Origin: Isoetes taiwanensis
Lineage: Eukaryota; Streptophyta; Lycopodiopsida; Isoetales; Isoetaceae
DNA: 64,000 nt
NCBI GenBank assembly: GCA_021234155.1
Contig: JAJEKV010000065.1
Span: 6,206,446-6,270,445 of the forward strand
Direction: 5' to 3'
Position 1 is the stretch's first letter. Every line of letters begins with the position of its first letter. Below the pieces are notes generated by a model, which was not told where the DNA came from, made no database searches, and saw nothing but the letters and a program-made list of their open reading frames with translations. Shown here one piece after another: positions 1-64,000 of this stretch. Made by a program: the position numbers and the translations under genes.

Positions 1-747
1 TTCAGTATTACTTCGTTCAGTTACGTATTACTATTGAATAGTGTGTTCTTGAATATCAGTTCGAAGAATGTATATATTTACATGACTTTATATGATTGGC
101 TTATTGACTACATACACCTTAACTACTGCTTGTTAAGTAAAAATCATTAAGTGGAGTTGTTTCCTGCTTGCTTATGTAATGCTTTTCTTAAAGCGATTAG
201 CAAGTGAAGGAACTGAATTGAAACAAAAAGAAGAGGGATACATTTACCCGATACATTTCGGACTCATCTTGCAAGGTGGCATCTTTTGCTGGAGCGGTGG
301 CATGTAACCGGAAGTTATTGTTGGTTTACTTTCTTTTTATGTTTATGGCCATGGTCTCATCGGTGCATGTCGGGAATGACAAAGAAACTTCTTCTAGAAA
401 TTATGTTCCATTTTTTCATGGTATCTGACTGGGTACACATGAAAAGTAAAACATTTTTAACAATGACCATTCCTTTGGCATTCTCTCTTCTTGAATTTAA
501 GTGCTTTCTTCCTGCCACAAGACGGATGTTCGGGTTTTCTGTCAAGGATTAGATGGATCTGGCAATGCACACACTCTCCCGGTATTGTTGGCAGCTTGCT
601 GATGTGGATTACTAGAGGTATGGGCAGGGCATAAATTTAGAGACATGAAAGGCAATGTTAGGGAATTATTTGAAGCTAAAACAGAGAGTGGATAGATTCA
701 GCAGTTTAGTTTTCTATGCCGTTTGATTTCAGTTTCCAGTAGGGGAG
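1..747. other. No gene seen; possible internal remnant of an LTR element
   Basis: I see no protein homology here; the short open frames on both strands look random. The last bases before position 748 (around 734-747) are purine-rich and resemble a polypurine tract immediately ahead of an LTR start. The stretch may therefore be internal sequence of an older retroelement copy. Confidence 0.3.
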
Positions 748-1112
748 TGTTAGGAGATGTAGGGTGAAGTCAGAAACTAACTTACTTGGGGAGCCCTTTG
801 GGGTCAAATCTCTATTATATTTAGGCACCCTTATGAATGGGAGTCTATGATGACATAACTCTAGATATATCTTGATTCATCACTCATATCCTTCGGTTAT
901 CATTGGCTTCAGTGTTAGCTATATGCTAGGTTGACCTTGTGTGGTGTTTCGGCGTGTCGCACCCTTGCATGGTGATGACATAGCCTATCTATAAAGGCCA
1001 TGGTCATGTAAGTTTAACTCTTCCTTCTGTTTCATCATTAGAAATTAGTTTAAGCCCTCTCTTGTCTCTCTCTATTCCTTAATTCACTCTTAGTCAGAGA
1101 GCTCTTTCGTTA
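748..1112 (+). repeat. LTR of a copia-like element (left copy)
   Basis: The repeat starts with TGTTAGG and ends just before a primer-binding-like site at 1113. Its 3' part (about 917-1110) is repeated in diverged form at about 2930-3119. Shared blocks include TTAGCTATATGCTAG, the 'GCCTAT-TATAAAG' segment with a TATA-like box, and AGAGCTCTTTC near the end. It is preceded by a purine-rich tract and followed by a PBS, so it could also be the middle LTR of a tandem pair. The exact 5' end is uncertain. Confidence 0.6.
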
Positions 1113-1124
1113 CGGTATCAGAGG
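1113..1124 (+). other. Primer binding site (initiator Met-tRNA type)
   Basis: CGGTATCAGAGG differs by two bases from TGGTATCAGAGC, the common plant retrotransposon site complementary to the 3' end of initiator Met-tRNA. It sits directly after the LTR end, which fixes the LTR boundary. Confidence 0.6.
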
Positions 1125-2900
1125 CGGCTTGAGGAAAGAGTTGGCGACAGGGACTCTCATTTCTTTTTATCGATTATCTGGAAAAGGTTCACTGGAGGAT
1201 TTGCTGGGGCTTTACCGATGTGGGAATTTGTACATCAGAAGATTTCAGGGGACTTTGCTGGATTTGCAAGAAGCTCAGAAGTTCTTGAGAAACTTGTTTG
1301 CAAATTCTGAAGCAGGTTATCAATTTTCTTTCTTGCTGCAATAGGTGGATTTGAGAGCAGGCATTGTTACATGCGCACGCATTCAGGAATATGTGAAATT
1401 ACATCTTGCTGAGCTGATTTTGGTCAGATCTGGTCCCAGGATTACCCAACTCTATAATTTGAAGAAGTTTCTTGAAGCCTGTTTCTCATCCTTAGATCTT
1501 TCAGATCTGAGTGATCTTTCAGATCTGAGTGCTTGGAATGCTATTGGTAGATCTATTCAGATTGCTTCACATTATTCCAACAAGTATTCTTGAGCAGATT
1601 TTAATGACGGCTGCCAATGAACCTGGATCCAATTGCTTGATGGTGAAAATTATTTCACATGGAGAGATGTTCTTCTGTCCTCGCCTACCAGCAGAGGCAT
1701 AGTCTACCACAGAAAAAAGCAGTGCTCGTGCATCCTACATGATGATTAGGTATTCTTGAGAATCACTTTCTCAATCTGGCTACAGAGAATTTGGCAGCAG
1801 CTGATGTATGGGCTAATGACTCTGGAAGCTAAACATAGCAGATAAAAGGAATTGGAAAACAGGGGTGAGATACAGAGGCACCATAATAGGTTTTGTGTTG
1901 ATTACGAAATGAGGCGCTAACTAACATTCTGCTGATGATGAGATGATGACATTAATAGTGAGTTAGAGTAATTCAGAGTTATATTCTCTGTACCCGTCTG
2001 CACTCCTAGCAGCTACTTCATCTTCTTGAACAATTCCGGTGAGGGCCTTGCGGGACTTTATGAAACATCATTTATTGGTGTTTGAGGTGTTGCAATGTTT
2101 CAGCTGTGAAACCTTGTTCTGCAGTGTGCCCCTCACAAACAAGCTTGCAGGTCAAATGCTTGGTTGGATGATAGTATTTATAATCGTTTACAAAGATTAA
2201 TAGCTCCTGAGTTATCAACCTGAATCTTAACTGAGGTAACAGGTAGCTGAAGATCTTGAACCGTGAAGAAACCCGCGTCATTTCTAATGTTCCAGCAGAT
2301 GGAGCTCGTTCATGTATTCAGATGTCAACAACTCACGTTACAAAGCAAGGGATGAGAGATGTGATGGTACATTGTAGAGACAGCTTGTTGGTGCCTTGCT
2401 ATTCATCCAGGCATTGTCTATGCAGTAGGAGTCCCTATCTAGGTTCATGAGGCACATCCCTAAAAGGAGAACTCATTGGAGGGAGCAGCAGCGTGTTCTT
2501 TGCCTCAGGAACTACTACGGATGGACTAAGGTATGCAAGAGTTCACAAATGCTGAAGCTGGCTCTATACTCTGGCTGAACATGGCATCCATTGACATTGA
2601 TTACAGAATAGGATATGTCTCCTTTCTTTGGAAGAGTCTATCGGCTGGAGTCTGAAAGACACACCAATAGCATAAGCACCAGTGAAGTGGGAATTCAAAG
2701 CTCTTATGCCACAGTTCAGAAAATGCTATGGCTGGTCCATCTTTTGAAGTTGAATATTCATTTAAACATATCAGATGCGTCTCCCATAAACATATATGGA
2801 TATCAAACTTTGCTTTTAAGGAACAGTTACAAAATAGGCAGCTCAACATCTCTCCCACCTTTTCCACAACCGATTAAACGTAACATAGCTCTTACATCAT
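1125..2900 (+). mobile_element. Decayed copia-like internal region with gag remnant
   Basis: The only recognisable coding trace is around 1628-1710. There, after allowing a frameshift, the + strand reads like the start of a copia Gag, with a 'LLDGENYFTWRDVLLSS' type segment (compare the usual 'L-G-NY-W' start). Protease, integrase and RT are not visible, so the element is internally deleted or too degraded. A perfect 18-bp duplication of GATCTTTCAGATCTGAGT at about 1496-1531 produces an LSDLSDLSDL stretch. The rest up to the right LTR gives no homology. Confidence 0.5.
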
Positions 2901-3119
2901 ATTTCTCTTGTTTCTGTTTTTGCTATGCTTTAGCTATATGCTAGATCATCTTATGATGGCTCACCATATCACCTGCCACATGTAGTGATTACATGGCCTA
3001 TTTATAAAGGGCCGCGGTCATTGGGGTTGTACTTCTTTTTGCATCGCCAGGTTAAACTAAGCCTCTCTTCTTTTAAGTTCTCATTCTAGTTACTTCGGTC
3101 ATAGAGCTCTTTCATTCCA
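2901..3119 (+). repeat. LTR of the copia-like element (right copy, partial)
   Basis: A diverged direct repeat of the 3' half of the left LTR. It shares the TTAGCTATATGCTAG block, the TATTTATAAAG promoter-like block and AGAGCTCTTTCATTCCA at the end. The 5' half is not convincingly aligned, so the start is approximate. Divergence is high, meaning the element is old. Confidence 0.5.
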
Positions 3120-6100
3120 GCGTATTATATGTTTAACAAGTGGATCAATGTTGTTTTGTTACCTCCTTTCATCAAGTTATATTGAATGATTCTATTTTTT
3201 GCTGCGTGGTAGGTTATGTAGAACCTGCAGCTTATGGAAAAGCTAGGTCTTGCCAACCTTTTGGAATTAAGGGAGGAATGCCGCAATTCAATTACAGATG
3301 CATATCGAACCATAAAACAAAAGGTCTTGAAATTTGCTAAATGATGATCAGCCCTTACACAAGTTCTAATATGCTGGTTTTGTTTCCAAGAGAATGAAGC
3401 CTCTTTGGCTGTTCTTACTGACCACTTCTAATGGAGCTTGATAACATGGATCAAGTAAAGTCTTTTCATTCAAATAACATATTTTAAGCTTGTACATTTT
3501 TTCAAGCTTGATTTGACAAGGTGGTTTCATGTGTGCTGGTTTAACAACCTTCAGGGCTGAGCATCTGAAATAATTACCTCTAGCATGTCCAAGCCACCAT
3601 TAGGATTGGGTATTAAAATCATGTGATAACGCCTTGTGTCATCAAGTGTTTTGCATTGCAGACTTCATGGCAACGTAGACAACTGAAAGACTTCCTCTAA
3701 AATTGTTTAGAAAGCATTTTGTTGGCCCGGTTGAGAAATTTCTTCACTGTAACAAAGCCGTCCAAGGAAATCTCATACCAGAATTTTTATTAGGGACAAA
3801 GCAGCACTATTAGAAAGTTAAACAGTATGTCAATCATGTACTATTTGCCATCATTATTTATTAGAAATGTAGTCGGTTCCATTTCCCAGAAGTGCGAGTG
3901 TTTTAACAGAGTCAACTATATGTATTGTCCGAGATATATGTACACAGAATCTGAACTACTGCGCTCAGTGGGAGTTCTTACTGCAAATGGCCACGATTGG
4001 GGATCTAAGGCTTGTGTTGAACTGTATCCTTGGGCACAATGCCAGAAATTTATCAGTAAGGTGTTAAGAAGATGCAGCGGCCATGGAGGTGAGTCTTGAG
4101 CTTCCTGGGATCAAATGAGCAATTTTATTACATTTAAAAGGTAGAATAGCTCCTAAAACAGCTATTAGCCCAATAAGACAAATTCAAATTCCTTTCATAG
4201 TTTACAGGAATGCTTCCTTTTGCCGCGGGAGCACTTTCAAAGGTGGAACGGAGGTTGGAGCAAACATTGTATCCAGTTGTTATTGTCTTTCTACAATTGC
4301 GTTGATTCTATAGGTGGTACTGGTTGCCAAATTCCCTGCCTGCAATTAATGATGTAGCGACCAGGAGCTACCTGCTTTGATAGCTGCAGCATCAGGTAGA
4401 TCCTTTTCCTTATATAAGATGAAGAAGTATAAAATGCTTGTCTGTTCCTACCAAAATTACATAAGTACCAAAGCCCTTGATACGGCTAGAATTTGGATTA
4501 GATCAAATTGGCTTTGGCTATCACATGATGGAAAATGTTCACCTGTTGGGGAAATTGGTGGGCAATCCAAAGGGGAGTGATAGCGGTTTGCAATCACAAA
4601 ACACTTATTCTAACTATCAAGGATTAAACTTCTTTAGAAAGGTAAAATCTTTCAAGATTCCAAGTCTAATAAAACGAGAAAAGGAACTTTCTTGGAGATC
4701 TGTGAAATTGAAAGTTTGAAGGTTGGGGTTGGTTGATCTGATTCCTCTATCTTTATGCTGTTTCCAAATATAGACTCTTTGAACTTTCTCTTGGCCTTCT
4801 GTAGTTGTGGTGAGTAGGATAAAGGCTGACTAGTCTGAAGGCTAGTCTAGTTTAGTAAATTATGATTCCTACTATGTGGGCGTCCCCAACTACAGCTACT
4901 ATAAACAACTACATCCAAAGTTGTCCTTTTCCGTCCCTTACCACTGAGAGCCAGTACTATCCGATTCTTGGAACTTGGCTAAGAGGAAAAACTCTCATAA
5001 CAATGCCATGTCTGGAAATAACAAGCGACGTGCAGCTTTCTTTAATGTCTAATATGGTTGGTCTTGTCTCTTGTTGGCGTGCATTCTTTATTCAGACATA
5101 ATAGCATACTACTTCTATTTTTGGCAGCATTGTGATAATCACTCAGGCAGGCGGCTGAATTGGGAGGGGCTTTGCCCAATCACTCCCTAAACACCCAGCT
5201 GCTGGGTTCCGAGCTTGATGGCAGTTGAGTGGATGTGCAGATCCTTGTATAGATTTTAGGCAAGAATCAGCTCTGACTTGGCACTTTAAACGAAAGATGC
5301 AGATTTGGTAAGGATTCATGGTTGAAATGGTGAAATGTCTCATATAAAGACTGTTTATATATTTGGTAACATATATTTTTACAAAATATGGGTCCTCTGT
5401 TGCTTACCATTTTTAAACTTTACCGTGAATGGTTACTGATAGTATGTTGGGTGTATTATATAGGTTGTGCCAGAAGGCATTTGGGTCCCTGCATACAGAC
5501 TACAATATTTCATCTGAGTCTTGAAGGTGAATATGTTCAACGTTCATTGTGTATGTAACTTCAAATATTCTAACATTGAGGGGTATACTCATCTACAGCT
5601 TGCTATGATAAAAAATCAAGGTTGGCTGAAGTTGTGCACGGCACTATATAATTACGTTTGGCCAAGCTCTGAAGGGGACCTTAGCCAAATAGCATTGCAG
5701 CAAAGTTCAATTTTTATTTCATTGAACCTCATTTTGTTCTTGTTCTTGTTGTCGTAATACAAGTCTGGTGGACAATAATTGAAGGGCCAATTTCGGCTTC
5801 TGAAACCAAATTCCACCACTTTATGGTTCTTGTATTGACATTTTAACAGTCCACAAGTATTGCCTTTTTAACAACACTGTTTTGCGGCTAAATACCTATA
5901 CTCATCGATCTGGAGGATCATACTAGGTAAATGCTTTTTTATTATGATCATTGGCATTTGTTTGTTAATTGGGTTAAAAGTTTTTTAAGCTAAGGTTCAT
6001 TTGCAAAATTACATACATCTCCATTTCTTTTTACCAGATTTGGCGTGATGGCGGGCTTGTGTGCTGCCCCATTCAGTGGTAAGTTTCCCAGCAAATTCCT

Positions 6101-6364
6101 TTTTATTGCACCTATAGATAATCGGTTGATGGTTAAGATTAGGTCTTCGATTAGAAGAAGCAGATCATGGAATCCAATCTAGGTGGCGCTGCCATGACCC
6201 ATTCATGCCTTTGCTTTGAAAATGTATAGGGAATGGCATCACAGGAGGGGCCGCGACCAGCGGTGGGGCGCGAGGAAGGTCTTTGCGTGCGGAATGGCAT
6301 CCACAATGGCATTCCAGTGCCGTTTCCCCTACTATGGTGATTGGGGAATAGATTTCAAACTTGT
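3120..6364. other. Non-coding stretch, nothing recognised
   Basis: About 3.2 kb of AT-rich DNA with only short, homology-free open frames on both strands. I see no RNA gene, no clear repeat and no splice-like coding block. Confidence 0.4.
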
Positions 6365-6558
6365 TGTTGATCAAATGAAGTCGTCTTGACATGTGGCACC
6401 CACAAAATCACCTTCTCTTGACATGTGGCACCCACAAAACCGTCACCTTCTCGATTGCAAAAATATTGCTGTTTTGGTATTAAAGGATCCTTTCGATGCT
6501 CTCTTTTTATCAAGTTACGGCATTCAATAGAATGCTGGCCCACCATTCATTGGTTACA
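6365..6558 (+). repeat. Left LTR of the copia element
   Basis: About 194 bp, from TGTTGATC to GGTTACA, matching 11988-12187. It holds an internal duplication of the 'CTTGACATGTGGCACCCACAAAA' type block, present twice here (about 6386 and 6418) and once in the right LTR. TGGTATCGTAGC at 6559-6570 is the likely primer site. Confidence 0.8.
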
Positions 6559-6599
6559 TGGTATCGTAGCGACAGGTGATATCACTTATGCTCAAGATC

Positions 6600-7178
6600 T
6601 ATGGGTAAGATGGATTCTAGCTCTTCCTCTACAATCGCCCACCATTTGTCAAACCCATGCATCGCGATCTCCTTGACCCCATCAAAGGACTTGGAGAAAT
6701 TTGGAATGAGAGGTTCAAAGGGGATGATTTTGCATGTGGAAATATCAAATCTCCACTAGGCTTATGGGAGGTGGTAACCAACCTTTCTAACGACACAGGG
6801 TGAAAATATGAGCCCCGATGCATTACAAAATGGATTGCCAAAACTCTAGAGCACACTCGATTACGTCGCCAAACATCCATCCTCTATCTTGCACGGGCTC
6901 AGGGTTTCCAACTCGCTCATGAGTGCTAGAGCAAATTACTCCGCATGTGCGAAGAGAAATGTGTAGCCGCTCAAGTGATGCTAAGGCACAAACTCTATGC
7001 CACCAGGCTTGGTGATGGAGAATCCATGAGTGCCCACATTGCTAAAATGCGTAGCATCATGGACCAACTTGATGAGTCTGGTCCAATCAAACTTTGTGGA
7101 AACTGCTCTGCCTATGCTGAGCAGAACAATTGTCTTGCCCTTTTGTCCAGTCTTCCTCCCAGTGTTGTCAGGTACGTT
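6600..7178 (+). pseudogene. copia Gag remnant (UBN2-type), first part
   Basis: In shifting + strand frames this region reads like a copia Gag: an N-terminal part beginning near 6611, then a well-preserved block at 6945-7178. That block contains 'KLYATRLGDGESMSAHIAKM', 'MDQLDESG' and 'LALLSSLPPSV', the usual UBN2 pattern (R-KLY-LKM-EG-S---HI--F----DQL, then LL-SLP-S). Frameshifts and stops separate the blocks. The frame ends where unrelated AT-rich sequence starts near 7178. Confidence 0.75.
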
Positions 7179-7608
7179 TAGTACAGTACGGGTATTATAC
7201 GTACTTAACGTATTAATACCGTATGCATACCTCTCATTTGAAAAGTACTTTAAATACGTTTTTTGGAATTATAAAATACTTATTAAATACATAAAATGCG
7301 TACTTTACATATAGTACGTTAAGTACTTCCTGTAATTTTTTTGAACTATTATTACTTGTATTGCAGTTGAAATAGTTGTAATAACAACTAGTATGAAGAA
7401 CTTCAAGTTTTAAATAATGAAACAGAATATATTACTCTTAAAAATTAAGTATTTCTCAAAGTTTTCAATCCAAAATATGTCTATTTAAGAGTTATCTCTC
7501 CTCATATTCTAGTTTGCAATCTACACCCCTAGACAAATAAATTTAAGTAATTGTTGCTCATTTGTTGCATCCAAAGCTATTAACCGAATCCGATCTCTGT
7601 ATTGTTTT

Positions 7609-7988
7609 TGTAATGGACCCCCATGGAGACCGCCGGTAGATCTTGGTGTGCATTCAGAATAGGAGATCAATGGGTAGAAGCGACTACTCATAAACGTCTA
7701 GGCGGTTTTGCCCAGTTGGTTAAGGGCATGTCGGTTAGGAACGTTATATTTGGTATCAGAGCAGGGCTCCAAGTTCGAGTTGGATGGTAGGCCATGACTT
7801 GGTTTGTGATGCTCGAGGACAAGCATAGTTCTAGTGGGAGAGATTATAATGGACCCATAGGAGACCGCTCGAGTAGATCTTGGTGTGTGTTCCTGAGACA
7901 CCAGCATAAATGGGTAGAAGCGACTACTCATAAACGTCTAGACGGTTTTGCCCAGTTGGTTAAGGGCATGTCGGTTAGGAACGTTACA
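7609..7988 (+). mobile_element. Miniature LTR element (TRIM/SMART-like), 380 bp
   Basis: Two LTRs of about 140-144 bp (7609-7748 and 7845-7988) share long identical blocks, including the terminal 75 bp with one or two differences. The left LTR starts TGTAATGG and the right one ends GTTACA. The internal part is only about 96 bp. It begins with a perfect initiator Met-tRNA PBS, TGGTATCAGAGC (7751-7762), and ends with a polypurine tract, AGTGGGAGAG (about 7833-7842). It has no coding capacity, so it would depend on enzymes from another element. No perfect target duplication is visible. Confidence 0.85.
7751..7762 (+). other. Primer binding site of the 380-bp element
   Basis: TGGTATCAGAGC is an exact match to the common plant initiator Met-tRNA primer site and starts 2 bp after the left LTR. 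It orients the element on the + strand. Confidence 0.85.
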
Positions 7989-8425
7989 TCTTTCCGGGCA
8001 TGAATGCAAGCTACTGAAGCATTAAGGAGAAGGTCTGCCTTCTGCCATGACAAAATAAGGAGAAAGGTGAGTCTGCATCTCCATCTCCATTCCAATTCGG
8101 GTGCTAGAGTAAGAAGAAAGAGGAGGAAAACACAAAGGTTTTGGGTTTTTATTTGCAAGGACTTTGGGTGTTTTTTTTTTTAACTACAATTTTATAATTT
8201 CCCTAATATTTAAAGTCTCCTAATGTGTTTTCTTACTCCTATTCTATAATATATAATAATGTATTTTTTCTTAATGTAAAATTTTATTCTCTTGGTCTAA
8301 TGTCATCACGGACAATTTTTTTAAAGTACATTATATATAACATTATTAATGTTAAGTACGGTATTAATAAAACAAAGAGCTCAATTTGACCACGCCAACT
8401 TATAGGTATAGTACATTATAGTATT

Positions 8426-9330
8426 GTGAGGAAGGTATGGGACGATGTGTGGCGTGAAATAGGGGTGCGTAAACAACATTGCTTCCAAAGATACCGGGAA
8501 TTTGGTTGTGGTTCTTTCAAACCACCAAGGCACTCCGGGTTTGGGAGGAGGTTAGTGCCCTATCAGCCGCAAAGAAGAGGTCCGATTCAAAGAAAATGGA
8601 GCCGAAACTCGATGGCTCTCTTCTCCGGCATCGCCCCAAAGCCGGAGAACAAGACAAATGATGGACACAAACCCAATGCGGAAAAAGTCAGCCCAAATGT
8701 GATTATTACAAATAAAAGGGCATCTCAAGGAGGGATCTTTGGAAGCCGGATTGTCGATCAAGCAAATGGGGCCTAATCGCGAAATTGCCTGACGATGAAG
8801 TTCAAACTGCTGACCAGCTCATGCCTTCATGACCATTCACACCTCCTATTCGATCTAGATGTATGGTGGTTGGACATTTGCCGTGATCCAACCATATGAC
8901 TGCTTGCAAAATTTCTTTGTCAAGGTGCAAAGCATTACCCCGGTTGCATATTGTCACCACCAGCAATGGAAGCAAGTTTGTGGGCCTCTCAATGTGGTCA
9001 TGTAAGTATCAAGATTGCTTCTCGGGTAAAATTGCCCCTACCCTTTCAAATGTTCTTTATGTTCCGCTTTTGCATTGGGAAAATTGCTGATCTTGGTTTA
9101 TCCATCACATTTGATCGCTTTCAGCCATTATTACCAAAGAAGCCGAAACCATTGCTTTTGGGATGCGGTTTGGCAATATTTACAAGTTGCATACATCATC
9201 TAATGAGCTAGCTCTTCATACTCAAGCAACATTGATGGGCTCTTTGGCATCACCGCCTTGGGCATCTTGGCTTTGATTGCCTTCAACACACAACATCTCT
9301 TCACGTCAGCTAATGGCCTCCCCTCTACAT
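8426..9330 (+). pseudogene. copia Gag C-terminus / protease remnant
   Basis: Coding-like sequence resumes after the insertion. It is rich in basic residues and, across frames, resembles the Gag tail and zinc-knuckle zone ('KPENKTNDGHKPNAEKVSPN'). Around 8860-9230 lies the position expected for the aspartic protease and the GAG-pre-integrase segment, but the catalytic D-S/T-G triad is not readable. Many stops and frameshifts. Confidence 0.5.
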
Positions 9331-10060
9331 TTTAGCAGTGAGCCTTGTGAAATTTGTATCCTTGGCAAGCAACACAAGCTTCTTTTCCTCGCTATCTGAA
9401 AATCGGGCATCATCCCGAAAGCATTGCCATTCATTCATGTTTTTGGTTCTCGCTCATCCCCCAAAAGTGGCTCCACCTATTTTCCGACATTTATTGATGA
9501 TTATTCGGCGGTTTGTCACGCAGTCTACTTCCTCAAACACACAAAAGTGATGTATTTGGTTTTTCCAGCAATTTGTTGCTTTGGTCCGCACTCAACTTGA
9601 CAAACCCGGGCCAAAGCTCTTATGAGCGACAATGGTGGAGATATTGCTCAATGCCTTCAAACTCTTTTGTGCAAGTCAAGGCATTGAACATCGGACCATC
9701 ATTCCCGAGACTCGAGCAAAATGGACTTTTGAATGCATGGACTGGGACACTCAAGGATATGGCTGTTGTCTCTTAATTCAAGCCCAACTTCCATTGTAAT
9801 TTTGGGCTGAAGCCCTTTAGTACAACGTTGTATATCGCCTTGCATCTCGATAAAGCTCAAAAGACTCCTCTTGAGATGTGGAATGGAACTTCGCCCTAAC
9901 CTCGCTCATGTTGAAGTTTTTGGATGTTTGGCCTTTGCTCTTCAGCGCCATCGAGCAGGAGCTTTTGCACCACGCAGCTTACGCACCATTTTCGTTGGTT
10001 ATTCCATCACTCAGAAGGGATATAAGCTCTTGGACCCGTGACCGGCAAATTCTTCTTTAG
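9331..10060 (+). pseudogene. copia integrase remnant
   Basis: Pieces of a retroviral-type integrase can be followed in alternating + frames. They are 'CEICILGKQHK' near 9350, 'FPTFIDDYSAVCHAVYFLKHTKV' type residues near 9490-9545 (the first catalytic Asp zone), 'ALMSDNGGD' near 9620-9645 (second Asp zone) and 'FWAEAL' near 9805. The C-terminal GKG-like part runs towards 10060. Frameshifts prevent any complete protein. Confidence 0.75.
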
Positions 10061-10574
10061 CAGGCATGTTCACTTCATGGAAGATCACTTGGGATCTGCT
10101 TTCTCCTTCTCCTGCACCTTTACCGGACCTCATTAGTCTTCCAACAATCATCTCCTCGATGACATTGATCAATTTCCGCTGCTGCCCGCGCCTCACTCCT
10201 GCAGTCGTTGCCCTTGGATCATCTCCTTCGCCACATCAGCCTCACGAGAGCACGCTCCTTCTTCAGTTCCACTTGTGGATTCTTCCAAACCTCGGAGATC
10301 TTTCGCTTGGAAGCCCACAGCCAAGATGCTCACATATCACCAAAAGTACGCCTTTCAATGTGCATGATCCCAATCATTCTCGCCACTTACAAGCAAGCTT
10401 CTTTCCGATGTTCATGCGACCCAATGGCATGCCGCAATGGATGAGGAAATGGCAGCTCTCGCAGTAATCGCGTGTGGTCCCTTTTGTGCACTTCTGCAGA
10501 CGGCGACTGTTACTTGAAATGGCTTTACAAGATCAAGATCGCGGCTGATAGATCCCTTTGATCGATTCAAAGCT

Positions 10575-11250
10575 TCGCTTATTTTGCTGTGCATTTCTCG
10601 GGTTGAAGGTGTTGATTTCCATGAGACCTTCTCTCCCGTGGTGAAAATGACTTCCATTCGATTCTTCTTGCTCCAGCGGCGACTCATGATATGGAGATCC
10701 ATCAAATGGGCGTGCAAGCTGCATTCTTATATGGTGATCTTCGGAGGAAGTTTAACACGGCGAAGAAGGCTACATTCAGCCCCGGGCGGGGAGCATTTGT
10801 CTGGAGACTTCACAAGGCCCTGTATGGCTGCTGTGCACCGGGCTTGGTATGAAAAAATGCAACTTCTTACTTCAATTGGGCTTCAAGCAGTGGTTTTGCG
10901 GACACCAACCTTTATGTCCTCAAAGCGGGATGCTGCCTTCCTCTTTTGGGCCTTTACATTGATGATACTATCATCGTCACTAACTCTCTTGCGGTGCTCT
11001 CTCGCATTAAGCAATCTTTGGTCGCCCACTTCATGATGCATGACCTCCAAAAATTTGGGAGTTGCCTTGGCCTGCGCATCACACGAGATCGCTCTCAGAG
11101 CATCCTCTGGGTTGATCAAGAGAAATATAGCCTGGATATTCTCCACAAGTTCAATATGCATGATTTGTCATGGCATCTCCACTCCCATGGACGTTGGTCT
11201 AAAACCGCTTCATCGGCGATTCCCCTACACCCCGGTGACCATGCCGCTAT
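10575..11250 (+). pseudogene. copia reverse transcriptase remnant
   Basis: RT motifs are visible across frames: 'VDFHETFSPVVKMTSIRF' at 10608-10664 (the copia 'D---TFSPV-K--S-R' block), a 'QMGVQAAFLYGDL' block near 10702-10745 in a shifted frame, the catalytic box as 'LYIDDTIIV' near 10950-10978, and 'DLQKFGSCLGLRI' near 11040-11080. The usual YVDD reads YIDD. The frame is broken between blocks. Confidence 0.85.
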
Positions 11251-11369
11251 GGCTCCCATTCCATATCGCAATGCATTAGGTTGCCTCAATTATCTCATGA
11301 TGCACTTTTCCCCGACCTTGGCTTTGTCGCTGATCTCTTGAGGCGCTTCATGGCCAATCTCGGTCTCCC

Positions 11370-11900
11370 TCATTGGCATGCTCTCAAACATGTTTTTGCG
11401 TTATCTTCGAGCCACTGCCCACTTTGGCCTTCAGTTTGGACCTCCTTCCTCTACCCAGGATCTCTTTCTTGGTTACACTGATGCTGACTATGCCGGTGAA
11501 GAGGAGGCCAAATCAACCTCTGGTTATTGTTTTTTCTTCAATGAGGGTATCATCAGCTGGAGCTCCAAGAAGCAACAGGTCACTGCTCAATCCACTATGG
11601 AAGGGGAGTATATTGCTGCCTGCGAGGCAGCCAAAGAAGCTGCTTGGCTTCAGAAAACGACCTTCACCTTCGCCAGAGTCGCCTCTTACTTTATCGTAAC
11701 AGCCAAAGTGCAATTGCCTTGGCTAAAGATCCCAGGTTTCATCCCAAGTCTAAGCATCTCAAAGTGCGGTTTTATTGTCTGAAAGAACAAGTTCATGATG
11801 GTCACCTGGTTATGCCTTCATCAGAACACTCATGACATGGTGGCGCATCTTCTCACTAAGCCTATGCATACTTCCGAATTTCAGCACCATCGCGACTCAA
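11370..11900 (+). pseudogene. copia RNase H remnant
   Basis: A well-preserved stretch reads 'LFLGYTDADYAGEEEAKST', 'SGYCFFFNEG', 'ISWSSKKQQVTAQSTMEGEY' and 'ACEAAKEAAWL'. This is the standard copia RNase H pattern (DADWAG--D-RRSTSGY, then SSKKQ--VA-ST-EAEY). After a frameshift the C-terminus continues with a 'DMVAHLLTKPMHTSEF' segment near 11835-11880, then the polypurine tract and right LTR. Confidence 0.9.
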
Positions 11901-11987
11901 CCGCAGGTTCTTCCTCGAGGTTCAGCTCAAGCAGGAGGTACAGAAGATCTTGTGAGCACCACCTCTTCAGACTCCTTCAAGCAGGAG

Positions 11988-12187
11988 TGTTGATCAAATG
12001 AAGTCGTCTTGACATGTGGCACCCACAAAACCGTCACCTTCTCGGTGCAAAAATCTTAGGAGAAACTCTTGCATGTTACTGTTTTTGGTATTGCTGTTTT
12101 GGTATTAAAGGATCCTTTCGATCCTCTCTTTGTATCAAGTTCTGGCATTCAATAGAATGCGTGCCGCCTTGCTATTCACGGGTTACA
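11988..12187 (+). repeat. Right LTR of the copia element
   Basis: About 200 bp, TGTTGATC to GGTTACA, aligned with 6365-6558. It keeps blocks such as GGTATTAAAGGATCCTTTCGAT and GGCATTCAATAGAATGC. Preceded by AGCAGGAG, a short polypurine tract. Confidence 0.8.
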
Positions 12188-12942
12188 AAGCTAATCAGAA
12201 GCTATGGAGTGCAACATTTGCCGCATATCCGGCAACATTTATAGACTACCACAAGAGTCGTGATATGTCACGAAGCAAAAAGAAGAGGTCTATTTCATTC
12301 TAAATGGGGATGCGCCCTTATTTTTACAGGTTCATTTTATCAGTTCATATTTTGTTTGTTAATTATGCAAGCTTCTGTAGCAAATGTTTTATGTTGACTT
12401 TGTAAACACATGTTAGCTTGGATAAAAGTGGTCTAGTGAACTTTTTATAGAATAAACCTAACAATCATGGGTGGTCCTCAACTAGAGGCTTAGTGCCGTT
12501 TTATGAGTCACTAAAAACATTTCGTGGGTAGATTCATGCATAACATCACGCTACCATGTGGACGTGTTATATAAGATTGTTCCAGACCTGATCTAGGCGG
12601 CGTTCCACCTCCCATAGAGAAGTATTAAACTTAGCATCTAGATTAAAATGGCTAGCCAAGTAACATAATGACAATGTATTTGATTGCAAACCCTAACAAG
12701 ATGGTCTAAATTTGCTCTTAGCCTATAGAAAAACCTTGTTGATCTAAGGCTCATTCTCAAGTAGCTAAGCTACAACGATAAAATAAACTTCAAGTGGTCT
12801 CGTCACTTTAGTGACTCATTAAGCCTTGATCCTAGTGGTTTAAGCTATTGTTTTCATTTACTCGTTGACCCATTATGCAAAAGGTATGTCGTCAAAGGTC
12901 ATGCTCCTCCTTCGATTGATGGTTGGTGCTTCATTACATCTC
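12188..12942. other. Intergenic, nothing recognised
   Basis: About 750 bp of AT-rich DNA between the copia element and the next LTR-like repeat. No coding similarity or RNA gene seen. Confidence 0.4.
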
Positions 12943-15664
12943 TGTAACAGTCTTGGCCACTTGATGGGCCAATATATGTATGTATGTATGTATGTACGTG
13001 TTTGGCATACATGCAACATGCAATTCATATATCCAAGGGGTTGTTTCTTTGGAAAAGGATTTTTATAAGAGCTTTTTGCAGAGCTTGAAGGCAGAAGGAG
13101 CAATTTCTGGGCAGTTTTGTGGCTGAGCTTTAGAGCATCATATCTCGGCGACCTGAGATCCTTTTTAAGTGATTCTTATTTTGCTGGAAAGATTCTTGAG
13201 CAAGCTTTCCGGAATGCATCTGATCAGTCTAAATTCATCCATATGCAAAAGTTATGATAGAAATAGTGATGTTGGGTCAGAATTGACTGCACTATCTATC
13301 TTTTTCTGCAGTTTGATTCTTGGAGCTAGAAGGCGATCTTTCAAGGCGCAGGCAACGACAAAGATTCCAAAGATCTATGCGTGAAGAAATTCTCAGGTGG
13401 GGTTTTATTATTGATCAATTGATATACTATGAACTGCTGTGATTAGTCTGTACATGATTTTTGGATGTGAATATGATAAATTATGAATTTTTTGAAGACT
13501 TATAAGGCTACGGAAGGTAACCAGTGAGTGGAAACATCTCTGGAAGGGTTGGTTCTGAGTTAGGAATGGCCAAAAAAATTGCTTGAGATGCACCGATTCA
13601 GCATCAAAAAATCCAGAAAAGGCAGAATTGAATTGGATCTGGTCGGCACCGAGCTTTTCAATGCCATTCTGTATTCACGTTATATTTTTGTCCTTTTGTA
13701 TTTTGTGTTTTATCTTGTTGGACTTGTATTTGTTGCTTTTGTCAATTTATTTGCATGTCATAAAATAAAGCTAAGTACCCATGGATGGAATTGTGTTGCA
13801 TCTGAGCTTAGCAGCAGAGGAGGTCAGAGCATGAAGAGCGGGGCAGAATAATAATAAGTTGTAAGAATATGCATTGTTTGAATAATTTTCTAACTATGGC
13901 AAATTCTAATTCATGTGAACAGTTCTAAGGATTGAAATAAAATATATTTCTTAGCTCATGGAGATGGGGCCAATGCTGAGAAGTAGCCTAGCAAAGATGT
14001 AGAGCATCAATGATCCCTTGGCATCAAGGATAATTAAGTTCAACATCAAGTTCCTATGTGGATCTTGTAAGTGTTGTAATGTAAATTGGAAGCTAAGTTT
14101 GTGGGTTATTAATAAGGAATATTAAAAACCATAGCTAAATGAATCTTCAGTAGATATTGATATGCTAGGGATGACATGCAATGGGCATAAACGGTCATTC
14201 GACATCAAGGATTATTGAGTAAGTATTTGTGGATTTGTAAGCGCCATCAATAGTCGTGGTAATTAACCTTGGAAGGTAAGCAAGTGGTGTTTTTAATATG
14301 GAATATTAAAAACCATAGCTAGGTGCGCATTTTAAAACCTTGGATATTGTAATGTGAATAAATCTAGACATGCTCAAGGATTGAGACGGGTCCACATGGG
14401 TACAAGGAGAGCTATGAGGAGCTTGGGGGTTTCTGAATGTGGCTATAGCATGGAGTAATGCTAGCCTAAAATGTATAATTGTAAAGCGCCTGAGTTGTTG
14501 CATTGTCATTTATAAAGAGCATCATAGCTAATGGATTCATGGTATAAATGGTATGGGACATTGTCTTCCTCAAGGGAGAATGGTTTTGATGCAAGTTTTG
14601 CATTGTGTGAAATGTTAGTATCTTTTCTTGTTTGATGAACTACATAGATGTTGGAGCTATATCAACGATAGCCGGGCTTGTGACTTCCTCGACATGCTGT
14701 ATTCATCGTGATCTTCATCATTGAGCCTGCTACCTCGACATGGTATTGGATGTATGAGTAACTTGATATGTAGAAAATATGGTAAGTTATCATCGCTAAT
14801 AGATTTAATGAAAGCTAATATGAAACTGCATTCCTTATGGGGAGAATAGTTACTGCGTTGTATTCCGTATGAAGGGTAAACTTTTGCTTATGGACAAGCT
14901 ACTGCGACACCCGGGGGATGCACCTCTATATATGGACAGATGGCATGTGCGTTCGAGGGGTCATAGAAAAACCCCTGTATACGGCTTTTTGGAGTAGAAA
15001 AACCCATACCATACGGGTTTTTGAACTAACATACATTATAGCCCCTATCCATAGATTTACGATTGGTTGTGCCAAATTATATAATCCCTTTCCGACTTTG
15101 TACCTTTTGTGAGGAATTCCAGGAATACCTGGAATTCCTGGAATAGGGTAATACCTGTGCAATACCTGGAATAGCTGGAATGGACAGTGCTGAGATGAAT
15201 CTGCTAGAAAGGTAAAAATGAAGCTAATATAAGGATACGACGCTCCTTCTATCAGATGGATCAGCTCCCCAAATCGATCATCTACGGAATCTTTCCTTCC
15301 CGCCCGTATGAGCTCCCGACCATATATATACCTACGACCATCAATACGTGTACTCTAGGTGCACCCCCCTTGCTGCGACATGGCTAGATTGTGATTGAGA
15401 TCACAGGCATCATCGAAACTTGATCTTCTAGGCACATGTATAGTAGATATTGTAATGAACAACACATGTTATGGTCTGTGTCATTGCACAACTGTTGTTT
15501 TTGTATGTGTTCTTGGATCCTCCGGGGTCGGGCTTCTAGGTTCGGTGGCCTGGGTTGCCCCTACATGCTCATGTTCATCTGTGTTTCTCGTAGTTCTCCT
15601 ACCGAGGATGCTGCATCAACTCTTGGAACCCATAGTAAGTGGTCCTCCAGTGCCAGATATGGGT
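12943..15664 (+). repeat. Long LTR-like repeat, copy A
   Basis: Starts TGTAACAGTCTTGGCCACTT and corresponds along its length to copy B (15665-18050). Matching blocks include the GATGGGCCA-TATA start, CTCATGGAGATGGGGC near 13959 against 16778, 'GAACAACACATGT' near 15457 against 17140, and GGTTCGGTGGCC near 15539 against 17232. Copy A is interrupted at its far end exactly where copy B begins, so B probably inserted into A or the two are tandem LTRs. A (TATG)n microsatellite lies at about 12976-12997 and an imperfect ATTCCAGG palindrome at 15113-15138. No coding capacity seen. Confidence 0.55.
15113..15138. repeat. Perfect 11-bp inverted repeat within copy A
   Basis: GGAATTCCAGG, AATA, CCTGGAATTCC forms a perfect hairpin. 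It is followed by further partial copies of CCTGGAAT as far as about 15180, a small degenerate minisatellite. Confidence 0.7.
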
Positions 15665-18050
15665 TGTAACGGTCCTGGCCGCTTGATGGGCCAGTATACG
15701 TACTCATGTACGTATATACATGTTTGACATGCATGCAAGATAGAACATGCATGTAGGATGGAGCTAAAAATAAGAAAAAGCTTTATGAATTAAAGAGGCA
15801 AATTGAGGAAGGAATTTTAGAAGCTTTTTGGAGACGTGGAGTTGAGGCCGCGCTTTTTGGAGGAATTGCATCGAGCTACGGAATCCGAGCTTGAAGATTC
15901 AAGATTGATCTCTCTAATTTCCAGTGGGGTTTGTGAGTTTACGAGAATTGCATAAGCCTGTCTAGAATTGATTTGTGCATGCTAATATTATGGATTGATA
16001 TCGAAATTGGAATTGTGGTAAAAGTTAGTCTGTTATATCAAAATCGCCCGAGCCTGAAGAGGCACTCGGAAAACTTCATCTTTGGTCCGGAATGGGTCGA
16101 ATTTATTGGCAAAGTGCCGATTTGAGCTTTTGTGAGGTAAATTGGAAGTAACATTTGCATTAGAGAGCTCTTTGGGAAACATGGAGCCGTGAATTATATG
16201 CTCAAATTAGAGCTTGAAATAGTAAAAAAGGGGTTGGTTGGGACTCTAGAGTGGCCGATTTATCTTGATTGATTCTTTCCCAGGCCAGAACTGTTGATTA
16301 ATTGAGGCTTGTTGCCTTGTTGGCTATTTGGTTGAGACAACAAAATCAACTGAAAACAGGTCGAAATTGCTTGGAGTAGGCCGATTTGGGCTTGGGAAGT
16401 GCCGATTTGCCTGGGAAGAGCGATAATTTGTTGGATCGATGTGTTTGGGGAGCTGCCACAGTGCCGGAATTTGAGACGTTGTTTGTTTTTTTGCTTGTTA
16501 TATTTTTGTACTAATTGTTACTTTTGTCTATTGTTTGTTAATTAATTCATATTTAGCTTCAAAAACATATATTAGTGGTTCAAAGGAAAGCAATAGAAAG
16601 TTCAAGGGTTGGATTGAGGACCCACCATCCACGAGTACACCTGTGTCCCGCCCGTAAAAGATTTGGATGAAACATGCGGGAATAATATGTGCTCTGCATT
16701 GCTTAAATATAACATGCTAAGGAAGAATAAATCTCTCTTTTATAAGTAAATAACTCAGATAATTGTACGAGCTTGCTCATGGAGATGGGGCTAGTCTAGG
16801 AATTTCAGGCAGTTGCAGTCAGGAGTCCTTATGGATTTTAAGCTGGGAAAGTGTAAGTTTGAAGACTCCAGTTTGGATGTATAATTAATTACTTAGCTAA
16901 GGAAGTGGTTTTTCTTATTAAAAATTCTAAAGACCCTAGCTAAGAGGCCTGAATTAAATAATGTTGTGAAGTTATTTCTGCACCGACCTTGTAGTAATTA
17001 TTCGAGCATGCTACATCGATATGTTGGTTTGCTATTGAGTTTCATCATCGAATTTGCTACTTCAACATGGGCAAGTTGTATGGGCAACTTCGGCAAGTGG
17101 CTAGGGTATGGTTTAGACACATGTATATGGTAGATAACTAATGAACAACACATGTCATCATCTGGGTCATTGTGTCACAAAGTTGTCTTGGTATTTTGTT
17201 ATGTACTTGATCCTCCTGGGTGGGACTTCTAGGTTCGGTGGCCTAGGTTGCTCCTAAGATGCTCATGTTCATCCGTGATTCTCTGTGATTCTAGTGCTCG
17301 TGACACCGGGTGTTAGTTCTCCGGCGGGGATTGCTACGTCGACCAACTCTTGTGAAACCCCATGGTAAGAGGTCCCTCTAGTACCGGACGTAATGAGAGG
17401 GTATAAAGATACGAGGTTCACCCCACCACCGCTATGTGGCTTGGAATGTAAGTCGGCTGGGCAACATGCCGCTAACTGGGGCTCAGATGTAGGTCGGGCC
17501 GAGCTACCCATTGTCCCGGAGTTTGTTATGATGGTTTGGTACGGTTATGTTCTCAGGCTCTTGATGTTCATGATGTTTTCTTTATTGTCATAGTCTAGCG
17601 TTGCAACATAGGTTCTTGTGTCTTTGAGTCGTTTATGTTTGTTATTCAAGACTTTCAAGATGTTTTATGCATGCAGAGGCAGCTATGGGATCCCCACTTA
17701 GTCACAAGGACTAACCCCTTTGAGTGCATGCAGTGATTGAGCAAGGTGGTGCTGGGGCCAAGAGCAACAAATGCCGCCGTGGGATGGTCGAAGTTGGAGT
17801 TTTCTAGAAGCTGAATCTTTGCTTTGGTTTTGCATAAATCTATTATGGATGTATTTCTCTTGAAATTATATTACAATAGTCGGATATTAGCTATATATAA
17901 GAAGGAAATCATTTTCCATTATTTATTGGAAGATTAAATTCTTCACCAACATAGTTGATTAAAGTTTTCATATCAACCTAGATCTAACCTCAAGTATTGA
18001 CAAGATCCCCGAAGTTGTTAAGAGGGTCAACTTCGGCTAGCTCGTCCACA
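15665..18050 (+). repeat. Long LTR-like repeat, copy B (5' LTR of a gypsy-type element)
   Basis: Starts TGTAACGGTCCTGGCCGCTT and appears to end at CCACA (18046-18050), directly before TTGGCATCGTGAGCC, a plausible primer-binding region. A Ty3/gypsy Gag follows about 110 bp later, which supports a 5' LTR of about 2.4 kb. A piece resembling its 3' end reappears at 20614-20725. Confidence 0.5.
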
Positions 18051-18161
18051 GATTGGCATCGTGAGCCAAGTTTGATCTTTAAGGGAATTTGGAAATGATT
18101 CATGTTCTTGAAGTGAGTTGTTAATGCTCATATTGTCTATATTGCAGAGTAGTAGGAGATC

Positions 18162-18960
18162 ATGGATGCTGGTGGTGCAGGAGGAGATGGAGCTCAAGAT
18201 GTAACTAATATCCAAGCAAGCTATTCAACCCAATCTCTGCAAAGAAAGTGTGTCACAAAGAAAAGACCGAGGTCGAGAAAGCAATTGAAAAGGTGTTAAA
18301 GGACACCAAAAGGGAAGTTTTTACAGGAGAAAACACAACAGGAGATGATGCTGATGCTTGGCTCCGTGGAGTGGAGTTCTATTTTGATTTGATCAAGGCA
18401 CAAGATTCCGTAAAAGCTCTTCCGCCTCGGGCAATGTTAGGAGGTTTTGCAAGAGTCGGGTGGGAGACTTGCCTAACTCGACATGAATAAGAGACCTCGC
18501 CAAGCAACGTGGGAAGAGTTCAAAAGGCCTTTGAGGGACATTTTACACCTCCGTGATATAAAGTTGATAAGATGAATGAGTTCTTAGATTTGACGCAAAG
18601 GGACCCGGGCGTAATACAATGAAAAGTTTAGAAGATTGCAACCACATTGTCCTATTCTTGATAAAGCTAAGATGTGTGCTAGATTTGTGAAAGGACTCCA
18701 TGTTGATATCAAAAGTACCATGTCCGAGTGGCATATCTGAGATCTAGAGGAGGTAGTAAGAATTGCCAAAAATCGGGAAGCGAGACTTGGCGAAAAAGTT
18801 GCAAGTGGATATAAAGGAAGAGACAAGCATCTTCCTCTTGGCCGGTTGAGAATTCATATAGTCGAAGACGATCATTTAGAGAAGAGCCATATGCTAGTCA
18901 ATGCGGGAATTTCAAAGTAATAATAGGAATTGGGCAAGTAGCATCCGATCGAAGTAAGTT
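18162..18960 (+). pseudogene. Ty3/gypsy-type Gag remnant
   Basis: From an ATG at 18162 the + strand, with frame changes, reads like the retrotransposon Gag core: 'DADAWLRGVEFYFDLIKAQD' near 18345-18405, 'TWEEFKRPLRDI' near 18510-18545, 'YNEKFRRLQPHCPILDKAK' near 18615-18672 and 'ARFVKGLHVDIKSTMSEW' near 18678-18732. This is the usual A--W---------F, W--F---F, EY---F--L, F--GL------ order. At least three frameshifts or stops break it. Pol is not visible downstream. Confidence 0.75.
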
Positions 18961-19301
18961 GTTAACGCCACTCACCGATGAGGAAAGACAAAGCGGTGCC
19001 TTGAGGATCTAAAACTTTAGACGGCCCAGATTTGATCAATGGAATGCTACAATGTGCGGGGTTGGTATCGGGTTTTGGATGTGATCTCGTGGATTTGCGG
19101 TGGAAGCGCGAGGTCACCGGAATTGCTTGCTTCGGCGCGGGCGGCGGTTGCTTAACAATTTCGATTGTGCTTGGCTTTTGCCCTGTCGTTGGGCTTTACC
19201 CGATGGAGATTTGTCGTCCATGGCTAAAGAACCCCAATTGTGGAAGCTATTTGCACGGATCCCGGGCTCTACCCGCCGGAGTTGAGCTAAGGTGAAGGAG
19301 C

Positions 19302-19692
19302 ATGGGTAGCATGGAAGGATCTCTCCGTCTTGGTTTCTCGAGGCCCCGGCCATTCGGAAAAGAAAATTTTAATTTCCAGCTCGGATTTGCCCACTGGGCT
19401 TTTCACGCCCATTATGGGGTCGTTTGGTTTTGGGCAAATCGACTCTTCCGGATTCTCCGGCAGCCGCCTTGCCAAAGGAATCGTTCGAGGGGTGACATTT
19501 GGCTTAATGGCTCCAACGGCCTCTCCATCTTCCTCCGGGTTACGGGCTTATGTTACCCAAGAAGAAGCTTTGCTTGGTACGCTCAACGTGAAGGAAACTA
19601 TTGCCTATCTTTGCCGGTCTCGAGACTTCCCCATTCTCGCCTTCCTTTGAGATTAGCGAAATGGTCTCATTTAGTATCTCTTGAAGTGATAT
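19302..19692 (+). pseudogene. ABCG half-transporter fragment (nucleotide-binding domain start)
   Basis: The + frame from about 19308 reads 'VAWKDLSVLVSRGPG', then a segment matching the lead-in to the ABCG P-loop, 'GLFTPIMGS-GFG', then 'GLRAYVTQEEALLGTLNVKE' and 'TIAYLCRSRDFP'. This is the canonical ABCG/WBC layout before and after Walker A (AIMGPSGSGKSTLLD, then G--AYVTQ-D-LLGTLTV-ET--Y-A-LR-P). The Walker A GKST is readable only in the +1 frame at about 19434-19445, so there is a frameshift inside the P-loop. Another shift near 19635 gives the RLP-like tail. Signature and Walker B motifs and all membrane segments are absent. It sits between a gypsy Gag and an LTR-end-like piece, so it may be a captured host fragment. 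Confidence 0.7.
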
Positions 19693-20613
19693 GATTTTTT
19701 TTTTTCCTATCTAAGGAAACTTCATTGCCGACCATTCATACCGCAGGTGGAGGCATTTTCATTCTCTTCGGGGATTTTTCTTTTTGTTTAAGATAAAACA
19801 AAGAAGGTATGCTTCCTCCCCCGCTTTAGGTTTAAGCAAGGTGATTTGTTATTGAGGCTTACCTTTGTGAAGATCTTAATTTTTTAGCATTGCATCTAAT
19901 TCTCAATCATACATAGGAGATATTTAAGTTTTCTTTGGTGTTTGGATGACATCATTAGGTATCACAAGCCGGGCGTTGAATTTATGCTCCATTTCGAGTG
20001 CATATTGCATGTACGCATTAAGCACATCTCCGGGTTTACGGCGCGATAGGCAAACCGACCATCATGAATACAAAAGTTAAATTCTCTTTGGCTCTTCATG
20101 GCTTTGCTAGAAGAGTTGGGTTGTTGGCTATGTTTTGTACAAGGAAGCTAGAATACGAGTCCCTTAGTTATACGCAATGATCTCCTCCCTACAGATCTGG
20201 ATGATCCAAGGGTGCCCCAATCCTTCGGTAAGTGTGTTCCATCATAATCTTTACTTTTCTTCTTTTATTGTAGTGAATAGGCCTTTTATCATGATTTTCT
20301 GTTGTAGATATGATGGAGGACCTCATTAGAAGGATGTGCTTCATCCTTGCTACTCCGTGAAGAAGCTATGGTGCTTAGCTAAGTCTCCAGATGTGTTTAT
20401 ATGTTTGAGTTTTGTTAGCTTTGTAGGCACAACCCATGATTAAACTTTCTTCTTGCTCCAAATATAAACAATTATGAGCTTTCATTTTAATTGCTAGAGA
20501 ATAGCATTTGGCATTCAGATGGGCATCCACTTGCTAGCATTCTGTGTGCATAGTATCAGGGCCATGATTTATTGCCTTATTCGTAAGAATGGTTCAGATT
20601 TCGACTACAAAGG

Positions 20614-20725
20614 AAGATTCAATTCTTCACCAGTACTATTGTTTTTTAAAGTTTATACCAACCTAGATCTAGTCTTTTTGCAAGTTCTAACAAGATCCCG
20701 AGTTGCCAGGATTGACAACTCGGTA
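20614..20725 (+). repeat. Diverged copy of the gypsy LTR 3' end
   Basis: Shares 'GGAAGATT-AATTCTTCACCA', 'ACCAACCTAGATCTA' type words and 'ACAAGATCCC-GA' with 17930-18035 in the same order and spacing. It could be the end of a 3' LTR for the element whose Gag is at 18162, which would place the ABCG fragment inside the element. Confidence 0.5.
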
Positions 20726-21706
20726 TGCTTGTCACAATCTCTCTCCCTTGGACATATAGTTGACTTGGGTAAAGCGCAACCCCCATACCCATATGGTGAT
20801 TCCTTGTGATGACGTCTCCAAAAGGCTACGATCATCATACTTATACGATGGGTGCACTTTATAGATTTTGGGAGCGTCACATGAATGAAGGGAATATTTC
20901 TAGACCACGACACAATATCGTCAGACAAGGGTTTTCCTCTTTGGAAAACTCAAATGTTGATTTGACGAATAACAAGTGTATATTGCCTTATTTTGCTTTT
21001 CTTATCTTTGTCTATGCAATTCGACTATAAATTATTAGTAAAATATGAAATCTTTTACCTTTTGTCAAAATGGAATTCACAAAAATAATAGAGTACACAC
21101 ATTCTAATTTCTACATCCACAATTATTATATTGGAACTTACATCTACATATACTAAAATGAACGATCATCTGTGTCTTCAATCCTAGGTGCACATGGTTA
21201 CAAACAAATGTTTCATGCACGTATTATATAGTAACTCAAAAGATGAAGTTCTAGAATAGCAACTTTTCATATTAGCAACATTTGGTAGAAAGCCAAGATT
21301 GCCCGAATTTACATGATGAGAACATACATCGTAGCAAATTCACATGAACATTGAATATTTATGAAACAAAAATGAAGTATAAGGGAAAAACACAGATGAA
21401 CAATAGAAGCTGCCATCCATTATTTTAGCTTCACCCCAACCTTCTTCCTCACCTGCCCCATCCCCAAAAACACCAATTCCATTGACATTTGTCTTGTTTG
21501 TGTGTCTGTGTGTGCACGCGACGCATTGCGTGCTATTTAGCACGCCCTATAGTGCATGTTCCTATGACACAAGTCTGGGCCCCGAAATAAGGTGGATGAA
21601 TTTGGAAAGCAAATCTAGTTATTTGATTTGATTTGATTTATTATCACGCCATATCAAACCCTCGGGTCCATTAGGCGACAAAAAAGAAATACATATAATA
21701 AGTCCA
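20726..21706. other. Intergenic, nothing recognised
   Basis: About 1 kb AT-rich DNA. A short TTTGATTTGATTTGATT microsatellite is near 21613-21640. No coding similarity. Confidence 0.35.
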
Positions 21707-22860
21707 CTAAATGAGGCCTCTTGCCTCCATATCATCTGCTAGACTATTCAAGTCTAAAATCATTTTCCAATGTCCCCACCACGCTTGAAGATAAGCTCCA
21801 AGCCACGTGAGAGGCATCGAAAGTAATAGCGTAAAGCTTCTATACAAAGTAGCATCAATCCCAAAAGCATCATGTACCTCTTCAAATCTAGAGCATTCAA
21901 GGAAAGCATGGTGTTCATCTTCCACAACAGGTTGTCTGCAACATGGCCAAAATCTTAGCTCATGTGGAATGTCATGAACACGTTCTACCTCAGGAGTGAG
22001 ACCGCAACCGAGCTTGGGAAATAAGCCTGTGTTTGTATCCCATCAAAGTATCAAAGTAATCTTGTTCCACATCACCTCCCGTTTGTAATATTCCGTTTTT
22101 GTGCCAAAGGAGATGCCCATAAATGGTGGATAACCTTTTTTTAAACGAGACTACTGAATCCCAGTCTTTGTGTCGGGGAATGTCTAAAATGTCTATCCCC
22201 ATTTGTGAAACCAATCTATAAAAGGCTTGTACCATCCAATATCTGGTTGCCTCGATTGACTCTTGAAGGGCTTGGTGCGGGGGCGATCCTCTTCAAGATG
22301 TTGGACTCTCTGCAAGTACTCAAGTGCCTTCTACGCTTCTAATGGTAGAAAACTGCATCTCTGAAGGAAGCAACATCTCGTAAGGTATTTGCACTTTCAC
22401 CCCAAGTTCTTCCATCAAAATCTTTTCTATATATTTTCAATACTACGCCCATTTCTTTTTTTGACAAACACGGTCCCCAAACCGAACATTAGGTATAGTA
22501 CCACGGGTTGTACCAACATTTTAAACATAAGTTTTCGATACTCCATTTCAGATATGCATATTCCTCCACAAACTTCGATTGTGCCATATAAAGCTCTCAT
22601 TGTTCACGCAGCCCTTTTGTCAACTCACGCATTCCATTTATAGTTGTTTAAACTCCACCCCAAGGTATTTATATTGATGTACTTGCTCCAAGACCTCTCC
22701 ATCAAAGCGCATCCGAATGTTTTCTCTTTTCCCTACAACCATCACTTTTGTTTTCCTTTATTTATCGCCATCCCTTTTTCATTACAAAAAGAACCCAAGA
22801 TGTCTAGGTTTTGTAATCCGGTTATGTTAGCTAGATACGTGATATTGACTTATTAGGGTT
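21707..22860 (-). pseudogene. Non-LTR retrotransposon (LINE) RT C-terminal fragment
   Basis: Read on the minus strand from 22860 downwards. It starts with 'LDILGSFCNEKGMAINKGK', a frameshift, then 'MVVGKRENIRMRFDGEVLEQ' and 'YKYLGVEF', which is the conserved end of LINE reverse transcriptases (motif around K-LGV). Further on come 'RLVSQMGIDILDIPRH' and 'DTLMGYKHRLISQARLRSHS', and a cysteine/histidine cluster 'CCRQPVVEDEHHAFLECSRF' before a stop at 21707. The final cluster resembles the C-terminal zinc knuckle found after LINE RTs. The endonuclease and catalytic RT part are missing, so it is 5'-truncated, as is typical for LINE insertions. Confidence 0.75.
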
Positions 22861-23264
22861 GGATATGAGTGTATGTATAACCTATATGTTGATTGGGCTA
22901 ATGTTCTAGGTTTGCAACTTAAAGATATTGCTATGGGCCCCTTGGAAAATATGCAAGTTTGCTAGTACTTTCATTAGAACAATGTGTTGTTTTATTGGTA
23001 AAATGATATGTTAGAGATGATCAAATCTCAATGTAGAATTCCTAAATGAATTTGCTCTTTCAAATTTATTTTGATGTTGGATATTTCAAATATTAAATTT
23101 AAAGTAAAGAGACAATGGCCATATTTGAGAAAGATTGAAAGTTTGATTGTCATACAATAATGGCGAGATTAAAGATTGGGCAGTATATTGGATAATTCTG
23201 CCACGTAACAATGACACTATTTGGGTTAACGATAATTGTTTTTGGACATTTCCACACCTCTTCC
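22861..23264. other. Intergenic, nothing recognised
   Basis: Short AT-rich stretch between the LINE and the GT-rich tract; no coding or repeat signal seen. Confidence 0.35.
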
Positions 23265-23372
23265 TATTTGGACTCTAGTATAGTGTGTAGTGTGATATGT
23301 GTGGTGTATATCTAGTGAGCATAGTGTATATATGGTATAGTGTATGTAGTGTGTGTGTAATATAGTGTGTGT
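23265..23372 (+). repeat. Degenerate TAGTGTGT / GTGTATAT low-complexity tract
   Basis: About 100 bp dominated by irregular repeats of AGTGTG, GTGTAT and TATAGTGT. It directly precedes the TTCTAGAA-rich array. Confidence 0.75.
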
Positions 23373-23467
23373 GAAAGATTCAAAATTCATTTAGAGGCAT
23401 CTACGAAAGTTGTCATTAGCTTCTACAATTGGTCATGCATCTAAAGTGGCCTAATGGAAGCGTGTAC

Positions 23468-24010
23468 TTCTAGGACATCCTAGAACATGCTAGCACATTC
23501 TAGAACATCTTAGACCATTGTAGAACTTTCTAGAGTAGCGTAGAACTTTATAGGTCTAGAACATTCCAGAACTTTCTAGACCATTATAGAACTTTTTGGA
23601 ACATCCTAAAATAACCTAGAGATTAGGTGGACACCCTAGAGATTAGGCGAACCATTAGCATTCCAGAGAGCCTTAACAATGATTGAGGTGCTTACCCACC
23701 CATGAGCATCTCGAAGATTCAAGATTAGTGTTGAACCGAATTATCCATCCTCATGTCAAAGGCCCCTTTACATACTGGAAAAGGAGCTTCTTTTCTACTC
23801 GAATGCATGTGGGATATTTGTTTATATCCTAACATTCTAGAATATTCAGGAACTTTTTTAGAACAGTCCAGAACTTTCTAAAATATCCTAGAACATCCTA
23901 GAACTCTCTAGAATTGTCAAGAATATTCTAGAACTTTTTAGATGCTATATAATGTTCTAGAAGTTTCTAAAACTTTTTAGAACATGCTAGGCCAGAACAT
24001 TCTCGAGCAC
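23468..24010. repeat. TTCTAGAAC-rich degenerate array in two blocks
   Basis: Two blocks (about 23468-23643 and 23830-24010) consist of irregular copies of CTAGAACATTCTAGAAC-like words with a spacing near 10-12 bp, separated by about 190 bp of ordinary sequence. The unit contains the XbaI-like palindrome TCTAGA. Many copies also match the alternating GAA/TTC layout of heat-shock elements by sequence. Confidence 0.75.
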
Positions 24011-24084
24011 CCTAGAGACATATGTGGACCATTAGCATTTGAGCCAATCTTAACAAGAAAAAAACACACAATTGAAGAAAGAAA

Positions 24085-24310
24085 GTGAGAAGAGTTGGTT
24101 AAGGGGTTTCCTTTCAGATCTCCCTTGCGAGGGTGATGGGGATGGGTGTTCGATTCCTCTCTAATCCAAATATTTTGACTAAAAAGTGGGCCACCGGAGG
24201 GTTGCCAAGAAGCTTCTGGAAGCCACTAGATCCGACGACCGAGAACTGCTGGCTGCTATATAAAGAAGCTTTAAAAAGCCACCAGTAATTATTATTATGC
24301 TAGGATATTA
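24085..24310 (+). mobile_element. tRNA-derived SINE-like element
   Basis: A box A-like AGAGTTGGTTAAGGGG (about 24090-24105) is followed about 40 bp later by a good box B, GTGTTCGATTCCT (about 24146-24158). This is the spacing of an internal Pol III promoter from a tRNA. It does not fold as an intact tRNA gene in my reading. The downstream part up to about 24310 would be the SINE body; its end is not sharply defined. Confidence 0.5.
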
Positions 24311-24634
24311 TTATTATATAAAGAGATATCTTACAATTTCATCAAGAGGCATATTTATATGCTATAGATGGAACTTTCAGATGGTAGAAAATATGTTTAT
24401 ACATTTCACATGTTCTACTGTACAGTGTCGTCATGTTCCTAAGCTTTCAACTTGAATATCCTTACTATCCTCACAACAAATCCATGAGGATAGGATCAAC
24501 ATACATCTTTTGACTCATAGGTGGCAAAATAAGCAGTATATCTACATAGCAAAACTTTGATTGATCTAGATGCATAGTTTTTCTTTCGCCATAGCAACAA
24601 CTATCTAGCCTCCACATAGAATGAAAAGCCTTTA

Positions 24635-24927
24635 TGATATGGTCTATGGGGTATGGGATAAAGCCTTGGAAAGGTTGGGGCCCATTGGATAACGATGTCC
24701 TCGAAGGATTCGCCCTCTTGGTGTGTTGGCTATCACTATAGGTGCTAGTGTGTAACGATGTGTTCCACATGCTTGAGGACAAGCATCTCGAGAAAGGGGG
24801 GGAATTGATATGGTCTATGGGGTATGGGATAAAGCCTTGGAAAGGTTGGGGCCCATTGGATAACGATTTCCTCGAAAAATCCGTCCCTTGGTGTGTTGGC
24901 TATCACTAGAGGTGCTAGTGCGTAACA
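24635..24927 (+). mobile_element. Ultra-short LTR element (SMART-like), 293 bp, with target duplication
   Basis: Two LTRs of about 122 bp (24635 to about 24757 and 24806-24927), both starting TGATATGGTCTATGGGG and ending GTAAC/GTAACA, are roughly 93% identical by eye. Only about 49 bp lie between them. That interior ends in a polypurine tract, GAGAAAGGGGGGG (24791-24803), preceded by GAGGACAAGCATC, a word also found before the tract of the 380-bp element at 7609. The element is flanked by a perfect 5-bp direct repeat, CTTTA (24630-24634 and 24928-24932), the length expected for retroviral-type integration. There is no coding capacity and no readable Met-tRNA primer site. Confidence 0.85.
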
Positions 24928-24943
24928 CTTTATTTGAGTAATA

Positions 24944-25125
24944 GTTGGTTAATGCCTTTGAAGCATTTATGAAGTTTTGATTTATCGCCACTAATAAAGG
25001 TCGATAAACTAATGTTTAAGTCCTAAAAAATACCGTTGGTTAATGCCTTTGAAGCATTTATGAAGTTTTGATTTATCGCCACTAATAAAGGTCGATAAAC
25101 TAATGTTTAAGTCCTAAAAAATACC
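24944..25125 (+). repeat. 91-bp tandem duplication
   Basis: Positions 24944-25034 are repeated at 25035-25125 with no difference that I can find. The unit begins GTTGGTTAATGCC and ends AAAAAATACC. It lies 16 bp downstream of the ultra-short LTR element. Perfect identity implies a recent duplication or assembly duplication. Confidence 0.9.
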
Positions 25126-26800
25126 ATGTACGATCCCTTTTGTTTGTCTGGTCCATTTTAGAAATTGTGGTTATTTTTAAATGCTGGAAAAAAGCATGGT
25201 CTAATTTTTTTTTTTTTTTTGAAAGATGGTCTAAATTTTTGGATGCTGAAAAAAAAAAAAAAAAAAAAAACACCCTTTAAAATCTGATAACAGACTTTCA
25301 TCCTTAGTACTCCTTGCAGGAATACCAAGTCTGCAATTAGCAGCCCTAGGACAACTTACAGGCACAGTTACCTAGGCCAAGACTAGATTCAAGAACTTTA
25401 ATTTTATCATTATATATCATAACTGGAACATGTCAAAATGAACGCATAATGTCAATTTCAAATAACACCTTTGGAATTAGTTTCTGTTTCTAATATTCAG
25501 AATACATGACAGGCTTAAACTAGAATATCAGTTAAGAGTAGACCTGTGTATCCTCTTGATATCAATATTAAATGATTTTCCATATTCAAAACATTAAATA
25601 ACACATAAGTTTCAAGATTGACAATTTGATTCAAGCAGAGACTATATTCTGCTGTAAATATTTCCCATTTTCCTTTTGGAACGTACTTACTTGCTTATTT
25701 GAAGTCTTGTACATCAAATTTGAAAATGTAAAGAAACAATCCATCAAAGCATGGAGCAAGAAACCTGGTTACCTGCAGTAGAACCAAAGGACAGGTTAGC
25801 CTTAATGGGGTAAGAGCCTAAGCTACTAACGGGTAAGCATTAGGTTTCTTGGGTATTCCCTTCACCATGACTTTAATGGTACTAGTGTCATTATGTAGTC
25901 ATTGAAAAACTCAGATTTCGGGACTTATGCACAAAGCAAATTCATATCTTGTCCTAATTACCCAATGACAGATTCTGCCTAGCATGTAGTCATAATTGTC
26001 CGAGCAAATAGTCACAGGGTATTCCCTTACCATGGAGTTATATCTGAAGCCCAACTAAACATTTATACTTACGCGTACACATACATCATTATTGTAAGCA
26101 AGTGTAGTGCAGTCCGTAACCACCTATGCAGTTGTATCAGCCAGCATTTACTGCTTATGCCCACACTCTATGTGGCTTGGATCTATAATTTATTTGTTTA
26201 CCATCTAGTTGTGTCAGTACATAAAAGCCTTATCCCTCATGGTAAGAGTCAGCAACTAAACTTCCAGCTCATATATGGTTCAGTAAATAAGGGATCCAGC
26301 TAATTTCTCCAAGTTTAAAGTTATAATAACCCATTAAATCTTATATGCCAATCAGGATATACCACTGACCAATGCATTATCTCTTCCCAACTTCTTAAAA
26401 GCAAGAAGTCATTACATGTTTTATTCCTGCACAAATTAGCATCTAACATTTGTGCATCTAACAACCATTCCAATGACCTAATCTTCATGCATACATTAGC
26501 AATAACTTGAATAAATTTCATATCAACACTTATTTAGTGAGTAACAGATCCAGCAATCTTTAAACTCAGCATGTAATCACAAAAATACAATGAATATATT
26601 AATTCCCCTATTTCTTGCTACAATCTTCATTTGCCAGATCTATAAGATCTTCATTTGCCAGATCTATAAGAATATTCAAATCGTAAAACCAAAAAGAACC
26701 TGATTATTGTGCGCTCTCGGATAGCTCCAGTTGTCTTGTTGTTATTTTCATTGCCTTCTAACTTCATCTGTCCATAGCATGCCCTCTTAGGATCATTTCT
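25126..26800. other. Intergenic; poly-T and poly-A tracts, small tandem repeat
   Basis: Poly-T at about 25206-25220 and poly-A at about 25251-25270 flank a short segment that starts with related GGTCTAA-TTTT words. A 24-bp tandem duplication containing CATTTGCCAGATCTATAAGA is at about 26626-26673. I see no gene. Confidence 0.4.
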
Positions 26801-28015
26801 TTGGCATGTTTTGGTCAGCTTTTTTCTGCTTCTCGGCGACAATGGCAAAGGCAGATACAACGAATTGCCAAGGGAGATGCCAGATCTTCAAGAGAAAATA
26901 TGGGCCAAATAGAAGAGCGAAATGCAGCAGAACTTGGTTTACCACATGCAACGATCCTCTCGCACAAAGGAATACCTCTTTCTAGTGGAATCCACTTTTG
27001 TCTTATAGCACCGCCATGGCCGTTCATGTTGCACAAACGGCAGCCGGCTGTCCACTATTTGAACGAAAACCTAACTTCGAACCCTAAAATGAGTTCGTCT
27101 AAGGTAAAACGAATTAATATTTTCAGAAAATACAAAGGCAGAATATGCCCTTTTCCCTTTTTTGGGAGATTATCAAGGTAATCCAAAAGTGAAACATAGC
27201 ATACTGCAACTCAAGATTCATACATATACATGGCAAAATAAACATCCCAATATGTTAACATCTATGTAACAAAACCAAGGGGAAAGAAGGCATGACAATT
27301 TTAACAAGGGCTAAAAATATGCCATGCATGTGCATGCAACAAAGCCTTTTAGGCAAATGGCAACTTGCATGTAAGGAGCACATGCTGTTTTCCAAAACGT
27401 GAGCCATAATGCAACCATAAGTCAACTCCAATTTTAGAGTCCAAAAGTGAAATTTCCATATTCCACATGTTAATGTCAACATCAATTTTGTTTAATCAAA
27501 TGACTATTTGTTATTTGCCATATTGCTACAAGAACAACCCTTCAAACAGGCACAACCCTATGGTTTATTCCATGCCTGACAAACTATCATCTATATTTTA
27601 CCATAACATGGCCATTTTTTCAGAGATATCAATTACATGGCACATATGCCTTCATTGCATATTCTGGGATATCATATATTGGCCATTATGTTGGCAACCT
27701 CATGTGCATCATATTTGAGCTAACTATATAATTTCTACTTTAAAAAAAAAAAAAAAAAAAAAACATAGTCTAATTTAAAATCAGCTATATTCTAAACATA
27801 TATAAGGCAGTGGTATTTTTTGTTTGAGGGTAATATTTTTCGCCAACAAAAAACCTGGGAGAGACACGTGGATGCCATATATATTCTAATATATTCAAAA
27901 AGCACTTATTAAAAAAAAGCCAAAGATATCCCCCTCCCGTATCATATCCTAGGGATTTAGATTCCAAATCTTGCCTAAGATTTGGACACAAATTCTAAAA
28001 CGTGCCCAGCATGCA
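26801..28015. other. No recognised gene
   Basis: Open frames of about 70-126 codons overlap on both strands around 26801-27181 but show no family I recognise. A poly-A run is at about 27741-27764. The stretch before 28015 may be promoter sequence of a transcript starting near 28050. Confidence 0.3.
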
Positions 28016-28019
28016 CGCA

Positions 28020-28069
28020 TATAAATAGGAGGCCTTTGTATGCTCTCGCACCCTGTCGCCATAGACCAG
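28020..28069 (+). promoter_or_regulatory. Candidate core promoter and first exon/intron boundary
   Basis: A TATA box, TATAAATAG (28020-28028), is followed about 30 bp later by a plausible transcription start and then a strong splice donor, CCAG|GTAAG (28066-28074). A G-box-like CACGTG lies upstream near 27865. The short exon could encode an N-terminal peptide from the ATG near 28040, but I cannot identify a continuation. Inference only. Confidence 0.3.
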
Positions 28070-28074
28070 GTAAG

Positions 28075-29110
28075 AAAAATTTGTGCTGCATCTCTCTGGC
28101 TATGGCGTTCTTTGATCGGGTTTTTTTTATTTTGTGGATGCAATTGTTATTGGATTTCTCAGAAACGAAGGAGAGTTGTATCGGCACATCTGCAAGTCCT
28201 CACTGAAGCACTGCTTTATCACTTTTTATGCCCAACCAAACAGAGTGGAGGGCTTCGGCACCATAGCCGCACTCTTGACTTTCTAGGGTTTTGCCAGTCG
28301 TTGGTTCTTCCTATTTTGCTATAAATGACATCAGCAGGTAAATTTTTGCTTTTAATTTCGATTCATTCGATTTGGAGAGTTCCTGTGTGGTCTATCAGTA
28401 GCAGACCAGCAGTTAGATGTTCTTTCAAGAAAGCTACTGCTTTTGTCTGCGATTTCAATTTTCTGGGAGCTCTCTTTGTGCTTCAAACATTGCTTGGCCA
28501 TCCTGTTCCATCAACAAGAGCCGTAGCCTAGCCCAAGATGCTATAAATTTGGACTGTTGCGGCTTCTGTCATTGTGAAGGCACTAGCTTCATCTGGTTAT
28601 CTGAGAACTGGCGATCGCAAGGCATAGACTTAAATGCAGAATAGAAAAGGTGGCATTTCATCGAGCTTTAGAAGAGCTCCAGTGAATCTTTGTAACGGAT
28701 ATGTTCTTGCCGTAATCTCTATTTTTCATAACCACACCCTTCTTGGCATTCTTGGGATCTAAAATCAAATCGCCATGACCTTTGAGGATGAAGCATAGGG
28801 CTTTTTGATAATAAGATCGATTGATAATAAGAACTTTGTCTTATCGTAAGTTTTTATAGGGATTTTGGTTCTCAATTTGAAACTTTGCGCTACTTGAGGG
28901 ATTGGTACTTTCAAGCACTCACCGTAATAAACTCGTTGTATTATAGGTGTTTTGGGTGTTTCTCCGATCCATGTACCATCAAGCCATTGCTTGGCAACAT
29001 TTATCATTTCATCGTTGATTTTCTCTTGGTGTAACTTACCAAGTATGATATTTATTCATAAATTTAAAGTTTACATAATATGGTTTGTTTGTTGGTTGAA
29101 AATATGTGCA
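28075..29110. other. No recognised gene
   Basis: An 80-codon minus-strand frame at 28765-29007 has a protein-like composition (PKTPIIQRVYYGECLKVPIP) but I do not recognise it. Nothing else is supported. Confidence 0.3.
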
Positions 29111-29264
29111 AATGGTGACATTTAAAAGCGATCCGCAATAATGGCCATTTGTCTTGCAATTACCACTCCTATTGGTATAGTCATGGGCGTTGGTGTCTCT
29201 AAAAATTATAATGCCAACATCCCAAGGGCCATCGTTGTTGAAGGACTGTTTGATTCAGTTTCCT
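29111..29264 (+). pseudogene. ZIP-family metal transporter, single exon-like fragment
   Basis: The frame from 29141 reads 'MAICLAITTPIGIVMGVGVS', then 'KNYNANIPRAIVVEGLFDSVS'. This is the conserved transmembrane segment V and following loop of plant ZIP zinc/iron transporters (LTTPIGI-IGIG-S--YN-NSP-ALI-EG-F-S-S). Just upstream, 'FKS' and 'AI' would fit the preceding 'F---SAAIMA' part after a 1-base shift near 29132. The expected next helix (AGILIYMALVDLIA) is not recognisable. The histidine of segment IV and the other helices are absent nearby. It may be one exon of a gene with distant exons, or a lone fragment; I favour a fragment. Confidence 0.6.
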
Positions 29265-31765
29265 ATCAGTTTTATATCCAATTTTTTCTGATTTTTTTAT
29301 GGGTTACAGATAAAATAGATATTCTTGGTCGGTCAAAATTCAAGTCGGTTATGTATTTACCTCTGCTATTCATGTTTTTTGTTTGAACCTCATGTTACTT
29401 GATGTTTTGGAATGCCATAATGCTCACAAAGCATGTAGAAGAGTTTTGAAACAACTCAACAATAACCAAATGATGGATAATTATTCTCTCTTTCTATAGC
29501 TTATGCTACTTACACTTCTGGCGATAACTCCTCAGGATAGTTTAATCAATGAATCTCAAAAAACATGTTAATTCATGTCTCTGATCAAGTACTATATGCA
29601 GATTGTATATGCAAGTTGCAGTACTGTTGGCATGCTTCAAAGAAAATTGAGAAATTTTATCTTGAATTAAGTCTTTAACAAAACAGGTTTGAACTTATCT
29701 TTCAATTTCGCATTTGAGTTGTCATTCTAGTTTTACTTTCCACATTGACGGAATCCCACCACAATAGCACGTTAATGCAAGTCTTTGCTAGTTGGAAGCA
29801 GCAACCAAGTCCAAGGGAGAAACATTTTTATAGTAAAACAAGGTATGCACCTATGTTTGTTTGTGAATGTGTTTGTTTATGAAAGATTTGCCATGGATTC
29901 AACAAAAGCCCTGGGAGCAATGTCTTTTATGATAGTATGCCATTACAAAATGGAAGTGTTGTATTTATAAGCATGCAACTGATAGTCAGCCTTATGTGGA
30001 CTTGCAGTGCATTGTCTATAACTAACCTTGCCTCATTTTTTGCAATCGTAGTTGCATATCTTTGCTTTGGCAATGACATGCATTCCCACATGCAACATTC
30101 CAATATTGCAATATGAACAAGTATGTCCTTGCTACTACTAACTTCCGACATGTCCCTAATTCTCCGATTCATACCCACATAAATCTGACGTACATAAGTC
30201 AATACGAAGGAATCTTCTGACACAAATTTTTCACTATTAAATCCTGTTTATCAAGAAAATCTTTCGTGATCATTCAGAGATTTACAAATCCGCCCTTGCA
30301 GGAGTAAGTCGGGGAAGGCTGCCGCGATAAATTTCTTGTATATTGTATCCGGTATATATTTTATAAAGGCGACAAATTATCTAATAGAGCTTAAAAGAAA
30401 ATAAAATTGAACCCTGTTTCAAAGGTTCTGTTTTATCTGAATACAGTTGTTTCCTTCGTTCCTTCTGGAGGAAACCAAATAACGAGAATGAAACATTGAA
30501 TATTCCCGTGCATCTAATGCCAATGGCCCCTTCTTTATTTGTAGGCATTGTGAATTATCCAACTCATTTGAAAAATCTAAACTCCCAAGTAAGATCCAAC
30601 CCAAATGCACATTTTCTTATGGACTTGTAAAAATTGTGGTATGTTTAATACATTAGTTGCAGGAACTGCAGCAACTGACAAAGGAGCTTCAAACTAATAT
30701 GGTATTCTCAGTTTAAAAAGCGATCCTACTAAATCAGATTCCCAATTTGTAAAGCTCCATGTATTTAACAATGCATAATACAATTGTCCCAATGTGTGAT
30801 TGTCACCCTTTGTTCTATCAATTTTCCATGTCATTCTAGACTAGAACATGCCCTTGCCATTTTGGCCATGGCCATATTGCCCTCGAATTTTATTCTTATA
30901 ACACCCTCTGGCCAGGGTGTTATCTACCCCTTGTTCCACTCATCGACAGCACAATGGCTTAAGAATGCTGATGATTTTTTTTGGTGTGCAGGAGCGACCA
31001 CTACAAAAAATGTGCAGCTCCAAGCTTTTGTGTGCAAGGGGGACATAAGGAGACGGAAGCATATGCTCGAGTTTTTAGAGCAAATGCTTTCGCATGCACA
31101 GATGCAGAATGTAAGGCAGAAACTCCACAAGAAATTCCGCCATAACTTAGCTAGAGCACAATTTCTCTTTAGAATGCCACGTGTTATAATCTGAACCAAG
31201 TGTTTATTACTTCCAATAATCTGAACCAAGTGTTTATTACTTCCCGTAATTCACCGACGGTGCACATTACACTCCGTAGGGTTTTGAGGCCGGTTTTGGC
31301 AGCGCCTACGTAGTCCCAAAGATTTGCCTTCAAATCCATTCACAACTAGCTCTGTTGCAAGTGGTCTATCTGGTAGCCGTTTTCTCGATTGGACTTACAG
31401 ATCCTCAATTGTCCCAGTACCGATTCTGGAGGGACACAGGCTACCACCGATTGGGAACACCCTCCCGCAAAAGTCCCCATTATCTTCCGGACCCCTGTAC
31501 AATACTGCAAAAATACCATGTCGAACTTACCCAACTGCTTCTATCTAGCTAGAGACGGTTACTGCTGCAATGTCCTGACCGGCTAGAGGTAAAAGATGCA
31601 TTGTGTTGGGTTTGAACTCGTTGTCGCCTATTTCTCCTCCATACTGTTTAACAAAATATTTGTGTTGATAATAGGAATCAAGAAAACAAAAGCGCATGTT
31701 ATAAAGAAATTCATTTCGCATCTTCCATTTCAAAGTTGTACAAATCACTTTCCACATTAATTGAT
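29265..31765. other. Intergenic, with one dispersed motif and a 30-bp tandem repeat
   Basis: CCGCGATAAATTTCTTGTA at 30322-30340 recurs at the end of the window. A 30-bp tandem duplication, ATAATCTGAACC... (31186-31215 and 31216-31245), lies 520 bp beyond the MSH4 stop. Other open frames show no family. Confidence 0.4.
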
Positions 31766-31927
31766 TCAATTCAGCTTTCCATCAAAATAGTTGTCTTTTA
31801 ATTCCTTAAGATAGGAACGCAGAGCAGCTTCACTGAGATTTGAATACTTCAAACTCAGAAGTTTTTGGGCAATCCGATAATCCTTATTTAGTGATGGATC
31901 ATTACTGACATTTGCATGGTTTCTTTC
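31766..31927 (-). other. MSH4: MSH4 last exon and stop
   Basis: From CACCAG|GAA to a TGA stop (31766-31768). Reads ERNHANVSNDPSLNKDYRIA, then QKLLSLKYSNLSEAALRSYL. Length and position match the MSH4 C-terminus. Confidence 0.85.
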
Positions 31928-31998
31928 CTGGTGCATAACACAGATTATTAGATTATAATGTACTAATCCATTCAATGCACGTGGCAACAAAAGCTTAC

Positions 31999-32295
31999 AT
32001 TATCAGTAATCAGTTTTGTAATCTGTCGTGCATCTGTCACCACTGAAGGTGGTAAGCCGGCTAACTCTCCTAAAAGAAGTCCATAATTGGGAATATTTGT
32101 GCAGCCTTCCTTTAACATAAACTGTCCAGATGGGAAAAATCAGGACACATTCAAATTATTCATCAAAAATGCATGTCGACCTTGAAATCCATGTTGTTGA
32201 ATTTTAAGGCCACCACAAAATAGCATACTTGACGTTTTGGATAGAGCTTTGGAAGCTCAACTAACATCTTCATATGTGTGGCAAATATCACGTAC
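31999..32295 (-). other. MSH4: MSH4 exons with FATHMKML and GLPPSVVTDAR
   Basis: Two exons, 32181-32295 and 31999-32121, with proper TATAG/ACAG acceptors and GTCGAC/GTAAGC donors and an uninterrupted frame. They carry the switch-like FATH motif and the helix-turn-helix dimerisation part (GLLLGELAGLPPSVV). Confidence 0.9.
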
Positions 32296-32367
32296 CTATA
32301 TGTCCAACGTTTTTAAGAGAGATGTTGAAATGAAATGCTTTTGTTGGGTAATGCCATCATAACATAC

Positions 32368-32467
32368 ACTTTTAGTGATAGCAGATACTCGCAACAACTC
32401 CATGCAATGGCCACTCCATCTGATGATGAAGTAGATCTCCCAAGCTCATCAATAAGGGACCATGCTC
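32368..32467 (-). other. MSH4: MSH4 Walker B exon
   Basis: Contains IDELGRSTSSSDG and AIAWSCCEYLLSLK, the Walker B and ABC-like signature area of MutS proteins. Its 5' edge is out of frame with the previous exon by two bases, whereas the join to the next exon (LK + VYVIFATH) is in frame. Confidence 0.85.
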
Positions 32468-32646
32468 CTGGTGTGGTTGCCAACTTAGATGCTAAATGAG
32501 AGCACACGTCAAAATTTGTCCATACCTTGAACTGAGGTTTGGCAAAAATAAAAGCTAGTTCTCTCATCTCCATCATAAACTGCAAGGTTCATCAACATAT
32601 GCTGTAGTATACTACAGCTTCTTTCCTTTACTATAGTATGCCTTAC

Positions 32647-32800
32647 CGTGCTTGAGTTGAACTCAAGATCATCTCCAGTCCCAATTCGTGAAAAGGCTGT
32701 CTATTATCCTAAATGATGAATAATGAGCGACACATAACAGCCAACATGAGCAAGTATAGCTATCAGGGCTACTTGGTGAAGATACGTTGTCTTCCGGCTC
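32647..32800 (-). other. MSH4: MSH4 ATPase exon with altered Walker A and frame breaks
   Basis: Begins SRKTTYLHQVALIAILAHVG and ends RIGTGDDLEFNSST before a GTAAGG donor. The usual MSGKSTYL reads MSRKTTYL: the P-loop glycine is Arg, while the change of Ser to Thr is conservative. Between GCYV and RIGTG one base and then two bases are missing relative to the family, so the straight frame meets TAA and TAG. Confidence 0.8.
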
Positions 32801-32882
32801 CTGTAGAACCACACAACGCTGATGTTTTAAAAATTGACACAAAATGAGAAAACCTCATGCATGTAATGGAAGAATTTTACAC

Positions 32883-32941
32883 ATGTTGGGCCCTGTTACG
32901 ATAATCATATTTGATGCCTCAGATAAGAACGTGTTGTTGGC
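32883..32941 (-). other. MSH4: MSH4 exon ending in the Walker A start
   Basis: Reads ANNTFLSEASNMIIVTGPNM up to AT|GTGTAA. The codon for Met is split by the intron (AT + G), so the P-loop is divided between this exon and the next. Confidence 0.85.
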
Positions 32942-34845
32942 CTGAATCATGTAGAAATATTTGTATTTTGCGCGCAGCATCATAAATAGATCATTATAAT
33001 GATGTACGTACCACAAAATCCCCAGGGCATAAACTGTCAAGAATTGATGTCGTCCAGCTTCAATTACCATATTGGTCCATGCTCTTTACATTTGATAAAG
33101 TGTAGTTTAGCTAAACCAGTACTTAATAGTCAATCTGAAAAAACTTCCATGCTTCATTCCATAATGGATCTTGTAGCAGGGACCAAGCCTGGTAAATTGT
33201 GAGTGATATTGGCACTTGGTAAAGCAGTGCTACCCTCGGTACAATGAATATCAAGCTTCGGGATGTTGGGGATCTTTATCAGGCTCTGAGAATGTCTTTA
33301 TGGCAAGGTGATGGTTTAAAAATCAACTAGATCCAGCAAGTAAATAATTTGAAACTGACAGGACACAACTTATGAAAAAAATCACCCTACATGGTCCCAC
33401 ATACATTTGAGCTGGTATATAGATCTAATTCCAGATGAACACATTCACTCACCAGTAAATTCTGGCCGACTATAACTGCCTGGAGGCTTGCTGGATACCA
33501 TGAAAGCAAAGGCATTAACCAGCATGTCTATCGGGAAATGGACTCAGAGAGTAAGCTGAGAATCGGAATTTCTTCTCTGATGGTTCAAGATCTGTCCATG
33601 AGAAAGGATTGGCCCATAAAACCTGTACAGGATTATAAAAATAAATGCATATTCTAGCAAGGCAAAATGACTCAACGGAAATGGAAGTCAACAACACATG
33701 TCCCGACCTCTCTAGAGTGGTGAGGGTAATCACGTGGGACATTATGCCAAATCCCTTTATGACTGATGAAATATAACAACAAAACCTGGCTAGTATTTTT
33801 TAGCTTTCAGGAAAGTTTTCCATTTTTCAATAATAATAAACTTTTGATGCTACTTTGAGAGAGAGATATACAATAGGGTTGATCATTACCCTACATAAGG
33901 TATTAAAATTAAAAAAATTCATATTACATTCAGTTACATTACATCTCCTAAGTCATATATGAACAAAACTGAATTGCAAACCTTCAAGACAGAGCTCTGT
34001 CCTTGAATAGCATTCAAGAGCAGCCTTTGTATTCCTGACATTCAACTGGAATCAGGAAAGTGAAGATTAGTAAACATAAAACTATCAACACAACATCAAG
34101 GCTATAAATAGAAGCTTCTCTGATTTGTCTATAGTTGGTTTATTATAATGGGTATTTTACAACTTGGTACAACAACATCCATCGCACTTAATCTCTGACT
34201 TTTGTCAAGATGGCCCAGTGCCATGATTAATTCAAGAGATCTGCAGACTCTGAGAATCAAATTTATGTTACAGTTTATTCCTGTTTTGATACCGTCTGAG
34301 ACAAATGCCTGTGTTGATATACTTTAAATGTTCATAGAGACACATTATGTGCATATTCGATTGCAATGCTTGAGATGGGATTCATATGGGACAAGATGTC
34401 AACCATAAGTAAGAAAACTGGTATAACTAGTGCAACAGATGTATCTTACCACAACACAGAAGGTATGGCCACACTATTTTAGACACTAGCAATTTTGCAT
34501 GTCTTCACCACACAAGTTACTTCTGTTTTTTAGCTACCAGGTCTAATTAGAGACTCTTTAACCACATGACTGCTCTTGCCGAGACACAAGTCCTCGAGGA
34601 GATGCTGCCTTGCTGAGTTTCTAAGGAATCCCTCACCAGGATGGCAGCAATTCAATGAACTGCTCCCATGGTCTTTTTCCCCAACATGTAAAGCTCAAAA
34701 GCCCATCCTATAGGGGTAGGAAAACTCACAGATGTTAACTCCGAGGGTTGAACAATGGACGTTCTTCCCTCGTTTCACCACCTACAAAAACCACATACAT
34801 TAGATCCTGATCTACCCTGGCAGCAACTAGCATTTTTTGACCAAC

Positions 34846-34959
34846 CTGTATGAATATTTTGGGAAGGGTTACTTGATGAAGGTCCTTTTCTGGAATGGTA
34901 ATGTAAAACCACTCTTGGAGTTGTAAAGCATCTTTAAATTGGGTAAGTTGTATTCTTCT
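34846..34959 (-). other. MSH4: MSH4 exon block, REEYNLPNLK to PKIFIQ
   Basis: Intact frame with TATAG acceptor and CAG|GTTGG donor. Contains EEYNLPNLK, SGFYITIPEKDL and LPKIFIQ, matching the MSH4 lever/clamp part. Confidence 0.85.
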
Positions 34960-35053
34960 CTATACCTTTTGCAAGGTTATGAATCGCTGGAGGATTACAG
35001 ATCTAATTACATTATGATAGCCTTTGAACAAAATATCTGATTTAAAAACTTAC

Positions 35054-35193
35054 CTTGGTAGTGTCACAGAATATCTTCCTTGCAACGTCAAGAAAAACCA
35101 TCAATACCAGCTTTAACAGCAAAACATTGTTGTGTACGAGCAACAAAGGGTACTTTTGCATGCAGCACATCCTCATCAATCACATCTCTGATC
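35054..35193 (-). other. MSH4: MSH4 exon block, DVLHAKVPFVARTQQCFA
   Basis: A TATACAG acceptor and AAG|GTAAG donor enclose a clear MSH4 core segment that ends in RKIFCDTTK after a one-base shift. The shift is an extra base in the A-run at 35092-35096 (T-run on the coding strand), after AGIDGF. Confidence 0.85.
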
Positions 35194-36461
35194 CTGTATA
35201 AGTATTTAAAATAGTTGATTTATAACTATCCACCATCAGGGAAACAAAAAGTTTTGGAATAAGCTTTGCTTTTAAACACAACACATAAATCCAGGGCCAG
35301 TAACATGCAAATACCAGAGCTCCCAATCCCAGCCTAGCATGCATCCTAGAATTTTATGAGACCAACTTGCAAGATAATGGTCACCATCAATAAGGATTCA
35401 CATACATGGTCTCCACGGACAGACAACTTCAGGAACACATTTAACCAGTCTGATATCTATAAGAACAAAATACGGAGCTCATGGGACCTTCCGCATACAA
35501 GGAGTTTATATCCAGGTTGTGAACAAACTGCCTCCTTATATTTCTCAGAATGGAAGATTCTGCCAGTTTAAGAATCTGAAAGATGTCTCGCATCAGAAAG
35601 TGGACCCAAGAGTGTGGCAATGCGCGTGTGGTTCCCACAAGAGTCTCAAAATTATACTAACTAAAGCAGTGTTAAAGAAAGCTTTTCAACATAGCAAGCC
35701 AAAACGACCATACCTCCAATACACTTGTCAAAAAAGCTCAAGGGCTTCCTTTAGAGAATAACACTGGCAACTAAGGTTTGACTTCTCCTTATGCAGCTGT
35801 GCCCAGACAATCTTCAGGTTGCTTTTGTTTAAAGCAAAATGGCAGAGTATGCGATCTATATGTATATTAAAATTTTAGTACTGGAAACGCTGAAAGGAAA
35901 AGGAAAAAGGAAAATAAACATGCAGAATCATATATTCCAATGGCCATATATGATGACAATACCTATGTCCTGGGAAATTTTTTGAAGGACTTGACAAAGC
36001 CCAAAAAAAGCTTCTCATTACACATCAGTTCATCCCATCGAAAAGGATCCAACATTTTCAGACCAAAGTGAATGAAAACCATTTGTACATAAGTACTTTA
36101 CAAAACTCCCAAAACAGTTCACTCGACGCTAGAACCGCGCGCTTTTAATCAAAAGATTCATGAGACTCCAAGTCATCCACCAATGTCATTAAAAGAACAA
36201 TAGCAATTGGGATTTCATAAAACAGAGTTCCTTTAATCAAAAGCCACCTGCCTAATTCAATGCTGTTATCTGTGTTTTAGCCAAGAGAGGAACGGGGAAA
36301 TCTCATTTTTCTTGCAGAATCTATTCAGTTCATAAAGAGTTTATGGCTATAATGAGGATAATTCAGACTGCCTTACAAAAGGAACAACCATAAGAGCAGG
36401 ACAGAATCAAAAACATATCCCATTGTCGTAGGGGCAACCTGCCCAATCCAATCAGTGTTGA

Positions 36462-36514
36462 TAGTCTCAATGTCTTTCAGAGGCTGCAACAGATTTGCCC
36501 TCAAGAGTCTTGCC
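36462..36514 (-). other. MSH4: MSH4 exon block, RLLRANLLQPLKDIETINT
   Basis: Follows a CTAG acceptor and reads almost identically to the conserved MutS core segment of plant MSH4. No GT donor follows at the expected place (the sequence continues ACTGATTGG), a probable splice lesion. Confidence 0.8.
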
Positions 36515-37545
36515 CTAGTGATGAATACTCATGATGCAGTTTATTATGCTGAATACTGTAATATAAGAGCAGCTCTATGCAAAGCAACTAATTCCTTCAT
36601 ACCCCTCCAACTGTTTTGGTCTTGTTCAAGATACCTAATAGACTGCCTGACTATCTTTTGTAATATGATATGACTGCTTCCATTAGAAAGAACCCCGATC
36701 AACTCAAGGTTCTGCACACACTGCAACGGAAAACAGCTAGAATTGTAGAGACACAATATGAAGCATTTTAAAATCCAGATTTCTGATGTTTTGATGGTGG
36801 GAATACTTTTCAAGTGGAGCAATAATGAACGATCCATTCAACCTAGAAAGGACCAGGCTGCTATATCCATAGAGTTGGGATGTAAGAGGCAAAATACCTC
36901 ATGAGGTCAATATTCATATGATGATCATTTTGCTGACTAAAAGTGACCTGCCGATAAAGACGGTTCATTAGTAAGCATCCATGTTTTACATCCTTTTATG
37001 AGTTTCCATGGAATGGTTCAGCAAGACAACAAAAAGGCCAGCATACCTTTTACTGAACGGTCAGTTATCAACACTTTCTTCAATCCTGTCAAGATTATCA
37101 ATGCAGTGAATCATCCTACCTTGCATAATATTGAAAAATACATGAGACCATCCATATGACTTGACCTAGTGGCTGAATGCAACTACATGGATAAAACAAT
37201 TTGCAGACAGATGATATATTTGCCATGCACTCTCAGCATTCCATGATACACATCATCATCTAAGATTATGTCACACAGGAGCAAATATTTCTTTTTACTG
37301 AGTTATCATCTGATGCTTCCAAACCCACCATTTCCAGTACAGCTGTTGTAGCACCTAAAGCAGAGAGTATTTCCTGCTGTAACTCTACAACGACTGGACT
37401 TGGCAGCGTATTCAGAGCCAAGGTTTGTAACAAGCATCATACCCCCATGTACGTATATATACAACATTATCGAGGTAACATTTTACTGCTATATTTGTTG
37501 AATGAAATGTTAGATGACGAAGTTGAATAAACGTGTCGATCTTAC

Positions 37546-37582
37546 TTTAGTGTCATCGAAGCAACTTTCTTGACAAATGCAC
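37546..37582 (-). other. MSH4: MSH4 exon block with CFDDTK
   Basis: Between a TTTCAG acceptor and a GTAAG donor the frame reads QESCFDDTK. In plant MSH4 about 40 residues separate this from the first exons. Here only an 83-bp intron-like gap plus a weak block (about 37666-37702, GMNAIL) lies upstream, so a segment is missing. Confidence 0.7.
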
Positions 37583-37918
37583 CTGAAATGAACCAAAACA
37601 TATTAGATGCTGCGATATAATCCTCTCAGGATTCCTATCGGTCTCACCTTTTACTCCAGCAAATTCTCCTGAATTAAGATAGCGTTCATTCCCATCATGC
37701 GCTCAGAAGACGGATTATGGCTAGCTGTGACGACGATTACGGTAGGACTAAGAAAATGTAACAGAGTCATTGTGATCTGATATGATCGACTACTCTATAT
37801 ATTGCCAAAGCGAAAGTCCTGCAGTTCGCAAATCAAAGGCAGCTTAAGCCCGATCTATAAACGTTAAATAACGATGAGAATAGTAAAGACCAGATCGGGA
37901 CGAAGGGCGTAAAGTTAC

Positions 37919-37972
37919 CTCCTTGGCTCTGTTCTCTATAAGCCCGACGACGACGCCGCTCTCGCCATTCAT
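37919..37972 (-). other. MSH4: MSH4 exon 1
   Basis: Eighteen codons beginning MNGESG and ending GLIENRAKE, followed by a GTAAC donor. The ENRAKE-VG junction is characteristic of plant MSH4 N-termini. It fixes the translation start and the minus orientation. Confidence 0.75.
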
Positions 37973-39290
37973 TCTGTCGAATGAATAGACTGTTCATCCA
38001 AGTGTGGTTGGCAAAAGCAGTATGATAGAGCATTGAGGTGAAAACGCATCGGGCGAAATATTGGCTCCCCTTTTCACTTCCGGGTTGGATTTTTGAACAT
38101 ATATAATATTATTGGGACGATTCTTTTGTCATATTCTTCGATCGCCGAGGCACTCATCTCAGCCGTCCATCGAATTAGAAATAATTTTGTACCGTCGTTG
38201 GGGAAGGCCACCGACATATAACAGCGAAGCCCTTTTCGCTTATGCCCGACCCCCGCCGTTGAGTATGGAAGAGCTCATTGGAAGCGCTAGATTGCGAAAT
38301 AAATTATACAGATTCGACAGGATTTTTGATCGCCACTATTCTACCTTTTGATTTGAATGAAAAGACCCAGCTATTTTTGGCCATTTTTCCTCGGCAATAA
38401 TGCTCTTTGTGAATGATTTGCAAAAGGCTTGGTTACTTGCCGATGTTCGTGGATGCCTTTGCGGTTTAGGTAATTCAGTTGGGAAGAAAACCATCTAGGT
38501 TTCATTTTTATCCTAACATTTTTTGCGGATAAATCAACTTGGTTGCCCTTTTGCCATATTCCTCGTTTCAACATATCACGTGTTTCATTTTGACTAACTT
38601 TTTTTTCTAGAGATAGATGCAGTTGGTTTGTAAATACTGGCTTTTTTCTAACCATTGTTTTATTTGCATTGTTTGTATCTTTTAGGGATGTTGAAGAGTT
38701 GGCTGCCAATTTTCAAAATCGTGTTTATGCGTGTTGCATATAAAGGTTTTGTTTTTTTCTTTCTTTTTATGGTTGTTCTTACATATATTGTGCATCGTGA
38801 GGAGCCATGAAAGATTCGTTATACAAGTATTGTCTAGTGCTTGGAAGTTGCGTGACTTCGCTATCATGTTAGGGTATGGCCCTTGTTGAATTTTTAACTT
38901 CTTACAATTTGGAAAAGGATTAGGCTAAAAGAAATTGTGTGTTTTTACCGCGATTTACAAGAGTGGTTCATTTAGCTATAAGGCTAAAAAGTCTTTTATT
39001 CAAATTAACAATGCATAAACTATTGAGGAGGCCAAAGATGTATGGTGGTTCAAGATATTCTCAAGTATAATCTTACTCATCCCATCTTGAAATTTGCTTT
39101 TGAGAAATTTTAGGAAACATTTTCATGTTTAAGGGCTTAAAAAGAGCCATGCACATCCGCTATTCAAGTTTGATGGGGAGGCCAAGACTTTCTGTTAACC
39201 ATACATTTGCGGTGATGTTCTTTTAATCGTGGTCGTTAGAAAATGGATGTAACCAACTTTATACATAGGGTTTGAGTTACATTTATCAAA
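37973..39290. other. Upstream of MSH4; nothing recognised
   Basis: About 1.3 kb. No coding similarity; I could not define an MSH4 promoter beyond its position. Confidence 0.35.
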
Positions 39291-39292
39291 TA

Positions 39293-39410
39293 TGTAGCAT
39301 TATAACGGGGGTTTTTTTTGTGATTTTATACGCTTTTTGGCATGGTTTCATATGATTTCATGGGCGTATTGCATTTTAGGCATACTAATTAGTACATCTA
39401 GAGTGCACCA
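39293..39410 (+). repeat. Dispersed 117-bp repeat (TGTAGCAT...CTAGAGTGCA), copy 1
   Basis: Begins TGTAGCATTATAACGGGGG and ends CATCTAGAGTGCACC. Same ends and similar middle (a GTA-TTTTT and ACGCTTTT block) recur at 41579-41693 (+) and 56254-56368 (minus). Confidence 0.75.
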
Positions 39411-41199
39411 AATTTTTGCATGCAATTTGTGCAATTTTTGTTTTCATCCTCCTCAATGAGTTAAGATCGAGAGGGCTTACAAAGAAAGCCCCTCTTTTAA
39501 TTCAAATTATCCAAAGGGTTTATAATAAAAGCCCTTTTCTCATCAAATTAGACAAATAATTAGGGCACGCGGTTAGGGTTTGTGAATCGATAATGGAAGG
39601 TGCTTTTTGGAGACATGCATAGCGTGCCCAAAATGAGAGAGATCCTTCATATCCGTATGCCAAGTGTAATCAAATTGGTGCCAAGTTTTGGGAGGTTGTG
39701 GCGCGATGAGCCGTGGTGGTAGATATGTTCCTCGGGTCGTTTTATGGATTTGGAGCCCTACTATATGGATAGTTTGAGGGCTGGGCCTTATGGGCAAATT
39801 TCGTGCCTGAATTGTTTTCCAAACCGGGCCGGAAATAAGCGGGTAAAGGGACATTATACCTACTTGGCGCCGAAGTTAATTGATTTCGCCATTCTCTTTG
39901 GGTGGAACGAAAGCTCGCATGGGAACATTGCTTATTTCAAAGATCGCGGAAGAATAGGCTACCCCGGCTGCATCGATGCTTACATTTTTCAGTGTTTCCA
40001 TCACCTAAAGTCCCGTCACGCTGGTAGAGCCATACAATGCCACTCTTTTTTGTCCACCACCGGTCGAGAACGCACGACGGTGCGCATGGTGCTTGACAAT
40101 GAAGCCCCTTTAACACATCCGCCGTAACCCCGAAACTTGTTACCCCAACTTCCTTTCACGCGCCATGCAAGCTGCAAGTGGGGAATATGGTGGAAAGCCT
40201 TTTCGGCCCACATTGGGTTGGGCGTTATCAATACTAAAGCATGGATGCCCTGTATGCTTCTCTTCTAAACATTGATGCTTGTTAGATTGTCATCCGACAG
40301 TAACTTTACCGTTTCATTTTACCCGAAAAATGTAGGATGAAATCTTTGCTTGAAGCATTTGGTGCTGTCAGGTGTATAAAAGATGCTACTTTTCTGGTCT
40401 TGAACCGGCAATGTAAAATACAAAGCAAGATCCGGTCCAAAACATGGTGCCAATTATGGTTAATCGCTATGTATTGGGGTATTGGGATGCTCTCAACCCT
40501 TTTGCACTCCAAAGGTGGCCGGCTTGGCCTCTAAGATTCTCTTATTTTTTGCATTACGCATTTTGCTACCTAAAGATACCAACTTAGCTGCCGACATTAG
40601 CATTAGTGAATCCGGGAATAGCTACCAAGAAATTGGTGGGGTCTCGCTTTGGTTGGAAGGGTCGAAGCTTCTGGTTACATGCTTCTTGTAATGGAAATTT
40701 ACTTGAGTCCTTGTTGGTTACACGCGATATCTCGTGGGGAGATAATTTAGCCAACCTATTTCCTGCAAATGCTCTCAATACATCATGGATACAGCCTTCC
40801 CAACCAAGCCGCCTATTATAGCAATCTTTTTATCTTGGGCAGGTTCTTATTCAACATATATGTTCCGTTCATAGTTTTAAATATAGTTTGTTTGAAGGGA
40901 TTTTTTAAGGAAGCAATACCACCTTTAGTGTACAATATTCTCATTCGTAACTTCGGATTTATACATATTGTTATCACGGGCATTGATATTTTCCGAAGCA
41001 CTATATACAAAATCTTGTAGTTCTTGGCGATCCAAGATAGATGCGCGACTAATTCCCAGATATCAAGCCATCAAAATGGCCACATCTTTTTTGGCATAAG
41101 GGCGTGGTGATTTCCGCATCATTCCATGTTTGTTGGAGATCTTGCAAATATTATGTGCTTATGGAAACAACTTATTGTGCTTTTTAAACCAATATTTGC
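39411..41199. other. Coding-like but unrecognised stretch
   Basis: The + frame at 39744-40127 runs 127 codons (includes KLIDFAILFGWNESSHGNIA and YPGCIDAYIFQC). Further frames around 40482-41020 also have a protein-like composition, with stops between. I do not recognise a family. It may be an old transposon or gene relic. Confidence 0.3.
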
Positions 41200-41580
41200 A
41201 TTTAACACATTATTAACATAAACCATTGCATTTAACACATTTAAATTAAAAACCCCTTTCCCCCTTTGGTTTGGGTGCATATTCACACGGGGGTTACGTG
41301 AGGGCGAGAGAGCCCCAAAAACATATTTACAATACATGTATAAAATTAACACCATTGGGTACATTCTCTCAAACCTATAGTATTTTGCAAACTTTAATAT
41401 ACAAGATACAAAAACTTGTACATGCAGCAATTTACAAACGAGGATCGCTATGTACGGTCCGGATCTTGGAATAAAGGGGGTTATATGCCCATCCCAGAGC
41501 CGTCGTTATTCCTGAGTAAATCCCCTCGCGGTGAATATGCACCCAAACCAAAGGGGGTTTAAGGGGTTTAATTTAAATAT
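41200..41580 (+). mobile_element. Inverted-repeat element (MITE/MULE-like), copy 2
   Basis: Left arm (about 41200-41290) with TTTAACACATTTAAATTAAA and TTTGGTTTGGGTGCATATTC. Right arm (41530-41578) with the inverse, GAATATGCACCCAAACCAAA, truncated where the 117-bp repeat begins. The interior matches that of the element at 53584-54026 in the opposite orientation. Confidence 0.75.
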
Positions 41581-41693
41581 GTAGCATAATAACGGGGGTT
41601 ACTTTTGTATTTTTGTACGCTTTTCACTAAGGTTTTGCTATGATTTTGTGGTGTATTTCAATTGATGTACTAATGCATTACATCTAGAGTGCA
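41579..41693 (+). repeat. Dispersed 117-bp repeat, copy 2
   Basis: Starts TGTAGCATAATAACGGGGG exactly at the break in the inverted-repeat element's right arm and ends CATCTAGAGTGCA. The junction suggests insertion into, or recombination with, that element. Confidence 0.75.
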
Positions 41694-42320
41694 AAGATAC
41701 ACTTTCATTGTTTTTATGGCACTTAGACAATGGTTTTACCTGAAAAAAAAAAAAAAACTTTGTAATATAGCATGCAAGGCTCGAGAGTCACTTTTAGGTT
41801 CTCCTAGAAGTAGGGTGCCGGTTCCGCCCTTTGGGTAGACTGCCAGGTTTGGGATTAGGCCGGGGTTCGGCCATGGCGTAACCATGAGGGATTAGACGGT
41901 TGCGTAATAGAAAGAATTACGCTGCATGAGTTCTCCAGATCGATTTTCATGGAGTGGGAAGTCTTGACTCATCCTAAGACGACGCAGACCGACTTATGAA
42001 ACCGTAGCCCTTTTGTCACATTTTGCTGGTCGCCAATCGAGGTGGATGCTACATTTTGCATCGAAATTGATGCCAAAATCTTCAAACCGCTCCACTTTTC
42101 CCCGGCCCGAAGCTGGGTAAAAGCAAGAGTAAGTCCCTAGATATCGGGGTAAGATTAATGTGACATTCTTAGAAAGAATTCGCTTACAATTTTGGCGGGG
42201 AGGCAAAAAAAGGCGTAGTCCCGCCCATCTATGGCGGCGCGATTCAGACCCGTGAGACTCGAATCCCTCATACGTGCCGATTAAGGGCACCGTGGTAATG
42301 GTCGAAGGTCGATTTTTTCC
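41694..42320 (-). mobile_element. Probable SINE-like or transposon relic with tRNA-like box
   Basis: On the minus strand, GGGATTCGAGTCTCACGG (about 42252-42267) is a good Pol III box B. It lies upstream of a GC-rich body running to about 41760 that differs in composition from its surroundings. A box A is not clear. Tentative. Confidence 0.3.
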
Positions 42321-44165
42321 TCTAGTTACTCTTAATCTATCTCGACAAGTTTAGATAAAAGAACGGGATGATATATGTTGCATGAATCAACCGGATATGG
42401 CAGCAGTGGCAATGGCCCGAATAAAGAGTGAAACAAAATGCTAAGTGAAACTCCGTGCACTATTTCTATTTCAGATTTGCTAGGGAAGTTAAGGTGATCA
42501 GAGGGCAAATCAAAGGGTTTAATACACCGGTAAACCGATACTAATTCGCAATAGGGAGGAAAAGTGCAATGCAACATTTTATAGGAGTTGGTAAGATTAA
42601 TGTGCCTCTAGTGGTACAAGATCGTATTTCTTTGCTAGAATGGTGAGTAGGCTTATGATTGACCCATTAGGATGCAACATAGATTGTTTTATATATTTGG
42701 AGGATTTTGGAAATGAGCCCTTGCTCAACGGTTCTTGGAGGTAGCAAAACCCGATTAAAGCTCTACAAGATGAGTATAGAGCTTGCATAGAAGTACTGTG
42801 AAGCAATTTAACCATAAAGCAGCGTGAGGTATTTTTGAATACTAAAGGAAGCTTGTAAGAGCCATTTGTCGTGACAACCTTGAGCAAAGATTACCAGTGG
42901 CCTATCCCCGTTTTTACATGCATGACAAGTGTATAGAAGAAGAAGAAGAAGAAGAAGAAGAAGAAGAAGAGATTTTAACGCCACGCCACAAGGCAAAGCA
43001 TCCTATCGGACATGTGACGGCGTATTAACACACCCGGATGGGTCTGCCCCCACCACTTTCTTTGATTGTCGGCGGGTCCTTCCTCACCAACTTTACATTG
43101 TATAGTACCGTATGAATGATAGGGTATTGTCTATTGCAAGACCAAATGCGGATTGTATTCTATGTGAGCATCTTCGGTCTATGCTCGTTTATGTTGATAT
43201 TTGCCTATTCACATCTTTACTTTGTTTTCGTCTTCAAATTGACTTTTGAATTTGTAGCATGTCTCGTGAGATCAAAACCATGATAAACTAGAAGTCGAAG
43301 CTTATGGCTAAATGAGTAACTAGGATGGAAATGCTTTAAGAAACTATACCATGCAAATCCGTAAGATTCTCATGCTTATGTCTTAATGGGCTATGATATC
43401 AATCTTCCAAAGATTTCTTTTAACTATCAAAGGCATTTGGTTCCTTATCGAATTGTTCAAAGATATCTAGGATTAAGTGTTTTATAAGAATAAGAATGGA
43501 TGAAAGTTGTATCTATGGGAGATTCTTTGTCAAGATATCATAATATCAAAGATCATCATAATATCGGTACGTATTTTTTTTTTTTTTTCCATATATATTG
43601 TTCCTCCTATTGTGTTCATCCGTAGTTTACATTCTAATATTCTAATGATCACATTACATTTTCTTATTTCCATCTCCCCGATTGCATATAAATGCGACAA
43701 AGCCGCATATATGAATCTTGCTTTTCATTTTCAAATGATGACTTCAATTTACTTTTGCCTTATATTGATATCATGTTTTGCTTCAGGACTTTTGTTATAT
43801 GGAATTCTCTCGACATCGGTTGTGAGCGGGTAAATAAAACCCTAAAAATGTCAAAATGCCAAACCAAATATTGTCTCCTTTACTACCATTATTTTTTATC
43901 ATGAGGCTTTGCATGTTTCATCTAGCAATGAACTTAGTGTTCAAGGAGATGAATGACCCGGATTGTTTGTAGTTCAATGTAAGTTTATGATCTTACTTTG
44001 AAAAGATGGCCATTGTGGTTATAAAGAAATGCGATGTTAATGCATCATTGGCTTTTGTAATATCAAATGTTACATTGAAGCATATTAATCTTTGCTACAA
44101 TATCTAACTCATCCAAATGTGAAGTCCGTTGTTTGTTCTTAGCCCAAGGGGCAAAATTTTTAACC
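42321..44165. other. Intergenic; GAA microsatellite
   Basis: A (GAA)n run at about 42938-42970 is the only distinct feature. Open frames are short and unrecognised; a poly-T run is at about 43576-43588. Confidence 0.4.
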
Positions 44166-44500
44166 TATAACAAAACCATTATATTAAATTAAATTAAATT
44201 AAACCATTACATTACCTTTTTAAATTAAATCCCTTCAAACCCCCTTGGTTTGGGTGCATATTCACAGGGGGTTACGTCCCAACGAGCCATTTGATAGGCA
44301 TATTCACCCTTTATTCCATAATCTACACCGCACACAAAGTTCCTTCGTTTGTGGGGTATAGAAGTATGATATTTTCTATACTTACGTATAACAAGATTTG
44401 CAAAATACTATAAGATTTGAGGTAATATACTATATGGTGTTGATTTTGTAATGCGTAAAACATAATTATAGGGCCGTTACATCGAATTTACTTGAGGTAT
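44166..44500 (+). mobile_element. Inverted-repeat element (MITE/MULE-like), copy 3, right arm lost
   Basis: TTGGTTTGGGTGCATATTCACA (about 44246-44266) and the following interior (GTTACGTCCCAACGAGCC, TTTGTGGGGTAT, ACTATAAGATTTGAGG) align with 53584-53880 in the same orientation. No inverted right arm is found. A local ATTAA expansion is at about 44183-44200. Confidence 0.65.
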
Positions 44501-45555
44501 GTTGCCAATACTATTGCCTTGCGTAATATGGTATCGCTTCGCGTGGTTCCGCCCCGCAATGGAGCTCAAGCATCCGTTTCTTTAAACATGTACCTCTCAA
44601 AAAATTTTTCTTTTAATCTAAATTATTCTGCCCTTTTTTCACATTTTGGGTTTTAGGCACTTGATGTTTTATCATTGCATTTCATTTCTTATGCATGCAT
44701 CTCCATTCCGCAGTATTGTTCCAATCGTGATGCTCCTAGTCACACCATACATGAAGTTAAAATTATATTTTGACATTTGCAGAGATGGCCCCTGGCGAAA
44801 GAAGACTACACTATTGAGATGAATCTAGATGAGTTCTCAATAACGAAAGTGTAAGATAAGTCCTACTATTTTAAAAATATTTTTCTTTTTTTACTCTAAA
44901 TTTGCAAATCAACCATGCAATTTATTTTTTAACATTCAAAGTCTATATGCACAAGGCTTGGCACACATGAGTTAAGGGGACGTAATTTTGATTACCATCC
45001 ATGTTCAAGACATTTTGCTACAAAATCTTGAGGACATCGTAATTTCTGGGCACCATATTGTTCTTGATGCAAAATGATGACAATAGTGGAAGTTCACCGT
45101 GATGTTCTTTTTCAAAGATCTCAAGGATGTTCAAAATTGAGATCTATTCGACTTAGTTAATAAACTTCTTTGGCAAATGGTTGGAGAAGAGAGAGCCAGG
45201 ATAAATTTCTTGTAAACTATAACCGCTAGTCAATATCCTTTCACCGCCTATTTTATAAGTCCATCACCATAGCATTGATTTTTTATTATGTCATAAGGAT
45301 TATTTTTGTTGCAGCTTGTTAAAGCATGTGGCTATTGTTCTTGAGCCCTTGGATCGTAAGTAAATATCATAGCATTTCCCTCCATGCATCCCTCGCTCTC
45401 TCGAATAAACCGCCCCCCGCTGGACCATAATTTTAAAGGGGGGCACTAGGAAACCATCAACCATTGGTAAAATAGTATTTTGGCATTTGTACAATACAAT
45501 GTCATGTAATACAGCCCAACACTTTTAACAATAACACAAATATATGAACAGGATT
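44501..45555. other. Intergenic; one dispersed motif copy
   Basis: GGATAAATTTCTTGTAAACT at 45201-45220 is a partial copy of the motif seen at 30322 and at 63784/63854. No gene recognised. Confidence 0.35.
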
Positions 45556-45845
45556 CCACCATGACATGAGTTCGGGAATCGAACCCCGCCCAATCCAATG
45601 CTCAAGGCTTACCCGGCTTATGAAGATCATAAGATCATGCATAGGCTATATCGAACACGGCGACATTGATCACACCAAATGCGAATCGCCAATGGCATGC
45701 ATTCATGACTCTATATATATAATGCCTCGCCATCCCGAAGTTGGTAATACATGTAAGGCCACAAAGGCAACCGTTAGTGAGCTCCGGGGAATTGAACCCC
45801 AATGCAATGCCAATGCTCATCCAAGCATAAGGATATTCCAAGAGA
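45556..45845 (-). mobile_element. Two tRNA-like (SINE-type) modules in the same orientation
   Basis: Minus strand: GGGGTTCAATTCCCCGG (about 45784-45800), preceded by a GAGCATTGG word, and GGGGTTCGATTCCCGAA (about 45573-45589), preceded by TTGAGCATTGGATTGGG. Both are near-perfect box B sequences with the same upstream GAGCATTGG, 210 bp apart. This implies a duplicated tRNA-derived unit. No complete tRNA cloverleaf is readable. Confidence 0.5.
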
Positions 45846-48800
45846 GGGGACCGGCCCCATGCCTGGTGGAAGCCCTCCTAAAGTCTGTGTTAGTAACTAA
45901 GTGCACAAGAAAACTTCCTCCAAGATAGAGCAGCAAATCAAGAAACATCACATAATATTTATAAAAGTCAAAATGTTGTGGCAATGTGATGCCACCCACG
46001 CCAAACTGCACAAGAAAAAGATTACATACAACAACAATAACACAAAGTTCTAGTTCATAGGTTTCAGATGTAGCCCGCCGATGACTCAAGAGATCAAGTC
46101 GGCGGATTCTTGGGTCAGCAGCCCCGCACGCTCATGTGTGATCTTAGGTGCATGTAGCTCAACATTGGAGCCCAGGTCCTCCCAAGCAACACTAGAACGG
46201 CCAATCAATAGCCATGTAGAAACCCTCGTCAACGCTCTCAAGATCCCAAGGGGCTTATTCAATGGGCCCCTATCCCAACCAGATAATGCTTGTTATGAAC
46301 CTTCCATAGTGAAGACTGTTCAACCTCCCGGAGGATACACCAGGATCGTGACGGAATCATCAATCCCGAGCTTATCAAAGAGGGGTCAGGCTTAAGACCG
46401 ATGGCCTGCCTCCCCGCTGGTAATTCCCATCGCCTCCATGTCCACCCTACAAGAAAGCGCCGCCACCATAAATCCATGCTAAAACAAAATAAAAACAAAT
46501 ACACAAATGGAAGTTGTACAGCAAACAAGGTACACTAACGGCCATAATGTGATTCCCGGGGCAGGAATGGGGATGTAATCCACACCATGATCCGAATTCC
46601 CCAAGCTCGTAACTAAAGGATAAATCATGGAGATCCCAAAGTTACAATCCATCCCATCAGATGGCACGTAATCATCCCATTATTGCCGGTGCCAAGGCCA
46701 TTCTCCGCTCAACAGCACATACCCTGCAAACTAAACAGATAGTTCTCCAACATCGATGGCATACGCTACGGGATTCAAGAGAACGCTCCATGCTGCAACC
46801 TAACTTCTACGCTCATTCACATGAGCACCGCTTGGAAGGAATGATTCAGCCTGTCGCCCAAAGTGTACTTCCCACTTCTCATCATCCCGCAAAACAAGAA
46901 AGTCAAGCTTAGAGTGACCACCACATAAAATACAAAGTGTGTCGCCTTTATTCAAGAAATTCTGTTGTCCAACACACGCACCTTTTGTATCCCCAAAGAC
47001 CCCATCTTTACATAGAGATCCCTCCTTTTAAACATCGATTCAGATATGTTGTGGAGGAAGCAAATAGTGCACCTTTTACCAAAGTCTTTCATACAACACC
47101 CCCGCGACATAAAACAATACCGACCGGGTTTTGAAGTTCCAATTGAAACCCCTCTTAATAGCCTCATCCAAGGCCTTTTGGTGTCTTATATAACGAAGCC
47201 TAGCATAACTTGCATATGGAGGTGGTCTGTAGAAGACCCTCTCCAAATCAATAGCACCAGCCACACACCTTATATCACAAAATGACGAAAAGGACCAAAG
47301 AAACCGAAAGGGACATCTTGCCCCATAGCCCTAGGGTGTTACGTATAGACATCACTTGCCCCCGGCTCATTGCAAGACCTGGCATGTCAAGCGATTAGGC
47401 ATAGCAGGGAATTACCGCCTACACAAAAACCCGAACTACGCATAGAACCAGATGGGTACATAAAGAATGATGTGCCCCGCCTTTTTGGCTGCTCTTCTCA
47501 TAGTCATGAAGATAAAGAAAACAAGAAAAAAGGCGGCAAGCCTGAAGTAACTCGCTTCTATGTATGCCGCCGTGCAATGTATAAAGAACAATCCGCCCCC
47601 ATTTAACGTTGATTAAGGAGACACCCCAAGGTCTCGAATTAGCACGCCCTTCCCCGGGCTTTCATATGTCCAAACAAGACGCGGAGCTCGTATCCGCCAC
47701 TCCATTTTATGCCAAAAAATACGGCTTAACAGTAGAGACATTGAGGAGGATCACCATTTACTATGGCAAAGATTTTGATACTTGTTTCCTCAACAAGCTT
47801 TGGGATGCTAAGGTTCAAGCCTGTTAGGATGGCACACTGTCAACATTCGATCAATCTCATACTTACACGGGATCCAAAGCTGTTTCTCCTCCGACATTTG
47901 GTAGATTGATAGCTCCCCAATTGCATGCATGTACATTGCCTTCAATTGGAGAGGAAGATAGGCAGGGGAGGTGTATGAGGACAGATTTGTCACATACTAA
48001 TAGGCATCAATTGGGGGATGGACGTTTCTTTAGAATGGTCCGACATTCATCCACATCCAAACCCGTTATGCTAAGTTGATCCCATCTAACTAGCCGCCCA
48101 TGTGTCACGGGCAATGACTCCCCAATGGGTTCATTGGAGATCTTATTCCATGAGATCAGCGGATGGAGTGCACTTGGCTATGTCCCTCAAACTTGCATTG
48201 AAATTGAAATGTACCTTATATAGGCCAAAGATAATGTGACATCGCAAGTTTTTTTCCTCATAAACCCCTTCAAAACGAGGGTTTTAATCCCGGCAAGAAG
48301 TCGTTTGTTGTACTATTTCAATTGCATTTCATTGGCTAATTGGTTCTCGTGGATGATAAAAAAAAATTCAAGTTAATTCAATTGTTAACTTTTTCTCGCT
48401 GGACAACCCATTTTGGCCAAATGTTTTTTCTTAGAATGATGTTTCATTTTTTTGTAAATCGACCCTTTCTTTTAGCTGATAGTTTTCTCAACCTCAATCT
48501 AGCATGGGAAAGCATATGTCATAATGTGCTTCTACCAAATCCATAATCCTTTGCTGTATTAAATGAAACAGTGTGCCGCTTTCTTTTGAAAACATATTTG
48601 ATTCTTTTTCATTAAATAATGAGGTACTCAGACTATATTCTTCATATGCATTTTTTTTTGATGTAGCTAGAGCATCTATGCTTTTCAATTCATCCAACTC
48701 TATATTTATCTAATATACCTTCCTAGGTTCATTTGATGCATTTTAGAAAGCGGCCATGATCTATCTCTTCCAAAATGCAGAAGTATAAGGTTGTGGTGAC

Positions 48801-49017
48801 ATTGTCTTTAGAACTTTCTTAACTTTAGGCTTTTGAATATAGATCATAAGCTATTTTAATGTTTATACTTGGTACATGTATTCAATCCGTAAAAAGGTAA
48901 AGCATCATTTAATGGTACCACAACCGCTTGTTTATGGAAGAATATGCACTTTGGTAGTGATGGAGTAGCTTGTAAGCCCCTTTTCTCGGTCAAAAAGTTA
49001 GTATCACCCCCATACTC
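45846..49017. other. Unrecognised; transposon-like composition
   Basis: Compared with its neighbours, 45.9-47.8 kb is richer in GC and in open frames of 60-90 codons on both strands. I recognise no domain. From 47.8 to 49.0 kb it is ordinary AT-rich DNA. Confidence 0.3.
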
Positions 49018-49354
49018 TGTTAGAAATATGAAAGGGGCAAGAAAGAATGTGAGAACACAAGACTCTTTCCCACAACAAGATGAAACTTTTATTCATTATG
49101 AGATCAATATATACATGTGTATGAGCCATATTAGGCAAAGGCAAAGCAATCAGTAGTAATGTGCACGTCTTCTATAAATGAGAATCCGAACACTCTCCTA
49201 CAACTTTGATCTTTTCAACAAAATATATTGTATCTCATAAAATAAATATATCTCAATTGAGAGAGACTAAATGATGCATCACCATATTGCCCTCCTATAG
49301 CATTAGTCTCATGCTTGGACGAAAAACATTTTGTGGGTAAAAAGGAAAACAGGT

Positions 49355-49816
49355 AAAAGCCCATGGGAGACCGCCGAGTATTCAACCTTGAATGTGCCCC
49401 TGTATGCTCCTCGAGACACCTACATACATGGGTAGAAGTTGACCACCATAAACTAGATGATTTTGCCCCTGGGTTATAGGGTATGTCTGGTTAGAACGCG
49501 CATAGCTTGGCATAGAGCGTCTCGAAGTTCGAATCTCCATGGGTGCCTATATGCATGGGTAATTTTGCAAAGACTGGTAATCATTGTAGCATGGTATGAC
49601 ATAGACATGGTATAACCGGATGCTCGAGGATCTAGCATGGGGGTTCTAGTGGGAGAGATCAGAACGAGCCCATGGTAAACCGCCGAAAGCATTCGAACCT
49701 TTGAATGCCTGTATGGCTCGGTGACACCGGGCCATAAATGGGTAGAAGCGAATACTCATAAACGCTGCATCGATTTTGCCCAAGAAGGTTAAGGGCATGT
49801 TTGGCAGAACGCTACA
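49355..49816 (+). mobile_element. Miniature LTR element (TRIM/SMART-like), diverged third copy
   Basis: It is a relative of the 380-bp element at 7609. Left LTR about 49355-49505, right LTR about 49659-49816; both include CCATGG-A-ACCGCCGA, ATGGGTAGAAG and GATTTTGCCC. A primer-like TTGGCATAGAGCG (49507-49519) and the same polypurine tract, TTCTAGTGGGAGAGATC (49644-49660), are present, along with GATGCTCGAGGA upstream of it. The interior is about 150 bp. LTR divergence is clearly higher than in the 7609 copy. Confidence 0.75.
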
Positions 49817-50034
49817 AAACCCAAGCATTTCACCTAATTTGCAAACATAGTAGTAATTGCAGCCTTTCGAACATCCACTCTCAAAACAAATACGCACATG
49901 CAATTTGATATCCTTCATAGTCCACATATCCAGAAGAACTTTGATCATGTGGTTGCAGTACATATCATCCATGGGTCTATGTCAAAGAACGAATAACAAT
50001 ACCACACGATATTAGCAAACATTTGGCATTACCT

Positions 50035-50510
50035 CCAATGAGATGTAAGATTCAAATCTCCAATGAGTTTTGAATTAACATATATCAAAAATATAATTCA
50101 TCAAGGCAGAATCTTCAATGGGGTTGCAAGAATCCCATTGAAACAATAAATAGCATAATGGCCAATTTCCAGTAAGGTAATCTCCAATGAGAGGTTCAAT
50201 TATATATTGGCAATTTCCAGTAAATAACCTGCATTGAGTTGTTTAATAGATAATGACCAATTTCTAGTCAATCTCCAGTGAGATTGTGCAATTAGAAGTA
50301 AGTCAATCGCCAATGAGATGTTCAATTAGAGATCGCCAATTTCGGGTTAATCTCCAATGAGATTGTGAATAATATCTCGTCAATTTCTAGTTGCAATAAC
50401 ATATTCATCAATTTTCAATAAGCATCTCCAATGAGATTTTCAATAAGCATCTCCAATAAGATTAATAAGCATCTCCAATTCAATAACCACCTCCAATGAG
50501 ACACACTGGC
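50035..50510. repeat. CTCCAATGAGAT minisatellite
   Basis: About a dozen irregular copies of [T/C]CTCCAATGAGA(T/TT)-CAAT with spacers of 10-40 bp. Many are followed by CAATTTC-AGT or CAATAAGCA. Confidence 0.75.
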
Positions 50511-51324
50511 AAATCAGTCATCTGTCTTCAACAAGATAGTAGAACAATAAGAACAGATGCCAAGATATAATATGCCAAATGGAGATGCCATAAAATGTGA
50601 GCATCGTCATCAGGTGCAGTCATAGCATGTCCAAGTTCATCATTCAAAGCTTAGCTCATATGTATAATATATTGTGGTGTAGGTCCAACGACACATCAAT
50701 TTAAAGAAATCAATTGACACCTTGGATTATTCATGCACACAACTTGCATGCCACAATCAAGAATAATACACACATGCGCAATTTTAACAATGTAGCTAGC
50801 AGACCTATTAACATAAAGACTTTCATGATGCACGATTAACTTAACAGTTACAACTTTATGGAGGTATTTAACATCTCTAGGAATATAAAAGACTAAAAAT
50901 CATGCATATCCATATTCTTAGGCGGGATTCAATACCCTACGGTCTCCTATAGTCCCAAAACAGGCTAGTCACTAACACTTCAATAACTGAAGAAGTACTT
51001 ATTCTTTTCTACTTATTTTTTGGTTTTGACCTTTCAAATTCGGCTTATCATTTTGCTTTATAACTATGACTTCAACCTAGTGCTTTGCCTCATAATAAGA
51101 TTAATTCTTATAGACTGTAGGGATTGTAATGAACCTAGTTCTCGATACCATGTTAGAAATATGAAAGCAAGCAAGAAAAATGGGAGAACACAAGACTTTT
51201 TTCCCACAACAAGATGGAGCTTTATTCATTATGAGATGAATATATATATATACATGTGTGAAAAGGAGTTATTCCCTCGAATGTCTCACTATTCTTTTCT
51301 CGTTTTTTACGTTATTTTTCTTTA

Positions 51325-51640
51325 CATATTCTAAACGAGGTGCACCCCCGGACTACCATAGTCATCGGATTTGTCGCATCCTACGACCTGCATCGTATGT
51401 TGGGGCTGTGAGCACCCTCGTTTAAGCTTATAGTCATTTATGATTGAGAAGCCTATGATTTTGAAATATGAAATACGCTTTAAGCCTAAGGTTTTGAGGA
51501 AATATCAAACCTACATGCGGCTACGCCTAAAATTTTAGAAAATAAAATCACCGGGGCTCGAACCTCTACCAAAATAACTCAATGTCCTAATAAGATTACC
51601 TCAACCAATATAACCAGTGAGCTAATATGATTATTTTTTA
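51325..51640 (-). mobile_element. tRNA-derived SINE, copy 1
   Basis: Read on the minus strand: box A TTAGCTCACTGGTTA (about 51618-51632) and box B AGGTTCGAGCCCCGG (about 51543-51558), the best Pol III promoter pair in the window. The body runs leftward to GGTGCACCTCGTTTAGAATATG (about 51325-51345), an end shared with copies at 52600 and 56363. Confidence 0.7.
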
Positions 51641-51714
51641 TCTTGAATCTATGTTTTTTTTTATAACAACCCATTAAATTGTTTGAAGGACATATAGTCT
51701 ATGGTTTCAAGAAT

Positions 51715-51775
51715 TGTTATTTTTTACATCCATATCAAATCCCCCTGGAACCCCCTGTTATTTTGCTACATATTC
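51715..51775. repeat. Short repeat ending in CCCCCTGTTATTTTGCTACATATT
   Basis: Contains ATCCATATCAAATCCCCCTG and GAACCCCCTGTTATTTTGCT; nearly the same at 53150-53195. Its CCCCCTGTTATT-TGCTACA end equals the end of the 117-bp repeat on the minus strand. Confidence 0.65.
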
Positions 51776-52599
51776 GTACCATACTGATCACGAATGCTTG
51801 ACTCTTTTAGTCTCTTCTCTTTTCCCCAAATACCTCTGTAGTTGTCTGCACTAGGATGTCATTAAGCATGTTTCCATTCTCATATGCATTGTAATTTTCC
51901 CGTTCCCAGTTTGCTATCTCCATTTTAACGTTGTCTAGAAATTGGTCGGCATACTTGTTCTTGAAATATGGTGATGTGACAGGGTGATGTGGCATTGACC
52001 TCAAGGTTTTTTCTGCAAACCTTCGTATTTAAAGACTTTTTTGTCCAAGTGGCTTGATGACATGGCAAAATGGATGGACAAGTGTCATGTTAACATGGCA
52101 TTTGACATTCTATGCATAGTTTGTCTTGAAAAATTCTTTTTTGAGCTACCCAAAGTCAACATCTTGAGTGCCAATGAGGTTCAAAAATGGACCTGAGACT
52201 TTTTAAAAATGGATTTCAAGGCTAAATTAATGAATCAAGGCAACAAAATGGAAAATAATGGCATATAGTCAAAAAGCCATCAAAAGCGAGAATCCCCATA
52301 TTAGCAAATATTCAAACTTATAACATCTTTCAAACTTCAACTTGTCTTGTGAAAAGTGGCTCAAGCAATCAAAATTGCAACTAGTGATCTTTTTTTTTTT
52401 TTTTTCAAATCCTCGTAAATGTGCTGCAAGTAGAATTGTGACTCAATAACAAATGATGCTGTGAAAATGAGATTTAATTGGCACCATTGCCCGCACACTT
52501 AAACAATATGAAGGAACATAGAATCCAATGGCATTCTGATGTGAGTAGTTAAATTTTTTATTAAATGATATTTTGTTTATAATTTTGTTTATTTGTTTG

Positions 52600-52905
52600 T
52601 GCTACATATTCTAAATGAGGTGCATCTTAGACTATCTCCATCATCGGATCCTTCCATTCTATGACCTAGATTGTTTGTTGCTGCATCTAGATGCCTTTCA
52701 TTTCAGTTATAGTCACTTATGATTGGGGGCGCCTAAGATTTTGAATTATGAAATAGAAGTTCTCGTAAGGTTTTAAAATATGAAATATGGAGACTCAAAC
52801 CTTACAAAATAATCCAATATCTTAATAAGAATGCTTTAAACAATGCAACCAATAAAGTAAGAATGCTTTAACTTATGCAACCAGCAAACTAACGTGTTCA
52901 TTTTT
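52600..52905 (-). mobile_element. tRNA-derived SINE, copy 2
   Basis: Minus-strand box A TTAGTTTGCTGGTTG (about 52877-52891) and box B AGGTTTGAGTCTCC (about 52789-52802), followed by the same body and the GATGCACCTCATTTAGAATATG end. An internal duplication of TTAAAGCATTCTTA is visible near 52820-52870. Confidence 0.65.
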
Positions 52906-52917
52906 TCTAATGAATAC

Positions 52918-53090
52918 CCATTCAATATCACTTATGATTGGAGACGTCTACGATTTTTAAATATGAAATACAAGTTCTCCTAAGGTTTTGAAATATGAAA
53001 TATAAAGACTCAAACCTTACCAAAATAATTCAATATCTTAATGAGAATGCTTTATCAATACAACCAGCAAACTAACATGTTTATTTTTTT
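52918..53090 (-). mobile_element. tRNA-derived SINE, partial copy 3
   Basis: Minus-strand TTAGTTTGCTGGTTG, then AAGGTTTGAGTC, then the start of the same body. It is cut off near 52918, directly next to copy 2. Confidence 0.65.
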
Positions 53091-53261
53091 TAATGAATGG
53101 CCCATTCAATTGTTTTGGGGTAATAGTTTAAGGTCTCAGGAATAGTGATTTATGCATCCATATCAAATCCCCCTGGAACCCCCTATTATTTTATATTGAA
53201 GGACGTCATTCTATTCATCATCACATTATGAGTATATTTTACTCACATGGAAGCCAATCCA

Positions 53262-53540
53262 CTACCTAGGCGTGATATGCTAAGAACTGCTTTGCACATG
53301 ATTATCAATTGCAAATGGCAGGTTTAGGTCTCTACCACAGGACCCGTTCGTCATCGATATGCTAAGAGCTGCTTTGGATGTGATTATCAATTAGAAATGG
53401 CAGATTTAAGGTCTCTACCACAGGACCCGTTAGTCATATTTGAACTCGTGACCGTCCCATTACTAGACCGATATTGGCCAGATTTGAACTCGTGATCTCG
53501 GGTGTGGCGGTTTAAGGTCCTGCCACTAGACCATGCCCCC
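53262..53540 (-). mobile_element. Second tRNA-derived SINE family with internal duplication
   Basis: Minus strand: TGGTCTAGTGGCAGG (53519-53533) is a near-consensus box A and CGAGTTCAAATC (about 53481-53492) a box B. A second, shorter pair follows (GGTCTAGTAATGGG; GAGTTCAAAT at 53438-53447). The body then contains an approximately 82-bp tandem duplication (units sharing GATTATCAATT, AAATGGCAG and TCTACCACAGGACCCGTT). Confidence 0.65.
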
Positions 53541-53583
53541 TATTTTTAAGGAACCCCTATTATTATTTATGCGCATATTCTGA

Positions 53584-54026
53584 AATCAACACACAACTAC
53601 CATTAACATTATTAACACAAACCATTACATTTAACACATTTAAATTAAAATCCCCTTTAAACCCCTTTGGTTTGGGTGCATATTCACACGAGGGGGTTTT
53701 CAGGGCAACGAGCCGCCGGATGGGCATATTTGCCCCTTTATTCCAAGATCTGAACCGCATAGCGATCCTCGTTTGTGGGGTATGCATGTACAAGTTTTTG
53801 TATATTGTATATTAAGGTTTGCAAAAATACTATAAGGTTTGAGAGAATATACTTAATGGTGTTAATTTTGTACATGTATTGTAAAATATATTTTTGGGGC
53901 TCTCACGCCTCACGTAACCCGTGTGAAGATGCACCCAAACCAAAGGGGGTTTAAGGGGATTTTAATTTAAATGTGTTAAATGTAATGGTTTGTGTTAATA
54001 ATGTTAATGGTAGTTGTGTGTTGATT
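53584..54026. mobile_element. Inverted-repeat element with 107-bp arms (MITE/MULE-like), copy 1
   Basis: Arms 53584-53690 and 53920-54026 are inverse complements with only a few differences. They start AATCAACACACAACTACC and run through ACCATTACATTTAACACATT to TTTGGTTTGGGTGCAT. The interior of about 230 bp has no coding capacity. Long inverted arms without a transposase fit a non-autonomous Mutator-like or foldback element. No clear target duplication found. Confidence 0.85.
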
Positions 54027-56253
54027 GTTATATTAAAATTTTTTGGGCCCTTCGGCCCTAACTAAAGCAAACATAGGTAAACTTCATGGGCATAAATATT
54101 AATTACTAAAAAGCACAATAACATCATGACAAACAAATTATTTCCATTGCAAACAACTATGAGTACATTTTGTGTAATCACCACGCTGTCCCCTATGCCA
54201 AAAAGATGCCCGGTTGAACCAGGAAAGTTGTTCTAATTTGGCATTGGCATTCCATTGTAAGTAAAGCACTTTCTCTTGCTCGAATGGGTTAAACCTTGCT
54301 GAATGATTGATTTATTTCAACAAGGCTTCCACGTACCCCAATTTATCGAATTAGATGAGATTAGAGAAACAGAATGTAATGAATTATAAACCATCAACCT
54401 TACAATGGGGCGATTTATCAACCCAATTTACATACAATGCCCCAATTTATCGAATTAGATGGTCTGAGAAAAAGAAAGAATGTAGTGAATTATAAACCAT
54501 CAAACGCACACTGCCTGGGCGACTTCGGTCTTGAAGTTTTGTGCACTCTTGAAGAAGACCCAAAATAGTGTCTTTGGGTATAGGCATACCCCGCCGCATC
54601 ATCTTTGAGGACATGATTGGCTGGTGCAACCACACTTGGTTGCTTTTCGGTTAGCAATCTCGTTGATAACAACAAATAGACATTCTAACTTGAACAAAAT
54701 TATATAGGAAAAAAAATGCACCCAACGATGAAAATATCTAGCATTATAAAAGTGCCTACACGGATGAGGCACTTGACACAAAACAACAAGGCGAGTAAAA
54801 GAAAAACCACGGCGAAATCTTTTGTCTCACAACCATCCATCGGGTCAACCGCATTGTATGGCCATCCGAAAAGAGCCAATTATCACCTTCATTATGGCAT
54901 ATGAATTGCATCAAATAAACTTATTATATAGATGTACCGGTGAAATGCAAGACTCATAATCCTCCTACTTTGCAAGACTCATAATCCTCCTACTTTTAGA
55001 TTGTCGATGTTGACCCATTTAATAATCCATTTATGCATGTTGCTAAAACTGTAACTAGCAAATCGTTTGCATCCTAATAATGGTCATAAACCAAGTTTGC
55101 ATGTTGTTTCAAGGATAGACCCCTTCATTTTTGCAAGACAAGTAAACTCATACCATGTGTAATGGAAGTATAACATGGTTACCTTTTTCTCACATCGTTA
55201 TTGTATTTTTCTCCCACCGGCGATCTATAGTAGACAAAGCATGACCTCTCATTCTATCGAATATTAAAAGATGCTCCTTTACTCAAATCCTCTCCGAAAC
55301 ATATTACCAAAGCGTATGTGCAAAACGATGGTACCCACTAATACACACTTCGTTATTTAACGGGGTTCATGCTTCAATTAGATGAGACTAAGCAAAATGG
55401 TACGTCAATTTCCGCGATCTCCAAGAAAGCGGTTGTTAGATCAGCTCCACCGCCGTTTCGTTCGGGAGACCGAATCCTTTTTAAGCCTATTATTTTATGA
55501 ACGGACTAGTTTTCCAAACCCAATGGGCAAAACCGATGAGAGCATTGGCACAAAAAGTAAGATCCTAAAACCTAAGACGGGATCTAAAGAGCCCAATGGC
55601 GTTTTATGTTGCACGGATGCATTAGGGGGAAGAAATGCTTGAGAGAAGAGAAAATAATGGGCGAGCTACTAACCTCATCATCTTCTTCGATCCCCGGTAG
55701 CCTAGCTCCATGGTAACCCCAGAAATCAAGCCGGGATCACCCGCCGCTGCGGTTTAGAGCCTATGCAAGCATTAAAAATGCAAAAGCATTCAAGGAACGC
55801 CAATGCAAGCTACATCCCCTCGATTTTGAGGTCTAAACCAGGTTTCCGCAACCGGATCAAAGGATTTCAAGTATGTATATAGAAAACGACCATACAATCC
55901 AAGCTGCTGATTCTCGACCATCGCTTTTAACATTTGTGTATTCTCTTCTAACTAATCGGACCCGCTCATTTCAGGAAGGAGGAATTCGGATCTTTTCTGC
56001 GTCTGCCTGTTAAAACCGGACTTCTCAAAAAACAAGAACGGGCTCAAGATGTTCGGAACCCCGCAAAGACATTGTATTGCTTTCGATTCTTGCCTTCTTT
56101 CTTACTTACCCTAAAATAACCCTAAAACATGATGGCACGATGCTTGCATGCAAAACCCTGAAAATGGCAACTAAAAAAAAAGAGGGCTTTTGTTGTGAGC
56201 CCTTGGATGTTGGACCATTGAAAAAAAAAAGTTAAATCAACGACTAAGAAATG
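54027..56253. other. Intergenic, small tandem repeat only
   Basis: A 25-bp duplication (GCAAGACTCATAATCCTCC) is at 54946-54995, and a diverged duplication around CCCCAATTTATCGAATTAGATG is at 54336 and 54440. Open frames are short and unrecognised. Confidence 0.4.
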
Positions 56254-56368
56254 GTGCACTCTAGATGTACGCATTAGTACATCCATTCAAATACGCCATG
56301 AAATCTTAGGAAAACCTTTGTGAAAAGCGTACAAAAACACAAAGAAAACCCCCTGTTATTATGCTACA
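56254..56368 (-). repeat. Dispersed 117-bp repeat, copy 3
   Basis: Inverse of the copies at 39293 and 41579: GTGCACTCTAGATGTAC to CCCCCTGTTATTATGCTACA. It abuts the SINE copy at 56363, sharing the TGCTACATATT junction. Confidence 0.75.
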
Positions 56369-56562
56369 TATTCTAAATGAGGTGCACCCTGGTCTTCCTC
56401 GGTTATCGAATTCATTCATCCTACAGCTCAGATCGTATGTTGAGGCCTCTAGGCGCCTATTAACTTGAATACGAAATATAAGTTTGCCTAAGGTTTTAAA
56501 ATGTGAAATACGGAGAGTCGAACCTTACCAAAATAATTCAATACTCTAGTAGCTTTGTATAA
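56363..56562 (-). mobile_element. tRNA-derived SINE, copy 4 (5' part lost)
   Basis: Minus strand: AAGGTTCGACTCTCC (about 56514-56528) box B, then the same body, then GGTGCACCTCATTTAGAATATG. Box A is missing, so it is 5'-truncated. Confidence 0.65.
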
Positions 56563-57000
56563 AGAACCTTCGAAGAAGAGATGAGTCCAATGATCAACTA
56601 AACAAAGTATTGATTCCTATTTACCTAAGTCACATCTGAATTGGGGAGGTAGACACATCCTCAGAAGATTTGAAAGAAGGGTGGTTGCTTAAAACTAGCA
56701 GGCATTGAGGAAGTTTATAACACTATTAGTAACATTCGTAAGGCATATGCTCCTCCTCCTTCTGACCAACACTATGTTAGTCCTAGGAAAGATAGACCAA
56801 AATATCTAGGCATAGAAGGTTATGAACCTTCTAGTGACTTCTAGTGCCACCAATTGTGGTAGTAAGACCATCAAAGATAGAGAACTATTCAATGTGGTTG
56901 GGATACACCATCTCTGATATTTGCAAAGAAGATGGTAATATTAACCTCAATAGTGTGCATGTGGTGTCCAGTGCATCAATTTACTAATGTTTTGAATAAA

Positions 57001-57435
57001 GAAAGATGATGGAAATTTGTATAGGTTCAGAAATGGAGAAGAATGGTGCATTATAGCATTATATGTGGATGATAATATCATGGTGGCAAAGGGCACAAAA
57101 ACCTTGCTTAAATGCAAAGAGATTCTAAATAAAAAGTTTCAAATGTCTGACCTTGGTGAGTTAAAAAGATTCTTGGGGATTGAAGTGTTCAGAAATAGAG
57201 ATAACATAATTTTAGCTTTAAGCCAGCAAACTCATATTCAGAATATGTTGAGCAGGTTTGGTATGATAGATTGCAATGTAGCAAGTACACCTATTGTACC
57301 TGGCCACAAAATTTTGAGGAAGATGTGTCCTCAAACAGTAGATGAACAGAAACAAATGGAAAAAGTACCATACAGATCATTAATAGGGTGTTTATCATAT
57401 GTTGCAAATTGCACGAGACCTGACATACTAGAGCC
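57001..57435 (+). pseudogene. Ty1/copia reverse transcriptase fragment, open frame
   Basis: About 145 codons without a stop. Motifs in order: KKDDGNLYRFRNGEEW, the catalytic box LYVDDNIMVA, FQMSDLGELKRFLGIEV, NMLSRFGMIDCNVASTP and YRSLIGCLSYVANCTRPDIL, where similarity stops. It is the second half of RT only; integrase and RNase H are absent. The frame opens within the element, so no true start is expected. It is better preserved than the 6.4-12.2 kb element and belongs to a different copia lineage. Confidence 0.9.
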
Positions 57436-57923
57436 AAAACCATGGTGAAAAGCCAAGATTTGGAACAAATAGTAGGGCACTTGCACATGGATCCCAGCTT
57501 TGAGCTCGAAGCAGATGCCTATGGCGGCAGATTCAATGCATGAGGGGGCACCTTTCTTGGCACTTAGGGCTCTTATCTTTCAAAGGACAAAAGACAGAAA
57601 CATTGTAATTGATTTGTTCTACCCCAACATTCAGAGACAATGGCGACGACACTTCACATAGAAAATTCAGTGCTAGGATTCCTTATCGATAACCTGGATA
57701 TTTCGGAAAGGAACAAAGCAAGATTGCAAATGCAGACATTTGAGGAAGGAGATGTGAGGATTCAAAGAGGTTCTAATAAGCAATCATTGTTCAGGTATAG
57801 AAAGCTTACTTTAAGAAAGTATAAGAATTCGTACTTCAGTGTGTTGTTGCATGTAGATGTTGATGCTACAATGATATTCTTCGATTATTGTAAAGATGCA
57901 TACTTTATGATCCTGCTATAAAC
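57436..57923. other. Unrecognised open frame region
   Basis: A 93-codon + frame from ATG 57640 reads MATTLHIENSVLGFLIDNLD and so on, with no family I know. It might be the 5' end of another retroelement Gag, but I cannot support that. Confidence 0.25.
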
Positions 57924-58258
57924 ACATAAAGGAAGGGATGGCGATATTTCTTCCTTTTTCAGCCCATTTTATATCCAGTAATAGTGATCCTGATGGTCAC
58001 CTGATTTCTAACACCAGGGTGGAGGAATTGCAATGGAATTTCATGGCAGATGGGCACCTGATTTCTAGCAGCACAGCTTCAACGATCTAGAAGCAGTGCC
58101 TCCCGATGGTCACCTATTTCTAACAGCAGGGTGAAAAGTGATTCTTAAAGTGATTCTATTTCTGCTGATTTCATGGATGATCTCATGGAGCTTGCAGATG
58201 GGCACATCTTCAACGATCCAGCAGCAGTGTCTAAATATCGCCATCCCTTCCTTTATGT
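57924..58258. mobile_element. Element with perfect 26-bp inverted ends, 335 bp
   Basis: ACATAAAGGAAGGGATGGCG... at 57924-57949 is the exact inverse of 58233-58258. The interior has imperfect repeats of GATGG-CACCTGATTTCTA and AGCAGTG. No coding capacity. Typical of a MITE; no clear target duplication. Confidence 0.75.
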
Positions 58259-58260
58259 AA

Positions 58261-58342
58261 GATAATGGCCAAGAGCAGGCCATTTCGCCTGTGGGCTCGC
58301 CAGGCCCTTACCAGGCGAAATGGCATGCTCTTGGCCATTATC
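58261..58342. repeat. Hairpin with 31-bp arms and 20-bp loop
   Basis: 58261-58291 and 58312-58342 are inverse complements with one mismatch (GATAATGGCCAAGAGCAGGC against its partner). If transcribed it would form a near-perfect stem. It lies 2 bp from the 335-bp inverted-end element and about 0.9 kb upstream of ABCF4. Confidence 0.85.
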
Positions 58343-58423
58343 TATTACGATAATCTATCTGTTGAGTCATTCCATTGCCATCATTTACTATTTTTGCAGT
58401 TATCTAGGAAGTAATGACTATAA

Positions 58424-59115
58424 ATATAGACAAAAGGTTGCCTTTATTGCCTTGCCTTGCCAATAATCCCAAAAGCAGTGTATGGCAAAGTATTTTAAAC
58501 GAACAGGAAAATTTCCTACTAGGCGTGGGATGAACAGGCATCTACAAATTTGAATGGGATTTATCCTAGTAATAAAATTTTGGTTCGGAAAATTTCCTTC
58601 AAATCTCAAAAATAAAAGGATATTAAAACAAATTTATAGCCAAGAATTTCTCAATCCGTCCGGCGTCCGCTTCTGATGCTTGAAATTTTGTTTCTTTCTT
58701 CTTTTTTTTTTTATTTGGCCTTTTCGTTACCATTATTAACTCAATAATAATTATTAGAGGTAGCTAAGCTAGCAAGCAATACTAATTATTAGAAATTATT
58801 AGAGGTACAGGTAGCTTAAGGTAGGAATATAAGCCATAAAGAAAATATATACTAGCTACCCTTATAAAAAAAATCCTATAACTTTTTTTTTTAACCGGAA
58901 AAAATCCTACACATATAAACATGAGTCGGCTAAATCCTTATACGGCCTTTTTTTGATCGGCCGTATATCCTGCTATATTTTTTGGGAACTGGAAAATTAT
59001 TTTTTGGACCGGAAAAACTGTGAAGCGCCTAGGACTTTGCCACACGTAGCCCAAAAGCCTTTTTAGCATCATAAATATAGACAAAAGGTTGCCTTTATTG
59101 CCTTGCCCGTAATCC
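58424..59115 (+). repeat. Direct repeats of about 40 bp upstream of ABCF4
   Basis: ATAGACAAAAGGTTGCCTTT with its flanks occurs at about 58425-58459 and again at about 59073-59107, each followed by TAATCCCAA. The roughly 640 bp between them has no gene. The second copy is about 150 bp from the ABCF4 start codon and so lies in its promoter or 5' leader. Confidence 0.75.
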
Positions 59116-59258
59116 CAACATTAGACATCTTGGTTGGCCATAGTGGCACGGCACATATTTTGCAGCAGGCTCGTAATGCTTTAACAACATAAGCAAACAA
59201 AAATCGCTCTTCATAACTTTTACATTTTCCTTCTCAAGCATTATAGGGTTCCATCGCC

Positions 59259-61424
59259 ATGGTGAGAAAGGGCGGCGAGGCAGCTCCAGCCAAGGGGAAA
59301 TCCGGTAGTACGAAGACGAAGGAGCCTGTCAAGGAGCCCCGTCTCTCCGTGTCTGCTTTCCTTGCTGCTGCTGATAAGAAGCCAGATAAACCACCTTCGA
59401 ATCCAAAGAGCAAAGGTAAGGGCAAGGTTGTTGATTCATATACTTCTGGAATTGATTTGCCTCCCTCGGACGACGAGGAAATTGATGGAGAAAAATTGGG
59501 AAGTGGTGATGAGGAAGAGAAGGTGTCTAGAAGAAAGGGTAGCGGAATGGCTTTGGATCTATCAGTTTCTGAACGTGCCCAGAAAAAGAAGGAGAAGAAG
59601 GAAACCATTTTAGCCCAAGCTTCCCAATTTGCCAAACAGGAGGTTTTAAAGGAAGATGAGCGGAGTGCTTTTACAGTTGTGATAGGATCCAGGGCCTCTG
59701 TGCTGGAGGATGACAGCAGTGCTGATGCTAACATAAAGGATATCACCATTGATAGCTTCTCTGTGTCTGCCCGTGGCAAAGAGCTCTTGAAAAATGCTTC
59801 CTTAAAGATTGCATATGGCAGAAGATATGGTCTTGTTGGTCCCAATGGCAAGGGCAAATCAACCTTACTCAAGCTGCTAGCTTGGAGACAGCTTCCAGTG
59901 CCAAAGAATACTGATGTGTTGCTGGTAGAGCAGGAAGTTGTGGGAGATGATAGATCTGCATTGGATGCAGTGGTAGCTGCGGACCAGGAGTTGATTCGCC
60001 TTAGGGAAGAAGCAAGTAGGTTACAGAAATTGAGTCTTGAAGAGAATGATGCAGAGGAAGATGAATCCTTGAGCACTGCCGATAAGCTTACTGAGGTGTA
60101 TGAGAAACTTGAGGCCATGGGTTCTAATGCTGCTGAAGCTAATGCTTCTAAAATATTGGCAGGGTTAGGTTTCACAAAGGACATGCAGGTTCGAGCTACC
60201 AAGTCATTCAGTGGAGGATGGAGAATGAGAATTTCATTGGCAAGGGCACTGTTTGTAAAGCCAACGTTGCTGCTTCTTGACGAGCCGACAAATCACCTGG
60301 ACCTAAGGGCTGTTTTGTGGTTGGAAGAATATCTTATGAGATGGAAGAAAACTTTGGTTGTAGTTTCTCATGATCGAGATTTTTTGAATTCTGTGTGTAC
60401 TGACATTATCCATCTTCATGATGAGAAGCTGCATTATTATAGGGGTAATTTTGACACCTTTGAAGAATCATACGAGCAGAAAAGGAGGGAGAATAATAAA
60501 AAATTTGAGCTTTATGATAAGCAACTGAAGGCTGCAAAGCGCAGCGGGAACAAGGCTCAACAGGATAAAGTCAAGGATCGAGCAAAATTTGTTGCTGGAA
60601 AAGAGGCAAAAGCTAAAGCTAAAACTAAAGCAGGTGCAGGGGATGAAGAGGAAGTGGCTCCAGAGGCACCTCATAAGTGGAGAGATTATAGTGTTGAATT
60701 TCACTTTCCAGAGCCTACAGAACTCACTCCACCTTTACTTCAACTCATTGATGTCGAGTTTAGCTATCCTGGAAGGACAGATTTTGCTCTTAAAGATGTT
60801 GATGTGGGCATAGATATGGGAACTCGTGTTGCCATTGTTGGGCCTAATGGAGCAGGCAAGTCCACTCTTTTAAATCTTCTTGCTGGAGATTTGCAGCCAG
60901 TACGTGGTGAGGTAAGGAGAAGTCAGAAATTGAGAATCGGGAGATACTCTCAGCACTTTGTAGATTTATTGACTATGGACGAGACCCCGGTTCAGTATTT
61001 GCTAAGACTTCATCCCGAGCAGGAAGGTCTCAGCAAGCAAGAAGCTGTGAGGGCAAAGCTAGGCAAATTTGGACTTCCCAGCCACAATCATCTGACACCA
61101 ATTGTGAAACTTTCTGGTGGACAGAAGGCAAGGGTAGTGTTTACTTCAATTTCAATGTCTCGGCCGCATATTCTTCTTCTTGATGAACCCACAAATCACT
61201 TGGACATGCAGAGTATTGATGCCCTTGCAGATGCATTGGATGAGTTTACTGGCGGTGTTGTGCTTGTGAGTCATGATTCCAGATTGATATCAAGGGTCTG
61301 TGAAAATCAGGAGACCAGTGAGATATGGGTTGTTGAAAACGGGACTGTTAGAAAGCATCCTGGATACTTTGAAGATTACAAGGCAGAACTAATAAAAGAG
61401 ATTGTGGCTGAAGTGGAAGAGTAG
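59259..61424 (+). CDS. ABCF4: ABCF4 / GCN4-type ABC-F protein
   Basis: A soluble ABC-F ATPase with two nucleotide-binding domains and no membrane segment. By family it belongs with GCN20-like proteins linked to ribosomes and translation control; the Arabidopsis homologue GCN4/ABCF4 has also been tied to stomatal defence. Its 721 residues match the family length. The Lys/acidic N-terminal extension (about 1-135) includes GIDLPPSDDEE. Domain 1 has Walker A GPNGKGKST (194-202), signature FSGGW (317-321) and Walker B LLLLDEPTNHLD with D341/E342. A charged linker with the ABC_tran_Xtn helix follows. Domain 2 has GPNGAGKST (528-536), LSGGQ (618-622), D642/E643 and the SHD switch. The ATG has a good context (CGCCATGG) and an in-frame TAG ends the gene. 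There are no introns. All catalytic motifs are intact. Confidence 0.97.
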   Translation: MVRKGGEAAPAKGKSGSTKTKEPVKEPRLSVSAFLAAADKKPDKPPSNPKSKGKGKVVDSYTSGIDLPPSDDEEIDGEKLGSGDEEEKVSRRKGSGMALDLSVSERAQKKKEKKETILAQASQFAKQEVLKEDERSAFTVVIGSRASVLEDDSSADANIKDITIDSFSVSARGKELLKNASLKIAYGRRYGLVGPNGKGKSTLLKLLAWRQLPVPKNTDVLLVEQEVVGDDRSALDAVVAADQELIRLREEASRLQKLSLEENDAEEDESLSTADKLTEVYEKLEAMGSNAAEANASKILAGLGFTKDMQVRATKSFSGGWRMRISLARALFVKPTLLLLDEPTNHLDLRAVLWLEEYLMRWKKTLVVVSHDRDFLNSVCTDIIHLHDEKLHYYRGNFDTFEESYEQKRRENNKKFELYDKQLKAAKRSGNKAQQDKVKDRAKFVAGKEAKAKAKTKAGAGDEEEVAPEAPHKWRDYSVEFHFPEPTELTPPLLQLIDVEFSYPGRTDFALKDVDVGIDMGTRVAIVGPNGAGKSTLLNLLAGDLQPVRGEVRRSQKLRIGRYSQHFVDLLTMDETPVQYLLRLHPEQEGLSKQEAVRAKLGKFGLPSHNHLTPIVKLSGGQKARVVFTSISMSRPHILLLDEPTNHLDMQSIDALADALDEFTGGVVLVSHDSRLISRVCENQETSEIWVVENGTVRKHPGYFEDYKAELIKEIVAEVEE

Positions 61425-63755
61425 GATAAAATCTGAAGTTAGATGTGAGATCATTTAATAGCTGGTTCAACTAGTGCATAAATGGAAGATTCAAAGGATA
61501 GCTATTTAATAATGCACTGTGACATAAGATTTGTTAATCTGATATTTATATATATAAGAGTTCATATTCCTACTATCTGTTGGACTAAGGGGTCTCAAAG
61601 AAGCTGATGGTTGGGTCCAAGATAAATCATAACAATATCACAGTCGGATCGTTTTTTCTCATAGTAGTGCATTTTCATGGTGCCATGTGGCATAGGCCAA
61701 CAATCTGGAATGACATTTTCATGGTGCTATGTGGCATAGGCCAACAATCTAGAATGACAATCGGGCCGATTGATGCTGGATTAACTGTTGCCGATTGATG
61801 CTGGATTAACTGTTGCGCAGGTAACATTTAGGTAACATTTGCTCATCAGGCTTCTTTCCATCCTTAGATTCTATTTTCCTCGATTCTATTTTGCTCGTTG
61901 CTTCTTTCTCACAAAATAGGCTTGAGTCCGGTAGATAAGGCTTGAATCTGTGCAAAATAGGCTTGAATGAGATGATCTTGAATCGGCAAAATAGCCTTCA
62001 ATTTGGCAACATAGACTTGAATCAGACGATTTTGAATCAGATTTTAGAAAAAAAAAACTCCCCGATTGTGATATTGTAAGAGTAAGCTAACCGGTCCACT
62101 TTTTCCAGTTGGCCTCCAGGCAGCTAGGGGGTGTGATATTGTAAGAGTAAGCTAACCGGTCCACTTTTCCAGTTGGCCTCCAGGTAGCTAGGGGAGTGGC
62201 CAGGCGCTTATGACCACCGGGAAATAGAGAGCGTCAAAACAAAAATGAAAGAGAGTTTCAGGCAAAACCCTTGGCCGTATATCCTTGAGGATTCTTGAGG
62301 ATTTTTATCAGAGCCTATATTTATGTACAAAATATATTAATAGCAATCTATCATCTAAACTATATAATTGCTATAGGCAAGATTCTTTGAGAATCTATCT
62401 TTTATTCTCTTCCTATTTTGCCACCACGTCCTCACGTTTGTCCGGAGGAGAAAATCAAGAGGAAAAAAAATCGTATAATTTTAGTGTTGCACGTTTATAC
62501 GCTCGGGCAATCTTCGGCATTGTCTCCTAAGTCCTGATCTGACAATTTCTTTGGGAGTCCTTCTGCCTTTTCCTCCTTCCAACTGATCCATTTTTCTTCC
62601 CAATGATACTCGTTACTGCGAAATCAGGCATACTTCAGGATAAACTGGAATCATCCTTCGCTTGCTCCAAAATCTCATAGTGAAATCTGGGTTATAGAGA
62701 TCCGTTGTAGAGTTTCAAATCCTTTTTAGATTTCGGATGCATATGTTGCTAGAGTAAAGCATCTTGCGCCAGCTTTCTGCTGGCGACAACGGGTTCAGAA
62801 GATTTCACTGTAACATGTGCAACAAAATGTGCAGATAATATGAATGCTGGATTCTTTCTTGAGTTTGAATTCTCTGGTCCACTAGCTCGCTTCAAAATTG
62901 GATTTGCCACCGATTTTGAAGCCCAAGAACATGTGGAGACAGAGCTTCTGTTTTACCCATCTCTGTAATTCGGCTTCCTTCTTCTCTATTTTCTTTGCAA
63001 CAGGCCGCCGCCTATATTAGGCTTATGCCAACGTGGCAACACCACGTGGCAACCATCGTGTAGGCATGTGATTTTGCTGGAATCGTTTTCGATAGCCTGC
63101 TGGCCTCAAATCGGCAGCCTCTGTTGCCTCAGAACCGTGGCTTCGCCACATTTAGGTGACCCCCTTCGTTAAGAGGTTCTCACCTTTTCTTTAATGTTAT
63201 TTCATAACCATTGTTCCATATCAAGACATATATAATTATTGGAGGGAAAATACGATTCTTAGATTCACAACAAACTTCTTTCATATTGTATGTGATCTTG
63301 CCCTTTAACGTCGGTGACCCATATAAAAACGAAGGGCCAAAGCCAATGCAATAGTGCTTCCATTCTTGACAATCAAAGAACTGGCCTCTTTCTTTCAAGT
63401 TCCTAACTATGCAATCGACTAGTGCATACTTGAGTTCAATAATACTCTAGTTTTAATCTGACATCAAGACAAACGCCGGAAAACAATTATTGTAATGTAA
63501 ATGTTTAAATAGTCTTTCCCTTTAGAATGTTTGCATAGGTTTGTTGAATTGATGCTTGCAAGTTGTTATGCATTGAGATCACTTATAACATCCATCTACC
63601 TTAGCAGCACGAGAACTCAAGGCAATGACACCAGTTCGTACCCTCTACATTCAATCCGTTCAAAATTGACATTCGTACAACTCGAATTCTCACACATTCC
63701 TTACTAAACGATGCCCGAAACTTATGCTAAGTCCAACTTCACAAGGTTATAACTA
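61425..63755. other. Downstream region with clustered small duplications
   Basis: Contains tandem copies: 43 bp (61673-61715 and 61716-61758), 25 bp (61768-61792 and 61793-61817), several GGCTTGAAT-AGGCAAAATAG words (61918-62040), and 65 bp (62068-62132 and 62133-62196). The ABCF4 3' UTR must lie within the first few hundred bases, but I see no unambiguous poly(A) signal. From 62.2 to 63.7 kb no gene is recognised. Confidence 0.5.
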
Positions 63756-63798
63756 AAGAAATGTTCGCGGCGGCCAAGGCCGCCGCGATAAATTTCTT
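63756..63798. repeat. GC-rich palindrome
   Basis: CGCGGCGGCC, AA, GGCCGCCGCG is a perfect inner hairpin. With the flanks AAGAAATGTT and ATAAATTTCTT it extends to about 20-bp arms. Its right arm contains the CCGCGATAAATTTCTTGTA motif dispersed at 30322 and, in part, at 45201. Confidence 0.8.
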
Positions 63799-63921
63799 GT
63801 AAATGATACTGATTTTTTGGTAAACAAGTATTTTTACGACTCTACAAGGCTGCCGCGATAAATTTCTTGTAAATGATAATGATTTTTTGGTAAACAAGTA
63901 TTTTTACAACTCTAATAGCAA
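63782..63921 (+). repeat. 70-bp tandem duplication beginning with the palindrome arm
   Basis: 63782-63851 and 63852-63921 are nearly identical (GCCGCGATAAATTTCTTGTA, then GATTTTTTGGTAAACAAGTA). The second copy lacks the left half of the palindrome. Confidence 0.85.
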
Positions 63922-64000
63922 AAGAATTTGCTCTCTTGGGTCTATTTTTACTCTTTCAAGGTGTTAGAATCAAATTATCGGTAGATTGCCATCTAAATTT

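Follow-up and report, generated by a model that had tools for sequence, protein, structure and literature searches.

A miniature LTR retrotransposon family in the lycophyte Isoetes taiwanensis and a copy that has probably lost its primer-binding site

We report a family of non-autonomous miniature LTR retrotransposons (TRIMs) in the genome of Isoetes taiwanensis, one copy of which lies in a 64,000-nucleotide stretch of contig C1073 (the window). This copy is very probably an old member from which about 42 bp, including the primer-binding site (PBS), were lost after its arrival. The window copy is without a primer site because these ~42 bp were deleted, and the absence is thus the decay of one copy, for which no special explanation is needed.

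The window element is 293 bp long (24635-24927) and consists of two direct repeats around 48 bp, or 49 bp when the final A of the LTR is taken as lost (Table 1). The repeats start with TGATATGG, end with TAAC(G/A), and differ by 8 substitutions and 1 gap over 122 aligned positions (blastn E 1.5e-48). An initial annotation of this DNA had described a 293-bp LTR element, with LTRs of about 122 bp on either side of about 49 bp and a perfect CTTTA duplication at its flanks, and the repeats and flanks were found exactly where it had placed them. Its description of the interior as mostly polypurine was inaccurate, the interior holding a hairpin followed by a polypurine tract. The last internal codons read VFHMLEDKHLEKGGELIW, and the sequence across the deletion junction is GTGTAACGATGTGTTCCACATGCTTGAGG. 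No further copy was found elsewhere in the window by blastn. An Rfam scan of the window at the gathering threshold revealed no RNA family, and a search of the plasmid collection gave no match. A perfect 91-bp x 2 tandem repeat (24944-25125), unrelated to the element in sequence, follows directly after it, and is also present with ~99% identity in the partner region on contig C941 described below.

Table 1. Features of the window element (positions in the window)
Feature	Position	Strand	Remark
5' target-site duplication CTTTA	24630..24634	.	perfect
5' LTR (TGATATGG...TAACG)	24635..24757	+	last base A missing or changed relative to other copies
Deletion junction GTAAC/GATGTG	24757..24758	+	~42 bp of usual members absent, including primer-binding site TGGTATCAGAGCC
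Leftover internal region, 48 bp	24758..24805	+	between the two LTRs
Hairpin ATGCTTG-AGGA-CAAGCAT	24769..24786	+	in the internal region
Polypurine tract GAGAAAGGGGGGGAAT	24790..24805	+	directly before the 3' LTR
3' LTR (TGATATGG...TAACA)	24806..24927	+	keeps the final A
3' target-site duplication CTTTA	24928..24932	.	perfect

The genome searched comprises 1.658 Gb in 1,110 contigs. A search with the LTR, as proposed in the initial annotation, showed the element to be multi-copy: the first 31 LTR bases, with up to three mismatches allowed, gave 545 + 530 = 1,075 LTR starts genome-wide on many contigs, and the same pattern read backwards, used as a control, gave 0 + 0. With the window element as query, 51 matching places were found in its own genome (40 scored of 1,144 first-look candidates). 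As this query lacks the PBS, the family sample drawn from the 40 scored candidates leans to PBS-less copies. Around the genome matches 38 stretches were taken, and 30 rows were tabulated, representing the window and 29 of these stretches. Nine stretches (L013, L021, L027, L035, L037, L041, L043, L045 and L046) were treated apart as arrays, pairs, truncated or chimeric copies. A 23-row set of copies with both ends set was obtained by dropping L032, L036, L038, L039 and L040 (end truncated or unclear, none with a perfect duplication), L042 (deleted 5' LTR, with TTTAG flanking both ends) and L044 (chimera; GAGTC/TAGTC). Within this set the 5' ends of L024 and L031 were set by extrapolation, and L019 was unparsed, leaving 22 parsed copies.

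A perfect 5-bp target duplication was found in 17 of these 23 copies (15 of 21 once the duplicated loci L009 and L014 are removed) and in 18 of the 30 rows overall. It was absent from the remaining 6 of 23 and 12 of 30; L022 has identical LTRs yet no target duplication. The LTR pairs are identical in 7 of the 22 parsed copies (L012, L015, L016, L022, L025, L026 and L029). Because 5-bp duplications are frequent and these seven copies have identical LTRs, the family has been mobile recently.

Four loci (L021, L027, L035 and L037) carry runs of three or four LTRs, of which some are truncated, and such tandem arrays, together with the unrelated 91-bp tandem pair adjoining the window element, could speak for an origin of the two repeats by local tandem or satellite duplication rather than by retrotransposition. 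However, the perfect duplications in the 17 copies are specific to each locus, the copies are dispersed over many contigs, and duplications read by eye also flank two whole arrays (GAGAA at L027, GCAAC at L037; no perfect duplication at L021 and L035) and the chimera L043 (CAACG). Local duplication is thus highly improbable, and a satellite origin was rejected. The initial annotation had itself raised a single genomic copy, or a longer tandem satellite without target duplications, as grounds for doubt; neither was found, though some copies do stand in short tandem arrays.

The usual member of the family is ~334 bp long (333-336 bp), with a 122-bp LTR, a 90-bp internal part and a second 122-bp LTR. 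The internal part measures 89-90 bp in 18 of the 22 parsed copies, so that 293 bp, which had been put forward as the size of the mobile element, is not its usual size. In the other four it measures 46-48 bp, and these represent two deletion events, each at two duplicated loci (window/L009 and L010/L014). In a listing of 100 exact LTR starts, the intact spacing of 211-213 bp occurs in 15 same-strand pairs, one pair is 169 bp apart and corresponds to the C941 duplicate, and six other pairings have other spacings. The intact 90-bp internal part opens with TTTGGTATCAGAGCCAAGGTTCAATTCC, continues with the hairpin ATGCTTGAGGGCAAGCAT and closes with a purine stretch such as GGAAGGGGAGGAAT abutting the 3' LTR. 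A purine-rich stretch stands at the position equivalent to GAGAAAGGGGGGGAAT in the copies compared. The customary plant primer site is TGGTATCAGAGC, which is complementary to the initiator-Met tRNA. The usual internal part opens with TGGTATCAGAGCC or a close variant, which, from the match in motif, we take to be this usual site. The statement in the initial annotation that no primer site could be read therefore holds for the window copy, and the question it left open, how the element is primed, does not extend to the family.

The PBS was surveyed in the sequence upstream of internal 3'-half matches in L006 and L009-L046, with the window not counted. The 46 internal matches represent 45 distinct places, one place on contig C73 being contained in both L006 and L013. 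The 13-base motif TGGTATCAGAGCC is exact in 30 of 46, has one or two mismatches in 8, and is damaged or missing in 8. It has been lost at the window junction in L009, and through a site cut short internally in L010 and L014. At two places on C73 the LTR end and the PBS are deleted, with the same junction in both (a duplicated locus) that differs from the junction of the window. L031 has lost one base of the site, L045 is rearranged, and the site is damaged or missing in one unit of the array L021. An exact hairpin motif, its loop reading AGGA or AGGG, is present in 38 of the 46 internal matches (one place counted twice). The intact internal part of L012 folds at -31.9 kcal/mol (shuffle mean -23.6, z -2.5, 2 of 200 shuffles as good), and the internal remnant of the window element gave a z of -1.2, with 26 of 200 shuffles as good.

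Set against other members, L029 for example, the window copy lacks ~42 bp, beginning with the last LTR base and stopping immediately ahead of GATGTGTTCC. In the members L029, L030 and L043 the missing segment has the motif AACATT close to either end, and the deletion would therefore fit a microhomology-type loss, with three further bases lost. Among the 45 internal places examined, the window junction recurs only in L009 on C941, where CTTTA and the flanks agree as well. This agreement reflects a partner of the whole region on C941: window positions 8500-61319 are largely collinear with C941:11400000-11459999, at ~88-97% identity in alignments longer than 300 bp. The partner region may be a homeologue or a divergent haplotype. 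With a collinear region and the same junction, one insertion and one deletion would therefore have preceded the split between the two. LTR divergence (K) is 0.069 in the window copy and 0.118 in L009, far above that of young copies, and the window copy is old and decayed. The second short form, L010/L014, has another junction and represents one duplicated locus (97% over 1.1 kb); its loss of the PBS is, judging from these junctions, independent of that in the window. Along the collinear region, identity is locally higher (97%) around 20579-25270. For the adjoining ~2.6 kb (25271-27933), which has a run of A near its left edge, the C941 partner region offers no long match, though one alignment resumes at 27742.

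One might also consider a mobile subfamily of the 293-bp form that dispenses with a tRNA site and is primed in another way, such as self-priming or priming through the hairpin. The same short form with a target duplication occurs at two loci, the PBS is damaged or missing in 8 of 46 internal matches, and the accessible text of one report describes bivalve TRIMs without a recognisable PBS and self-priming Tf1-type elements (PMC6934838). However, the window copy and L009 represent one insertion, as seen from the shared flanks and CTTTA in a collinear region, and the remaining PBS losses have other junctions. Moreover, the LTR divergence of both is high, unlike that of the young PBS-bearing copies, and the final A absent from the 5' LTR is retained in the 3' LTR, which fits a loss after integration. 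Judging from the copies examined, we consider such a subfamily improbable and rejected it. Since the junction occurs only at the duplicate, the LTRs are old and the 211-213-bp spacing prevails, there is no sign of movement by the short PBS-less form in the copies examined. Deletion from a normally inserted copy remains the preferred reading.

Other LTR elements were found joined to members of the family. L043 contains a 1,087-bp insertion whose middle LTR is joined to part of an element here called X, this part being partly inverted relative to the usual order of X, and in L044 (866 bp) the TRIM is combined with a third element. In L054, element X has an LTR of ~758 bp starting with TGATATGG, a polypurine end GGGAAGAAT, a primer region TTGGTATCAGAGCCAAG / ATTGGTATCAGAGCCAAG and an internal part of ~1,077 bp whose open frames do not exceed 66 codons. 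X (L054 and others) is LARD-like, and resembles the TRIM family in LTR start, polypurine end and primer region. By blast against a TRIM copy, 17/17 bases are shared at the primer site and 16/17 at the polypurine/LTR start, and beyond the ends there are only 10-base matches at chance level. Five TRIM copies near X pieces (L071, L074, L077, L081 and L082) all retain the primer site, with one substitution in L071, and none has a perfect duplication; L074 and L077 share flanks. The arrays and chimeras look like the outcome of template switching between co-packaged RNAs.

The TRIM family, X and further LTR elements may perhaps form one exchange community, repeatedly joined by reverse transcription of co-packaged RNAs, although we hold this reading only tentatively and with the balance somewhat against it. 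In this reading the primer site is common to all, the LTR and polypurine ends are common to the TRIM and X, and elsewhere the elements differ; joined examples are the TRIM-X combination in L043, with CAACG on both sides, and the TRIM-third element combination in L044. If such a community exists, the cis signals for trans-mobilisation would be the parts kept by all members.

Several further arrangements were observed among these elements. At G000:C963:17646419-17654620, five X-fragment copies are spaced 1,945-1,972 bp apart, in the manner of a tandem array of LTR-internal units, and a further pair with this spacing is present on C1100. TRIM pieces that keep the internal region and the 3' LTR and lack the 5' LTR occur in L041 (4794-5003), L045 (4776-4990) and L046 (4647-4864), their joins lying at primer sites or close to them. 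The order in L041 is internal part, LTR and a piece of the primer site, bracketed by TCATATCTTCA repeats, and this locus is possibly an integrated circle; in L045 the sequence is rearranged about primer sites in opposite orientation. Two head-to-head TRIM pairs, one duplicating the other, lie on C73 (G000:C73:172675-173312 and 181717-182358), and in each the minus-strand copy is without the LTR end and primer site, at a junction that differs from that of the window. Ty3 gag frames with Pfam gag matches occur near the TRIM in L043 (6200-9301) and L045 (5297-6202), with no shown link to the TRIM.

Other features of the window include a gene for an ABCF transporter at 59256-61421. Among the best 120 of 7,991 matches, its closest is from Diphasiastrum complanatum (79%), followed by the fern Ceratopteris and the lycophyte Selaginella (75%). 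A tRNA-Ser gene with anticodon AGA (28633-28724; ARAGORN) is the sole tRNA in the window, and open frames at 10518-11782 and 56996-57448 resemble, by eye, pieces of copia-type reverse transcriptase/RNase H.

The family is apparently a new one of the known TRIM kind, and not grass SMART, from which it was told by description. The consulted portion of a survey of plant TRIMs (PMC4717578) gives 289 subfamilies with a mean length of 685 bp, 8 of them in the lycophyte Selaginella, and reports tandem arrays of LTR-internal units. The family resembles the TRIMs described there in being shorter than 1 kb and non-coding, with short LTRs, a PBS, a short internal part and a polypurine tract, in its 5-bp duplications and tandem LTR-internal arrays, and in having a lycophyte host, and differs from the average in its ~334 bp, near the small end. 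Terminal repeats of 100-250 bp in a total of <1 kb correspond here to 122-bp repeats in 293 bp (usually ~334 bp), and the 4-6 bp target duplication to CTTTA in the window and to the duplications of 17 of 23 copies. A putative PBS stands directly after the 5' LTR in the family (at most two mismatches in 38 of 46), and not in the window copy or L009. The polypurine tract (GAGAAAGGGGGGGAAT in the window) directly precedes the 3' LTR. Coding capacity is lacking, because 46-90 bp leaves no room for a retrotransposon protein, and the 1,075 LTR starts on many contigs reflect a dispersed multi-copy nature.

The initial annotation had compared the element with grass SMART elements of similar size. The comparison is correct for total length (293 vs 292 bp), and SMART (FRetro129) is also alike in its 5-bp duplication and very short LTRs, which could suggest membership. 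However, as described in the accessible part of PMC3281118, SMART is on record only for grasses and has LTRs of 85 bp (here 122), an internal part of 122 bp (here 90) and ends of TGT...ACA (here TGATATGG...TAACA), the two having been compared by description; furthermore, the ABCF protein of the host points to a lycophyte. Membership in SMART is hardly credible and was rejected. Cassandra, in the portion of PMC7215508 consulted, is likewise a small non-coding LTR element with tandem arrays and with the TGGTATCAGAGC motif, which is contained in the Cassandra search formula, and differs in carrying 5S rRNA sequence in its LTRs; such sequence was not found here, the window having no Rfam match. 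In the open-access literature on lycophyte TRIMs and Diphasiastrum retrotransposons, as far as its accessible text goes, such a family was not found.

From these features, the life cycle of the family may be proposed as follows. Intact members would be transcribed from their own LTR, and a larger LTR retrotransposon would provide, in trans, the proteins that package and copy the RNA; chimeras of the TRIM with other LTR elements were seen, and no gag-pol element was shown with the same LTR. The first strand would be primed by the initiator-Met tRNA at TGGTATCAGAGCC, going by the motif, the second strand at the polypurine tract, and integration would take place via a 5-bp staggered cut. The window copy would have been inserted as a normal ~334-bp element and would afterwards have lost ~42 bp between the end of the 5' LTR and the second AACATT motif. 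This loss would be older than the duplication of the region onto the C941 chromosome, or its divergence from it. The window copy should no longer move by tRNA priming.

The window copy is thus ordinary, and shows that a single PBS-less copy can mislead unless the whole family is viewed. Lycophyte TRIMs are on record for Selaginella in the portion of PMC4717578 consulted, and a recently mobile ~334-bp lycophyte family is now added. Its 90-bp internal part is nearly all signal, comprising the primer site, hairpin and polypurine tract, and the family therefore offers a compact natural test of the sequences that are sufficient for trans-mobilisation.
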